A DNA stretch of 64,000 nt from Pseudopyrenochaeta lycopersici (taxonomy: Eukaryota; Ascomycota; Dothideomycetes; Pleosporales; Pseudopyrenochaetaceae): positions 210,735-274,734 of the forward strand of contig NHZP01000062.1 in the NCBI GenBank assembly GCA_003313425.1, written 5' to 3'. Positions 1 to 64,000 of the stretch are shown here, in pieces. Position numbers and translations under genes: made by a program. The notes beneath the pieces are model-generated. The model was given only the letters and a program-made list of their open reading frames with translations, did no database searches and was not told the DNA's origin. The stretch's first letter is position 1. The number at the start of each line of letters is the position of its first letter.

Positions 1-90
1 GCTGTTCCTCCTCACGCAGCCGTTGCTCCTCGGCTACTCGCGCCTCTGCCTCTCGAAGTTGTTGCCGGAGCCGCTCGAGTTCTTCCGCCA
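1..90 (-). CDS. Start of a coiled-coil protein (partial, runs off the left edge)
   Basis: Reading leftward from an ATG at 90-88, thirty codons stay open to the window edge. They encode an almost pure Glu/Arg/Leu/Gln stretch (MAEELERLRQQLREAEARVA and on) with leucine spacing typical of a coiled coil. Many ascomycete accessory-region proteins start in this way before a kinase-like or unknown domain, but that is recalled resemblance only, and the rest of the gene is outside the window. A chance ORF is unlikely given the heptad-like composition, yet the function cannot be named. Confidence 0.45.
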
Positions 91-399
91 TGCCTCTGGG
101 ATGGTGCTGTTTGTTCACCAAGACGCGCCTGCTGGGTTTGTTTACCTTCGAGTGAAACGGCAGGATCCGGTTGCATGGGTGTGTGCACGGACGAATTTAT
201 CTCCGGCACCCCGCTTGTAGGACGGTTGCCAGGGCAGCAACAGATCACATGCTTTTTGCACCACCAATGTATCCCACAAGCGAGTCACACATCCCACCAA
301 CTGAACTCGACTTACGACAAACAACGAGAAGAATATTTTTGGAACACCCATCACAAAAACATCAAAGCACATCTGCCAGTGGCCGCAACGGTCTCTATC
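91..399. other. Intergenic stretch between coiled-coil gene and PiggyBac element
   Basis: No convincing coding signal. Presumably it holds the promoter of the leftward coiled-coil gene. The overlapping short ORFs on both strands have no recognisable domain. Confidence 0.4.
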
Positions 400-2675
400 C
401 CCTTGGCTGTTGGGTGTCCCGCACGGACCACCGGCCTGCATCATCGAAAATGGTATTTTCAACATTTTCCCCGCTGCAAAGCACCACATGTCGATTAATA
501 AATCATTTATGCTCATTCCAACACTTAGCAGTATCACACACATTAACTAAGCACCGTAAACACCCGTTTTTAGGACGTGGTGGGCGCTCCCGCGCCTTTT
601 TCTTCCCAGAACCATCAGATCGCACAGAATTGTGAGACATCTCACTCAGAGGCTTCCTGGGTTGCTGTGGACTGGCCTTCCTCCTTGCCTTTTTGCATGA
701 TATGCAGTGACCTTTGTTCTTTAGCAATCCCCTAGTGCAGGTTGGTACCGTCGCATCTATAGAGGAAGGCTTTTCAAGTGTACGTACCATTGACTGAAGA
801 ACTTCCGCTGCAGAACTCCTGCGACCCCTGGACATCCAATCCAGGGCAACTCTCTCACGGAACTCAGTATTAAATGAACCATGCTTTACCTTAAAGTGCC
901 CAAAAGATTTCCAGATTATTGCTGCGTTGCAAAGAGTAGTATCCAGTAGCCAATGCTACAGAGGCTTCCAGTTCTTAAGGCATCGCCGCTGAGTCTCCGT
1001 ACCATCTCGATTATGATCCGCCCGATCTACACCATTCATGCAATAGTTATAGTCATCAATGATAGTAGGGATATTAAGCAGCTTCGTGAATTGATCACCC
1101 GAAAGAGCTCGAACTCTCGCAGTAGAGTTATTAGGTCTCCGACGAAGCCGTATGGTTGACTCACTCGCATCATCGATGGTCGACATAAAGAAAACAGGAG
1201 AGCTGTCCATCCAAAGGAACTGTAGCACTTTGCCATCCTTACAAGTGCTGTAGATCGTGCCCCATTCTAGATTACTGCGGTGTCTACTGCGGATTTCGCA
1301 AGTGCTGGATCTACGCCCCTATTGATCTCCGGAATAGCCTTTAATCGCTTTGGTGGGGGAGTGGATCGTGAGGGCGATTTTTTGCGCTTTGCCGGTTGTT
1401 GATTGGCTATGTGGTCGAGTTGCTCTAATTGCTGTATTTGCTGCGATTGCTCCTGCTGCTCCACAGCGTCCTGCTCCTCTTCCTTCTTAATCTTCTCTTC
1501 TCGTACTGTTGTTGTAGTTCTTACTGTACCTGCTGCGCCGATCCCAAGGTCCCTAAGCGTAGCGAAGAGGCGCTCAGAACTGAAGAGGTTATCAACCCAT
1601 GCCACATGTCCTACGCCGTGATCCTCCAGGTTGTCCAGTAACTGTAGGACCACCTGTTGCGTCGGGTTATTGATAACCCCTCCCCATTTCGGATCTAAGT
1701 CCTGCGGGCCACAGCCCTTCACTACGTCTCCTTTAGCGTGCCAGAGATGACCCAGAACGTACCCATTGTACGCTACAACCCATATCTTGAAACCTTCAGG
1801 TGTAGGCTTGCCTGGAATATTGACGATTTCGCTTGCTCGTCCAGTGAAGCGTTGCATACACTCATCAATAGCCAAATCTCGGCCTAGGGAGTAGTAATCC
1901 TTCCAGTGCTACTGTAGAGTTGCGGAGAGTTCATTGACCTTATCAAACGGACGAATCTTCGCTTTGTCCAAGTCCGTAGCAGTTATTTGTACGCCAAACA
2001 TATGGAAATATCGATGGATCTATTACTATCGGACAAGACTTATTAATACTATAACAGGGAGGTGAATGGGTCCCTTTTTCCAGTTGGTTGACTACAAATC
2101 CGGCATCTCACGAGGAGTATGAATACCTACATAGATGATAATACCTACTATAATTATATTGATTAATCTACTGATAAATTAGTCTATTTTCCTAAGTATA
2201 CGTATATCTCTTCCCTAGTTATAGGACGCCAGGGACGGTCTGCATGGGGATCCGTATCGAGTCGCCGCTGATATGCCGCATTTGTATTTGTGCGCTGTAC
2301 AAGCATATCAATGATCTCGGAATCGATGAACCTATCATCAACGCTACTGGCTCTCTAGATTCGTCAGCAGAGAGGTTCTTTGGTACGCCTTCATACTGTG
2401 GAAGCTCCATAGAAGGGAAATCTTTAAATATAAAGGATGGTGGAGGTGGATTTTTGCCAGGCTTGTATTGCGAATTTTTATCAGCTTTGGGACATAGTCC
2501 GCGTCATTCGATACCCGGGGCATTTTTGACCAATCAGAGAACAGAGATACGTATAGGAAGCAGTGCATTGCTTGTAATTCGTTATAAACAAACATATAAA
2601 CAATTGATCGATTGCCCAGAAATCTCGCTCCGAGCTCAGGCCGTTGGTCCGTGCGGGACACCCAACAGCCAAGGG
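400..2675 (-). mobile_element. PiggyBac-like DNA transposon, decayed inside, with long inverted ends
   Basis: The ends are near-perfect inverted repeats of about 40 bp. The left end starts CCCTTGGCTGTTGGGTGTCC at 400 and the right end is its reverse complement finishing at 2675; I see one mismatch across the repeat. Ends starting CCC fit PiggyBac. The leftward reading frames between them match PiggyBac transposase. The TTAA target duplication expected for this superfamily is not present at either end, so the boundaries could be slightly off or the flanks mutated. The segment 2030-2220 is AT-rich and stop-dense, as expected after RIP. Confidence 0.75.
503..2410 (-). pseudogene. PiggyBac transposase pseudogene (DDE_Tnp_1_7 type)
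   Basis: Cut-and-paste transposase remnant in at least three broken segments. Near 2410-2219 is an N-terminal piece. Near 2000-1267 is the catalytic core, with AIDECMQRFTGR, a WHAKGD segment and WVDNLFSSERL (conserved PiggyBac acidic residues). Near 1260-956 are the FLWMDS and IDDYNYCMNGVD motifs. Near 835-503 is a C-terminal Cys-rich finger (CISCKK then CLRCLVNVCDTAKC). An in-frame TAG near 1912 interrupts the core, a frameshift lies near 1270, and 2030-2220 is full of stops. The C-terminal Cys-rich domain being still legible suggests a fairly recent loss of function. Confidence 0.75.
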
Positions 2676-3074
2676 TGTGAAGATTACTAGAATAGGAAGG
2701 TTAGCACCATAGAGTCGGTCGCAGTGCCAAGGGGGCACAGTTGCACAGTTGCCAAGTTCTTGATAACGTTGGCGGCTAGGCAGCAGCCTCTTAGCACATT
2801 TCAGGGCTGCGTGGAACCAGACGAATGCAGTTGATACTGGAGGAACCAGCACAACTCACCAATGACGACATTAGTGTGTACCACGGTCACATGACTACAA
2901 GGCCTTGGCAGCTTGGCGTAGGACAAGTCTCGGGGATGTACCATGGGATTCCACGATCCCACAGCGTGGGACTGTAGGACATGTGTAGGACCGTGGGACA
3001 TCACTAAGTATATAGATCCCAGCAATGAACCCTTACGGCTCATTGTGTTCAATTCTCAATATTCTTCGGAATAG
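2676..3074. other. Gap left of the copia element
   Basis: No gene is supported. The stretch 2935-3000 contains short palindromic runs around CCCACAGCGTGGGA and repeated TGTAGGAC, and a TATATAG sits near 3009. This could be part of an older solo LTR into which the copia element jumped, but I cannot define its ends. Confidence 0.35.
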
Positions 3075-3079
3075 TGAAG

Positions 3080-3283
3080 TGTCGCACTGAAGGTGTTAAC
3101 TGAACAGTGAAAATGATTGGGATATGAGGCACAAAGTTAAGATGGTTTTTGTGTGATTGTATTTGTGTGTACGACAATGTGTGTCGTCTGTTCAGAAGAG
3201 ATGGCACAAGTCTCTGAGTCTTTTATGAAGACATCACGTGGACTGCTAAGCGAACTACTGCCCTTGGCCAATGGCGTGCGACA
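3080..3283 (-). repeat. 3' LTR of the copia element (204 bp)
   Basis: Starts TGTCGCACTGAAGG and ends GGCGTGCGACA, with inverted terminal TGT/ACA. It is identical by eye to the copy at 8653-8848 except for 8 extra bases near 3214-3222 that look like a short local duplication around GTCT. Confidence 0.93.
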
Positions 3284-3293
3284 CACCCCCCCA
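3284..3293 (-). other. Polypurine tract of the copia element
   Basis: On the coding (minus) strand a run of seven G lies two or three bases before the 3' LTR. This is the usual position of the plus-strand primer. Gag-Pol ends at 3298, just inside it. Confidence 0.7.
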
Positions 3294-3297
3294 GATT

Positions 3298-6200
3298 TCA
3301 CTCCGTATCAGATGAAGTCTGGATATCTGTGCTGTATTCCATATCCACGTAACCAGGGTTTACCTGTGCTGATATGTCAACTAGACCCAATTGCTTCATG
3401 AATTGCGAGTGCTTTTCTGTTGAGAGTGGTTTGGTAAAACCATCCGCCGGCATGCTAGTTGTTGGTACCCACTGTACCTTTATTTTGCCTTCTTGATGGA
3501 TCTGTCTAAGCCAGAGGTTGTGTATGTCGACATGTTTAAGTTTTGACGTCAGTTGTGGTCGTTCCTTCTGGATCAGGCCCACTGTTTGTTGATTATCACA
3601 GAGTATGCTGGGCAGGTGTTCTGGGTCAAATTCAATGTTGGCGAATAGTCGATATAGGGCAATTGTCTCTCTCGCTGTATGAGACAGCGATAAAAGCTCA
3701 GCTTCAGTTGTTGACGTGGTTACAGTCTTCTGTTTGGAGGACTGCCACATGATCGGTCCATTAAACAACCTCATCAGGTAACCCTGGGTGGATTTTCGAG
3801 TCTCTGTATCATCCGCGAATGACGCATCGCTCGACACCAACAGCACTTCATCATCTTTCTCTACATCCAGGGCGTTGTTGGCCGCAGGGTCTGAGAACTC
3901 GATGGCATAGTACTTTGTGGTCTGTAGATAGGAGAGTACTCGATTTGCATACCGCAGGTGCTCTGGCGATGGGTTTAGTGTGAACTGACCTAACTGGCTG
4001 GCTGCAAAGGAGATATCTGGCCTTGTGACGACTGCCGGATAGAGAATTGATCCTACCTTTTCTTGCATCTCCATGATCTGTTGGATAGTGGCCTGTCCTT
4101 CATAAGGTAAGGGGTGGTATGACGAAGGCAGAGGTGTTGTAATCGGCTTCGTCTCATCAATCCCGAACTTGACGCAGATTTTGTCGATGTAACCGTCTTG
4201 GCAGATCCAGAGCTTTTTTGCTTTGAGGTCTCTTCGGATTCGGATGTTAAGGAAAGATGATGCTTCTCCGAGATCCTTGATGTCGTACTTGTTTTGTACG
4301 GCTTCTTTGAATTGCTGCAATTGTTGGTGCTTGTTTTGTGGTGCAATGATGAGCATGTCGTCCACGAAGAGAAAGAGAACCAGCTTGGTTTCTTTGTTGA
4401 CCATAATGCATGGTTCTTCTGGACATGATTGAAAACCGAGTGGTTGTAGAAACGATACAAGTTCTTTGTACCAAAGCTTTGGCGACTTGCGCAGACCGTA
4501 TAGTGCCTTAAGCAATCTCCACACCTTTCCTGGTCGACCGTACCCTGGCGGGCATGTTGTATAGATCTCTTCGTCCAGGTCGGCATTGATAAACGCGTTC
4601 TTGAAGTCGATTTGGTGACAGATAAGCCCGTATGCACAGACAATGGCCATAAGTATGCGGAAGCTTCGATAGGCGCCGGTGGCCGCATAAATGTCTTCGC
4701 CCGTCTGGTGTTGAAGATCACCTCGTGCACAGATTCGTGCCTTGTGCTTGTCCAGGTATCCTCCTTGGTCGAACTTGTACGTAAAGACCCATTTGAGTGG
4801 TAGGACCTGCTTGTCTACAGGATGATCTACAAGCTCGAACGCTCCCTGTTCTTCAAGTGATTTGATTTCTCGATCTGCTGCCTTTTTAAATCCTTCCCTT
4901 TCTGGATGCCGTTTAAGCTGATACCAGGATTCAGGAGGTGGCGGTAGATCCTTTCGATGCGTTTTCATGGTTCCTGCTTGTGCGAACGCATGTGCAACCT
5001 GTTCTCCGACCTTCGCTCGTTCTAGGCGTAACGCGTGAGCCTGCTGTCGAGCTCTCTTGTGGACCCGGTTGGGTGTGAGAGTCAGGTTGACTGTGTCGAT
5101 TGCATCGTGTCCTCTCTTCGAGATTTTGATAGCTCTGCCAGATGATGATCGAAGATTCTCGAGTGCTAAAGCTTCTGTGCCTCTTTCGGTTCTTGTGATA
5201 GACACTGGACTTGGAGGAGATTGAGCAACTGATGCTTGTGTCCGAGCCTCTTCTGTTCCTGTTGGTTGTAGTGAGCCCTCAGGTGTTGGGAGAGGTAGAT
5301 GAAGCGTTTCAGTGTTCTGCTGTGTCGCGTCCTCCATGATCAGCAGTGGGTCTATGTCTTCTTCGTCGAGGTCGATCTCGTTTATGATGATCGAAAGAGC
5401 TTGTCTTGACTCTGGGACTGTTGTGTCAAAATCTGGATTGTACATGACCTTTTCGTCGATCTGCACATCTCTGGATATAACCACGCGGTTGAGGTGGGGA
5501 ATCCAGACCTTGTAGATGTTTGTGGCTTCTAAGCCGACGAGCCAACCCTTGATTGCCTTCTCTTGTAGCTTCGCTTTCCTGGGACGGTATTTCTTGTTCT
5601 TGATTAAGACGTAGGCGAGCGAACCAATGGTTCTGAATTGAGATAGGTTCGGTTTGCGACTGTGAACCATTTCATATGGTGTTTGCCATTGTTTTCGTTG
5701 AATTGGAATGCGATTGAGAAGTCGGGTGGCGTGAGCAACGATGTAAGGCCAGAGCTTTTGAGGGAGGTTACCCTGTATCCGAAGCTTGCGGGCGATGGTC
5801 ATGATCACCCCCCCAGAACGTTCGGCAGAGCTGTTCTGATCTGGAGTGTCAGGTGGAGATGGGTTGTGAGTGATCCCTCTTTTTGCGACCAGAGCTTTCC
5901 ATGCCTCTCCAAGCCCTTTTTCGCCGTCAGATTGGATGTATCGGGTAGTAAAGCCCCAGTTATCGTTGGTCATGGTAAAGAACTCTTGTGTAATTGAGAT
6001 GAGAATCTCTTGAGATTTGGTCGGAAGGTTGAAGGAGATGTGGTAGCCGCAGTAGCTGCAATAGAAATGAGCCACCCATGAGTCAGCATTGAATGCTTCC
6101 TCCATGTCGATCAGATCGAAGTGAACCTTCTCGAATGGATAGGTTCCTTTCCAAATCGGTATGTGTGATATTGCATTGTGTGCTTGCGCCAATTGGCATT

Positions 6201-8130
6201 GTTCGCAGAGTTCCGTATTGCGTTGGAAGTTGCGGGTGTCAAGAGCTACACCTTCGACTGCTTCTGGCATGTGTTCCAGGGCTTCTTTTCGGATATGGCC
6301 TAGTCTTGCATGCCAAACATCCATCGAAGCTATTGCTACTGGAGGTTTACGTGCCTTGGTGGCCATGGCAAAGGACCGTTCCGCAGACCCTTGTGTTTCG
6401 GCATTTATAATCGCATCCTTGATATGTGGTTCGACAACACGGAATGCGCCATGTTTTGTCAGTTTAAAGGCGTTCGATCCATCCGAGTACTCCATCCAGC
6501 ATGTTCTAGTATTGAAGAATAGGCCCTGTTGCTCAAGAGCATGTGCATTGATCAGGTTCCAGTGGAATCCAGGGACATATGCGACGTTGTGCAGGTACAA
6601 TAGGTTTGGACCTGACGGAGTGTGGATATGAACTGCGACCTCACCAGTGCCTGCAACATAAGTTTCGGAGTCGCCAAATTGGATGGTCTCGTCGTACGAC
6701 GGATTGTAATTTATGAACCGTGATAGGTCGTTACAGACATGGGTGTCTGCACAGTTATCGAGTCGGAAATAGCCATCGAACTCGTTTGATGTTGCAGTGT
6801 TGAAAGCAAATCGAACGGTACTGTATGCCGCTTTCGATATTTGTGACTGGGTAGTGTTCGAAGCCTCTTGATTGTACGATGTACTGTTGGGTTGATTTGA
6901 AGCTCTTTTGGGCCAGAAGTTTGGTAAAGCGATGCCCAGCTTCTTGAAGCATCTTTCGATGTTCATACGTAGACGTCTGTTGCCGTTGACCGAGGTGATG
7001 ATTTTTGATTGGATTTGGATAATTGGAGTCCATCCATCGGGTGCTTTAGACTGATTGAGGTAATAACAGTCTGAATATATGTGCATCATGCCACATACAC
7101 ATTTGCGGAGAGTCTTCGAAGATGAAGACTCCTTGTGTTGTTTCTTCGGCGGACGCTGGACTTCATCGGTTGAATCTGATTCTCTCGTATGTTTCTCTCC
7201 TTGGAAGGTAGCATGTGCTGCGCGTCCTCGTCCACTCTTTTCTTTGGGTGGTGCCATTGTTCTAAACTGCCTGATGCAGAACCCGATGGTTATCTTTTTA
7301 TCGGAGAGAGTCGGGTTAATTTTGCGGAAGGTTTTCACAGCTCTATTGACTGTATTCTGAGCCTTCTGAACGATGGTGACTTCGCCATCTTCACGGCTTT
7401 CTTCTCCTTCAGAATCAGTTGAACTTGTAATGGTGACAGAGCCATCACTGGCGTGATTGGGGTTGATCTCATTGAGTGCCGTGATAATCGCGTTTGAAAT
7501 CTTTTCCATAGTTTTCGCAGCTTCTTTGATAAGGCCTTTCTCACTTTCTACCTGAGCTTCCTTGGACTTCATGTAGTTATAGAATGGTTGGTTGATTTCG
7601 TGAGATGCCTCAATGAAAGCATCACAGATCTGGGCCTCGCTGAGGTTCTCGATTTTGTAACGCTTCGCATTGTTAACAAGAGCGGGCCAGCGGCTAAGCC
7701 ATTTGTCGAGACTAGTGTTACTAGGGCCTCTCTTAAGCTTCTCGAACTCAGTTCTAACATTCTGTTTTTGATCTTTCGCGGTGGGTTGAATGCTGTCGGC
7801 CAGCGCAATAAGTTTTCCTCGGACGTCATGGATTCCGAGGTAGTGCTGCTTAAACTCCAGACAGACGGTAATATCGATGCGATCAGAGACCTTGTCGTAT
7901 CTCTTCTTTTCGCTTTCAAAGATGGCTTGCAGGCTGTGGTATTTCTGGATCGTGTCCTTGCTTGCTGAGTCTGATGGTTTGGTGGCAGTGAAGGCCAGAC
8001 TTTCAATCCCTTCTGGATCACAGTAGTTCCATACGTCATTGCGAACAGCAAGGTCCTCAATAGAGTTGATCCAGTTCGTCCAATCCTCACGGGAGTTGAG
8101 CAAGGTGAGATTATGGTCCTTGGTCGACAT
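3298..8130 (-). CDS. Copia Gag-Pol polyprotein (1610 aa, uninterrupted)
   Basis: A single frame carries the Ty1/copia order of domains. Gag spans roughly residues 1-400. The aspartic protease region has CADTHVCND near 462. The GAG-pre-integrase zinc region has HARLGH near 605 followed by CEQCQLAQAH. The integrase catalytic core is about 640-810. Reverse transcriptase has IDFKNAFINADLDEE near 1175 and the active-site FVDDMLII near 1255. RNase H has SSDASFADD near 1435 and the TEAELLSLS segment. Integrase before reverse transcriptase defines copia rather than gypsy. The 500 bp between the 5' LTR and the ATG at 8130 is leader. The absence of stops and frameshifts agrees with the near-identical LTRs. 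Confidence 0.95.
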   Translation of the reverse strand: MSTKDHNLTLLNSREDWTNWINSIEDLAVRNDVWNYCDPEGIESLAFTATKPSDSASKDTIQKYHSLQAIFESEKKRYDKVSDRIDITVCLEFKQHYLGIHDVRGKLIALADSIQPTAKDQKQNVRTEFEKLKRGPSNTSLDKWLSRWPALVNNAKRYKIENLSEAQICDAFIEASHEINQPFYNYMKSKEAQVESEKGLIKEAAKTMEKISNAIITALNEINPNHASDGSVTITSSTDSEGEESREDGEVTIVQKAQNTVNRAVKTFRKINPTLSDKKITIGFCIRQFRTMAPPKEKSGRGRAAHATFQGEKHTRESDSTDEVQRPPKKQHKESSSSKTLRKCVCGMMHIYSDCYYLNQSKAPDGWTPIIQIQSKIITSVNGNRRLRMNIERCFKKLGIALPNFWPKRASNQPNSTSYNQEASNTTQSQISKAAYSTVRFAFNTATSNEFDGYFRLDNCADTHVCNDLSRFINYNPSYDETIQFGDSETYVAGTGEVAVHIHTPSGPNLLYLHNVAYVPGFHWNLINAHALEQQGLFFNTRTCWMEYSDGSNAFKLTKHGAFRVVEPHIKDAIINAETQGSAERSFAMATKARKPPVAIASMDVWHARLGHIRKEALEHMPEAVEGVALDTRNFQRNTELCEQCQLAQAHNAISHIPIWKGTYPFEKVHFDLIDMEEAFNADSWVAHFYCSYCGYHISFNLPTKSQEILISITQEFFTMTNDNWGFTTRYIQSDGEKGLGEAWKALVAKRGITHNPSPPDTPDQNSSAERSGGVIMTIARKLRIQGNLPQKLWPYIVAHATRLLNRIPIQRKQWQTPYEMVHSRKPNLSQFRTIGSLAYVLIKNKKYRPRKAKLQEKAIKGWLVGLEATNIYKVWIPHLNRVVISRDVQIDEKVMYNPDFDTTVPESRQALSIIINEIDLDEEDIDPLLIMEDATQQNTETLHLPLPTPEGSLQPTGTEEARTQASVAQSPPSPVSITRTERGTEALALENLRSSSGRAIKISKRGHDAIDTVNLTLTPNRVHKRARQQAHALRLERAKVGEQVAHAFAQAGTMKTHRKDLPPPPESWYQLKRHPEREGFKKAADREIKSLEEQGAFELVDHPVDKQVLPLKWVFTYKFDQGGYLDKHKARICARGDLQHQTGEDIYAATGAYRSFRILMAIVCAYGLICHQIDFKNAFINADLDEEIYTTCPPGYGRPGKVWRLLKALYGLRKSPKLWYKELVSFLQPLGFQSCPEEPCIMVNKETKLVLFLFVDDMLIIAPQNKHQQLQQFKEAVQNKYDIKDLGEASSFLNIRIRRDLKAKKLWICQDGYIDKICVKFGIDETKPITTPLPSSYHPLPYEGQATIQQIMEMQEKVGSILYPAVVTRPDISFAASQLGQFTLNPSPEHLRYANRVLSYLQTTKYYAIEFSDPAANNALDVEKDDEVLLVSSDASFADDTETRKSTQGYLMRLFNGPIMWQSSKQKTVTTSTTEAELLSLSHTARETIALYRLFANIEFDPEHLPSILCDNQQTVGLIQKERPQLTSKLKHVDIHNLWLRQIHQEGKIKVQWVPTTSMPADGFTKPLSTEKHSQFMKQLGLVDISAQVNPGYVDMEYSTDIQTSSDTE

Positions 8131-8638
8131 TTTTTGATAATTTGAAATGAATTGTTGATGGGAGAATTTTTATTGTTTCTTTCCCAATAGCAAAAGGAGT
8201 ATGGGCTCTGTCCTTTCGACCTAGTGCTCTCAGAATCATGTTGGCCCATCTGTCTGGTCTTTGTCGGGACTCTCGGAAAGCCACATTTCGAGTATACAAG
8301 ATGCTGAGAAAAGGTGAGGCAAAGAGGATTAGATCCGAAGCATCCGTATGGCTGGATACAGTCGCTGACGCGTGCTTGTATATGGCATCATCGGATGTTG
8401 AGGATCGATCGGTCCGAATTGATTGTTCCGCCGTCTGTGATAGGTCAGCTTCTAGTTAAAGAAGACAATCCTGAAGCTTAGCTGTTTTAGGAGTCTTTAA
8501 GGTCCATTTCATTGCTTTAATTTCATGTTGGTTCCTCTGAGGAGAACTTGTTAAAGAGAGCTCGTCATAATAGAGACGATTGAAGAGAGAGTGGATCTTA
8601 AAAGAGTTGAGTTATTGCTCAATAGCATTGGAAGAGTC

Positions 8639-8652
8639 TCCGGGCTCATAAC
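8639..8652 (-). other. Primer-binding site: anticodon arm of initiator tRNA-Met
   Basis: Directly inside the 5' LTR the plus strand reads CCGGGCTCATAAC up to the LTR border. This looks like the anticodon stem-loop of initiator tRNA-Met (CAU anticodon within CTCATAA). On the element strand the complement would pair with an internal part of the tRNA, as in Drosophila copia, which is primed by a 5' half of tRNA-iMet rather than the 3' end. Confidence 0.7.
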
Positions 8653-8848
8653 TGTCGCACTGAAGGTGTTAACTGAACAGTGAAAATGATTGGGATATGA
8701 GGCACAAAGTTAAGATGGTTTTTGTGTGATTGTATTTGTGTGTACGACAATGTGTGTCGTCTGTTCAGAAGAGATGGCACAAGTCTTTTATGAAGACATC
8801 ACGTGGACTGCTAAGCGAACTACTGCCCTTGGCCAATGGCGTGCGACA
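8653..8848 (-). repeat. 5' LTR of the copia element (196 bp)
   Basis: Same sequence as 3080-3283 without the 8 bp insertion. It is followed at 8849-8853 by TGAAG, matching the bases before the other LTR. Confidence 0.93.
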
Positions 8849-9163
8849 TGAAGCAATAGAATCGTTCTCTATTCTCAATACTCTTTTCAGAAGCGCACTC
8901 TTACTGTCTTAGTATTGAACCCTTACCCATACGATATCACTCACTCCCCGAGAACCAACCGAGCCCTCGCATACGCTAAGGATTGCAGTGCAAGAACGAA
9001 AGAGGAGTCACCAGTAGACCCTTGTAGAACTAAGCGAGCCAATCCAAGGCGAGAGGATCTTCACAGGCGGTGCCATCCTATCGACCGGTCAACACGGCAC
9101 TGGTCATATCTGGCAGCATTCCCACATTTTCATTCAACATTTCACATTCTTACTACAGCCACA

Positions 9164-9733
9164 ATGAATTTATGTGCCACCTGCAAAGCTATAGACTTTC
9201 GAGCCATGATAGTCGCTTGTCTTCAAGATTGTCAACGTAGGCAAGCAGCAGATAGCCAAGATTATGACGAGGTTCTGGCTCTACCTCAGAAGCACCATAC
9301 TGACATTTTCCAAATCCAAGCTTCAGCTCAAGCTTGTGGTTTATGCAAACTCATTTTCCGGGCCTTCGAAGAAAGAAATGTGGCCAATGTCGAAGACGCA
9401 AGGGGCATACCCATTGTCTTTCGCTCGCGGTGTAACAAGGTAGAAGTGCTCTATGATGCTCCGGAGCGATATATCAAACTGTGTGACCTTGATTGGTACA
9501 TGAATGGAAGTGACGGTGAATGATTTCTCCTGCCAAATTTTATACAAAATCAGAAACTGACGATAGCAGTCTACACATTGTTCCAGGCACTGAAGATCAC
9601 AGAAGACAACTCCCCGCCTGTTCACAAGATGATGGAGAGGGACCCGAGATCACCTGCCTCATTCGGAACCGCTGCTTGTTGGCTGAGAAATTGCATGAAG
9701 AACCATAAATCCTGTAGATCAACCCTCGAGGAC
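9164..9733 (+). pseudogene. 5' end of a HET-type incompatibility gene, truncated by hAT-A
   Basis: An ATG at 9164 in good context opens a frame with the N-terminal Cys pairs seen before HET domains (MNLCATCKAIDF, then CGLCKLIFRAFEE). After an in-frame TGA at 9521-9523, which may be a mutated Trp codon or lie in an unspliced intron, the same frame resumes with RDPRSPASFGTAACWLRNC and a His-x-x-Cys segment. That segment normally sits just before the HET domain proper. The frame is then cut at the hAT-A terminus at 9734, so the HET domain itself is missing. The family mediates heterokaryon incompatibility and cell death; this copy cannot. Confidence 0.65.
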
Positions 9734-10048
9734 CAGACCTGGACATCGTTCGTTTCCCCGAACGATCGTTTTGAACGATCGTTCATCGTCCGAACGACGT
9801 TTATGGTCAAGAGGTGGTTCTTATTCTATTGACTAGGTATTTACTATATAAACTGTGAAAATCTCGTAAATCTTAGCTATTCCTAATTCCTGTTTTAGGA
9901 AAGTTGTATAGGCAGCGCACAGGCTATACTATATATTATTAAGCCAAGCTCTCTTAAATAGGATTTCCTATCCTATTAACGCCTGTATATAAAAATTGCT
10001 TAGTTTATTTGAAAGAAAATTAGAGCTCGCAATCGCTGCTAACTGTCG

Positions 10049-12230
10049 CTACAGTTCTAGTGTTGAGAAACGACTATTAGCCAGCTCCCCTACTGCCGAA
10101 GTACTCGAGAAGCTCAGCTGCGTCGCACTCGGTGTCAGCTGCTCGCTACCCTCCTCACCCTCCACTTCGCGGTTGCTCTTATCGTTGCCTAAGCCTGCTG
10201 GCGACCCTAGTGTAATAAGCCCTTGCGCATCCCAGTTTGCAAGCAGTTCGCTTGCCTCCATTACCTCTACACTCATACTTTGACGCCGCTTATCAAGGAG
10301 GATACCAGCAAGGGAGAAGACCCTCTCTGGCTCGTCGCTCATAGGTGGGATAGAGAGGATATCAATCGCCATTCGGGCGAGGCGAGGATAACGGCCACGA
10401 ACCTCAGCGGAATGCCAGTACTTGATAGGATTAACACTGCGTACTCGCGGCTTACTTATCCACTCATCGTACTCATCTGCAGTCGTAGCAACAATAGGAT
10501 CATCCTCATCAATTGCAGCGGCGAGGTAGGTTCTTAGTGCGCCCAATATAGGTGGCTTTTTACTTAGTAATCTTGTTGATGTGGCTTCAAGTTCGCCTGG
10601 CAAGTCTTTATACTCGCGCTGCCACAGATCTCTCACTGATTGCTTCGCAGTCTTTAGCCAAGCTCTACCTGCTTGCTGCTTCCATTGCCGGTTAATAAAG
10701 TGCCACTTGCGGCGTGGGTCGAGTACAATGGCGGCTGCCAGTGCTGGTGAGCGATCCATAAGGCAATAGTACTCATCTGCCTTCGCCCATCCATGTTCGA
10801 GCAATGCGTGTATCCTCGTATCGCGACCAGCGTACTCAGCCTTAGCATCCTCAAGACGACTGAGGATACATTCAAGCGTAGGTAAGACGTAGCCAACTCC
10901 TACAAAATCGCCAGCGCTGGCGTCGCCTTGCAGAGCCATTGTTGCTTCAAAGAGTGGCTGGAGGAGGCCTTGAAAAGTTTGCAGTACGCCCCAATCATCG
11001 TGTGTGAAGCGATTTTTAAATACCCACAACGACAGTGAGTCTTTGCCTTTTTGAACGCGCTTGCCGCTGCTAACTGCTATAGAGTAGCGGTTGCTCTCGT
11101 CGTCGATGAATGTGTCAACCTCAGCCATAAGTTCCACTGCGCGATCAATCATAAGATAAGTGCTGTTCCACCGCGTCTGCTGGTCCTGTACAAGCTCTAA
11201 GCGGTAAGGCTTTATAAGCTTTTTCTTGCGCTCACGCTCACAAACTTTCAGCCATCTCTCGTGCCTCTGAGGGCTCTTACGCACCCATTTTACAACATTG
11301 TGAATCTTTCCAACAGGTCCTTGGCACTGCCAGAGCATTACTTCATCGCGAGAATCCTTTAGTAGCTGGTTCTCGGCCTCATATATATCCTTTCGATCAC
11401 CAAACAAGAGGGATCTCGCTACCAAGTTGATGACATGGCCCATACAACGTAATCGCCGCTGGTGAGCCCATGAAGCCTCTGGAACGTTAAGAAGCTTTGC
11501 CAACGCGTCAATAGCTGTATCGTTGTTCCTAGCATTGTCAAGGACAAAGTAGCCAAGCTTGCCCACAATTCCATATGTCTTGGCAATTCGATATACATCC
11601 TGGGCGATATTAACGCCCTCGTGAGAGTCGTAAAACGGTGAGAGGCCTAGTAGAAGCTTACAGTTGGTGCCCTCACAGTTAGCGAGGTGAGCAACTACTC
11701 CATTAACTGCATGTAAGTTTGGTGACGTCCACAAGTCGAATGCGAGGTGGATCATGCCTGGAGCTTGCTGCAAAAGCTGTATTATCTCACGCTGATGGTA
11801 TTTTAGATCTTCAAGCACTCGCCGGGCAATCGTACGCCTATTGTTTATAGCCCTTGGGGTTTGAACTAGTGGTTGCAACGTGGCCAGAAATTCGAGGAAT
11901 TCAGGGTCATCAACACGCTGAAATGGGATCCTACGCCTCACCACCCACCTCCTTAGAGCTTGGTTAATCCTCTCGAAGTCGGTATTTCGGACTAATCGAG
12001 CAATAATGCGTTGGTGATCGCTTCGAGATGGGTCAAGGCCACACGAACGAAACCAGTTAGCAAGCTTAAAGTCCTCTAGGCTCTCGTCTTCTGCAAGCTT
12101 TGGGTGGTGCTGAGCCATGTGCTTGCGCACGCTTTGGACACCTCTCGTTACGTTGTAGGTAATCTCCTTCCCGTTTAGGTAACACGGCTTGCACAACCAG
12201 AATCTCGCCTTAGTCATTCGATCTTTCTGC
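10049..12230 (-). CDS. hAT-A transposase, main part (3' of the hAT-B insertion)
   Basis: Open frame for the bulk of a hAT (hobo/Activator/Tam3) transposase. From its N-terminal side it shows a BED-like segment (FWLCKPC and later HMAQHH), the catalytic-core landmarks FDLWTSPN, LGYFVLDNARNND and RLRCMGHVINLVARSLLF, the QQTRWNSTYLMID segment, and the C-terminal dimerisation motif IDILSIPPMSDEPERVFS. The nominal ATG at 12217 is internal: the true start lies beyond hAT-B, at 15208-15575. Joining the two sides at the GCAGAAAG target site keeps the frame. Residues 1-120 or so are separated from this part by about 3 kb, so the gene is currently inactive unless hAT-B excises. Confidence 0.88.
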
Positions 12231-15199
12231 CAGGGTAGTAGGTAACTTATATAACATAATTGGAAGGGCAGTTCCAGTTATATAATAACCGCTTGAGGGC
12301 AGTTATATTATGTTATATAGTTACCTAAAATGCCAAGACTGGGTTAGTAAGCCCTTCGAAAAGTGAGATGAATGCATGAAGCTCAAAATAGGTGCCAATA
12401 TTTATATAAACTTCTTTATTAGGAAGTCTCCGCCGATGTAGAGAGACTTAGGAGGCCTTCTAGCACCGGCACGGCCGCCGTAGCTTCATCTCTCATTGCA
12501 TTACTCTCCTCCAGCACCTCCCTAGCCAAATCACCTGCCATTGTCCTTCCGTCCCTAGCTGTTAATCTAATCCAGCTCTTCAAACACTCACTCTGCTCAA
12601 CAACCTCAGCGCCAAGTTGGTGTCGCTCCCATGTTATTGTACGCCTGGCTCCGGAGAATACGCGTTCGCTTTCGGCCGACATCGCTGGGATAGAGAGGAG
12701 ATCGATCGCCATGCGTGAGAGGCGTGGGAAGTTGTTACGCTGGGTAGGTTCGAGCCACCAATCAAGGGCAGAGCCAGCAATACTCGGTATGGGGTTGCCC
12801 TATAAGAGAAAGATGTTAGTAAAAGTTGTAGGCAGCAAGATCCTATAAGAATCACCTCAATAAACTGCTTAAACTCATCTGATGATGTAGACCTAGCCAT
12901 CTCCCTTTCAAATCGGTGTCGTTCAAGGGCATTGGTAATGGACTCTGGGTCAATTGGCGTTGAAGCTTCACATGGAATAGCCACAAACTTATATTCCTTC
13001 ATCCACAATCTCCGTACGGCGTCAATTGCCCGATCCATCGTACCTGGGTAAACTTCTTCAACAGCTTTCCACTCATCCTCAAGATATCGTCTCCGGAAGG
13101 TAGGATTAAGAAGCAGTGCGCCAGCGTATGCAGGTGTTCGATCGGTAAGTTTGTAATACTTGTCAAATGCGAACCACATGGACAAAAGCGATGCAGAGAG
13201 GTTGGTGTCGGCCGTATGCTCGCTCTGCTTCGTTTTAATATGGCTGATAAGGTAATCCATTGACTCTAGCACCTGATCGAGCGTCGCATTATCCCGTTCG
13301 AGAATGGCGGTAGTGTCGCGAAAGGGCTTTAAAATATCCCTCGTCTCCTTCAAGCTCTCCCACTCATCGCGATCGATAAAGTTCTTCTGCATATCATCCC
13401 AGTTCTTATCAATAAAGACTCTTACGTAGTTCTCTAGTTGAATTGCCGCCTCCAACATTGTTAGCCATGAATTCCAGCGCGTATCATTGTCCCGGGGGAG
13501 GATTCTTCCAGCTAGTTCAACAAATCTTTGATACCGACATGGTGAGCGACGGAGCCATACAGCGACGTTGTGGATCTTTCCTAGTGGACCAAACTTTCTC
13601 CACTCTTCCTGAGTAGTCTCATTCTGATCATACTCGTCCTCTGAGTGAAGTCCAAGCCTCTCTTCCTCTTGCCGAAGCTCCTCTGCTGCCTTAATAGCTA
13701 GCTCTACCGCATCTTTATTCCTTGTAAAGAGGAAGGCTTGGCAAGCCAAGTTAAGAATATGACCCATACATCGAATTCGGTGTTGCTGAGCGCCCCAGTG
13801 TTGGAAGCGACGAGCGAGAAGGCGGCAAATCTTATCATTTGAACCGTGGTTGTCTCCTGTATATAGGCAATTAGCCATTAAATAGACTTCGAAGGGTTTT
13901 ATTATTAGATTTAATGCCTACCAGTAATATAACCTAACCGTTCTTCGTTAATCTCGTACTCCTGCAGGACTTTAAAGAATATTTGCTCCTGTTCATCAGC
14001 ACCATGACCATCCTTGTGCTCACGAAGAGCTAATGTAGCCTTCTGCAACCTCCCTAGCTTGTCCACAAAGTGAGCCGTAATCGCCTGGTAGTGGCTCTTG
14101 TTTGGTGAGGTCCAAATATCCGTAGTAAAGTGTATTTTAGAGAGCGATTCAGCAAGCTTTTGCTTAATAACTTCCTTTTGAACTTTATATGTCTTTCCTA
14201 GCAGCTTTCTAACAGACCAGCGAGACTTTTTAACCGGACCGTCGCGCTCAACCAGTGTGTAATTTGATATCTTCATGAGGAGGTGGAACTCAGGCCACTC
14301 GACTATCGTGTGAGGGAGGTTGTGGTTGACTATCATCATAACCAGTACGTTTAGCCAGTCAGCTTGGTTCACCGAATCGCGAAGAACTCGAGCCTTTAGG
14401 GCCTCCGCTGTACTCTCTGCACGCTGTTGCTGGATGTTAAAGCTAGCAGCGAGGCGATTCGACTCCTCTTCCACCTTTGGTTTCTTATTCGATAAAATAT
14501 GCAGGCCGTGAGTTGTCCGGAGATGCAGGCGGAAGGCAGTTGCACTAGTAAGTCCCTTTCTACACCGCCTGCAGTAAAAGATCTCTTGATTCGAGTTGCC
14601 ACGCTGTGGTTTGCCTTCAGGAGGCTCATCTAATGCAAAGCTCCAAAGTTCATCTGCCTCCCGTGCTCTCCGGCGCCTTTTTTGTGGTATACCGGCTTGG
14701 TGGTGCGTGTCCTTGCGGGCAAGCGTTAAGTCGTCAAAGTCGCGCGAATCAAGCTCGGAGATCGTTGAGAGTTCTTCGCTGGCTTCTTCTTGGGCTCGTC
14801 GAGAAGCCCTAGTTGTTCTTTGGGTCCTATCCATAGTGTATTTGAAAATGCAGGGAGGGACCAAAAAGATGTGGATGGCAGAGTGCAGATGTTACCTTTT
14901 TGGCAGGGCTCAGGGGTCGGTACGGGACATAGAGCCCCCAAGCGACGCGCGCACAGGCGGAATATGTTTAAAACTAGCCCCTTTTGTAGGTAAAATGGGC
15001 TCGAGCGTCCTTGATTTACCTGGCAACTTTGACACCTCACATCTCCATGCAGCGGCCAGCAACACCAAAAGATACTGTAGAGTTATATAACTATATAACT
15101 TAGGCAACATAACTGCCTGAGGCAGTTACAGTTATGTATTATGTAGTTATCTAACAATATAACTATATAATATAACATAATTATTACCTACATGCCTGC
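12231..15199 (-). mobile_element. hAT-B transposon, complete, nested in hAT-A
   Basis: A 2969 bp element with short inverted ends (CAGGGTAGTAGGTAAC at 12231, and CAGGCATGTAGGTAAT read inward from 15199). An exact 8 bp duplication, CTTTCTGC, lies at 12223-12230 and 15200-15207. Removing it with one duplication copy restores the hAT-A reading frame between a GVPIEQK segment and the FWLCKPC segment. The AT-rich subterminal zones near 12240-12340 and 15070-15190 contain repeated TATATAAC/GTTATATA motifs. Confidence 0.93.
12419..14834 (-). CDS. hAT-B transposase, three exons, intact
   Basis: Exon 1 is 14834-13922, exon 2 13856-12856 and exon 3 12799-12419. Both introns have GT-AG ends, and intron 2 has a TACTAAC branch site near its acceptor. 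Frames match across all junctions, giving about 764 residues. The start is the ATG at 14834 (MDRTQRTTRASRRAQ); the longer frame lacks an ATG. Motifs in order: BED finger FYCRRCRKGL with H...H, FTTDIWTSPNKS, TGDNHGSND spanning intron 1, RIRCMGHILNLACQAFLF, RDNDTRWNSWLTML, and the C-terminal LLSIPAMSAESERVFSGARR. No stops or frameshifts, so probably functional. Confidence 0.9.
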
Positions 15200-15207
15200 T
15201 TTCTGCT

Positions 15208-15575
15208 CTATAGGAACCCCATATTTCCACACCCACTGGGTGACTTTAACATCACTAAGAGGCGTTGCAAAGCTTGAGATACGCTCCCAATCAACCCAAC
15301 TGTAGTCAAACTTTAGAGCAGTGGCTGGCTCGTCACCCTGACTTTCTGGTAGCCAGATTGAGTCATCGTTGGTACGCTGTAACTCAGTACGTATAGAGGG
15401 GATCTGCGATAACTTCTGAAAGCTCGTCATCGTTAGTATCGTTAAGATCAAACCTTTGCTGGATAGGAGAGTCCTCATCCTGGATAATAAGCTGCGATAA
15501 TCGTTTACTACGACGTTGTTGCGGTCCAGTGTCGTCAAGATGAGTAGCTAATCGCTTTCGACGATTCTTTAAGCT
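15208..15575 (-). CDS. hAT-A transposase, N-terminal part (5' of the hAT-B insertion)
   Basis: This piece precedes hAT-B on the coding strand and ends at the hAT-B target site. It carries the segment FDYSWVDWERISSF and then WVWKYGVPIEQK, which aligns with the equivalent region of hAT-E (FDYREVEWDRL then WIWQFGVPTEE). Two overlapping frames cover the poorly conserved N-terminus: one starts at the ATG at 15578 and the other contains the conserved part. A frameshift near 15390 or a start further in is therefore possible. Confidence 0.7.
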
Positions 15576-15800
15576 CATGCTGGCAGTCGATAAAGGAGTA
15601 ACAAGAGAAATGGAACGAATTTACAGTAAAACTGTATTAACGCGTTCATGATCTCATCTGTTGACTTCTCCGCTTCCCCGCTTTTGCGACGCGTCTGTAA
15701 ACAAGAACAATAACAAAGCTAACGATAGCCGAACGACGATCGTTCGCCGAACGATCGATCATCGTTTACTGATCGTTTAGACGAACGATGTCCAGGTCTG

Positions 15801-16238
15801 GTTGAGGTGGTACCACCACCAATCAGGAAGGAGAGAGGTCCTGACCCAGCATTTGATCGCCAGCGGGAACACAAGCGCATTCGAATAGACGCTCCGGTCT
15901 CTACAACTGATTTGTATGATCAGTATATATCTACCGATCGGCTTCATGACGACCAGGCAGGTTGCGATGAGGCTATTGCGTACTGGCTATCCCGCTACGA
16001 CTCCCAAAGAGATCTCGCTCGCTTCGCTCTGGATCTGTTCGCGATCTCACCTATGTCAGATGAATGCGAACGCCTCTTTAGTAGCGCAAAGCTTACTATA
16101 GTTGATCGCCGTGGTAGGCTGAAGGCAGATATTATAGAGGCATGTGAGTGTCTTCGGGCCTGGTATGGAAAACCCCAGGCTGAGGAAAACAGCGATATCG
16201 AGGATAGTGAGAATGAAGACGACTGGATTGATAATTAG
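15801..16238 (+). pseudogene. hAT-C transposase, C-terminal fragment
   Basis: Open for about 140 codons, ending at a normal stop at 16238. It contains DLFAISPMSDECERLFSSAK and CECLRAWYGKP, the C-terminal dimerisation region of a hAT transposase. It is clearly closer to hAT-D (47941-50570: LAVPPMSDDCERLFSSAK, CLRAWYGRP) than to the other copies. Everything upstream, including the catalytic core, is absent; the fragment starts at the hAT-A border. Confidence 0.85.
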
Positions 16239-16310
16239 TAGTGAAATACATTTTCTCGGTTTCTTCCTTTTCTTCAGCCTCAGTCTTGGCGGTCTTATTG
16301 GTCTTACCGG

Positions 16311-16738
16311 TAACGTGTTCCACCGGTCATCTGCGAATACCAGTCAACCGCGAACGCGAAAACCCACCAAAAATCAGGAAAACCAACCCATGCAATCTCA
16401 ACAACTACTTAGTGGTATATCTAAAAACTTAATATCTAGCCTTTTACACTTATTTAATAGCTCTTTTTAAATCCTTAGGCTTACAGCATTTACTACTGTC
16501 TAGATATTAAGTTTTTGTATTAGATTTTGTGCTATTTTACTCTCTTGTAAGACTTATTATATAAAATCCTTTAAAAATTTAAAATAAAGCTTAAAATATA
16601 CATAGAAGGTTAGATTTCAAGTTTTAAGATATAATACTAAGTAGTTATGAAGATTGCAAGGGTTCGCTTTTCTGGATTTTGGTGGTTTTTCGCGTTCGCG
16701 GTTGACTGGTATTCGCAGGTGACTGGTGAAACACGTTA
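16311..16738. mobile_element. MITE with about 130 bp inverted arms and TA flanks
   Basis: The arms are long inverted repeats, starting ACGTGTTCCACCGGTCATCT on the left and mirrored on the right ending at 16736. The similarity continues through a GCGAACGCGAAAA block to the region of TAAAAACTTAATATCTAG. The unit is flanked by TA at 16311-16312 and 16737-16738, as for Tc1/mariner-type non-autonomous elements. The central 150 bp is AT-rich and non-coding. The arms differ mainly by C/T and G/A changes. Confidence 0.75.
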
Positions 16739-16739
16739 A

Positions 16740-17100
16740 GACCATACCGGTTATTATGTAAGCAGCTGGTATGGTATGGTTTGACCTCCATACCATACCA
16801 TACCAGACCATTCCGATCACTGCTGCGATCCCTCTCAATATCGCGCGGCATCGCTCGCACGATTTCCAACGATCGCCTTTTAATAGGTGGTGTGAGCGGC
16901 GGGGGCAGAGCGTGCTTGAAGTTTCTGTGGTGGATTCGGGGATGGATTCTGGTTCTTCTGGGACTGGTCCCGGTTCCTTCTCAGGCTCAGGCTCGGGTTC
17001 TGGGGGGCGGTGGAAGTGGCTCCTCAATCTTCGGCACCTCCTGGTTTTTCTTATCCTTTTTCTTCTTTGTGGTCGTAAAATGCGGTAAATCCCCATAGAT
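16740..17100. other. Junction zone with a TATGG palindrome and frayed BTB-gene tail
   Basis: GGTATGGTATGG near 16771-16782 faces CCATACCATACC near 16790-16805, a small hairpin that may be a transposon end. Bases 16960-17100 on the minus strand still encode Pro/Glu-rich and Lys-rich pieces in shifting frames, which look like the original C-terminal tail of the BTB gene. Confidence 0.4.
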
Positions 17101-17142
17101 CCTCCTCTTTGACGGGCTCCGGCTCCAGCTCCGGCTCTGGAG

Positions 17143-18662
17143 CTAGTTCGGGCTCTGCAGGTGGTTCAGATTCTGGCGGGGGCCCCTCAACGAGGCCCTT
17201 CTTCTTTTCTTCCTGTCCTTTGCTGTACTGCCAAAACTGAATCCCCAGTCATCCTCTGCCTCTTTGACTCTAAGCATTTCTTCTTCCGCCGCAGCAGCAG
17301 CAGCGGCGGCGGCCTCTTCTTCTTTTCGTTGTTGCTCCCTCTGAAGCTTCTTCATTTCTTTCCACGTCATTTTCTTCCCTGTGAAGCCCCACATTGATTC
17401 TTCCTCTTGTTGTTCTCCAGATTCAGACTTTAGAGCTGGACTTGCCTGGTTTCCGGCCTCGTTTGCGTGTGTCGGCTCGTACGGCTCTTCGCATACTTGA
17501 GCGGGTCCTGATTCTTCCATGTCTGGGTCTTCGTGTATGTCGCTCACCTCTTGGTGGGGGACTTCTTCTACTGGGCTTTCTGAAACCGCACAATTGCGAA
17601 CTGAAGAATCCCCCAGAGATATGACATCGTCGACGTCTTCGCAAGTTGCATTTGGAAATTCGAAGGAGATCTCATCACTCGTTGTGGGCGTGCCTGTCTC
17701 ATGCCTGCCGGGGCAATGATATATCTGTACAGCTGGAGATCCCACGTCCGCAGCCTCGTTCAACACTTGATCGGGCTCGTCCGTATCTCGGCAGTGGCTC
17801 TCTCGTGTTTGCAATGTGTGGGTAAGCTTGTCGCTGAATATCTCCAGCAGATGATACATCATGAACCTGTGCAGTGTACCGTTACCCACACTCTCAACAA
17901 AGGCCTTGCTGGTGAAGACAGTATAGTCGAGTTCGAATTGCTCCTTGGCTCTAGCTTGCAGGTATTCGTGGAACCAGCACCAAGTAATTTTTGAGAACTC
18001 CTTTCTGACCGTGTCCAAAATCTCAACAAGGGCCATGTCCCTGCCATACTTTTTGATTTGCTCTTTTGCGAGCGTTTCGAGGTCTGGCAACTCGTAATTG
18101 GAGGCAAGAATAAACGTCAAGAGGGCGTGTCGGAATTTGATATGTACTTGTGTCTCGGAATCTTCTACTTCTGCTTCAAGTGTTTGATATGTGCCCATGT
18201 AGAGGTAATGGACGAGGGTATGTCCTGTAGCTGCGCTCACGCCCGGCAGGCAAATCATCCCTCCGGCATCGGTGGTCGACCACTTCGGGGAACGTAGAAG
18301 ATATTTTGGTACCCAATAGGTAGCAAGCCCTGGGCCGACATCGATTGCCACGGTGCTGCAGGCGTAAGGGCTGCAAGTGGTCATTAGCGAACAGATCCAG
18401 GTTTGAGCGAGCGCTAGGGCTCAGCTTACGAGGTTGTGGGCTTGTTGGATTTCAGTTCAGACTTTTTTCCTGGGTCTGCTGTTGCTTCGTCCACGCGGGT
18501 GCCATGGACAGTCGGTTTATCCTCTGCCACGACAACCTCTTCTTTTGCATGTACATTGTTTTCTGCAGTTTGACCGAGGTACATAGTCGCGTCGCCTTCA
18601 CCTGGTGCATCAACCACAGCCTCACTTGACTTGGCAGTGCTAGATTTCTTCTTCTTCGCCAT
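17143..18662 (-). CDS. BTB/POZ domain protein with damaged 3' tail
   Basis: Exon 1 is 18662-18430 (basic and acidic, starts MAKKKKSS). Intron 18371-18429 is GT-AG with a CTAAT branch site. Exon 2 is 18370-17143. The BTB fold follows the junction: a WVPKYLLR segment, SGVSAATG-like loop and HTLVHYLYMGTYQTLE, the usual end of the domain. An alpha-helical segment with Cys and Trp follows, then an acidic low-complexity region, a poly-Ala run and WGF motifs. The frame ends at 17143, but the next frame over carries a plausible continuation (Pro/Glu repeats, then EEDLWGF), and a third frame carries a Lys-rich stretch. Frameshifts near 17205 and 17095 therefore probably truncated the tail. BTB proteins usually act as dimerising adaptors, for example for cullin-3. 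Its true partner is unknown. Confidence 0.75.
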
Positions 18663-19350
18663 TGGGATGATTCGATGGACGAATACAATACTATGCGGGA
18701 CCAAGATTCGCGAAGAGGTGGAGACTTCGAAGAGATCCGAATGTGTCTCCGGTATCAGGTATTAGGCAACAGCGACAAGGCTGAACATGTACCCTCTGCG
18801 ACCAGACGCTTACCCGGCCAACAAGGGCCAGTTAGCATTCACCACGACGCTCGTGCAACATCGAAACCCCTCCCCGGCGCCACATCATGCAATAAGCCAT
18901 GCGAAGATCCAATGAAGTCGCTGAAATCAATCTTTGTTTGCGGAAGGACTTGCCTTTTGACTAGTGACCTAAATCTTTGGCGCTAGCGCATTCAATCCAT
19001 GCCGTTCTATTATTCACAGGCCATGAAAATAGTGAGGGTGGAAGTGGCCTAGTGTGGTCTGGAACAACAGTTGCTATTATGCTGTTTAAGTGCATCGTTG
19101 GATTGAGCAGTCTCCTACGGCGGGGTGGAATGCCTTGAAAACAGGAAGACAAATCAACAAAGCTGTTGAGACCCCTTGGCAGCGTCAGTGGCGTATTATG
19201 CTTTGAATGAGTTCAAGTTGGCGTCGCGTTGTGCCTCGTGTGGTGATTGGGACATCTGCGCTCAAGCAGGGACTGACGCAGTGCGCCTCATTGACTTCCC
19301 CACTTTTTCAGCCGACCTCAGCCCGTGATAAAAACGCTCGATCCACATAC
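18663..19350. other. Intergenic stretch between the first BTB gene and the Tc1 remnant
   Basis: No reading frame with a recognisable domain on either strand. It holds the promoter side of the leftward BTB gene. Confidence 0.45.
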
Positions 19351-20700
19351 AGTGACCCCGCAATAGTTTCCGCCGCGCATGCACGAGCCACCCTCTCAAG
19401 CACATGTACACCAAACTTCAACACTATATATCTTAGCCAAAATATTATATAATTAATTTTTTTTTTGGGTTAAGAGTTGCATAGATATTTAGTATTTTGT
19501 TTGCCATCCTCGTGCCTTTTTATATGCAGTAATTCGTTGTCGCATACTTAAGATGAGGCGCTTGATAAGCTTAGCTAGTATGCGCCGCCAGCACTCTTTT
19601 AATGCACTGTAAAAGCCATCCCACTCTTCTATAGCTTAGCTGTAATTGTTATATTATAGATAGAATTTGTACATGCGCTTCTTTAGGTACTACTAGAGGT
19701 GCTTAATTAGGTTGAGATTAGGTAAGTATGCTAGCTATTTGATAGTGGTGATGTGGTGCTTGCGCAGAAACTTACGCGTCGCTGCAGCTGTGTGTATGCG
19801 CGCGTTATCCTGCATAAAAAGCTGAGAACGACGCTAAGATAGTAGAAGCCCTTTAGTTAAGGCCTTAATGTAACTTTTAGCAGAGTACCTATACTTTAGA
19901 GCATTAAAATTACGCTCTATTATAACTAGAGGACTTCTCTAGGCATACTTACGTTTATCTAACCATATTAAACCCTATACTATTTATGACACCTTTTTAC
20001 TGCAGCTATAGGTTTAGAGCATTATTATCTTCTATTTCTTTTATAAATTTTAAAAAACCTACTCTTAGTTTTGCCCTAAGCCCTTCTAAACTAAGCATTT
20101 ATTAGAGAACTTAAGCGTGCGCTAATGCTAGGGGAATTAAGAGTACTCCTTGCAGAACTTAAGGCGCCTCAACGCATCCCCGCGATAGAGCTTAGGACGC
20201 TTTTTATAAGGAGATTTAGTGAGGCCTTGTCTTTTAAAGTATTAGGATAGTGTGCTAGAGCTAGGCGGCTTCGAAGAGGTGCTATCTGGATTCATAACCA
20301 CTACTACTTTAGCTAGCTCTTTGTACTTAATTTTTAGCTGCGCACGTGCTTTGCGATAGATAATCTTCTTTTAATAAAGCGATAGTATAGGTGGCCGGCC
20401 GCTGCGAGGTTTATCTGGAGTTGTGCCTGTTTAGTAATATTTCTTCCTGAGGTCGCGTATAGCGCGTTCACTCCGGCCATACGCGTCAGCAACTTAAGTA
20501 ACTGTAGAACCACCATGCAGTATCCTAATAATTTAATCTCGCTGCTGGACTATTAAATTAGGGCCTCTACGCGTATTTTAGTCTATTTCTTGTAAAATTT
20601 AGCGATGTAGTGGCATAGTTATGATACTTGAAAGTTGAGAAGGAGATGTTGTGAGGGACCGCGTCGCGCTAGTGCGGCGGAAACTTTTGCGGGGTCACTG
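19351..20700 (-). mobile_element. Tc1/mariner copy 1, RIP-inactivated
   Basis: Exactly 1350 bp, flanked by TA (19349-19350 and 20701-20702). The ends CAGTGACCCCGCAA... are inverted. It is the same element as 43839-45188 in the opposite orientation and of the same length. Comparing a few hundred bases, nearly all differences are C-to-T or G-to-A, mostly CpA to TpA, which is the RIP signature. The transposase frame is destroyed by stops; only short pieces remain, such as 20334-20516. It lies 130 bp upstream of the second BTB gene. Confidence 0.93.
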
Positions 20701-20830
20701 TAGCAGCTACGCAATTCAGTTGCCTCGCAGCGCCCAATATCATCTCTTCCCCATATGCATGGCTGCCTGTTCCCTTGACACCACTTACATTTTCCTGTCC
20801 TCAACTGCCCTTGTGTTGGACCTTTCGAAC

Positions 20831-21976
20831 ATGGGCCCCCTGAGCTTGGCAAGACAACTTTGCGAGTACAGTTTGCTTGACCAAATGCAACGTTTTTGAC
20901 TCACTACTGTACAGGTCGCTAAGAGAAGCTCCAATAAAGATCTTTGCTGGAAGCGAAAAGACGGTCTGCTATGTTCATCCCGGGGTCTTGTTGGCGTGTA
21001 AATCATCTACAGCTGATGTTCGCATGAGCGGGCCTTGGAAAAACACAGGAGACGGCGCTATAGATTGGACAGACTTTGACGAACAAACAATTGAGTGTGT
21101 TTTGCAGTATCTTTACACTGGGGACTACCATATCCTCGATGCCGGGAAATCCTCAGCGCGTATCATTGAGGACATAGAGAACGACCTAGAACAGACTGAA
21201 GGTGTGTGGAACGGAATGGTGCTGGATTTTTCTCACCTCTAACTGTAGACGCTGCTCCTGCGGACGAATCATCACCCGTTGAAGAACCACCAGCACCATA
21301 CCGAAGTCCGTCGCCAAGCGTAGGCCTACTAAGCCGACCTCTTACTCCATTTCAGGATTGTGTTGGGGCAGGCTTTCCGGCAGAGCGTAAGCAAACGGCT
21401 GCCGGAGTCATTGCTGAGAAGGATTTCAAACGCGACAGATATGCTGTTGGAGTATCTGTGTTAAGACATGCAAGTGTTTACTCGTTTGCACATCGACATT
21501 TCTTTTCCGACCTCGCAAAGCTCGCATTACAGCGCCTCACTCAAGTCCTCCATCTTGCACCGTGCGAATACACTGCGTTATTTCCCCATCTTGGGGATGC
21601 TATTCGTCACATTTACGACACCACACCTGGGCCTGATATGCAGGCAGATCCTGCCCGAAAGCTGCTGTCACAATATGTCGCACTGAATTACACTAATCTT
21701 ACTGGAGGCGAGTTGGATGCTCTTGTGGAAGAAGGAGGCGAACTGATGGTTGACGTCTCGAGCAAACTAGCGAGGCTACTTGCAACGAGGAACTCTCAGG
21801 TTCGTGCTCTGGAAGATAGAATCGACAGCCTCTCCACCAAAGTTGGGGCATTGCAGATTATCTGCAACGATAAAGAGACGGAAATCCAACAGTTGCAGGC
21901 AAGACAGAGAGCAGAAGATTCCGATATTTCGGGCAGTGGGATCTATAGGAAAAAGAAGAAAGGCGGTTGGGATTGA
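20831..21976 (+). CDS. BTB/POZ domain protein with C-terminal coiled coil (349 aa)
   Basis: Three exons: 20831-20865, 20915-21201 and 21249-21976. The short introns are GT-AG, intron 2 has a CTAAC branch site, and the phases fit exactly. The short first exon (MGPLSLARQLC) joins to ESLREAPIKIFAG, the classic start of a BTB domain. VHPGVLLACKS and IECVLQYLYTGDYHILDA complete the fold. A Pro/Ser-rich linker, a helical region with a conserved-looking HRHFFSDLAKLAL segment, a heptad-patterned coiled coil near residues 300-335, and a basic tail KKKKGGW follow. No damage is visible. The RIP-mutated Tc1 copy ends 130 bp upstream and must have altered its promoter. Function is probably adaptor-like; the partner is unknown. 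Confidence 0.85.
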
Positions 21977-22159
21977 TGTCAGTGGAAACGAAGGAAAGTT
22001 CTGTTGCTGTTCATATCTGTGCCTTGCAACTGTGCCCGTTTCAATTACTAGCCCTTCACGTCAATAACCCTCTCCTGCCATTTAACCCTCTGTTTTCTAT
22101 CTCTTTAATACCAAAAATGGCCAAAAGCCATACGCCCATCATCTGTGCAACGAGCCGAT

Positions 22160-22480
22160 GGCAATACCATATTGGACAGTATCAGAGGCACATCCGGTTT
22201 ATCCAAAGCACGGGTGGATGCGTTGACTGAGTACTCAATCGCCGAGCTCAAGCACGAAAAAGCAGAAATGCGGACATAAGTCACACTCGCAGCCCTAACC
22301 TCCACCGGAACAACACCTTGCGCGAATGTCCAAGCGCCAGCAACGAACGCAATGCTCATGATCAAGCCAAGGATCGACTGGAATAGTATCAACGTATGAG
22401 TAAGCTGTAGGCGCGGCTAAAACGAGCGTGAAGCTTTATCGCCGATAATGAGCCAGGATGCGCGAGGGAGTGTTGGAAGT
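22160..22480 (-). pseudogene. MATE-like transporter pseudogene, downstream part
   Basis: Leftward frame with PRASWLIIGDKASRSF, an in-frame TAG, then [30 protein letters not shown], and [19 protein letters not shown] ending [13 protein letters not shown]. These hydrophobic segments and the [10 protein letters not shown] loop fit a fungal MATE-type multidrug/toxin extrusion transporter, by recalled resemblance. After about 22170 the similarity stops, so the 3' half is missing. The upstream part lies beyond hAT-E at 25495-26017. Confidence 0.6.
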
Positions 22481-22647
22481 GGTTATGGAAGAGCAGAATG
22501 AGATGTCCATTTGATGCTTCAACCTACAGTTAACGAGTGTATCTGGCTATCGATATATAGACCGGAGTGATGCCCTTGCACTAGATTCGTGTACGCAATC
22601 GTCGTACGTGGACAGACGTCATACTTCCTTTACATGATGCAGCAATT

Positions 22648-22655
22648 GTTGCAAC
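22648..22655. repeat. hAT-E target duplication, left copy
   Basis: GTTGCAAC, an 8 bp palindrome, repeated exactly at 25495-25502. Confidence 0.95.
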
Positions 22656-25494
22656 CAGTGTATTAAACGGATGGCGCCGATTTGGATGATCCATCCAAAT
22701 ATGGCTTTGGATGGCTGAATCCAGATGCATAATGGATTTGGCGATCCATCCATATGCGGTAGTGTGGCTTCAGCCATCGCCTCCTATTTCCTTAGTTAGC
22801 CAGCCCCTGATAACGATGAAGCTTCGAACGCACTGTTTCTCCCACCTATATCCAAAGCTTCATGATGTCTTCTTTTAAACCCAACTTTCAACGTTCTTTT
22901 GACTTCAGTAAGATAAACTTTGAGCCTCAAGAATCCCGTTAGTATCCAGATATGAAGGCAGCACGTGCCGGATATCGCGCCAAATATCCATCATTAACAT
23001 CATCGCCGGAACCGTCGTCACCATCAGATATCGGCGGCGCCTCCGTAATTGTCTCAGATGTAGCTTCGACGTTATCGGAGGTGTCAACTCTTACTACCGT
23101 TCCAACTTTCGACACAGATCTGAGTAAGAAAGTACAACTTGGCGAGCCGAATCAGTTCGAGCAATCAAAGTTCGACTATCGTGAAGTCGAGTGGGATAGA
23201 CTGCCTGGCCACACTATACCGCTTCAGCGATTGACGGGCGGCCTGCGTTCGTGGATATGGCAATTTGGCGTGCCAACTGAAGAGACGGAGACCGGATCAC
23301 GCTGGTGGCTTTGCATGAAATGTCACAAGGTAGATCCGGTGTTTCGAGCCCAGCACAATTACCATTACATGGTCGACAAAGGAAGCAGTAATGCATCTGA
23401 TCATCTTCACCAAGTCCACAGGCTTGGGTGGAACAAGAAGACAAAGTCGGTCGAGCAATATGCAGGCAAAGGCTTACTACCACTAGTAAGTCTTGATGCA
23501 TATAGATCGGCGGAGCAGGCTACCCTGAATGAGTTAGCAATCGCCTTCGACGAGGTGCATTTTCGGAAGCTACTCGCACGTTGGATTGTGTACGACAATG
23601 TCTCCTTCCGACAGGTGGATAGTGAGGTCTTTCGCGACTTTATTACCTATCTCTCACCGCGCGCGGGTGTTGCCTTGCCTTGCGGTCGAACTGTGCGTAA
23701 CTGGATTATGCAGGGGTACCAAATTCACAAGGCTACTGTGAAAAACGCCTTGCACAATGCTATCAGCAAGATCCACATCGCCTTCGACTTATGGACCTCT
23801 GGTAATTGTCTCTCGCTGAACGGAGTCACGGCTCACTTTCTGGATGCCAACTTCAAGACGCAGTCGATTCTTCTATCGTCGCCGGAGCAGAGTGAGTCCC
23901 ATTACGGTGTCGACATCGCAGACCAAGTTATCACGGTCATCGAGGACTTTAACATTGCAAGCAAGCTAGGATTCTTTGTGTTAGATAATGCCTTAAACAA
24001 TGACACGGCGATGGAAGCAATCGGAGCAAGATTCGGCTTCAAACCCAAGGAGCGACGTCTTCGTTGTGCTGGCCATATTATCAACCTGATTGCGCGCCAC
24101 CTTTTATTCGGATTTGACAAGAAACTTTTCGAATTCGAAGATGCGATTCCAGGAAACATGCGGGATGAATTGAAGCGCTGGAGGAGGACGGGACCGGTCG
24201 GCAAAGCTCATAACTTGATTGTCTGGACTTATTCAAGTCCATCGCGAAGGAATCGCTGGCATAATAAACAACGAGAATATTTTGAGCAGATAGTCGACAA
24301 AGACGAGTGGCATACAATAAAGATTCGCGAACTTCATAGGAGTAATGATACTCGCTGGAACAGTGTCTACGACGAGATTAAGACGCTGCTTCCTCTGCGC
24401 GCGCCGTTCGACGACTTCATCCAAAGTGAGCGCGAGGCTGCTTTAAAGAAGAAGACCAAGAAACATGACAACGATCCCGATGCGGCTCGCAATGCAATCA
24501 TACAGGATACACTGTCCGAGGAAGACTGGGCTATTCTTGCTCAGTATGCGAAGCTCCTCGAGCCATGCTGGGAGGCTACCATGGACCTTCAAGGCCGCCC
24601 GGGCGATGGGAAGACTTGTGGACTCTTTAATGTCATGCCAGACCTCGAGTGTATCGTCGAGCACCTTACCGAAGTGTACAACAATTACAAGGACGCGCCG
24701 GCAGCGGCTACCGAAGGTCAATGGCATTTTAGGACCCAGATCAAACTTGCGCTCGACAAGGCAGAAGAATATTACGCCAAACTTGACGACTCTCCCGCAT
24801 ATCTTGCGGCAACAGTACTTCATCCGAGTTACACTTGGCGCTTCATTGAGCAGAGATGGGCTCGCAAGAAGTCTTGGGTTTTATCAGGCAAGAAGTCCGT
24901 CAAGTCGTTGTATGGGCTTCAATATAGGAAGCAAGTTGTATCGGAAGCTATCTCACCGCAGAAGCAACGTGAGCCGAACAAAGTCGTTGCTCATCGTCGG
25001 CAACATCTTGACAAGGTTCACTCGGATGCCCGCAAAGCTACTCCTCAGGATGAGTTCGAGCGGTTCTGCGATCAAGCAATTATTGATGTTAACGACTGCC
25101 CAATTCAATGGTGGCGTACGATCGGCTTAAAGGAATATCCTCATCTTGCGCAGATGGCGTTTGACATGCTATCTATCCCAGCAATGAGCGATGAACCTGA
25201 ACGAGTCTTCAGCCATATGGGACTCATGGTAACGAAACGTCGTAATCATCTTGAGCAAGATATAATCCAAGCCGCGCAATGTCTCTACTCCTGGGATCGT
25301 GCCAGCATTATTGACATGATGGCGAGCGATCCAGCAATGTAACTAGTCGCAATCACGCTCTTCAGAGATCAAATATAGTTCGGTGGCTTCAGCCTCAAAG
25401 ACCAATTTGGCTTAGATCCAGCGATTATCCAAAAGCCATCCAAGCCACCTAATGGATTTGGATCGGCTGGCCGATCCATCCATTTAACACACTG
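22656..25494 (+). mobile_element. hAT-E transposon, complete
   Basis: A 2839 bp element with inverted ends (CAGTGTATTAAACGGATGG on the left; CCATCCATTTAACACACTG on the right). Subterminal repeats of ATCCATCC/GGATGGAT occur on both sides. The exact 8 bp duplication GTTGCAAC flanks it. It carries one intron-less 796-codon transposase. It interrupts the MATE-like gene. Confidence 0.97.
22952..25342 (+). CDS. hAT-E transposase (796 aa, intact, intron-less)
   Basis: DNA transposase that recognises the element ends. After a variable N-terminus there is FDYREVEWDRL, a BED-like finger region (WWLCMKCHKVD with H...H near residue 150), then IAFDLWTSGN near 278, LGFFVLDNALNND near 342 and RLRCAGHIINLIARHLLF near 370. 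SNDTRWNSVYDEI follows near 466, and the C-terminal dimerisation motif DMLSIPAMSDEPERVFSHMG lies near 737. No stops, frameshifts or RIP-like codons, so likely active. The first ATG at 22952 gives a normal length for the family. Confidence 0.94.
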   Translation: MKAARAGYRAKYPSLTSSPEPSSPSDIGGASVIVSDVASTLSEVSTLTTVPTFDTDLSKKVQLGEPNQFEQSKFDYREVEWDRLPGHTIPLQRLTGGLRSWIWQFGVPTEETETGSRWWLCMKCHKVDPVFRAQHNYHYMVDKGSSNASDHLHQVHRLGWNKKTKSVEQYAGKGLLPLVSLDAYRSAEQATLNELAIAFDEVHFRKLLARWIVYDNVSFRQVDSEVFRDFITYLSPRAGVALPCGRTVRNWIMQGYQIHKATVKNALHNAISKIHIAFDLWTSGNCLSLNGVTAHFLDANFKTQSILLSSPEQSESHYGVDIADQVITVIEDFNIASKLGFFVLDNALNNDTAMEAIGARFGFKPKERRLRCAGHIINLIARHLLFGFDKKLFEFEDAIPGNMRDELKRWRRTGPVGKAHNLIVWTYSSPSRRNRWHNKQREYFEQIVDKDEWHTIKIRELHRSNDTRWNSVYDEIKTLLPLRAPFDDFIQSEREAALKKKTKKHDNDPDAARNAIIQDTLSEEDWAILAQYAKLLEPCWEATMDLQGRPGDGKTCGLFNVMPDLECIVEHLTEVYNNYKDAPAAATEGQWHFRTQIKLALDKAEEYYAKLDDSPAYLAATVLHPSYTWRFIEQRWARKKSWVLSGKKSVKSLYGLQYRKQVVSEAISPQKQREPNKVVAHRRQHLDKVHSDARKATPQDEFERFCDQAIIDVNDCPIQWWRTIGLKEYPHLAQMAFDMLSIPAMSDEPERVFSHMGLMVTKRRNHLEQDIIQAAQCLYSWDRASIIDMMASDPAM

Positions 25495-26017
25495 GTTGCA
25501 ACCACTCCGGCAGTAGTTTCTGACGGATTCCAACAGGGAGGCCTTCGTTGAGCACTTCCACAACTACGCCTATATATGTGTATGCGTCTGTAGTGACTAC
25601 CATGGATGAGTCGATGTTGGCAACCCAGAGCTTGGAGAGAGTGGAGTAGAGCTCTGGAAGGATGAAGGCGCATATGTTGAAGCGGAAGGCCCCAGTGTAG
25701 CTAACGGCGAAATAGTTGATGGGTACTTTCCACTTGTAACCAGTATCAGAGACAAAAATGCGATCTTGGGCTTCATCGTATGCAGCAGAAGAAACCGAAA
25801 TCCGAGATATGATATAACAAATGATTAGCGCAATAATAGTATTGTGTACTTACGAATCGCGCCTCAAGCTCAGCTTTAGATCCGAGCTAGCCTGCTTCGT
25901 CCAAGACACCCATGGTCTATCTCCCTCTCCACCTTCTTCGTGCCTTGCCTCATAATTTGTAGACTGGTCCAGAACATCAGAAACGCGCACAGTGTCGTCG
26001 TATTTGGAGGGAACCAT
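25495..26017 (-). pseudogene. MATE-like transporter pseudogene, upstream part
   Basis: An ATG at 26017 opens a soluble N-terminal exon that ends at a GTAAGT donor near 25860. A second exon follows near 25790-25540, with [33 protein letters not shown] and [13 protein letters not shown] up to EVLNEGLP. The next expected residues (PRASWLIIGD) are found only at about 22470, on the other side of hAT-E. The transposon therefore sits in or beside an intron of this gene. Together with the TAG and the missing 3' half in the other part, the gene is dead. Confidence 0.6.
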
Positions 26018-26491
26018 TTGATAAAGGTAGCGGTTGTGAGTTCGCGAATGTAGTTGTTTAATTACTTATGTACTTTGTATGCCCTCCTCTGGCATCAATT
26101 CCAGCTTGGCAGCGCTCCCGCATATGCCGGTACAGGTTGGCCCACCTCCCTGCCTGTTGTGACGGCATCAAATCTGATTTTATTGGCTATTAAACCGCTC
26201 AGACCACGCCTACTAATCCTTGTTGGTTCGCCGCCCGGCGCTGCCACCTACCCCAATGCAATAACAACGCTATACCTTTAGCGACGTCAAATGACGAGGC
26301 TCGTTCTCGCTTTTGAACATCCATCTCTCCAGCGACGCTAGAGTTAGGAAAATCCTTCAGTGCCCCTTATCAACTGTTGATAAACACACAAAATGAGCAA
26401 GTACACACGCATTTGGATCAAATGATTTGGGATGGCAACAATCCATTATTGGCTATCTTTGGCTTACTCTGCCACACCACGGACCTACACT

Positions 26492-27172
26492 TCAGCCTCC
26501 ATGCTGTGTCCGGATATGTCTGTTGAGGTTGTCCTTCCTTGAAGACCCCGTGCCTCGTTCAAAGGAGTACTTGCAGCCTGGGTGGAGACAGTACAATCGT
26601 GCAATACCTCGAACAGTCTCTGAATGTTTGGCATGTCGATGGCGTTCAAGGTCCTTCTTGTACTGGAATGCTCGGTCGCATTGGTTGGTTGTGCATTTGA
26701 ATGGTCGATCGTGTCTCTTGCGGTGCGTGCTGCCGAGTTTATATCAGTACTGCTATCAATTTTGAGCACTTTGCGAAGTTTCATACTTGGCAAGGTGCCG
26801 CTTTGGGAATGTCAGTCCGCATTCGTTGCATCGCAAGGCATCATCGGCGGTCTCCATGGGAGTATGGAGTCCCGACGCCTCCGCTTGTGAAGCTGGTTGT
26901 TGGAGAATGCCATCATTGATTTCTGTTTGTGGTAAAGACTGGATAAGGATGTTGTCTCCTTCTTCAGATAGTTTGAAAGCATTTGGTATAATCTCCCCCT
27001 GCGCTCCACTCTGCTGTCCAGCAGGATTGTTAGAACTTGACGGCAACTCCCAGCCATCTTCTGGTAGAGGACCTCCATTCCCGAACTGAACCCACGCAGG
27101 ATCTATGAACTGGAAAGGTTGTGATAGTGATTTTTCGGGTTCGGTCGAGCCTGGTGAGTGCTGACTAGAAAT
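26492..27172 (-). CDS. C2H2 zinc-finger protein (three fingers)
   Basis: The main exon is leftward from about 27172 to 26787, then a 57 bp GT-AG intron (26730-26786), then an exon to the TGA at 26492. Splicing creates a perfect first finger (C-x2-C-x12-H-x3-H, starting CNECGLTF) whose second half lies in the next exon. Two more fingers follow: CTTNQC with H...H, and CLHPGC with H...H, the latter ending close to the stop. The N-terminal part is Gln/Ser/Pro-rich with a PFQFIDPAWVQFGNGG segment. No in-frame ATG is found upstream before a stop next to a possible acceptor (TAG at 27173-27181), so a small 5' exon is missing from this call. It is probably a sequence-specific DNA-binding regulator. 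Confidence 0.75.
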
Positions 27173-27181
27173 AGAAGCCGG

Positions 27182-28136
27182 CTACTCGAAAAGGAGGAAA
27201 GAGAGAACGCCTGCCGCGAAGAGCAAAAGAGTCACGAAGGAGACGACCAAATGACTTTGAGAATGGGTTAAAATGAGAGGAGTAGCGAAAGACGTCGACT
27301 GGAGGTATGAAAGAGTGGATGCGGTTCCACCTCCAGAGGCGACCGTGACGAGAAGGAATGACCAGTGCAAACAGCGGGAGTAATATACTTCTTTAGACCA
27401 GAGTCATCCGCATTTTCGATGCGCGCATACATGCGGGTCATTGGTCGGTTTGAATGGTAGGCCTCAAAATATGCACTTTGCCAATTCCGGGCGCTTACAT
27501 GTTCTTGCATGCTTAGCTGCATGATAGGCCTCAAATGAAGAACCAATTGCAAGCTATTTATGATGTCTTTTCTAGCCTCCGTTATTTTCTTATCCTAAGC
27601 TGTTCCCGTCCTTTCCCAAATTCACTATCTACATGCTTTATTCCCTTCCTAGGGTCATCCACTGAGATTGCATCTTGCCTACCTACGACAATGAAGCATA
27701 GTGGACTTATCATCCAGAGAAAGATTTAGTGTAATGACTTTGCGTTCTTTTCTCGAGCCGATAAACACTCCGCTGTTGTATTGGTGGATGTAGGCTTTCA
27801 TGTGACATGTTGGCTTCACCCTCACCACCCCTTTGCGGCGTTGTGCTGCTGCATGGTTGGAAATGTTTCATCTCCTGCGGGTGGGTGCGCCACACTGCGG
27901 GCCGCTGCAAGCACAAAGCATAAACAAGGCTATTAACCCACGACACCACGTCCATCTCCCTCCTCTTCACAATGCACTGTCTTTTCCAGCGTTTCCAGAC
28001 AGGCTCTTCTAATATCTCAATTTGCCTGTCATCACGCTTTTGTTAAAAGAGTGCGAGCTCACGTTCACTTCAAGCTGACTTATCATTTCGCTGTCAATCC
28101 AAGCACAAGGCTGGCAAAGCCTTGCAGATTGTCGGT
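27182..28136. other. Divergent intergenic region
   Basis: Lies between the leftward C2H2 gene and the rightward DUF3638 gene and should hold both promoters and the missing first exon of the former. TAGGCCTCAAA occurs twice (27459 and 27528 areas). No other gene is supported. Confidence 0.45.
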
Positions 28137-31100
28137 ATGCCTTCACTCAGCCTTGAGGCGACACTCTATCTCTTCCACCATATTGTACTGCCTCCGAAGC
28201 TACCACAGGCGGACGACTGGGAGGTAGAATATGAGGACGCCCTGCTTGACACGACAGTAGAAGCCCTCCAGACGTCCAGCGAGGCTGTCCGAAACGAGCA
28301 ACCACAAGTAGCTAGGTATGCACGCAGATCTCGCAGTTTTTGAGTGATCTTTATCGAAGGTTTTCAAGAGCATTTCAGGCCACCTTTGTGTCCAGCCTTT
28401 AGTCACTGTAGGCCTTCGAGAGTACCTTCACAAGATTTGAGCCTTCAATCTTAGCCGATAATATCAGTACACCTGCTAATGTGCATTGTCACTCCACAGT
28501 CAAATAGACCTCGTAGTGTCTACAGTCGGCAGCCTACGTCGCGTTCGCAATGCCTCCGGATTCGTTAGCGACTCCCAACTGGCGGACTTGCTCCATGGCC
28601 TTGCCTCCAGTGAGACGTTCGGGGCTGTACCCCTTGAGATAAAGGCACAAAACGCCGCCGTAGTCGTCAGCAAACAAGAAGCCGGGGCCGATGTCGTCTT
28701 CGAAGTTTTCGAACTGTCACCGCCGAACGAGACCGTGATGAGAACGAAAGGTCGACTCAAGCGCTCCTTTCCGACTTATGCTTGCCAAATTTCTCTCCAA
28801 CAATTCCAGGAAAAAGGTCTGATTGAGTCACTAGCACACACTCTTGGGAAGATGAGCTTTGAAGAAGCTCCGGGCTTCCAGCCTCAGACCCGCAAGAACA
28901 AGAAAGAACACGATGAGACTCGTGATACCACGCACCCTGGCATGATCACTGATTTCTTCATGCATCTTCTCTCTGTTGTTGGCCAGCCGACTGATGTGCA
29001 AGGTATCTGGAAGAACACTCGCGAAGATGTTCTATGGAATAACAGCTTGCTGCCGTGGAGAAGATCTCCCTTGTGGCTCCTTGTTCGTACAACTATGCAG
29101 CTTCAGTTCGCTCGCATCTCATCTGCAAAAGTGTACAAAGCTGTCATGGTTAATCTATTAGCGAGAGTCCTCCAAAGTGCGAAAGTGCACCACAAGTCAA
29201 TAGGTACGTAAGGACGACTCATGCATCAAGGAGCCCGTCGACCTTCGGAACACCGTCCGTCAAGCGCGATCATTTGTGTTTCAGAGGTTGTGAAGTAAAG
29301 CAAGCTCTGATGAAGGCGGAGCAGCTTTGACCTATCTGAATAGCCTGCTAACGTCTTATGGCAATCTTTAGGTACCGACCTGTTGTACATCATTTCCGCC
29401 AAATTGACCAGCCGCCTGCAGAAGTTGAGGAAGCTGATTTCCGAGCGCTCCTTTGGTCTCTACACCAAATCTGCCCTAATGATTCTAGAAGACGCACGAT
29501 CATGGATGATAGCTAAGATCGGACGCCTTACAAACAGCGTGGATAACAATATAGATATGGCTGTACTCGCCAGTCTCCAGCCCCGCAACGACCTCGACAT
29601 CCATCTCCCGCAAGTAGATGAGTTCATTGCGAAGATATTTCGTAGAAAACGCCAATCTGATATATCAGATTTCCACCCCACTTCGAAATGTCTGGTATTT
29701 TCGGAGTATGAACTGCCCACCAACTTTAGTGGCTCAGGAGAGTATACGTACTTCTACTTGGCGACAGTCGAGAAATGGGTCGAAGATCACCTCTCCTCTT
29801 GGCTTGAGCGACACATCTCCGATAGTACTACATGTGAGCAGCTACGGCGGCTTCTTAAAGAGTACTTTCATTGCGCGAACTCGGCATACAGCACCGTAAG
29901 CGATATACCAAGAAGCCTCTCGATCATGTACCTCACAGTCATGGAGCTATGGATCGCATGTGACAAGTGCGCTTGTAAAATGTATCCGTTGTTACACGAC
30001 TTCGACCCAGAAGTGGAGTTGTCCTCGTTCCAGTCGCTTTCTTTGCCCTTCAAGAGTCAGTTGGAGCGGCTGTTCACTGCCGAGGCCTATCTGCAATCCC
30101 GCCGAATTAATGCGAGGGCCGATGCTCCATCGCTCTACCGCGACTTTGGCCTCTCATCCTCTTTCGCAGTCAGATTCTTTGATGAATCTTTAGAACATCA
30201 GATGTTACGTTCAGATATTGAGCAGCACGCAACGTTGAGACGCCAGCAGAAGTGCCACGAACTGGCTAATCAGAAACAACTGTATCAAGACCTAAAAGCT
30301 AGGTCTGATAAGCGCAGCTGCGACTACCACAACGTCTACAACCGGTACTACAAATTCACAAGCACTAAGCATGCACCTTGGTGCGAGAAATGCAACTTGC
30401 GGTCTCAAGCTGAACAACTTAAAATTCAGGTCCATGAATGGCCGCTCAGTTCAGACCAAGCAATCGCGAAAGCAACAGTTTTCGAATTACGAATCCCTAA
30501 GGCCTACAGTCACTGGCGCGACGCAACGATGTTCTTACTGATAGAAGTGCTAGGCTTCACTCACACCAACACTAGAGAACCGAGAGCAAAATACATTCTC
30601 AGCGGCCAAGATGGCTTGAGTAGCTTTTGGTCCTCCCCGTCGAATCAGCGCATCAACCTCGTTTCCCAGAACAAACCGCTCACAGGGAGCCACTACCGTG
30701 TCAAGGAAGGTGTTGCGTTCTTACAGGAGAAGGATGTCTGTGTTGATAATGCACTACAATATCAATACTTCGACAGCTTTGACAACACCTTCGCTGACGT
30801 CCTGCGCTCCACTCAACAAGTACCGAAGAAGTGCACATACCAACTTCCAGCTCGTTCGTCGCGACTTCAAGCTTATCTACGAACACCCACCACTTCGAAC
30901 GACATAACCCCGAATCAGGTTATTGCGAGTCTGTCAGATTGCCCCTCGCACTTCTCTTTGGACGAATACAAAGCCTTCGGATCGCTTCCGATCGGGTACA
31001 GGATCCAATATCAGAACATCCTTGTGCAACTTGCGATGCCAACCGTCGACCTTGCGAAAATCGAGTCGCAATGCTTGGTTCTGCAGACTCTTCATCGCGC

Positions 31101-34100
31101 AGGCCCACCATCAAGCAACAACAATGTAGAGCGTACTGCTCACGAGATCCTTGCCAATGAGTCGTTCTGTCAGGCCCTTACGGATAAGATCGAGGCCGCC
31201 CTAGGGCGGGTAAGCGAAAATTGGGAGACTTGGAGAGCTGTTTCATCTCTTGTGCAGCTAACGTTGCGAATGCTTAGCGTCAACAACTCTGAGCGAATCG
31301 CTGCAAAATGCCTAGAGCTGCTTCAAGAAGCTCGTCAGATATCGTTGAAATGGTTGAATCATCTCAAGGAAAGGTTTCCTACAGCTACAGATGACTCGCA
31401 GCGGAAGGAACTTTCTTCCAGGCTTACCGAGACCGGTCTCCTATGCACGAGTACATTCGATACTGACGGGGTGTGGTTAGGAGTTATCCTTTCTTCCCCC
31501 TCTGCAGTTTCAGTATTAATTCAGACTTCAATTGTGGTGCAGGAGAACAAGGATGTCACGTCTTCGGAGCATGAGTACCTCCATCACGCTATGCTGCAAT
31601 CATGGCGATTATTGCTCTTCCGAGCGTTTCCGGTGCTTGCCAGAAACATATCGTCCGACACTTTACAAGAAGGTCTGAACCAAGCCGTGGTGGCATCATG
31701 GGCAGACTTTCGCCCTACGAACCGCTGGAGCGTACTTGGAAATCCTTGGCACCACTGGATACATGTCAAATGTGACGCACTAGCTGTCCATTTCAATCTA
31801 CTTACAGCTGAGCTCTTGGTGAAAGGTTTGCCCCTGTCTCGGCTCCCGCAGCAATATATGGAACACCACTTGTATTCTTCGCTTTTTGACAAGACGCCGA
31901 TAGAGGTGAGGCCTCCCAATGAACCAGGCATGGAATTCTCTGCAAAACGCCCCTTTCATCCCGATTGGCGTTACATTCTCAGCTTCGGAATGGAAGGCTC
32001 GGATATGCTTATACTAGCCGCCCGAGATGAAATGAAGTTTGATCTTGTGCCCTCCCGCGTATTCAAGGATCGACTTCCTACAATGTTCGTTGATGACTAC
32101 TTCCACTGGTATGATTATAATACCGACGAAGTCGAATTTCGCCCGCGACATGATCCCTGGTCTACGATCAGTGGGCTGTGGCGTCTAAAGAGATGTGGAG
32201 CTAGTTGGCGCCTCGTGAATGGACATAAATCCCTAGTTGGGCCCGTCAGCAACACTGGCACCACGATATCAAAGATGTTTTCGCCCTTAGAGCTTCAGTC
32301 GCATATTCATATTTTGTTTGACGGTTCTTCGGTCGTCTCTATAGAGCTTCCTCGGCGACGACTAGGCTTCTGTTACTCTCCTGGCGAGTCCAAAATTCAC
32401 TCCCATCAGTATCAGGGAATGATCATCGATACCGATCAGCGAATTGGGACATTGTCTGGACTGGCCAATAAACTCATTTTGAAGCACGAGAGAGGAGTTG
32501 AAGATCGCTTAGCCCTAATACCAGAAGGTAGTGTGGAATATTCGACAACAATGACGGGCCATGTTTCCGTTTCTATTGAACTAGACACGGCCTGGACGAC
32601 CCACGCGTATCAAGTGGATGAAGTACTAGGCCGACTGATCGACAACGGAAGTCTGCAGAGCAAGCTCTTCCTTTGCTACCTCCACGCACTTACTTCTCAC
32701 TGTCTCCCGGATGCCCTGACTGGCCATACTGGGACTGAAGCCGCATTGTCGATCTTACGGTCAGGAGCAGTATCATCCTTTGATGTGCTTACGGCGCCCA
32801 ACACGGATATCCTCAAACGTATTGCTCACTTGACGCCAGGGCGAGAGTTCTACCCCGCCCATATGCAGGTCATGCAGCGAGTTCAATGGGACGAAAGTCT
32901 GTCATTCATGTCCCAGAACCCCGGTTTTTATACGGCGATAGACGAATTATTCTGCATAGCGCGGAAGACGGAACTACTACAGCCCAAGGATGTATATGTT
33001 GATCCTCCAAAGCTCGCTTTTGTGAAGCCCTATCTACTTCGGAGAGACATGATAAGGACATCAACTTTTCGCGTCGATGGCTTTGGCGCGGAGCACCATA
33101 CCCATGAATTTGATCGAGACTACGAAGTCAGAGCTAGAGTGGCCGACCCGCAACGAGGACCGCGCTGTTCTGTTGCCGCTGAAATGATTTTTCGAAACCA
33201 GCCTGCTCTCCACTCGTCCATTAACGCGTGTAACCTTCAAAGCTCCCTTCGAAATGACCACCTGCAAGATGCTACAGTTCTAGGTCCCAACAGACAATTG
33301 GAGCCACTTGCGCTGCGGTACGATGCTTCATGGCTCGCGAAGCCGTCTTCCTTCCTTCCAGATATGTGGTGCAACCTGCACATACTGCTTGCAACACCGC
33401 CTCGTCGTTTCAACAAGTTCGATCTGATGATCTGGCTGTCAACCGCTGCATTTGCAGAATTTGCGGACATGGGTGTCATCCAAGCTTTAGCAGCGTTTTA
33501 CAATTGTTGTGACCTAGCATCAATCGAGATTCCTTCAGTCGCCGGCTTTAACTTGGCAGAAGGAGATTCTCCTACTTTGTCCGCAATTCAGGATCTAGTA
33601 CAGATATATCAACCTTTCCAAACTTGCCCGGAGTATGATCTACCACAGCTGCTCGAAGAGCCGTATTGGCAATGGAACAACAGAAGAGAGAACGATCTTG
33701 AGATTAATCGGAGCAAGGCCGCCCAGGCCTTCGCATCCGCACTTCATGCCCAGTGGCCCTGTGCGGTACCGACAACACCATGCACTCAGTCTGCGGAGAC
33801 ATACTTAGACACTGCGAGCGCTATGTCTAAGGTTCGTCGCATGTTCAAAACCTGGTATGACAACCGTTGCTTCTTTCAATACCTTGAGAAAGTCTCATAT
33901 ACTCTGGCGCGACAGAGCGTCGTCTGCGTGGAGACCAAAGACAACCATGTCGTCAATGTTCAGGGCCATTCTGGAGGGATTAACAGCTCCTCTTTTTACG
34001 GCATCAATGATGTTTTCAATCTAGAAGCGCCGGTCTTGTCTTCTTGTAAGTTCACTCGAGCACAGTATGCTGTCGGCACCCGGGATGCGCTTTTCTCTCT

Positions 34101-37100
34101 TCTAGCTCTACAAGTGAAGTGACACGCTTCACCGGGCTGTCATCGCTATCCTATCACATATGTCATACTAACATTGCGCCCAGCACTGAGCTCTACTGAC
34201 TTGTGCTGGCCGGTGCCGCCGACGCCCCTCCAGATTCCCATAGAGCAGCAAACCATAGATGAACGTAGCAACCAAGCCAAAAGTCGGCTCACTTCGCTAT
34301 GTCGAAAGCTAAGAATCGGTACCGAGTCTTCGCGCGAGAAGGACTACATCTTAGATCTACGAGACAGCTGTGATTCGCTTGCACTACAGGAAGCGAAATT
34401 CCAAGTTCGTGCTGATATATCGAACCGCAAGCTCGTCATGCTCCTGGAGACATACCTAGGTGATTGTCGACGATTTTTTGAGGATATGAACTCCCTTCTA
34501 TGGAAACTTGTTCAATCTGGCGATGAGATTGCGGCTCAGATAGGCCAATCGCCTCGCATCTCCCCAACGTTCTGGCTTCGTCAATTAAACCGAGCCCGCT
34601 TCGATTCCCTGACTCAGGACTGGAAAGCAGTAGTCATTAAATACGGTCTTGCCGTCACCGAGCTTCACCGCGCCCGGAGACTTGTGGCGCTCTCTTCTCA
34701 CCCACATGAACTTGCAGAAGAGTTGTGCAATCGCGGACATCAGAATTGGTCACCAATGGACTTTCCTGAGACGTTACTGCTCGAAGCTGAAAGCGGTCTC
34801 TTGGTTCGCGAAGTGCAGGAAGAGATTGCGAAACAAATGAGATGCCCACCGAACGACGCAAACTCTGTCATGCAACTCAACATGGGAGAGGGCAAGTCCT
34901 CCGTCATTGTTCCGATCATTGCGGCATTCCTGGCTCAAGGCGAATTGTAAGTGATCGCATCCGCATTCGGTATCCTTAAGCATACTAACTGTTCGCGAAC
35001 ACAGACTGGTCAGAGTCATTGTTGCGAAGCCGCAGTCACGACAGATGTTCCAAATGCTGGTCTCCAAGCTCGGCGGGCTGTTGAATCGACGAATTTACCA
35101 TATGCCGTTTTCAAGGGCCCTGACACTCAGCGCCTCTCAAGCTAATATTGTCGGCGAGATCTACCAGGAATGCATTACCAATCGCGGCATTATGCTCGTC
35201 CAACCGGAGCACATCTTATCCTTCAAGCTTATGGGCATCGAATGCCTCCTCAATGGGCAGCCTGACGTAGGACGGTCATTGCTGCGAACGCAGCAATTCT
35301 TTGATAACAAGTCTCGAGATATTGTGGATGAGAGTGATGAGAATTTTAGTGTTAAGTTTGAGCTGGTTTATACCATAGGTGAGTATAATGGACGGCCGAT
35401 ACCAGCACCTCTTGCTGCGCCTACCTGGAAAGACTCGTCAGGATTGGCTTGCCAAGATCTGGTGTCTCATATTTACAACACTACGAGTTTTCATGCTGAC
35501 CCTATCTTCAGGTACCCAGAGACCAATAGAGCTCAGCCCAGAAAGGTGGACCATAATCCACTCCGTTCTGGAATTGGTAATTCGATACGCCGCTGACGTC
35601 AAGAAAACGTTTCCCTCTTCGGTCGAGTTCGATAATCGTTGGGGGTCAAGATATCCGCGTACGCGCATTCTCCGAAGCGATGCAGAAGATAAGCTACTAG
35701 ACCTGATCTCAGAACATATATGTAAGGTCGGCGTCTCGGGCCTTCTTTCCGTAGCGCGGCAACCTTCCGCGATAAAGCAGGCGGTCCTACGCTATATCCG
35801 AAAGTCCGATCTCGCCCCTGGGGACGTCAATGAAGTCGAAAAGGGGGCTTTCTGGACGGAGACTACTAAAGGGCCACTACTCCTCTTGCGAGGTCTCATC
35901 GCAGGCGGGGTGCTAAGCTTTGCCCTAAAGTCTAAGCGATGGAGGGTAAATTATGGCATCGATCCCAGCCGTACACCAAAAACACAGTTAGCTGTGCCAT
36001 ACCGCTCGAAAGACAGTCCCTCTCCCCGATCCGAATTCAGTCACCCGGACGTGGTCATTAGTCTCACATCGTTCACCTATTACTATGGCGGTCTGGATGA
36101 TCAGGATCTCTTTGACACATTTGCACACCTGGAGAAATCAGATCAAGCAGACGTTGAGTATCAAGAATGGGTCCGCTCGGCAGGAGCTCTTCCTGAGCCT
36201 TTCCGGCATCTCACTGGAGTCAATATCAAAGACCGTCATCAGTGCACCACGGAGATATTCCCATTGCTTCGTTTTTCCAAAGGCGCTATTGATTACTTCC
36301 TCTCTCACACTGTTTTTCCCAAGGCGATGAAGGAATTCCCACACAAGCTCTCTGCCTCCGGCTGGGACCTTGGTGCCATCAAATCCCATCCTACGACCGG
36401 TTTCAGTGGCACGAACGACTCACGTCAGGTACTTCCGCTTAGCGTCCATTATCTTGATTCCGAAAAGCAGAAACATACCAATGCCTTGGTGTTGGCTTAC
36501 CTACTGCAAGATGAGAACTCTATTAATCTACTACCGCCGCAGACAGATGCAGAACACCTGCTGAAGATTGTCAACACAATGGAACCGCCGACTCGGGTCA
36601 TCCTCGATGCTGGTGCACAAATATTGGAGCTCAGTAACATTCAAGTGGCAGAAACGTGGCTTCGCATAAGCAACTCCAACGACATAAAGGCCAAAGCAGT
36701 CATCTTCTTCAACGACAACGAAGAGCTCTCGGTTCTTGATCACAATGGCCGCGTCGAGCTACTGCAAACATCGCCATTTGCGAAGCATTTGGATGAATGC
36801 CTTGTATATCTCGATCAGGCCCATACCCGAGGGACGGATTTGAAGATGCCCAAGCACTACCGAGCTGCTGTAACTTTAGGTGCAAATTTGACAAAGGATA
36901 CGCTAGTGCAAGCATGTATGCGAATGCGAAAGCTGGGGAAAGGCCAATCAGTTATTTTTTGCATACCGGAAGAAATACAGACCAAGGTTCTGGAGCGCAC
37001 CTCAAAGCCACGCAATACAGAGATAGAAGTTTCCGACGTCCTGATATGGGCGATCACAGAGACGTGGGCAGAAATGCGTCGGAGTATACCTTTGTGGGCT

Positions 37101-38183
37101 ACTCAGGGTCGCCGCTACGAGGATCATAAGGATTACCTGAATGGAGCGGAAACGACTGTAGAGCAGGCGAAGGAGTTCCTTGAAAAGGAAGCTCAGAGCC
37201 TTGAAGATCGCTATCGACCTCGTCTGCGCAAGCGTTTTGATGCAGCCAAGGACTGGGACACCACCAACAGGAACATCTGGGAGATCCTTAAACGGTGTCG
37301 CGACTTTGAGGCAACGTCCTTCGATACGGCAATGCTTCAAGAAGAGCAAGAAAGAGAACTCTCTCCAGAGATCGAGGAGGAGCGCGAAGTTCAGAGACCT
37401 GCACCTATGGAAGCCGAGCAGCATAAATTACACCCCGACCTTGTTCGGCTAGTAGACACTGGCATATTCCCGGCAAGATCAGATGCATTCTTACCCGCGT
37501 TTCAGGCTCTGAAATCGACGAGTGCTGCGAAACGATTTGATCTTGTGCAATTTCCGAATGACCTTCTCGTCACAGCGGACTTCATGCGCACTGTCAGACG
37601 CCCGGGAGGAGTTACGTCGGAATCGTATGTCTCGGACTCATATCTCAGACCTGTGCAATGGATTCTCTCAGTCATGAAGAGAGATAAACCCTCCGCTTCT
37701 CGCCGTTTGGTTATCCTTAGCCCCTTAGAAGCTGAACAACTCCTTCCAACAATCCAGAAGTCAAACATAGTGACGCTGCACCTCTACGCGCCGCGTCCCA
37801 CTCAGGGCTACAACCCACTCGATACGCTTGACCTCTATTGTGTCGGCCGTGGGTTCTCCGCATCCAGTCCAAGCATCAGCCGAAGCCAGATCGTTCAGCT
37901 CAACCTCTTCGCAGGCCAACTTTACTTCGAGTCCTACACAGAGTACGTCGAGCTGTGCAGATGCTTGGGTCTGGCGTGGGAGGCCCCGAAGGAGGGAGAG
38001 GAGCTGCAGGCTGATGGGTTTATCGTACCGCCCGCTGGTGTTTGGGGCTTGAACAAGAGTCCTGTGGGGTTCCTAAGGGAGTATGTGAAGATGAGACGGG
38101 AGGGTGAGGGCATGGAGAAGACGCATTTAGGTAGAGTGCTTGAGGGCGGCTTGTTGGAGGAGCGCGAGTTCAAACCTGAGTAG
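28137..38183 (+). CDS. Giant DUF6606-DUF3638-DUF3645 protein (about 3143 aa)
   Basis: Six exons: 28137-28315, 28500-29203, 29372-about 34118, about 34191-34946, 35005-35378 and 35512-38183. All have GT-AG introns; the third junction is least certain, though the summed length is a multiple of three. The start MPSLSLEATLYLFHHIVLPP is typical of the DUF6606 N-terminus. The DUF3638 core has QLNMGEGKSSVIVP (near residue 2109), VRVIVAKPQSRQMFQMLVSKL, and VDESDE (near 2237). The DUF3645 region follows with TRGTDLKMP (near 2692) and QACMRMRKLGKGQ (near 2719). These motifs look like Walker A, Walker B and motifs V/VI of SecA-like superfamily 2 ATPases. Database entries often label the family ubiquitinyl hydrolase, but I see no reason for this in the sequence. 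Length and intact frame suggest a functional gene, the least repeat-like part of the window. Confidence 0.9.
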
Positions 38184-38714
38184 GTTGGGTGTGCTTTTTT
38201 GGCTTTAGATTTGGTGTTTCATCTGGTCGTGTCGTTTATGGAGTTCGTTTCCTGAAGCTTGTCTTGACTACCTCCCCGCCCACGTCCGTTACTGATGACT
38301 CCATCTTTATACTTCTCTCTAAGCCGGGTGTGTCGCGATTTATAATTGATGTTGGATTAGAAATGTAGCGGCTTTGAAATCAAGGATTTTAGTGAATTTT
38401 GAGGCGCTCAGGCATCAGCCCATCACATGTAGTTTTGTCAGATTGTCAGAAACAAGGTGCGTGCCCCGAAAGAGTATGCTGTCAGATCTACAGCACAGCC
38501 GCGAGGGTACGCGATACTGTATTGTAGTACAAAGCTCGGGTGTAACCACTTGGCGCACACACACTCCATAAAAAGAGAAAAATAGGGAACAAGAATCAAG
38601 ACAATCAATTCTCATCCATACACTCTGACCAAAAACATGCATTAAATTCTGACAAGTTTACTAATGTTTAGTCTCACTGGGACTTAGTGGCAGCCTATAT
38701 AATTACCGATATTT
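38184..38714. other. 3' flank of the DUF3638 gene
   Basis: No gene is supported. The stretch should contain the polyadenylation region of the giant gene and the lost 5' end of the NLR pseudogene. Confidence 0.45.
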
Positions 38715-40493
38715 ACAGCTGGCGATAAAGCATCTCTCGAGCAGCTAGTACATGAGATTACTAGCATTCCGCTTGAGGCATTGGAGAATTTTCCCTTAGA
38801 CAAATATACTAAATCCGAGCGAATGGGGTGGGCTAGGGATGCAGAACAACCGAAGAAGAAGACAATGTATACTGCCTTCTTGGAATTATCGATGTCTCTA
38901 TGCCTACGTCCTATGGCGAAGGAAAGGAAAAAGCATTGAGAAGACTACAAAGTGAAGTGGGCGCACCCAGTAGCGCACCATCTATCGTTCCGTTTTCCCA
39001 GAACGACTTTTTCGTGGGTCGGGAGTCACAACTCGCTGAAGTAGAAGCAAAGCTTTTCGGAGACAAGCACACTCCAACAATAGCGATACTAGGACCTGGA
39101 GGAACAGGCAAATCACAGCTAGCGCTCGACCTTGCGTACAGAACAAGACAAAAGAACAAGGGCTGCTCGGTCTTCTGGATTGATGCAAGCGACATAGACA
39201 GTCTCTATCAATCGTATGCAAGTATTGCCCAAAAGCTCGACGTTTCTGGTAGGGACGATGAGAAGGCCGATATTAAGTAGCTAGTGAAACTTGATCTAAC
39301 TAGAAAGGGTGTGATGTAGTGGTTGTTAATTTTTGATAACACGGAGGACATAAATCTAGGGTCTGCCGCGTCGTCCGCAGCACGAGCTGCCAGCTTGATC
39401 GATTACCTACCACAGTCTGAACTAGGCGCTATCTTCATCACAACAGCCAACAGCGGCATAGCCAAGAGGCTAGCATCACAAGACATTGTAGAGGTAGGAG
39501 AAATGACACCAGATACGGCCCAAAGAATGCTGGAAAACTATTTAAACACCCCGGTTTTAAGAGGCGAGCAGCGAGAGGCAAAGCTTTTGCTGCAAGAGTT
39601 ATCATATCTTCCCCTAGCCATTGTCCAAGCAGCAGCCTATATCAATACTAGGAACATCACGCTGCAGAACTACCGATCACAATTGCTTAAGCAAACTGAG
39701 GAAGCTCTCGAGCGCAGCAACGAATTATCGGAGGGCAAGCTACAATAATATAGAACAAAAGGTCCTGTAGCTATCACACTGCTCATCTCCATGGACCAGA
39801 TCCGCTGTGAGAATCCGCTGGCAGCAGACTATCTACTCCTTGCAGCCTGCCTGTACCGAAAAGACATCCCGCTCGATCTTCTGGAAGCATCCTCACCCCG
39901 TGAAAGGGAGGATGCGATAAAGATTGTCAACAGCTACGCGCTGATTACCAGGCGACCTGCCGAATCCGCACTTAATCTCCACCAGCTAGTACATCGTGCT
40001 CTATGGAGGTGGCTACAGAAGCAGGAGAGGCTGGGTCAATGGACTCAACATGCTATCACACGGCTACTTAGGGTGTTCTCTAACCATGAGCACGGTAATA
40101 GAAGCAAATGGAGACGATCACTTCCCCATGCTAAGTACGCTCTGTCCCATAGCCTCCTTGAAAAAGACGGCGTGGATAGGATGACCCTGGCATGAAAATG
40201 CGCCTTGACACTACATAGTGACGGACGGTACAACGAAGTCAGAAGAGCTGTTTAAGCAAGTGATGGAGACGAGAAAGAGGGTGCTCGGGGAGGAGCATCC
40301 CGACACGCTGGCCAGCATGGCCAACCTGGCACAGACGTGGAAGTCCCAAAACCGGAATGAAGAAGCTATCTTATTGATGGAAAAGTGCTTCGAGCTACAG
40401 CAGCGGGTCCTTGGCCGCCACCATCCTGACACAAAGACTTCGCTCAAAGCTCTAAACAGGTGGCAAACGGAAAATTCAAAGAGAGGAGTGTAA
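38715..40493 (+). pseudogene. HET-NB-ARC-TPR (fungal NLR-like) pseudogene
   Basis: From 38715 a HET-domain C-terminus is readable (SIPLEALENFPLDKYTKSERM, then after a frameshift EEEDNVYCLLGIIDVSMPTS). An NB-ARC domain follows with FVGRESQL, the P-loop GPGGTGKSQLALDLA near 39092, LLIFDNTED near 39325 and YLPLAIVQAAAYI near 39610. A winged-helix-like part and a TPR region end with two kinesin-light-chain-type repeats (RKRVLGEEHPDTL; QRVLGRHHPDT). In one frame there are TAG stops at about 39278 and 39317, TAA near 39746 and TGA at 40193. All can be read as CAG, CAA or TGG changed by C-to-T or G-to-A. Frameshifts near 38855 and 40235 add to this. The HET N-terminus is missing. Intact members act as incompatibility/immune receptors. 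Confidence 0.88.
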
Positions 40494-41230
40494 TGCTGCC
40501 TTTATTTTGTAGAATATAAAGCTAATGCATATGTAGAATAGGTTAAGCTGCGTAAGCATGCTTACGAGTAATATTTAACGAGTAACTTACCACAAAATTT
40601 CGCCACCACAGACGGGGAGAACGGCCAACCCGCACCGGCCATCAGGCTACAGTATTGCGGAAAAGAGTGTACGGGAGCGAAGACAGCCGACCATCGTCTG
40701 CGCCTGACGGAGTAATCGTCGCCACGTAATGCCATATAGGCTAACATCATAACTCTCTGCTGCGCGCCTAGTGCCTTGCGAAAATTGTTTTCATCATCAT
40801 GTCCACCACTTGCATTTGTTGCTGAGGTCCCCTTCATAGTCCCTTGCCACGCCTTGCCATGATCATCCTCGCGTGTTGTCGTGCCTGTCGTTATGCTCCG
40901 CCGCCGCCAACGCTGTGCCCATGGTATAGCCGCAGATAGCAGAAGCGGTCGTCACCCATCGAGGTTGGTTGGCGAGAGTAGTAAGCTAAGAGGACATCGT
41001 CGAGGCATAAGCGGAGCGGGTAGTGGAAGAAGCTACGGTGATTCGAAGCTCGGAAATCCTGCGTCGACATTAGCGAAGGATCAGACTCAAAAGAGCGAGA
41101 TGAAGGTCGCGGAGGGCCGAAGCGCGATTAGCAGACAATCCAGCCTTCCCATATCGACTCGCGGGCCGGGATTTGGACAAATCTGCAGTGCCTCGTTCTG
41201 TCCGATGCCAGGTAAACGAAACGCCTAGTG
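40494..41230. other. Gap between NLR pseudogene and MYND gene
   Basis: ORFs on both strands (for example 40562-40837 minus and 40881-41228 plus) show no domain, biased composition or splice support. I see nothing convincing here. Confidence 0.4.
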
Positions 41231-41318
41231 TTCAAGAGACATCGAGATTAGCTTCATGCAAGCCTGACACGTAGACAGTCTCTCAATCAATTGAATAGGA
41301 CATAGTGATGTGACTTAC

Positions 41319-42391
41319 GGATTTGGGACATTGAACCCGGTCCGCGGGTGGCCAAAGGGTAGTAGTAAGCCATCATTCCTGAATTTCCGCTTGGCGAGGC
41401 GCATGGACGGATATGCACCTTTGAAATACCACCTGTATCTGTAATCGGCTCTCTCAGGAGACATCACCACGGCTGCTCGAATCTTTTGAGCAGATTGCTC
41501 GGTCAGTCCAGTGGGAACCTCGAGGAACGCTACGATCTGAGGCCACTGGTCTGCCCGAAGGGCAATGGACAAAATCCTGTCTTGAGAGAATGACCAGGTC
41601 TTCCTGACCATGCCGTTGTGAGTGACTTGAGTAGTATGAGTGCAACTGTTTCGCAGCAGGTTCCCGACTTTGTCCTGCAGCGAAGAAAGCAAACTGCGGG
41701 GGACAAAAGCGGAGTACCACACATGAATGAGAGCTTCGGCGACAGGTGCATATGAAGCAGGGCCCGAAAATATATCATCTAGAGAAGCGAAGACCAGAAG
41801 AAGTGTTATTGTATTACGTGCAACAACGTCAAACTCCCAATCGTTGACTGTCACATCAACTTGTTGGCTGAAAGACTCCGGTAGACTACGCATTGTCTTG
41901 ATCACATTCCTGAGATCACCGGAGGCTGCACTGAGTTAGACTCATATGGTCAAGAGTTTTCTATAGTGGGCTTACCAGCAAACAACAATGCGATCCCTTT
42001 ATCGTATGTCTGACCCTCGTTCTGAACAATGTCGATAGCTGGTGTGTTCCCCCAAAGATACTTGTTAGATCCAAAGGGATTGTGTAAATTTTGGGAAGCT
42101 TCACCAGTCGCCCATGTTGGAGTTCGATTGGTACGGTCCCATGCGGAGACCCAGCTCGTCTTGTTGAGAGGACTTCTGCATTCTACCTTGTGGCTGCTCC
42201 AGTGCAACTTCTGGCAAGCTGGTCCACAGTACTCCGTAGGTGTCAGGATTGGAAATTGCTTCATATGGTGGCTTCGTGATACTCACTGAGACAAGCTTGC
42301 AATTCTTGCAGGCAAACATGCCTTCCGATTTGCAGGATTCGTCGAGGGTCTGATTTGCACATAGTAATGATACGTTAGAATTATTGTTCAT
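41319..42391 (-). CDS. MYND zinc-finger / DUF4470 protein, 3' end missing
   Basis: Exon 1 is 42391-42287, exon 2 42231-41976 and exon 3 41925-41319. Introns 42232-42286 and 41926-41975 have GT-AG ends and matching phases. The MYND finger spans the first intron (ESCKSEGMFACKNC, then YCGPACQKLHWSSHKVEC). The DUF4470 region follows: NTPAIDIVQNEGQTYDKGIA, LLFAASGDLRNVIKTMRSLP and NDWEFDVVARNTITLLLV. Exon 3 ends at a clear GTAAGT donor after FNVPNP, but no continuation is recognisable downstream to 40500. The gene is therefore probably truncated by rearrangement. MYND fingers bind proline-rich peptides; the role of DUF4470 is unknown. Confidence 0.78.
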
Positions 42392-42837
42392 TGCTGTTAA
42401 TGCGAAGTAATGGAAGGTTATTTGAGATGTATCAGCAGACTTTCCTTTTACTGGCTCTGTAGGAAGTTGAGAGGAGAGAGAGAAAGAGTTGCGCTGTCAT
42501 GGTGCTCACTGGAGATTACGTCTGTCCGCCCAGCAATGTTCAAGGCAAGGAATGCTCGATTGCAGCTGTTGCCGTAGCGTTTTCCACGTTCCAATGAAGC
42601 GGAGGTTCAATGAGGCACAGCAAGGTTGAGGAGGCGAGTGGGGCCGCCCGTGCACGAGTGTGGAACAATGTGCCAGCATCCACGGCTGATTCGCAGAGAC
42701 GTTAATAGAATGCACGCATAACCATACAGTCGTTAGCGAAACTTTGACTGAGCAGGCCTGCCACCAAGGGCCAACCCTTGCTGCGTCGGTCGCTGACCAG
42801 TAATCTGGATTTAACCCTTGCATGCGTCGCTGATCAT
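42392..42837. other. Gap between MYND gene and hAT-F
   Basis: Promoter side of the leftward MYND gene. The minus-strand ORF 42506-42823 has no domain and is probably chance. Confidence 0.4.
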
Positions 42838-43044
42838 CAGGGTTGCCATGTATTGAATGATTTGAATAGTAGGCCTATATTCAATACATATACATATTCA
42901 GCTGTCGCTATTCAATTCATAATCATATTCATGAATTACATTAGTAAGCAGCTATCACCAGTCTTGGCAAGGTATTGAAGTTCGAGAGTTTACCTAATAG
43001 GTGATATGGCCTAGATTTGAGGCTGTAGAGTTCTGCCAAAAGTT

Positions 43045-46000
43045 CTATCGCGAGTCCTGGCTTGGTGTAGTAGTGTAGCCGTCGCTGTCGTCATCAAATA
43101 CCTCTTGGTTCTCATCATTCTTCTCATCCTCATCCAGCCTGTCCAGTAGCTCCCTCCTCCAGTCGGCAGCAATCCCTGTACGAAGCCAGCTCTTCAAACA
43201 CTCACTCCTCTCTATAGTAGCAGCGCCAAGCTTGAATCTTGACCAGCTTATAGTCCTCCGGGCGCCGGAAAAGATCCTTTCCGGCTCTGCCGACATAGCT
43301 GGAATAGAGAGGATCTCAATAGCCATACGAGAGAGCGACGGGTAGGCCTGGCGATTGGCTGGCTGCAGCCACCAGTCTAGCGATGATGTTCCAGTAGGTA
43401 GCTTGGCCAGCGGTGGGCTATTGATGAAGTGTTCGAATTCGTCGACGAACGAATTCATCGCATGAGCTCGTTCGAATAGGTCGTACGCATCAGGTTCCTT
43501 GTTCCTATCCTCACTATCTAGTATTTCATCGGCAGTGTATTTATCTTTGTATTGATTCACCCAAAGTCGGCGTGTTGCATCAATAGTTTTCTTCTTCCAA
43601 TCTGTCTTCCACTCCCGCTTCAAGTATGCATCGCGACGATGAGGTGCGAGTAGTAGGGCTGCGCCGTACACTACTACTTTGTCGGTAAGGCTGTAATACA
43701 CATCAAAGGCTGCCCATGCGGCGTCAATCGCGTTGTGTAACTTCGGCTGGCCGGCGTATTTGACCTATCGCGAGTTAGTGATTGCGACTATGTAAATAAC
43801 TACTGTGCATACATCTGACGCCCGGAAATGCGATCCTACAGTGACCCCGCAAAAGTTTCCGCCACACTAGTCGCGACGCGTTCCCTCACAACATCTCCTT
43901 CTCAACTTTCAAGTATCATAACTATGCCACCACATCGCCAAATTTTACAAGAAATAGACCAAAATACGCGCAGAGGCCCTAATTTAACAGTCCAGCAGCG
44001 AGATCAAATTATTGGGATGCTGCATGGTGGTTCTACAGTTGCTCAAGTTGCTGACGCGTATGGCCGGAGTGAACGCGCTATACGCGACCTCAGGAAGAAA
44101 TATCACCAAACAGGCACAACTGCAGATAAACCTCGCAGCGGCCGGCCACCTATACTATCGCTTCATCAAAAGAAGATCATCTATCGCAAAGCACGTGCGC
44201 AGCCAAAAATTGATTACAAAGAGCTAGCTGAAGTAGCAGTGGTTGTGAATCCAGATGGCACCTCTTCGAAGCCGCCTAGCTCTAGCACACTATCCCGATA
44301 CCTCAAAAGACAAGGCCTCACTAAATCTCCTTGTAAAAAGCGTCCTAAGCTCCATCGCGGGGATGCGTTGAGGCGCCTCAAGTTCTGCAAGGAGTACTCT
44401 CAATTCCCATGGCATCGGCGCACGCTCAAGTTCTCTGACGAATGCTTAGTTCAGAAGGGCTCAGGGCAAAACCAAGAGTGGGTTTTTCGAAATTCACAAG
44501 AGAAATGGAAGACAATAATGCTCCAAACCTATGGCTGCGGTAAAAAGGTGTCACAAATGGTATGGGGTTCAATATGGTTGGATGAACGTGGGTGTGCCCG
44601 GAGAAGTCCTCTAGTCATAATGGAGCGTGATTTCGATGCTCTAAAGTATGGGTACTCCGCTAAAAGTTACATTAAGGCCTTGACTAAAGGGCTTCTACCA
44701 TCTTGGCGTCGTTCTCAGCTTTTTATGCAGGATAACGCGCGCATACACACAGCTGCAGCGACGCGTGAGTTCCTGCGCGAGCACCACATCACCACCATCA
44801 AATGGCCAGCATACTCACCTGATCTCAACCCAATTGAGCACCTCTGGTGGTACCTGAAGAAGCGCATGTACAAATTCTATCCACAATATAACAATTACAG
44901 CCAAGCTATAGAAGAGTGGGATGGCTTTTGCAGTGCATTGAAAGAGTGCTGGCGGCGCATACCAGCCAAGCTCATCAAGCGCCTCATCTTGAGTATGCGA
45001 CAACGAATTGCTGCATGTAAAAAGGCACGAGGATGGCAAACAAAATATTAATCATCTATGCAACTCTTGACCCAAAAAAAATTAATTACATAATATTTTG
45101 GCTGAGATATATGGTGTTGAAGTTTGGTGTACATGTGCTTGAGAGGGTGGCTCGTGCATGCGCGGCGGAAACTTTTGCGGGGTCACTGTAGGAAATCCAT
45201 ACTAAATAAAACTTGATCTAGGGTCGCATTATCACGCTGTACCTCGTTGGTAATACGCTCGAACGGTTGGAGGAAGTTCGCAACGTCTTGCAGAAGCGCC
45301 CAGTCGCTTGGTGATAGTATATCATCATCAAACTTAGTGTAGTGCTCTTCCTGAAACTTGATTATATAGCGCTTAAGTAGCAGCGCTACTTTTATCATTG
45401 TGTACCAAGAATTCCATCGAGTCTCGTTGTCTAGAGGTATAATACGGCCAGCGAGCCGTACAAACGCTTGGTAGAGTGCATTGGTGGATCGAATAGTAAC
45501 TACAGTGTTATGAAGCTTACCAATAGGCCCCATCTTGCGAAATGCATATTTGCCAAGCTTTGACTTTCGGAATTGTTTCTGAACGATCGCATCTATATCA
45601 TCCGGATCGATAGTGTCGTTGTCTTGAAGTTGCTTTCTAGCAGCTTCGAATGCGGCCTGTACAGCCGCCTTATCTGGGCAGAAGAAGAAGGCTTGTATGG
45701 CTATATTGATTACATGGCCATGGCAGCGAATTCGACGCTGGGTAGCGTTCAAATAGGTAGCGAATCCTGCTTCATCAAGGCGACGGGCAAGGCGCCTTAA
45801 TAGTAGATCGTTCGAACCGTGGTTATCGCCGACGCAGTAGCCAATCTGATTTAGTATTTCGTACTCGGTAATCGTATTCCATAGAGGGTCAATTTGATCG
45901 TCACCACCGTGGCTATCAGGTAGGTAGGGTAGAGCAAGGAGAGCCTTACGACGCTTGAATTCTGAATCGACAAAATGTGCCACTATCGCTAGAAAGTTCT

Positions 46001-46724
46001 TCCGATTTGGTGACGACCAGACGTCGAGCGCTAAGTGTATGGATGAGATAGATGTCTTGAGCTTCTTCTTAAGCATCTCTTTATCTAATTCGTACGATTC
46101 GCGAATTATATTACTAATAGTCGTATGGCTAGTTGGAACAACGTCTTTGGCCATATAATTTACCGATTGGATAAGTGCATATAGCTCTGGCCAGGTTACT
46201 GCACTGTACGGAAGGTTTCGAACGACGATAAGCTCTGCGAGGGCCTCTCGAACCAGGGGCTTATTAATGCACTCTTTAAGCTGCCTATCCAGCTTCTTCT
46301 GGGCTGTAGCTTCTGCACGGATTGCCTGCTTCTGCATCATATTTTGAATATTATTTTCCGAAGCTTTCCTAACGAGATTGCCTTCAGGAGCTATAACAAT
46401 CCCATGGTGTTCCTTAAGGTGCGTACGCGCGTTTCCACTTAAATATTCCATTTTATTACAGATTGAGCAGTACCAGCAGTTCCAGTTACCCCTTTTCTTT
46501 AATTCACCTTCCTTTGGCCTCCTGTATAGGTCCCATGTTGACTTGGCTCGTATACAACGTTGTTTTCGGGGGCGTATTAGGGCATCAGCCTGGGTAGAGT
46601 CTTCCGCGACAGTAAGGCCGTCAAACAACGCAGAATCAAGTTCGGATACGTCAGACGAATTGTCAGAGGCTACAATTGATGTATTTAATGAAGGTTCGGG
46701 TGTTGACGACGACATTAGGATCAA
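43045..46724 (-). CDS. hAT-F transposase, interrupted by Tc1, otherwise open (759 aa)
   Basis: Coding segments are 46724-45189, 43836-43813 and 43764-43045. The first two are separated only by the Tc1 element at a TA site; the last two by a 48 bp GT-AG intron with a CACTAAC branch site. Frames are continuous across both. Motifs: BED finger WYCSICNKMEY with H...H, HLALDVWSSPNRKN, GYCVGDNHGSND, RIRCHGHVINIAIQAFFF, LDNETRWNSWYTM, and the C-terminal IEILSIPAMSAEPERIFSGARR. It is closest in this window to hAT-B. A few residues upstream of a second ATG (MSSSTPE) may not be translated. It is inactive at present because Tc1 breaks an exon. Confidence 0.88.
43839..45188 (+). mobile_element. Tc1/mariner copy 2, intact
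   Basis: A 1350 bp element with inverted ends starting CAGTGACCCCGCAAAAGTTT and TA duplications at 43837-43838 and 45189-45190. It is inserted in the coding exon of hAT-F. Unlike copy 1 (19351-20700) it shows no RIP decay and its transposase frame is open. Confidence 0.96.
43924..45051 (+). CDS. Tc1/mariner transposase, DD34E (375 aa, intact)
   Basis: The start is the ATG at 43924 (MPPHRQILQEID). The N-terminus has a paired-type helix-turn-helix (LTVQQRDQIIGMLHGG, VADAYGRSERAI), an RPGR-like linker (PRSGRPP), and a second helix-turn-helix (SSSTLSRYLKRQGL). The DDE catalytic triad is visible as FSDECLV, FMQDNARIHTA and YSPDLNPIEHLWWYLKK, with 34 residues between the second Asp and the Glu. 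This spacing marks the Tc1 group. The basic C-terminus ends KARGWQTKY. No stops or frameshifts; a probable active transposase. Confidence 0.95.
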   Translation: MPPHRQILQEIDQNTRRGPNLTVQQRDQIIGMLHGGSTVAQVADAYGRSERAIRDLRKKYHQTGTTADKPRSGRPPILSLHQKKIIYRKARAQPKIDYKELAEVAVVVNPDGTSSKPPSSSTLSRYLKRQGLTKSPCKKRPKLHRGDALRRLKFCKEYSQFPWHRRTLKFSDECLVQKGSGQNQEWVFRNSQEKWKTIMLQTYGCGKKVSQMVWGSIWLDERGCARRSPLVIMERDFDALKYGYSAKSYIKALTKGLLPSWRRSQLFMQDNARIHTAAATREFLREHHITTIKWPAYSPDLNPIEHLWWYLKKRMYKFYPQYNNYSQAIEEWDGFCSALKECWRRIPAKLIKRLILSMRQRIAACKKARGWQTKY

Positions 46725-47021
46725 ATTATTAATAGATTTGATAGGTAAGATGTATTTTAGTAGTACAGGACCCAGTGTGTAAATGCCAAGTACCCTATCA
46801 CGTTTCTAGTATAGGGCATGCACTGTAGCCGAATAGCCTCATATTGAGAGCTAATTGTACTTGAAATCTTTCAAATTTCTAGCTATTTCATATATAAATC
46901 TCTGACTAAATATATGTATTATACAAATCATATTCATGCCCTCAAAACTATACATATTCATCGTGAATAGTTTATGTATAGTATTTTATTCATGAATAGT
47001 AAAATATACATAGCAACCCTG

Positions 47022-47690
47022 ACGAGGAGGACGAGGACGAGGTTGTTGGGGGGACATTCCGGGCGATCGTGCAATGGGGGAGCGGGAGGAAGCGATGGGG
47101 AGGGATTGAAGGGAACAAGTTGAGTTGGATTATTGGGAGGATTGTTGGGTGTTTGAAGGGTTAGGGTCACGTGAGTGGCATGAGACCCCAGTGGGATCCG
47201 GAGTGACATTTTCAAAACAGTACAGTATAACGTAATAGAGGCAGTAGCAGTACAGGGTTTGTAAGGGTGTAAGGAGTGTTTTTGATAGTTATTTGATAAG
47301 AGTTGGGGTTAATGCCCGTACAATAATCCCAGGGAAGACGTAAACACCCGTACAAGAATTTGCAGGGGAGTAGAGGGAAGCCCGTACAAGGATTTAGGGG
47401 AGAAGGTAGATGTTCGTACAAGGATTGCAGAGAGAAGTGGGATGCCCGTATAAGAATTTACAGGAGAAGTTGGACGTCCGTACAAGGATTGTATGGAGTA
47501 GTTAAATAAGGGAGGGAGAGAGATTTGAAGAGTTGAATGAAGGGAGGGAAAGAGATTTAAAGGAGAGGAGGGGAATGCCCGTATAAGAATCCCAGGGGAG
47601 AGGTAACCCGTCCGGTGCAGAACGCGGAGCGTAACAGAGGGATGGGGGTTGGGCCCGTAAGGTGTCATAAGAAGAAAGGAGGGGAAAGCA
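47022..47690. other. Non-coding stretch between hAT-F and hAT-D
   Basis: G-rich and purine-biased on the + strand, with a degenerate tandem array (separate entry). The minus-strand ORFs here are Pro/Leu-rich products of that composition. Confidence 0.5.
47314..47607. repeat. Degenerate minisatellite, about 32 bp unit
   Basis: Roughly seven to nine diverged units built on CCCGTACAAGRATT followed by a GGGGAG-type purine run. Examples start at 47314, 47348, 47382, 47413, 47446 and 47478, with a last one near 47578. Units vary in length and are interrupted, so it is old. Confidence 0.7.
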
Positions 47691-50600
47691 GTGGTGTTAT
47701 TGGATTGGAGGGCATTTGGATTGGACTGGCGTGGATCGTATTTGGATGGGGTGGATCCGGTGCCTCAAATATTTGGATTGGATTGGATCGATTCGCTGTA
47801 GGCTCCTGGAGCTCCAATGACTTAACCCAACTGGGCAAAGGCTAAACTCGATTAGACAGGTAGCGACTCAAGCGAATTTGTTGTAGCAGCACCAAGCACC
47901 AGTACACGCGTCTGTCATACCGCGTAATGCTACAAGGACGATGTTTCCTAATAAAATTCTTTGGGAAAACGCGTCACGCACATCTATTGAAGTACTCTCG
48001 ATATGGCAGACATGCCCATACGGTCCACTTATCAGTAACACCATGACGATCAAAAGCTACTTCAGCGGCTGCTCTAAGGCCACAGATACCGACAGAATTA
48101 TTCTTGCCCCATCATCTATCAGCCCTCGCCGAAATGACGTCGCCGATGACACGTTGATCGAGCCCGACGAGTTTAAACTGAATGGGAAGCAGTATGTCCG
48201 CTGCCGCGTTTTGGCGAAGCCCCAGAAGCATAATAGGAAGAGGACGTCCATTGTTTGGATGTATGGCGAGGATATCCAGTTCAAGCAGGATCCGACGAAG
48301 AGGTTCTGGTACTGTTACTTATGCGAACAAAAACATCACCAGCAGGAGCTTCCAACATCCGGAAACGGTAATACTACTGCCCTAGACCACCTCGAATCAA
48401 AACACCAAATTGATAGGAAGACTGGTGAATTCAACCCGAGAAAGAAGGGTTCGTCACAGCCATCAATCATTGACTTCAATAATATATCCACCCTTGTATT
48501 CAGACGCCGGTTTGACGAATTTAAGGAACTTCTCATTCGGTGGATCGTCTATTGCCATATCGCCTTCTTTCAGATTGAGAATGCCTACTTCCGCGAACTC
48601 CTCTTTTACATCTTTCCTATCTTTCCTGGCCTAACAAAGCTCCTCCCGAAGGCCAGGCTGGTAATTCGCAGGTGGATTAAAGAGGCGTTTGACGCACGGA
48701 AGGAGAGGCTGCGTCTGGACATGGAAGAGGCCCACAGCAATGTGTCGATTTCGTTTGACTTATGGACGTCACCTAATTATCTGGCCATACTCGGTTGTGT
48801 CGCTCACTTCATCGACAAAAAGGGCAAGCGACGAACAGCTGTTCTTGCGCTTCGTGAACTCGCTGGCGAACATTCAGGCGAGAATATGGCGGATGTCCTC
48901 CTCCATATATTCGACGACTATAAGATTAGTGGCCGAATTGGGTACTTTATGGCAGATAACGCGAGTTCAAATGATACCTGCGTTGACCTGGTCCTTCAAG
49001 CTCTTTATCCAAATATGAGTAAAAAGCAGCGCCTACGACGACGTCTTCGGTGTTTTGGCCATATTGCCAACCTCTGCGCGCAGGCTTTTATCATCGGAAA
49101 GGACGCAGAGAAGATTTGCAGGGACCTTGAAGCTGCATATCGCGAAGGGGATTTGAAGCGAATTGGTGAGCTCTGGAGGAAGCGCGGTGCGGTAGGAAGG
49201 CTCCACAATGTCGTACGATATATTCGGGCCAGTCCTCAACGTCGTCAGTTCTTTAGATCAATTGAGATTGGCGGTGATCTAGCTGCATTTGATGGATTAG
49301 AGGTGAGTTCCTTCGGCCACAACCCGCAGTTAAGGATGTTAGTAAGGTACTAATGCTACTTTCTTTATAGGTTATTCAGAGCCAGTCCACGCGTTGGAAC
49401 TCATACTTTCTGTCTATCGGACGCGCCCTTAACGTTAAAGAACGTATTCAGCTCTTTTGTGATCAATACGAGCCTCCGTCAGGCACAAAAGATGTCCTAG
49501 ACGACCGCCTAACCCCACGGCAATGGGACGAACTCGGCCACCTCCATGACCAACTTGAGGCGTTCTACGAGGCTACCCTAATGAATGAAGGGAAGCAGTG
49601 GACTCTTGCGGATCATTTTCAGTCGTTGGACTGGCTAATTGATGAAACCCAAATTGCCCGACAGAAATTCGAACAGCTTGCCAAAGACGCCCTTCGAAAG
49701 CGTGGCCATAGTCAGGATAAACTGAACGAAGCTGACGACTACAATTGGCTTGCCGCTGCTGCTGAAGTTGCCTGGCAGAAATGCGAGCAGTACTACAACA
49801 AGGCCGACGAATCGCCGGCTTACTACGCCACTATTTCGTTAAATCCAACTCTCAAGAACCAATGGTACCATCAAGTCTGGAATGGGAACAACGATAAGCA
49901 GCCCTGTATTCAAACAGCCGTTGATGCTGTCAGGGAGTTCTGGGTTGACGAATATAGAGGCAAGTTCGCTGGAGGCGTCCCTACTCCTAACCACGTATCC
50001 AAGGCCCCAGTTTTGAAGGAGAAATCGTTCAGTTCTATTAGGAATCACAAGCGTCTAAAACTATGTCACCTAGAACTGGAATCCGATCTTGATGTACCTG
50101 CAATTGACCACTACAACGAGTTTATCAGTACTGATGTTATACGCCTCAACGACGACGAAGAATTCGACCTTATTCAGTACTGGAACGAGCGTTATCACTC
50201 GCAAACGGACTTAGCCCGTATGGCCCTTGACATATTGGCCGTGCCTCCCATGTCAGATGATTGCGAACGCCTATTCAGCAGTGCTAAGCTCCTCCTTACG
50301 GATCGTCGTTCACGACTCCAGATGGATATAATTGAGGCGAGCGAATGCCTGCGGGCTTGGTATGGACGGCCTGAGCGCCACGCTTTCGATAACTCTGAGA
50401 TAGGTTCGATGGAAGGCGAGACAGGTGGTGAAGTGACGTCTGGTGGCCAGGGTGCAGAAAGGGGAGAGGGCGTTGAGGAGGGTGGCAGCGAGGCGGGTAG
50501 CAGTGAGGAGGAGCCCTGTATAATGGAAGAGAAAAGTACTACTGGCGAATTTGATAGGTTTTCCCTATAGAATTTAAATATACAGCATGCATCTCTTACA

Positions 50601-50735
50601 CTTGAATCTGCTTACTAATCGCCGAAAAGGGAAATAATGCTATTGGATCCATATTGGAGAACCAGGAGCCTATAGGCCTTACCTTCTGGACTGGATTGGA
50701 TCGAACCTCGGATCCAGCTCCAATCCTTACTCAGG
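47690..50735 (+). mobile_element. hAT-D transposon, probable extent
   Basis: An inverted match TAGGCTCCTGG (47799-47809) / CCAGGAGCCTA (50662-50672) lies about 140 bp outside the coding region on the left and about 90 bp on the right. Further out both sides carry repeats of GGATTGGA(TCGA). Exact termini and the 8 bp duplication could not be fixed, so the limits given are approximate. Confidence 0.65.
47941..50570 (+). CDS. hAT-D transposase, two exons, intact (up to 853 aa)
   Basis: Exon 1 is 47941-49302, then a 68 bp GT-AG intron with a TACTAAT branch site (49303-49370), then exon 2 49371-50570. The phase is exact. An inner ATG at 48043 (MTIKSYFSGC) is an equally good start. Motifs: BED-like finger WYCYLCEQKHH with H...H, ISFDLWTSPNYL, IGYFMADNASSND, RLRCFGHIANLCAQAFII, QSTRWNSYFLSI, and C-terminal DILAVPPMSDDCERLFSSAK. 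The extreme C-terminus is Gly/Glu-rich. There is no decay. The fragment at 15801-16238 is its closest relative here. Confidence 0.92.
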
Positions 50736-50972
50736 TATGCCGCTAGGGAATGCCCCCCTCTCCTAAACTAAACCCTTTCAGGAAGTCATTGCCTCTTCCA
50801 GCCAAACCCCCTAGCATCTCATGCGACCTCTCTACGCGCACACATGTTACGCGTCAACGCGCTTTTGCTTGCCAACTTATCACGAACATCCTTCTCCCCG
50901 ACTACTACAGCTTACTGATTAGCTCTATCTTACTGCGTACTCCTCGTACTTCTTACTGGCCGTAGAGCTGCT

Positions 50973-53900
50973 ATGACGGCTCAACTCGGATTAAGAGAGC
51001 TCCTCGAGCAGCTCAATCTCCACGTCAACGAGCCTGAGCCAGTCATCATCTGTCGCCTGTGCAAATTTGCTCTGCATGGCACCAGCAAGTCCATCGCTGA
51101 TCATGTGGTTGAAAAACACAACCATTCCAGGTATATAACGAAGCAGCTACGCGAACTTCTCAAACCGTACAACATCCTAGGCCCAAGAGAGCTCCGCCTG
51201 CGACCAGACCACTCTCCGCCCCATCCCTATCTTGCCAATCACCTTGGAAATGCGTGTAAGCATTGTGGCCATAAGACGACGAGCATCGACCTTATGGGTC
51301 GCCATTTATCTGCTAAGCACGGCGTGAAGCGCAAGCCCTTGACATGGCTCCACGATCATGTCAGCCGAGGCCTGATGCTCCAAAGCTGGGACCATAATGG
51401 AGCGTACGGTTATTGGATTGTGAAACAGGATCGTACATCTGCTACTCGCAGTTCTGTCGTCGACAGCAGCCTGCAACAGACCTCTGCACCGCGCCTGCAG
51501 CGCCTCGAACAGCTACATCTTAAAGAACTTGAACGCATGAATCGTCGTCGAACGAATGCAACCAATGACCTTGGCAGTTGCGACATGGCTTTGAACACGA
51601 ACTGGATGCGACGCACTGGATGGGCGGAAACCTTCGCTGGTGCAGAGCGCAGGCTCCTCGTGCAGCTCGCGCAGATCCCCGTCGTCACGGTGCGGAATCT
51701 GCACCTCGGACTCTACGGAGGCGTGGATCTGTACAGCTGCAAGGAAGATGAGTATAGACTAAGCCTTCTAGTCGCAGCGCTAGACCAAGTCTTTGATCGA
51801 TGTGAAGACACAGTCCGCTATACCGATGTTTCAATCCGGTGTCTGCTTCGTAGTTCATACCCCGATCGCACGTACAAGGCGCCTTTCGAGTTGGTTGGTC
51901 GCAAGGCAACTACCCAAAGATACAGAAGGATCTTCAAGATGGTTTTCTGTTTCTGTGTGCGCTTCTGGAGGCTGGACAAGTGCGCACGACAAAACCTTCT
52001 ACGCAGGTCTCTTACCAAAGAGCAAGATGAGTCGCTGCACCAACTGTGGTTTGACCAGGCATGGTCCCTTATGCCCGAGATGAAGACGAAGGAGGCAGAG
52101 CCGCGCGCATACCAATTAAAATCAGACCCTCCAAACTTGGAAACCTGGGAATCGATTTCGGAAGATGAGAGCGACGAGTCTGCCTCCGTCATCACAGACG
52201 ATGGTGAGGAAGAGTTCGAATCAGCAGAAAGCCTACTGATGACTGCATCAGAATTTGAGGCGCCTTCCAAAAGTCATAGTTTCTCGAAAAGGAATGGCAG
52301 AGAAGCTCTTTCCCGGGCTGAGCGCATGAAGCGCCGCCAGTCCACTAGTATGGCCCACGCTGCAAGTGCTCTGGATTCGAGAAGGGATCATGAAACTCCT
52401 CAACCCTTTGAAAAAAAGGAGGCGACATGGAGTAGCCTACTGGAAGATATGCTCTTCCACTTTGTATATTTTCTATCAACAGAGGAATATGAGGATGGCA
52501 CGCCGTCCTCCACCCTTCTGATATACTCCAGCGGTGTTCTTGGCTTGACTCAAGGTGGCTCTACATTCGAACGCGCGGGGAATTATACGTCAAAATTGTC
52601 TGCCATGATCTATTGCGTTCGAATGATTATCCTCGAAGCTACTCTTCCTCGGTTTGCTCATGTTGGCCTGGGTTGGAGCGTTAGACCACGCCATGGACAA
52701 GTGGAGCTCCTCAATCAGGCCCGTGGAAAAAATTTGTGCCTGGGATCGCCAACGCCAATGAATGAGCTTCTTAGCCTACGCGATTACGGGAGGGTAAGCA
52801 GTCGCTCAGAAGGGCCCTCATTCCGCGTGACTTGGAGCCAAGACGGCCAGGTCGTCTCTTGGGAAAAACATAGCCTTTCCATGGCGAAGTTCCGTCAGAT
52901 CAGCCACGACTCTATTCAGGACACTTTGGCAGTATGCAGTGAACTTATGTATGGTTGGAGTCCGCCAATCGATCTGGGTAGCATTCGTGACCATCTTGCT
53001 GATACTTCCGCCGGCTATTCCTTCGTGACTGACAGTGCGAATGGCCTCTCAGAATCGTACCTAGAGCTATCTCGCAGGGCTTCCTTGGCGACGGTTAATG
53101 GACTGCTGGCTGATGATGACTGGGACGACCAAGCGGTCCGCCGGTACCTAGAGCTATACAGTCAAATGACCGAGCTGATGATGTTGTCGCTGTATTTGCT
53201 GGGAGGACAGGCTCCAAGGGGAACAGAACTGTCAGCGCTCGAGCACTGCAACGGGTCTTCGACATCTCGTGGTGTGTGTGTATATTCACGTAAGATGGCG
53301 CTGATCTTCAGGCACGCCAAGTCCCGGCGCTCGACCAATCATGAGTTCTACGTGGTGAGATTCATGCCAGATGAAGTTGGTCGGCTTCTCTACTATTATC
53401 TTGTGTTCATTCGGCCATTTGTATGCATGCTCCATCGAGAGTTCCACGCAGGGGACATCGATAGCACGCTTCTCTTTTCATTGCCGACTGTTCCAAAAGA
53501 GCCATTGAAGACGTCGGTGCTTACGAAGGCACTCGAGCGTCAAACCACGAGCACTGTGGGTTTCCGATTGAGCGTTAGGACATATCGACAGCTAGTGATT
53601 GCAGTAACCGATAAACATATTCGACACATATCAGAACCTTTCAACAGGCATGACGACCGAAGCACAAAGGCAGATCCGAATGTAGCATATGCATGGCAGA
53701 GTGGGCACAGACCACTGCAAAGAGGCATGTCATATGGAATTGACGGTGCATTCCCGGATACGCTTCAACCTGCGCTGCTCAATATTTACGAATGGGCATC
53801 GAACGAGTGGCACAAGTTTCTGCAGCTAGAACCAGCAGCTCACAACGCCTGTATCGAGACGATCGAAGGTCAAAAGCGTAAGGTGCCGTCTTCTTCCAGC

Positions 53901-55364
53901 GATAGTTCTCCAAAACGGCGTTGTACCACTCAGCGAACGGGCATAGATTCATCCCCACCGAATGAGCAAGCCCTCCTCAAGCCCATGCCACACAAGATCG
54001 GCCAAGGCCCGTGGGCGAAGGAAGTCGAAGTTGCCTTTTACAAAAGCACACTAAAACAAGCATGGCTAGGTTGTATGCCTATCTTTAGTCGCCCAAGTCA
54101 CTTCGAGCGCGACAGAGTGATCGAGGAGAGGAAAAAGATTTTGGCCCACATCACGAGCGAAGAAGCAGAACTCAACAGACGCTTTGATTCCCGCCACCGG
54201 CTGCACGGTATAGATAAAGAGTTCGTACGCTGGAGAAACGTTGGCTGCCAGCTTTGTTACGCGGACAGTGGGAAGATGGAGCCCGATCACCTACTTGAGC
54301 ACTGCAACCGTCACCGTAGCTCCGCAAGAGCTCGACAAATTTTCGATTGGCTTCAAGCGCTCGAGCTTCCACGGCGCTCAAGGGGTGCTAGCTGGTGCAA
54401 TTTATGCTCCATGACTGAATTTGTGTGTGCAGATATCATTACAGGCGTCCGGCTAGGTGACGCCAAGCACGAGGCCGAAAGAAGTTATTGGAGAGAGCAG
54501 GCGGAGAAGTCGCTTGACGGGGATGGGAAATGCCAAATGAAGCTGGTAGTAAAGAGGACTATTGCTGCACTTTGTGCTTACGATGAACACATCCTTGGAG
54601 CCTTTTTGATGGAAAGACTTAGTGAGGAGAACGGAGTAGATATCATGGCGAAGAATCAGGTAGAGTTCTGGTTCCGGCAACGCGTCTCTCTGGGTGGCAG
54701 TGCAGTCTTGAGGCTTCTTTTCGTGTTTGAAATGCTTATAAGTGCTTTCAACTTCAGACGATCCCAGCCATCAGCGACAAAGAGCCCTAATTCAAGCGTA
54801 ATCTCCCCACTGCTATGTGGTTACGGCTGGGACAACGACGATGAAGTACAGGGCTGGCACAACACGTTGAAGTGGTGGATGGGAAAATGTGGATTCTGTG
54901 CTGGACGCGGGCTCGAAGATACCAAGATCAATCACAGTTTGAGCAACTGTAGGCGCGGGGGATCAACACAGCGGTCGATCCGCATGGGCGAAGCCATCTT
55001 TCTTGAAGGTTTCAAAGCGAAAGGTGGTTGTGCGAGGTGCGCTGTGCCTCGAGAAATTTGTGACAGGTGGGCAAAATCAAGCGACGGAGTCTGGAGAGAG
55101 CAACCTCTGGAACGTTGTCAATACGGGCGCTTGGTATACGATACAGTTGTCGGGCTATACCAATGTACCGATACAAGGTACGCCTTCGACTTGTTGACAA
55201 CGATAGAAGAGGAGGGTGAGGAGGAGTACCGTGACCTGGACGATGTTGACGTGACCATGTGGCTATGTAGGAAGTTGGTTGTTGCCAACGTTGAAGGTAC
55301 TGAGATGCTGCGACAGCTTTGGGTATGGACGCAAATGCTACAAAAGGCACGCTTAGAGTACTAA
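50973..55364 (+). CDS. Telomere-linked-helicase-like protein without helicase, with tyrosine-recombinase-like core (1463 aa)
   Basis: One uninterrupted frame. The N-terminus has two C2H2-like fingers (ICRLCKF with HVVEKH; CKHCGH with HLSAKH) resembling the DUF3505/OrsD type. The centre has GGQAPRGTELSALE (Arg749), TYRQLVIAVTDKHIR (Arg872), and QSGHRPLQRGMSYGID (His912 and Tyr921, nine residues apart). This is the order and spacing of catalytic residues in tyrosine recombinases, although the usual His of HxxR is replaced. The C-terminus has paired Cys/His clusters: CQLCYADSGK, CNLCSMTEFVC, CGFCAGRGLED, and CARCAVPREICDRW. These closely recall the tails of fungal telomere-linked RecQ helicases. 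No Walker A or DEAH box exists, and nothing suggests a deleted intron. It sits about 8.5 kb from the telomere. Function is not known; DNA binding is likely. Confidence 0.8.
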   Translation: MTAQLGLRELLEQLNLHVNEPEPVIICRLCKFALHGTSKSIADHVVEKHNHSRYITKQLRELLKPYNILGPRELRLRPDHSPPHPYLANHLGNACKHCGHKTTSIDLMGRHLSAKHGVKRKPLTWLHDHVSRGLMLQSWDHNGAYGYWIVKQDRTSATRSSVVDSSLQQTSAPRLQRLEQLHLKELERMNRRRTNATNDLGSCDMALNTNWMRRTGWAETFAGAERRLLVQLAQIPVVTVRNLHLGLYGGVDLYSCKEDEYRLSLLVAALDQVFDRCEDTVRYTDVSIRCLLRSSYPDRTYKAPFELVGRKATTQRYRRIFKMVFCFCVRFWRLDKCARQNLLRRSLTKEQDESLHQLWFDQAWSLMPEMKTKEAEPRAYQLKSDPPNLETWESISEDESDESASVITDDGEEEFESAESLLMTASEFEAPSKSHSFSKRNGREALSRAERMKRRQSTSMAHAASALDSRRDHETPQPFEKKEATWSSLLEDMLFHFVYFLSTEEYEDGTPSSTLLIYSSGVLGLTQGGSTFERAGNYTSKLSAMIYCVRMIILEATLPRFAHVGLGWSVRPRHGQVELLNQARGKNLCLGSPTPMNELLSLRDYGRVSSRSEGPSFRVTWSQDGQVVSWEKHSLSMAKFRQISHDSIQDTLAVCSELMYGWSPPIDLGSIRDHLADTSAGYSFVTDSANGLSESYLELSRRASLATVNGLLADDDWDDQAVRRYLELYSQMTELMMLSLYLLGGQAPRGTELSALEHCNGSSTSRGVCVYSRKMALIFRHAKSRRSTNHEFYVVRFMPDEVGRLLYYYLVFIRPFVCMLHREFHAGDIDSTLLFSLPTVPKEPLKTSVLTKALERQTTSTVGFRLSVRTYRQLVIAVTDKHIRHISEPFNRHDDRSTKADPNVAYAWQSGHRPLQRGMSYGIDGAFPDTLQPALLNIYEWASNEWHKFLQLEPAAHNACIETIEGQKRKVPSSSSDSSPKRRCTTQRTGIDSSPPNEQALLKPMPHKIGQGPWAKEVEVAFYKSTLKQAWLGCMPIFSRPSHFERDRVIEERKKILAHITSEEAELNRRFDSRHRLHGIDKEFVRWRNVGCQLCYADSGKMEPDHLLEHCNRHRSSARARQIFDWLQALELPRRSRGASWCNLCSMTEFVCADIITGVRLGDAKHEAERSYWREQAEKSLDGDGKCQMKLVVKRTIAALCAYDEHILGAFLMERLSEENGVDIMAKNQVEFWFRQRVSLGGSAVLRLLFVFEMLISAFNFRRSQPSATKSPNSSVISPLLCGYGWDNDDEVQGWHNTLKWWMGKCGFCAGRGLEDTKINHSLSNCRRGGSTQRSIRMGEAIFLEGFKAKGGCARCAVPREICDRWAKSSDGVWREQPLERCQYGRLVYDTVVGLYQCTDTRYAFDLLTTIEEEGEEEYRDLDDVDVTMWLCRKLVVANVEGTEMLRQLWVWTQMLQKARLEY

Positions 55365-55974
55365 GATTTTAGAGTACTTTTGGGGTCGTCATAACGACGC
55401 TAGATCTCTACCAAGTAGCTAGAGTACAATGATGCTGCAGCATATCAGCCCTAGTTCTTCTAATAAGTACCCTTAAAAATGTACTGTTACGAGAAGGAGC
55501 GAAGACATTGATCAAAATATACGGTTGCTTACATTACGCGATGTCATTGTAATTCTATTGCTACTCGTGTAGAATACGCATCCTTAACCTTCGGAGAGGT
55601 AGACAAAGGCTTAGAACTACTTGATAATGCTTTCTTGAAGACTTTGGCGTCTTGGTCTGCAAGCAGCGTGGTACTGCAGTCGTTAATCTCGACACGTATC
55701 CCCTGCAGCATCATACTATGTACCTACACTGTACCTTTAGGGTTATGTTAGGTTGCCCCCAGGGGCAAGAATTGAGTTGGCCTCCGGGGGCAAGACCCTA
55801 GGGGGGTTAACAAGCGTGGGAAGTAATGCCTGCCCCTAGGGGCAAGATGCCTGTGCGAACAACGTAGCTTCGCGAACTTCAAAACTTTATATAGCCTTCC
55901 CACCTACCACTCTATAGCGTGCCTATTCCATAAGAAGCTATTTTCCTAGGCTCTATTATACAAAAACCGCTCCT
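55365..55974. other. Intergenic stretch with GC-rich palindromes
   Basis: No gene. Bases 55755-55850 carry three short near-palindromes of the type GCCCCYAGGGGCAAG (see findings), upstream of the DUF3723 pseudogene. Confidence 0.5.
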
Positions 55975-56560
55975 ATGAAACGCAAAGGCGATAAAACGGC
56001 TGTTAAGGGAAGGAAGAAGCAACGAGTAGAGGTGAAAGATGTAGACTCCGTTCACGAGCAGGCTGAGCCATATCGACTGGCTACTGCTAGGTTTCCAATC
56101 GATGTGCTTACTTCAGAGTAGACGACTGGCACCAACCGGTCCATCAACGAACACCACAAGCGCCGCCTCTGCCAGACATTCAGAGAAGTAGGCGTCCTTC
56201 GCAGAAATGAAAGCCGCCGACTGCGGGTTGCTTGCACAAAAGCGCAAGTGCACCAGATGCTTGACTATCTCAGGCTGAGAGAAAGCGGAGTTCCGAGCGA
56301 TCGTAGTGGCCAGCGAACTGAGGGAGGAGATGATGCGGATTGGCCATCGTTCGAAGACTGGAGTAGCGTTGTTGGACAGAGGGCAGAACCTATGGCGTGC
56401 AACCATCGAGTAGAGGCCTTAAAGGAATATTTGCATGGTTCTCAGTCTGCGCATAGGGGGCGGTGGTGGATTGGTGACATCTACGACAAAGGTTCCATCC
56501 CTTAAGCCGCAGCAGCTAAGACGAGCTAACCCTAACGGCAGACGCAAAAAAAAAAAGCTC
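55975..56560 (+). pseudogene. DUF3723-family pseudogene
   Basis: An ATG at 55975 opens MKRKGDKTAVKGRKKQ. After PIDVLTSE there is an in-frame TAG (56119-56121), then NRSINEHHKRRLCQTFREVG, a VHQMLDYL segment, WPSFEDWSSVVGQRAEPM, HRVEALKEYL and WWIGDIYDK. This order, ending in a WW..D.YD segment, fits the DUF3723 family, a fungal accessory-chromosome and subtelomeric family of unknown role, by recalled resemblance. A frameshift near 56505 moves the readable LKPQQLRRANPNGRR piece to another frame, and nothing recognisable follows the A-tract at 56548. Dead and truncated. Confidence 0.65.
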
Positions 56561-56807
56561 ATAGGTAGCTGTTATTAAGAGCTGAGTTTTTGGGACGGGC
56601 TCTTAAGTGGCCGGGACCACGTCTAACCGAAAAACCTTGCCTAAATGCGAGATACTGTCGTTGTTCCGCTGCTGACTGTCAAGGTCTATAGGCAGGATAT
56701 TTAAGTAGAAGCGTCCGCGAACTAATGCAGTCTTTGGGTCTGGTCTTGAGCGAAGACCACACAAGGAAGATTATCCACAATATGCTTGTAAGACTACGCT
56801 GTGTAAT
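56561..56807. other. Short gap
   Basis: Nothing recognised. It should hold the 3' end signal of the leftward gene that ends at 56808. Confidence 0.4.
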
Positions 56808-57611
56808 TTAAACAGCTACTAACACGGTAAGAGCTGCAAAAAGCCAGACAAGAGGTGTGCTGTGTAGTAACTCGCCGTGGTTCTTATTCTCGTTCTTGTT
56901 CTCGCTGTCAAAGTTTACAGTAATATTCATAGCCGGCCTCGTTGACTTGGGCCTAGCCTCCCGAGTTTTGCGCGCTTTCTCAGACCCAGTCCTAGTAGGT
57001 CTCTTGCTTTTTGATCGTTCCAGGCTTCTTTTTACCTCCTGTTTGCTTGGTGCATTGTACACGTTCCCTGCGACGGTGTGTAGGCTAGCCCACGGCTCCA
57101 CAAACAACGCTGCCGGGTCCTCAGGTTGGCCATCTGTTGTGTTTAGAAGAAGCTGTGTAGAGCCATCCAGTAGAGGCAGGTTACTAGTTGGCAATTCCAT
57201 AGCATAAGGTGCCTGCGAGGAGGGCTTTTTTGGGTTGACAAGCTCGTACACCATCTTGCCCGCGAGAAACGTAAGCTGATGGGAGGACACCAGACCCGAC
57301 TGCATAGAGCAAAGAGACGGAGAGGATGCATTGCATCTGGCCTCATCAACCAGAAGGAGCGTGTAGGAGCCAGGAAGCCTCTGCTCTGTGCCTATCCTTA
57401 CAGCCACGGCAGGATCTATGGTGGCTGCGGGGCCTACGTGTTAGGGTCATGTTGCTGTGCACAGCGTAGATAGCAACTCACGCTCCACGGGGATGCCAAC
57501 ACCGCCACTAGCAACCGCCGTGTTGAATTCTACGGTAAGATTATCCATGGCTATGCCTCTTACAGACTGTAAAAGGCCAGCCATCAGAACTGTACGACAA
57601 GTGAAGTGCAT
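56808..57611 (-). CDS. Predicted secreted, GPI-anchored-type protein (251 aa)
   Basis: Exon 1 is 57611-57482, then a 48 bp GT-AG intron (57434-57481, CCTAAC branch site), then exon 2 57433-56808. The phase is exact. The ATG at 57611 gives a short signal-peptide-like start (MHFTCR then a hydrophobic VLMAGLL stretch). The middle has several N-glycosylation sequons (NLT, NAS, NTT, NIT) and a YTLLLVDEARCN segment faintly like PEBP-type folds. A basic Lys/Arg-rich linker comes before the end. The C-terminus is a hydrophobic run (STPLVWLFAALTVLVAV) directly at the stop, as in GPI-anchor signals or a tail anchor. I do not recognise the family. Confidence 0.6.
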
Positions 57612-58679
57612 TTTTGGTAGGCAGGCGTAAGAGGAGATAGATAGACAAATAGGAGGACAGGACGTTTAGGCTGGGTAGGTAAGAATAGACGAAAGAAAAG
57701 AGAAAGGGGCACAGCGAATCCAAAGATGAAGGAAATGCAGCAGAGACAGATGCCGAAAGAGCGTCGGTTTTTTGTAGCCGTTACCTCGCTGCCGCATATC
57801 GCATACGGACTTGGTGTAAAGCGCAGCACAAGGTAAAGACAGCATACCTAACACTAGCGTTTCTCTACGTCCCTGCTGCATCATGCAAAGACCTTAGTTG
57901 TCAACAAAACAGCATAGCGAGAATAGCTAAACGTCCAAGTAACTAGCATGTCAGTAAATCCCGACTGTTGGGCCTGTGTTGGGGAAGTGAGAACCAGCGG
58001 TTGAAACAGTTCGCCAAGGGAGGTGCAGTGGAGACGCACAGACTGTTAGAGGTCGGAGTAAATGCACGAGCTGCGCTAAGACACTTACAGCAGCTTCTAG
58101 AAGGCTTTGAAACACTACACAGACCAGACAGGTGTTTCTTAGCCGCTGATCCTGTTACCCAATACGGCTGCTTCGTTTATGCCCCCTTCTGTTCAGTGTG
58201 GTGATTAATTAGCGCGATTGTGTCAAGTTCGGCCGCGTTATGCCGAATAGGCCGTGCACTGGGGGTGCTAGGGAAGTACCGTTCATGCCAAGGCAATGCG
58301 GGTCTAGTCATTGTTGTCGTCTATGTCGCGACGTCCCTGCCAAGAACAAACCCTACGAGTTTCTTCAAGAGCCTCCCTTATTATACGATTGTTTTTGCTG
58401 ACAAACAGATAGGTTTGAAGGGCTATCGTTTATGCGTCTGGCTTGGTAGCTAACATGTCGAAACGATGCAAGCAGCTTGGCATGTTAGGGGCACGATTTT
58501 CGTCCTTATAGGAGGTATCTTGAAAGGATATAAAATAAGCATCTTTTACCCTAATTAGAACTCATATCATTAGCATCTCTCTATTTCATTTCTAGACACG
58601 CATCTTCTGTGAATGATTTCACTCAGCGCTCTTTTCCCTAACTTCAAGACTACCAATCCTTAACAAAGCCCCGTTCACT
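57612..58679. other. Intergenic stretch between the two predicted secreted-protein genes
   Basis: Plus-strand ORFs 57968-58204 (78 codons) and 58220-58453 have no domain, no splice partner and no composition bias. I would not call them genes. The region upstream of 58680 includes TATAAAATA near 58518-58527, a possible TATA box for the repeat-protein gene. Confidence 0.45.
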
Positions 58680-59905
58680 ATGCGAGCATCAACGGTCGCG
58701 GCCATTTTGGCGTTTACTGCAGGCATGACTGCTAATGCCGCACCTGTTGTCCTCTCAGAGGGTCTCTCTGATAGCCTCCCGTCTGGGCTTCTAACCACGG
58801 TTGGCCTTGATGTACCTGCAGGTGTTGATGATCTGTAGGTCCCACACAGCGAACAATATACTAGGTTACTAACAGCATCAGGAGCCAGACAATCCGAGAC
58901 CAGAGTTCTGAGGAGGCCCAGGCGGTTGCAAAGAGAGAGCCACAGCGAGGCCGGGGCCGCGGTGGACGTGGCCGGGCGGGTCGTGTTGGCGGTGTTGTTG
59001 AGGGTGTAACTGAGGGGATTGGCGGCGCAGCAGACGCAATTTTCATCGGGCAGACGATCCAGGACCAGACATCTCAAGAGGCGCAGCCAGTGGCGAAGAG
59101 AGAGCCACAGCGAGGCCGGGGCCGCGGTGGACGTGGCCGGGCGGGTCGTGTTGGCGGTGTTGTTGAGGGTGTAACTGAAGGTATCGGCGGGGTGGCAGAT
59201 GGAATCTTCATCGGACAGACGATCCAAGACCAGACGTCTGAGGAATCGCAGCCAGTAGCGAAGAGAGAGCCACAGCGAGGCCGAGGACGTGGTGGACGCG
59301 GGCGAGCTGGTCGTATTGGCGACGTCGTTGAGGGCGTAACTGAAGGTATCGGCGGTACAGCAGATGCTATTTTCATTGGGCAGACGATCCAAGACCAGAC
59401 CTCTCAGGAATCGCAGCCAGTTGCGAAGAGGGAGCCGCAGCGAGGCCGGGGACGTGGTGGACGCGGGCGAGGTAGTCGTGTTGGCGGTGTTGTGGAGGGC
59501 GTAAGTGAGGGGATTGGCGGCGCAGCAGACGCAATTTTCATCGGACAGACAATCCAAGACCAGACCTCTCAGGAGGCGCAGCCAGTGGCCAAGAGGGAGC
59601 CGCAGCGAGGCCGGGGACGTGGTGGACGCGGGCGAGGTAGTCGTGTTGGTGGGGTGGTTGAGGGTGTAAGTGAGGGTATTGGCGGGGTGGCAGATGGAAT
59701 CTTCATCGGACAGACGATACAAGACCAAAGCTCTGAGGAGGCGCAACCAGTGGCGAAGAGGGAGGCACAGCGAGGCCAGGAAGGTGGTAGACTTGGGCAG
59801 GCAGGGATTTGCCAGGTGGGGGTTGAGTCAGCGTGTAATGGCGACTCAGCTAGACCAGATTTGGAGTTTGGTGCAGATTTAGACTTCACTGGTGCAGATT
59901 TCTAA
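58680..59905 (+). CDS. Secreted Kex2-type repeat precursor, five 55-aa repeats (394 aa)
   Basis: Exon 1 is 58680-58834, then a 41 bp GT-AG intron with TACTAAC (58835-58875), then exon 2 58876-59905. The phase fits. Residues 1-21 form a clear signal peptide (MRASTVAAILAFTAGMTANA, then AP). After a pro-region, five nearly identical 55-residue units follow, each preceded and ended by Lys-Arg, the Kex2 cleavage signal. A Cys-containing acidic tail comes last. Each unit has an Arg/Gly-rich cationic head (EPQRGRGRGGRGR), a glycine-zipper-like middle (Gly every fourth residue through VVEGVTEGIGG), a hydrophobic IFIGQTI, and a Gln/Ser/Glu-rich end PVAKR. The Glu-Pro or Glu-Ala directly after Lys-Arg recalls Ste13-type dipeptide trimming. 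No known core-peptide family is recognised. Confidence 0.82.
58937..59761 (+). repeat. Coding tandem array, 5 x 165 bp
   Basis: Units at 58937-59101, 59102-59266, 59267-59431, 59432-59596 and 59597-59761. They are highly similar, with most variation at third positions and a few clustered replacements: Ala-Gly against Gly-Ser after the Arg-rich head, Thr against Ser before EGIGG, and alternating endings. The pattern suggests ongoing unequal exchange or conversion between units. Confidence 0.93.
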
Positions 59906-60929
59906 GATAGATCGTTAGTAGTTTCTACAAGCGAGTAAAGTACAAAATATAGATTGTTAATAAGCAAGTCGATTTATTTAGGGTTGTAACAAGCTACTAT
60001 AGATAAGGGAGTAATAAAAAGCAGTGTATAAAGCATAAAAAAGAATTGTAAAAAGAAGGGTAAGGGATTGTATTAGAGGTAAGTAGTAATAGTATTATTA
60101 TTTAGGGGGTTAGAGAGTAGGTTTAGAGTTAATTAAGAATAAGGTAGAGTTAAGTAAAAGGTATAGAAGTGTTAGATAAAATACTAAAATACGCTTTGCA
60201 GAATTAATAATTACGATAAATTAATTGTGTGTTGATTATAATTATATTCCTTATTAAGTTCTGTCTCCTACTTTCTTCTATATGTCCTCTACTTCTAAAG
60301 GTTCTGTTAATTAGTAATAGTTATTAGTCCTTCCTATACTGTACTTCTAAGGTTCTCCTTATATTTAATAAGAAGAGTAAGTTATTTTAGAGTTTAATAA
60401 GAGTAGGTTAAAAAGTGTTAAGATATAATAGAGAGTAGATTAGTAGCAGTAAGAGATTAATTAAAATTAAGATTAAGAGTATTCTTATTAGATATAAATG
60501 TGTAAGTTTAAGGAGGCTAGATAGTAGCACAAGTATTAAGTAGAACTAGTTAGTAGAAGGGCATGTAAAAGAGTTTTAATAGAGAAGACATAATAAAGCA
60601 ACTAGGGTAATAATAATAAATTTGGGGTTAGTTTAGGTAAATAGTTATTTTATATAACAAGGGGGATAAGTTATTAATTAGAATGATATAGTAATTTAAT
60701 TTAGTAATAGTAGAAGGATAAGCATAGAGGTATTTAGTATTATAAGAGAAGAGTTATGTATATTAGTAGAAGAAGAAGAAGTAATAGGTTATAAATTAGG
60801 TAATAGAGGTTAGGTTAGAGTTCTATAGAAGATTAGAAGATTAGAAGATAAAGAAGAGTTATAAGTAGATTTTAAAAGTGTAGGTAAAGTAAGTAATAGT
60901 AGTAAAGTATTTAGGTTAAAGGTTAGGGT

Positions 60930-61085
60930 AAGTTAAGTAGGGGTAAAAGAGGGGCAAACGACTAAAGTAGGGGTAAATAAGAAGGAAAGTAGTAAAGTAG
61001 GGGTAAATAAGGAGTAAACAACTAGAGTAGGGGCAAAAAAGGAGTTAGCGACTAGAGTAGTAGTAAACTTATAAGAAGGTGTAAC
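60930..61085. repeat. Degenerate tandem repeat, about 38 bp unit
   Basis: Units around CGACTAAAGTAGGGGTAAA followed by an AAGGAG run recur near 60938, 60960, 60995 and 61022, with C/T and G/A differences between copies. Confidence 0.6.
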
Positions 61086-61525
61086 CGTAACGAGGGGCGG
61101 TCTAAGCAGCAGGCTGAGCAGCAGGCCGAGCAGCAGACTAAGCAGCAGGCTAAGTAGCAGCAATACAAGCGGCGATAGGAGCAGCAGGAGCGCGAGGCAG
61201 CAGTGCACAGTCTGTGGCAGTGTCCGCAGCTAGGGCAGGAGGGTTTCTGAGAGATAGATGAGCTGCGGAGCAGAGTAAGGTATAAAAAGGAGGTTCAAAC
61301 GTGCTGGAAGTGTGGGATGATGGAGTATCTCTGCGGCAGAAAGCAGGGTAGCAAGCAGAGCAGCAAGCAGAGCAGCAAGCAGAGTAGTAGGCAGGCAGAT
61401 TGCGCATGGCCGAACGTAACGATAGCAGTACTATATAGGCTACGAGCAGCAGCAGAGGCAAAAGCAAAGCTAGAGGTAGGTAGAGGAATTCAAGATAGTA
61501 GGCTTTGGGAGGTAGGATATTGAGG
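61085..61525 (+). pseudogene. Eroded C-terminus of a telomere-linked-helicase-like gene
   Basis: A CpA-retaining island in the AT-rich zone. One frame reads a Gln-rich repeat (QQAEQQAEQQ), a VHSLWQCPQLGQEGF segment, then VQTCWKCGMMEYLCGRKQ, a Ser/Lys/Gln repeat, and ADCAWPNVTIAVLYRL. Stops at CAG/CGA-type codons interrupt it. The C-x2-C-x5-C finger followed by a Cys-aromatic-(V/L)-LY segment mirrors the tail of the 50973-55364 protein (CARCAVPREIC, then CQYGRLVYDTVVGLYQC). I infer a decayed relative, perhaps a full telomere-linked helicase. The preceding 1 kb is too mutated to tell. Confidence 0.45.
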
Positions 61526-62175
61526 GCAGGTAGATAGTAAGGAGGAGCTAGGTAGATGGATAGGAGAGGTATATCAAGATAGGCGGATTTTTAAGGATAT
61601 TACTAGTAAAGGAGTAGCTAGTATTATATATAGTATCTTAGAAGAGCAAAGAAGAAAATAGATATATTTTATATAGTATTTATAAAAGAATAGTTAACTA
61701 GTTTAAATAAGAAAAAAGAAGAAGAGAGTAAAGTAATTTAATATAAGATATTAGAAGGAGAGTAGAGAATAGCTAGCTACGTTAAATAAGAAAAAGAAGA
61801 AAGAGAGTAAAGAATAGCTAGCTACTTTAAATAATATATAAAATAGCTATAATTAGGTTAATTTTAAGAAAAGTTAAGTTTATATATAAGTCTTAGTAGA
61901 AAATACTATATAAATAACAATAGTAAGAAGCTATAGTATATAAAATTATTCTAGAAATATAGTAGTATAACTTTTATAGTAGTATAATAAGAAGTTATTA
62001 AAATATAAAAGTTAAAAGATAAAAAGAAAAGAAGAATAAAAATATTAGAGTTAATAATTAATAATCTTATAGTAAAGAATAGTTTTTAAAGTAAAGTAGA
62101 TAAAATAGTAGTAAAGAAGAAAGTAGTAGGTAAAGTAGCAGTAAGTAAAGCAGAAGTAAGTAAAGTAGAAGATAA

Positions 62176-62295
62176 TATAGTAGTATGTAAGATAGTAGTA
62201 TGTAAGATAGTAGTATGTAAGATAGTAGTATGTAAGATAGTAGTATGTAAGATAGTAGTATGTAAGATAGTAGAAAGTAAGATAGTAGAAAATAA
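62176..62295. repeat. 15 bp tandem array
   Basis: GATAGTAGTATGTAA is repeated at 62191, 62206, 62221, 62236 and 62251. Variants GATAGTAGAAAGTAA (62266) and GATAGTAGAAAATAA (62281) follow. Confidence 0.92.
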
Positions 62296-63254
62296 GATAG
62301 TAAGTAAAAGTATAGCTAAAGTAGTAGTAAGTAAAAGAGTAGATAATATAGTAGTAGGTAATATAGTAGATAAAGAAGTAGATAAGAAAGTAGTAAGTTA
62401 AGTAGTAGGTAAAGTAGTTAATAAGTAAGTAGATAAAATAAAAGTAGATAAAGTAGTAGTAAAAGAAGTAAAAGTAAATAATAGGTTAGTAGTATTAATA
62501 GGAAAAAAGAAGAGGAAGGTAAAAGAATTAAAATATAGTATAAAGAAGAGTAAATAATAAGTAAGTATAATTAAAAGAAAGAGGTTAAAAAGAGTAAAGT
62601 AATAAAAGATAAGTTAAAAAGCGTGAAGTAATAAAATAGAGGTTAAAGAAGAATAGATAGTAAGTAGTATTAATTAGAAAAAAAAAGATAGTATAATAAT
62701 ATAAAAGAGTATAGTACATAGAGATATTATAAGTAATAGAGTAGATAGTATAGTAGAAGTAATATTATAAAAGTTCCGAATTTAAAAAGAATAAAATAGT
62801 AGGAATAGTTTTAAAGTTAATAAGAATAATTAAAGTAAGTAGTAAGTAGTTAAAGACTAAGTAGTAAATAGTTTTATAAAAAAAACGAAAGTAAAGTAAT
62901 ATAATATAGTAGAGAAGAATAGTAAGTTATAAGTAGTAGAGTAGGTAGTATAGTAGAAGTAGGAAAATTAAGGTTTAGAATTTAAAGAAAATAGGATAGT
63001 AGAAATAGTTTTAAATTTATTAAGAAATATTATTTAAAGTTAGTATAAGTAGATAGTAGTAAGTAGAAAGTAGTTTTATGTTATTAAGGTTAAAAAAAGG
63101 AAAGTAATAGAATATAGTATAAGAGTAGAAAGATAGTAGGTATATAGTTTATAGTTTTAGTTAGTTAAAAAAGAGATTAGTAATTTAATATAGTATAGAA
63201 GGAGATAGATAGTAGAGTTTTAGTTTGTAGTTCTATAGAGTTAAGAGTTAAGAA

Positions 63255-63320
63255 AACAAAGTAATAGTATAGAAGTAATAGTATAGAAGTAATAGTATAG
63301 AAGTAATAGTATAGAAGTAG
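63255..63320. repeat. 14 bp tandem array
   Basis: About four copies of AGTAATAGTATAGA in a row. Confidence 0.85.
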
Positions 63321-63394
63321 ATAAATAGTAAGGTTCTCGTAAGTAGTATTATAGAGAAAAGAAAAAGAATAGTAAAGTAATTATATAAAGTATT

Positions 63395-63917
63395 AAGGGA
63401 GATAAATAGTAGGGTTTTACTAACTAGTTTTATAGGGGTAAGAAAGAAGAGAGTAAAGTAATATAATATAGTATAGAGAGAGAAAGATAGTTAGGTTTTA
63501 CTAACTAGTTTTATAAAGAGAGAAAGATAGTAGAGGTTTACTAACTAGTTTTATTTAGTTAAGAAAGAGGAGAGTAAAGTAGTATAATAGAGTATTAAGA
63601 GAGAAGGATAGTTAGGATTCGCTAACTAGTTTTATAGAGGTAAGAAAGAGAAGAGCGAAGCGATAGAATATAGTATAGAGGGCGAAAGATAGTAGGGATT
63701 TGCTAACCGGTTTTATAAGGATATAAAGAGGAGAGTAAAGCAATACAATATAGTATAGGGAGTAGAAGGAAGTAGGGATTCGCTAACCGGTTTTATAGGG
63801 TTATAAATGAGGAGAGTAAAGTAATATAATATAGTATAGAGGGAGAAAGATGGTAGGGATTCGCTAACCGCTTTGAATAGGAGAAAGAAAGAGGAGAGCG
63901 AAGCGATACGATATAGT
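63395..63917. repeat. Telomere-adjacent tandem repeat, units of about 80-90 bp
   Basis: Six or seven units with a landmark GGGATTCGCTAACCGGTTTT followed by a GAGGAGAGTAAAG(C/T)AATA segment. Landmarks lie near 63412, 63495, 63536, 63607, 63696, 63777 and 63857. The last units keep CpG and ACCGGT; the inner ones read ACTAGT. The last unit abuts the telomere. Confidence 0.85.
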
Positions 63918-63935
63918 AGGGGGTTAGGGTTAGGG

Positions 63936-63972
<37 letters not shown>

Positions 63973-64000
63973 GGTTAGGGTTAGGGTTAGGGTTTAGGGT
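63918..64000 (+). repeat. Telomere, TTAGGG repeats
   Basis: About twelve G-rich-strand repeats to the last base, with three irregular units (TTTAGGG twice and one with extra G). The G-rich strand running 5' to 3' to the right marks the right chromosome end. Confidence 0.98.

Follow-up and report, generated by a model that had tools for sequence, protein, structure and literature searches.

The window analyzed here, a stretch of 64,000 nucleotides of the Pseudopyrenochaeta lycopersici genome, runs into a telomere repeat at the contig end ((TTAGGG)n at 63921–64000, forward strand) and carries at 58680–59905, also on the forward strand, a KEP-type precursor gene encoding 392–394 amino acids. This assignment is based on the structure of the open reading frame (ORF), on homologues and on the coding signature. 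The gene starts with an ATG at 58680, and its stop codon ends at 59905. The precursor opens with a putative signal peptide (residues 1–20; 58680–58739), supported by hydropathy (up to 1.88 over 12 residues) and by similar leaders in other members of the family, with an A-N-A site before the presumed cut that was recognized by inspection. An intron of 41 bp with a TACTAAC branch-like site lies at 58835–58875; a second possible acceptor would give an intron of 47 bp (58835–58881), and the frame is preserved with either acceptor. Six Lys-Arg (KR) sites of the Kex2 type follow. The first is at 58931–58936, and the other five end the repeats 1 (58937–59101), 2 (59102–59266), 3 (59267–59431), 4 (59432–59596) and 5 (59597–59761), all of them exactly 55 amino acids long including the terminal KR. 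An acidic C-terminal peptide with a net charge of about −6 and a Cys pair (59762–59905) completes the precursor. Tandem Repeats Finder reports the gene as 5.5 copies of a 165-bp period (score 1177). The five KR-bounded 55-residue repeats were already described in the first-pass annotation, as was the occurrence of Glu-Pro or Glu-Ala after the cleavage sites, which we find to be EP at five sites and EA at the sixth. KEPs have been defined as proteins with at least three tandem repeats, each of at least 8 amino acids, between KR, KK, RK or RR sites, none being longer than 100 amino acids (PMC7329392). The window precursor falls within this definition with its five 55-residue repeats between KR sites, whereas the two repeats of one other copy in this genome (L032) would leave it outside.

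The stretch 58680–59905 is a real coding gene, as silent change between its repeats far exceeds amino-acid change. For the five window repeats in the coding frame, pS was 0.417 vs a pN of 0.050 (ratio 0.12), and 186 of the 244 pairwise differences fell at third codon positions (122 transitions and 64 transversions there). Comparing repeat with repeat, dS ranged from 0.37 to 0.88 and dN from 0.025 to 0.10, giving dN/dS values of 0.04–0.17, while the two shifted sense frames had pN/pS ratios of 3.6 and 5.0. The copies of the gene in this genome form sub-families A, B and C, each with an intact member, and we compared four classes in six pairs: A (the window gene), B (L017), C2 (L032) and C3 (L029, with one stop). 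The pooled repeat ratio between these classes, i.e., the uncorrected pN/pS over all repeat pairs, was 0.16–0.31, which is lower than the ratio of the pro-region in five of the six pairs and lower than that of the tail in four, with one tie and one reversal (C2–C3). A RIP-only control, in which class A was compared with a class of copies altered by RIP, gave a pooled repeat ratio of 0.35, so that a ratio below 1 is by itself weak proof of constraint; the within-gene dN/dS values of 0.04–0.17 lie below this control value. The released peptide units are conserved and not fast-evolving, and both the within-gene and the pooled ratios contradict the fast evolution proposed in the first-pass annotation. 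The signal region showed no amino-acid change over 47.8 sites between A and B and at most one in the other class pairs (one between A and C2). The short intron, also noted earlier, is 41 bp long in classes A and C and 43 bp long, with a different sequence, in class B, and the frame is restored in each; that the divergent class B intron still restores the frame supports the intron.

Homologues of the precursor occur in other fungi. A protein search gave a match in Pyrenochaeta sp. at 89% identity and one in Bimuria novae-zelandiae at 38%, and a search with alignment A1, in which 8000 candidates were scored, retrieved at least six proteins at E values up to 0.1, namely two from Pyrenochaeta (the second partial), that of B. 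novae-zelandiae, one unnamed ENA protein, and proteins of Bipolaris maydis (670 amino acids) and Pyrenophora tritici-repentis (393 amino acids). A search with the Bimuria protein alone recovered, among the 8000 candidates to which the list was limited, only the query itself. Bimuria, Pyrenochaeta and Bipolaris are placed in the Pleosporales; Pyrenophora is a genus of this order too. The leader follows the pattern M[RH][APT]ST[VIA]AAILAF wherever the N-terminus is present, with a similar start in Bimuria, Bipolaris, Pyrenophora and the protein P0004. KR was followed by [DE][AP] at 45 of 49 sites in nine proteins (three from this genome and six from the database); in the six database proteins alone the count was 31 of 35, the four exceptions all being from Bipolaris, and the chance of finding [DE][AP] after KR is 0.015–0.027 per site. 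As judged from the protein sequences, this pattern is the signature predicted for Kex2 plus Ste13, in line with the earlier proposal of a Kex2-type repeat precursor. Homologues lacking conserved KR sites but otherwise conserved had been set beforehand as a refuting outcome; the sites are kept, and exceptions were seen only in decayed copies, such as KK in L024 and MR in L026. The window, Pyrenochaeta, ENA and Bimuria members share a long RGRGRGGRGR-like head, which in most Bipolaris units is replaced by a short PQRGR one. No trustworthy match to the precursor was found among the Pfam and NCBIfam profiles. The Pfam NTS of PfEMP1 profile scored 26.7 bits on the second exon (cut-off 25) with no single stretch passing, and was rejected as a repeat artefact. 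The Sm D1 chains matched by alignment A1, and an NCBIfam TatA match far under its cut-off, were read as artefacts of low complexity or RG repeats.

The window peptide has a Gln-, Arg- and Gly-rich head, a Gly-rich middle and a Gln-rich tail. The cationic character attributed to it earlier applies to the Arg-rich head but not to the whole peptide, as the 53-mers of the window have net charges between −0.15 and −1.15 and pI values of 5.1–6.4. Their calculated masses are about 5.32–5.44 kDa, and loss of Glu-Pro would lower these by about 0.23 kDa. In relatives, the net charge per unit lies between about −6 and +1.8, some units being weakly positive. On average, the window units are hydrophilic, with gravy values of −0.52 to −0.67. 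The spacing of glycine at every fourth position, pointed out in the first-pass annotation, is visible in the middle part, but in single peptides it was no better than in shuffles for six of seven hand-picked cores. The helical moment of the window core did not differ significantly from shuffles (p 0.12), and uncorrected p values below 0.05 were obtained for three of the seven hand-picked cores (two from Bipolaris and one from Pyrenophora). The Cys pair of the acidic tail is also present in classes B and C and in the Pyrenochaeta and ENA members (P0001, P0003, P0004). The Pyrenophora protein contains other short units with Cys pairs (P0006). Judging from these features, cleavage may yield not only the repeat units but also a second type of peptide, acidic and with a Cys pair.

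The gene is located in a block of about 12.7 kb that is common to other copies (50728–63517), with an inner edge at ~50.7 kb in L016 and L019 and an outer reach of up to ~63.5 kb. We found the gene at about 55 places in the genome: a DNA search gave at least 43 matches, merged by hand to 40 places, and a protein search added about 15 places (hand count), mostly decayed or partial. The block also contains a large ORF on the forward strand (50919–55364; 1481 codons from stop to stop) with an OrsD domain near its N-terminus (PF12013, 4.4e-10), which may be linked to telomere-linked helicase genes. The OrsD segment at 51000–52200 recurs at 33 places (identity of at least 86% across 1 kb or more), and in 30 cases the contig carries a KEP match too. 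The interval that separates the OrsD ORF from the KEP gene contains a reverse-strand ORF of 210 codons (56808–57440) with a hydrophobic C-terminus and without a Pfam match.

The subtelomeric place suggested earlier for the window gene applies to most copies on long contigs. Thirty-two of the 40 places are on contigs of known length, and for 21 of them the contig measures 150 kb or more. Sixteen of these 21 lie within 35 kb of a contig end, all 16 facing it, and the other five are 48–129 kb from an end. On the smaller contigs of known length, five of 11 copies face the nearer end and six face inward, the latter being explicable by unplaced pieces. Telomere repeats were found, among the matches listed, at the ends of C5, C17, C18 and C62, with gene copies 4–21 kb away. 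The blocks of classes A and B (L017) are 91–99% alike from 56.8 to ~58.36 kb; similarity drops to 79% and then to 53% over the 300 bp immediately preceding the gene, and past ~60.1 kb the two can hardly be aligned. The gene thus sits at a change-point between homogenised upstream sequence and unrelated downstream sequence. On C90 (L018, L019), only ~0.8 kb separates the downstream side of a class B gene from the end of a class A block that lies nearer the contig start, and on C36 (L016) a truncated class B gene is joined without a gap to the inner edge of a further block, so blocks seem to be stacked on these two contigs. Between the gene and the telomere (60935–63918), the window consists of AT-rich tandem repeats with units of 12–202 bp, through much of which the RIP-class blocks align. 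Besides, a transposase-like region at 22656–25494 of the window, presumably of the hAT type judging from its ORF, has a 93% identical copy inserted in L021 between leader and repeats.

Copies at 40 of the about 55 places were read, of which 33 have both gene ends present. An intact ORF with a GT donor was present in 14 of these 33, including the window copy, and seven gene copies, the window's among them, are identical. Repeat number varies as suggested in the first-pass annotation, with two repeats in L032, three in L029, four in L017 and L031, five in the window gene, and six in L019, L020 and L033. Some frameshifted copies near contig ends may reflect sequencing errors. The RIP class comprises about 12 near-identical copies at 91% identity, with an identical gene sequence in six of the seven that were fetched. 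Each of the 108 differences between the RIP class and the window gene is a C>T or G>A change, with 68 located at CpA/TpG and 36 at CpG; the same type of change accounts for 542 of 548 differences in the block upstream of the gene and for 37 of 60 in its AT-rich distal part. Six pairs of RIP-class blocks are 99.77–99.92% identical over 8.5–9.6 kb, a similarity that points most likely to a single killed block copied later to many places. Live and dead versions of the gene have both spread, and since about 12 places carry a dead block, amplification itself is no sign of selection for the peptide.

Considering these findings, we propose, with a probability of about 0.82, that the window gene encodes a secreted, Kex2-processed KEP precursor of a Pleosporales family, carried on a subtelomeric block that is copied between contig ends. 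The genome has one match to the kexin-type P-domain, on C8, and three DPPIV-type (DPPIV_N) matches. The leader would direct the precursor into the secretory pathway, where Kex2 would cleave after every Lys-Arg, Kex1 would remove the Lys-Arg, and a Ste13-type dipeptidyl peptidase would take off the Glu-Pro or Glu-Ala, leaving five linear peptides of ~51 residues together with an acidic one that carries the Cys pair. We infer these processing steps, and the expression of the precursor, from its design and from the conserved cut sites and dipeptides. The block would be copied between contig ends, possibly by ectopic exchange, with changes in copy number and repeat number as the result, while RIP would kill some copies, one killed version having spread as well. 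As to its role, the likeliest option, which we suggest tentatively and at less than even odds, is that the peptide stays linear and acts outside the cell, on the membranes or surfaces of competitors or of hosts. A broader scenario is speculative and rather improbable: chromosome ends would act as a bank that can expand, storing the gene of a secreted peptide weapon, with live copies re-seeded between ends faster than RIP kills them, repeat and copy number tuning the dose, and the Gly-rich peptide being membrane-active in competition across the Pleosporales.

Other readings of the gene have to be weighed against a secreted KEP precursor. We hardly credit that the antisense ORF (402 codons, 58619–59827) is the gene and the sense repeats its shadow. 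The frame is long, and the pN/pS ratios of the three antisense frames (1.9, 0.17 and 6.7) include one low value, but the third positions of that frame mirror those of the sense gene, whose ratio is lower still. The longest antisense frame exceeds the sense frame in L029 (272 vs 183 codons, with one stop in sense), but it is shorter in L017 (sense 315, antisense 274), L031 (315 and 187) and L032 (181 and 136). As the sense protein was the query in the database searches, the homologues are no independent test of the strand; it is the sense reading, nevertheless, that carries a leader, an intron and the KR sites that other genera have retained. Equally remote, unless the genome has a second pheromone, is a mating alpha-pheromone precursor, the design of which, with KR followed by Glu-Pro or Glu-Ala, is that of alpha-factor precursors as described in PMC6339444. 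A clear separate precursor with seven PYG[VL]PIG units and KR-[DE]A and Ala/Pro-type spacers was found on C6 (C6:1178176, L049), and the 53-residue window units lack the PYGxPxG motif, a core that the same source describes as unique to Pleosporales (PMC6339444). Together with the homologues, this core suggests a place in the Pleosporales for the genome itself. At its variable place, the DNA pattern used for the pheromone accepted Leu, Met and Ile and excluded Val; it gave one match in the genome, on C6. A dikaritin-type RiPP precursor cyclised by UstYa is very improbable, although the precursor architecture is alike and the genome has 28 UstYa (DUF3328) matches: Tyr is absent from the window units, and all 28 matches are more than 40 kb away from the listed copies, with ~41 kb between the nearest one and a decayed fragment on C12. 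This bears out the view taken in the first-pass annotation, which saw no sign of a dikaritin.

It is possible, but on the whole unlikely, that the gene is now mere cargo of a subtelomeric repeat, i.e., that past selection shaped it and chromosome-end exchange spreads the copies without any use of the peptide. The strongest evidence for such a passenger state is the RIP-killed block itself with its near-identical copies, as its spread means that spreading needs no working gene. Besides, when the genome was searched with the Bipolaris protein in order to locate an ancestral copy at some other site, each of the 55 matches fell on a place that belongs to this family. On the other hand, the proportion of intact copies among those read at both ends argues against a passenger, as does the presence in each of classes A, B and C of an intact member that has retained its leader, frame and KR sites in spite of divergence at silent sites. 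The peptide could also be a structural coat like the repellents of Ustilago, self-assembling on aerial hyphae or spores, an option that we place after a membrane or surface role and regard as unlikely. The repellents are similar to the window units in peptide length and are hydrophobic, unlike the hydrophilic window units. The Gly- and Gln-rich composition is consistent with a coat peptide, as is the precursor design, which is that of Rep1, whose peptides are described as forming amyloid-like fibrils (PMC9769878).

Overall, we conclude that the presumably secreted precursor encoded in the window probably represents a new KEP family in an unusual genomic setting. The separate class put forward in the first-pass annotation is a separate family, but one inside the known KEP class. 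The family offers a motif recognisable in several genera together with clear constraint on the peptide, and its live and RIP-killed alleles near many contig ends could make KEP dosage, expression and use directly testable. It also shows a RIP-killed gene version copied to many places alongside live ones. No paper linking processed repeat proteins with subtelomeres was found in the open PMC library, and the conserved core motifs that the text of section 10 of PMC6339444 names do not include that of the window family. KEP-derived peptides are described as common in fungi, with mostly unknown function (PMC9769878), and the KEP class and its largely unknown functions have been treated by Le Marquer 2019 (PMC6339444) and Vogt 2022 (PMC9769878). 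Umemura 2020 distinguished 838 types comprising 7878 KEPs, in addition to 2560 stand-alone KEPs, with 22% near DUF3328 genes and up to 18.5 copies per strain in Peniophora; none of the eight leading multi-copy types in its table belongs to the Ascomycota (PMC7329392).

The KEPs of Le Marquer 2019 and Umemura 2020 likewise have a leader, at least three tandem repeats of 8–100 residues between dibasic sites, and Ste13-type dipeptides; the window family differs from them in its tens of copies near contig ends. The Ustilago Rep1 repellents, in which Kex2-cut repeats yield linear peptides, and the Candida Ece1/candidalysin precursor, which gives several KR-bounded peptides, resemble the window precursor in design, as far as they are described in PMC9769878. 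The alpha-pheromone precursor of Pleosporales is alike in its repeats and its KR plus [DE][AP] spacers, but its cores are short and of the PYGxPxG type. The dikaritins (ustiloxin, phomopsin, victorin) share a Kex2-cut repeat precursor, while the window units have neither Tyr nor a UstYa neighbour. A further comparison concerns AVR-Pita of Magnaporthe, which is not a peptide-repeat precursor. The AVR-Pita family is described as subtelomeric, and it is likewise a secreted-effector gene moved among chromosomes, but it is flanked by a retrotransposon (PMC3145791), whereas the window gene is carried in a block with an OrsD ORF.
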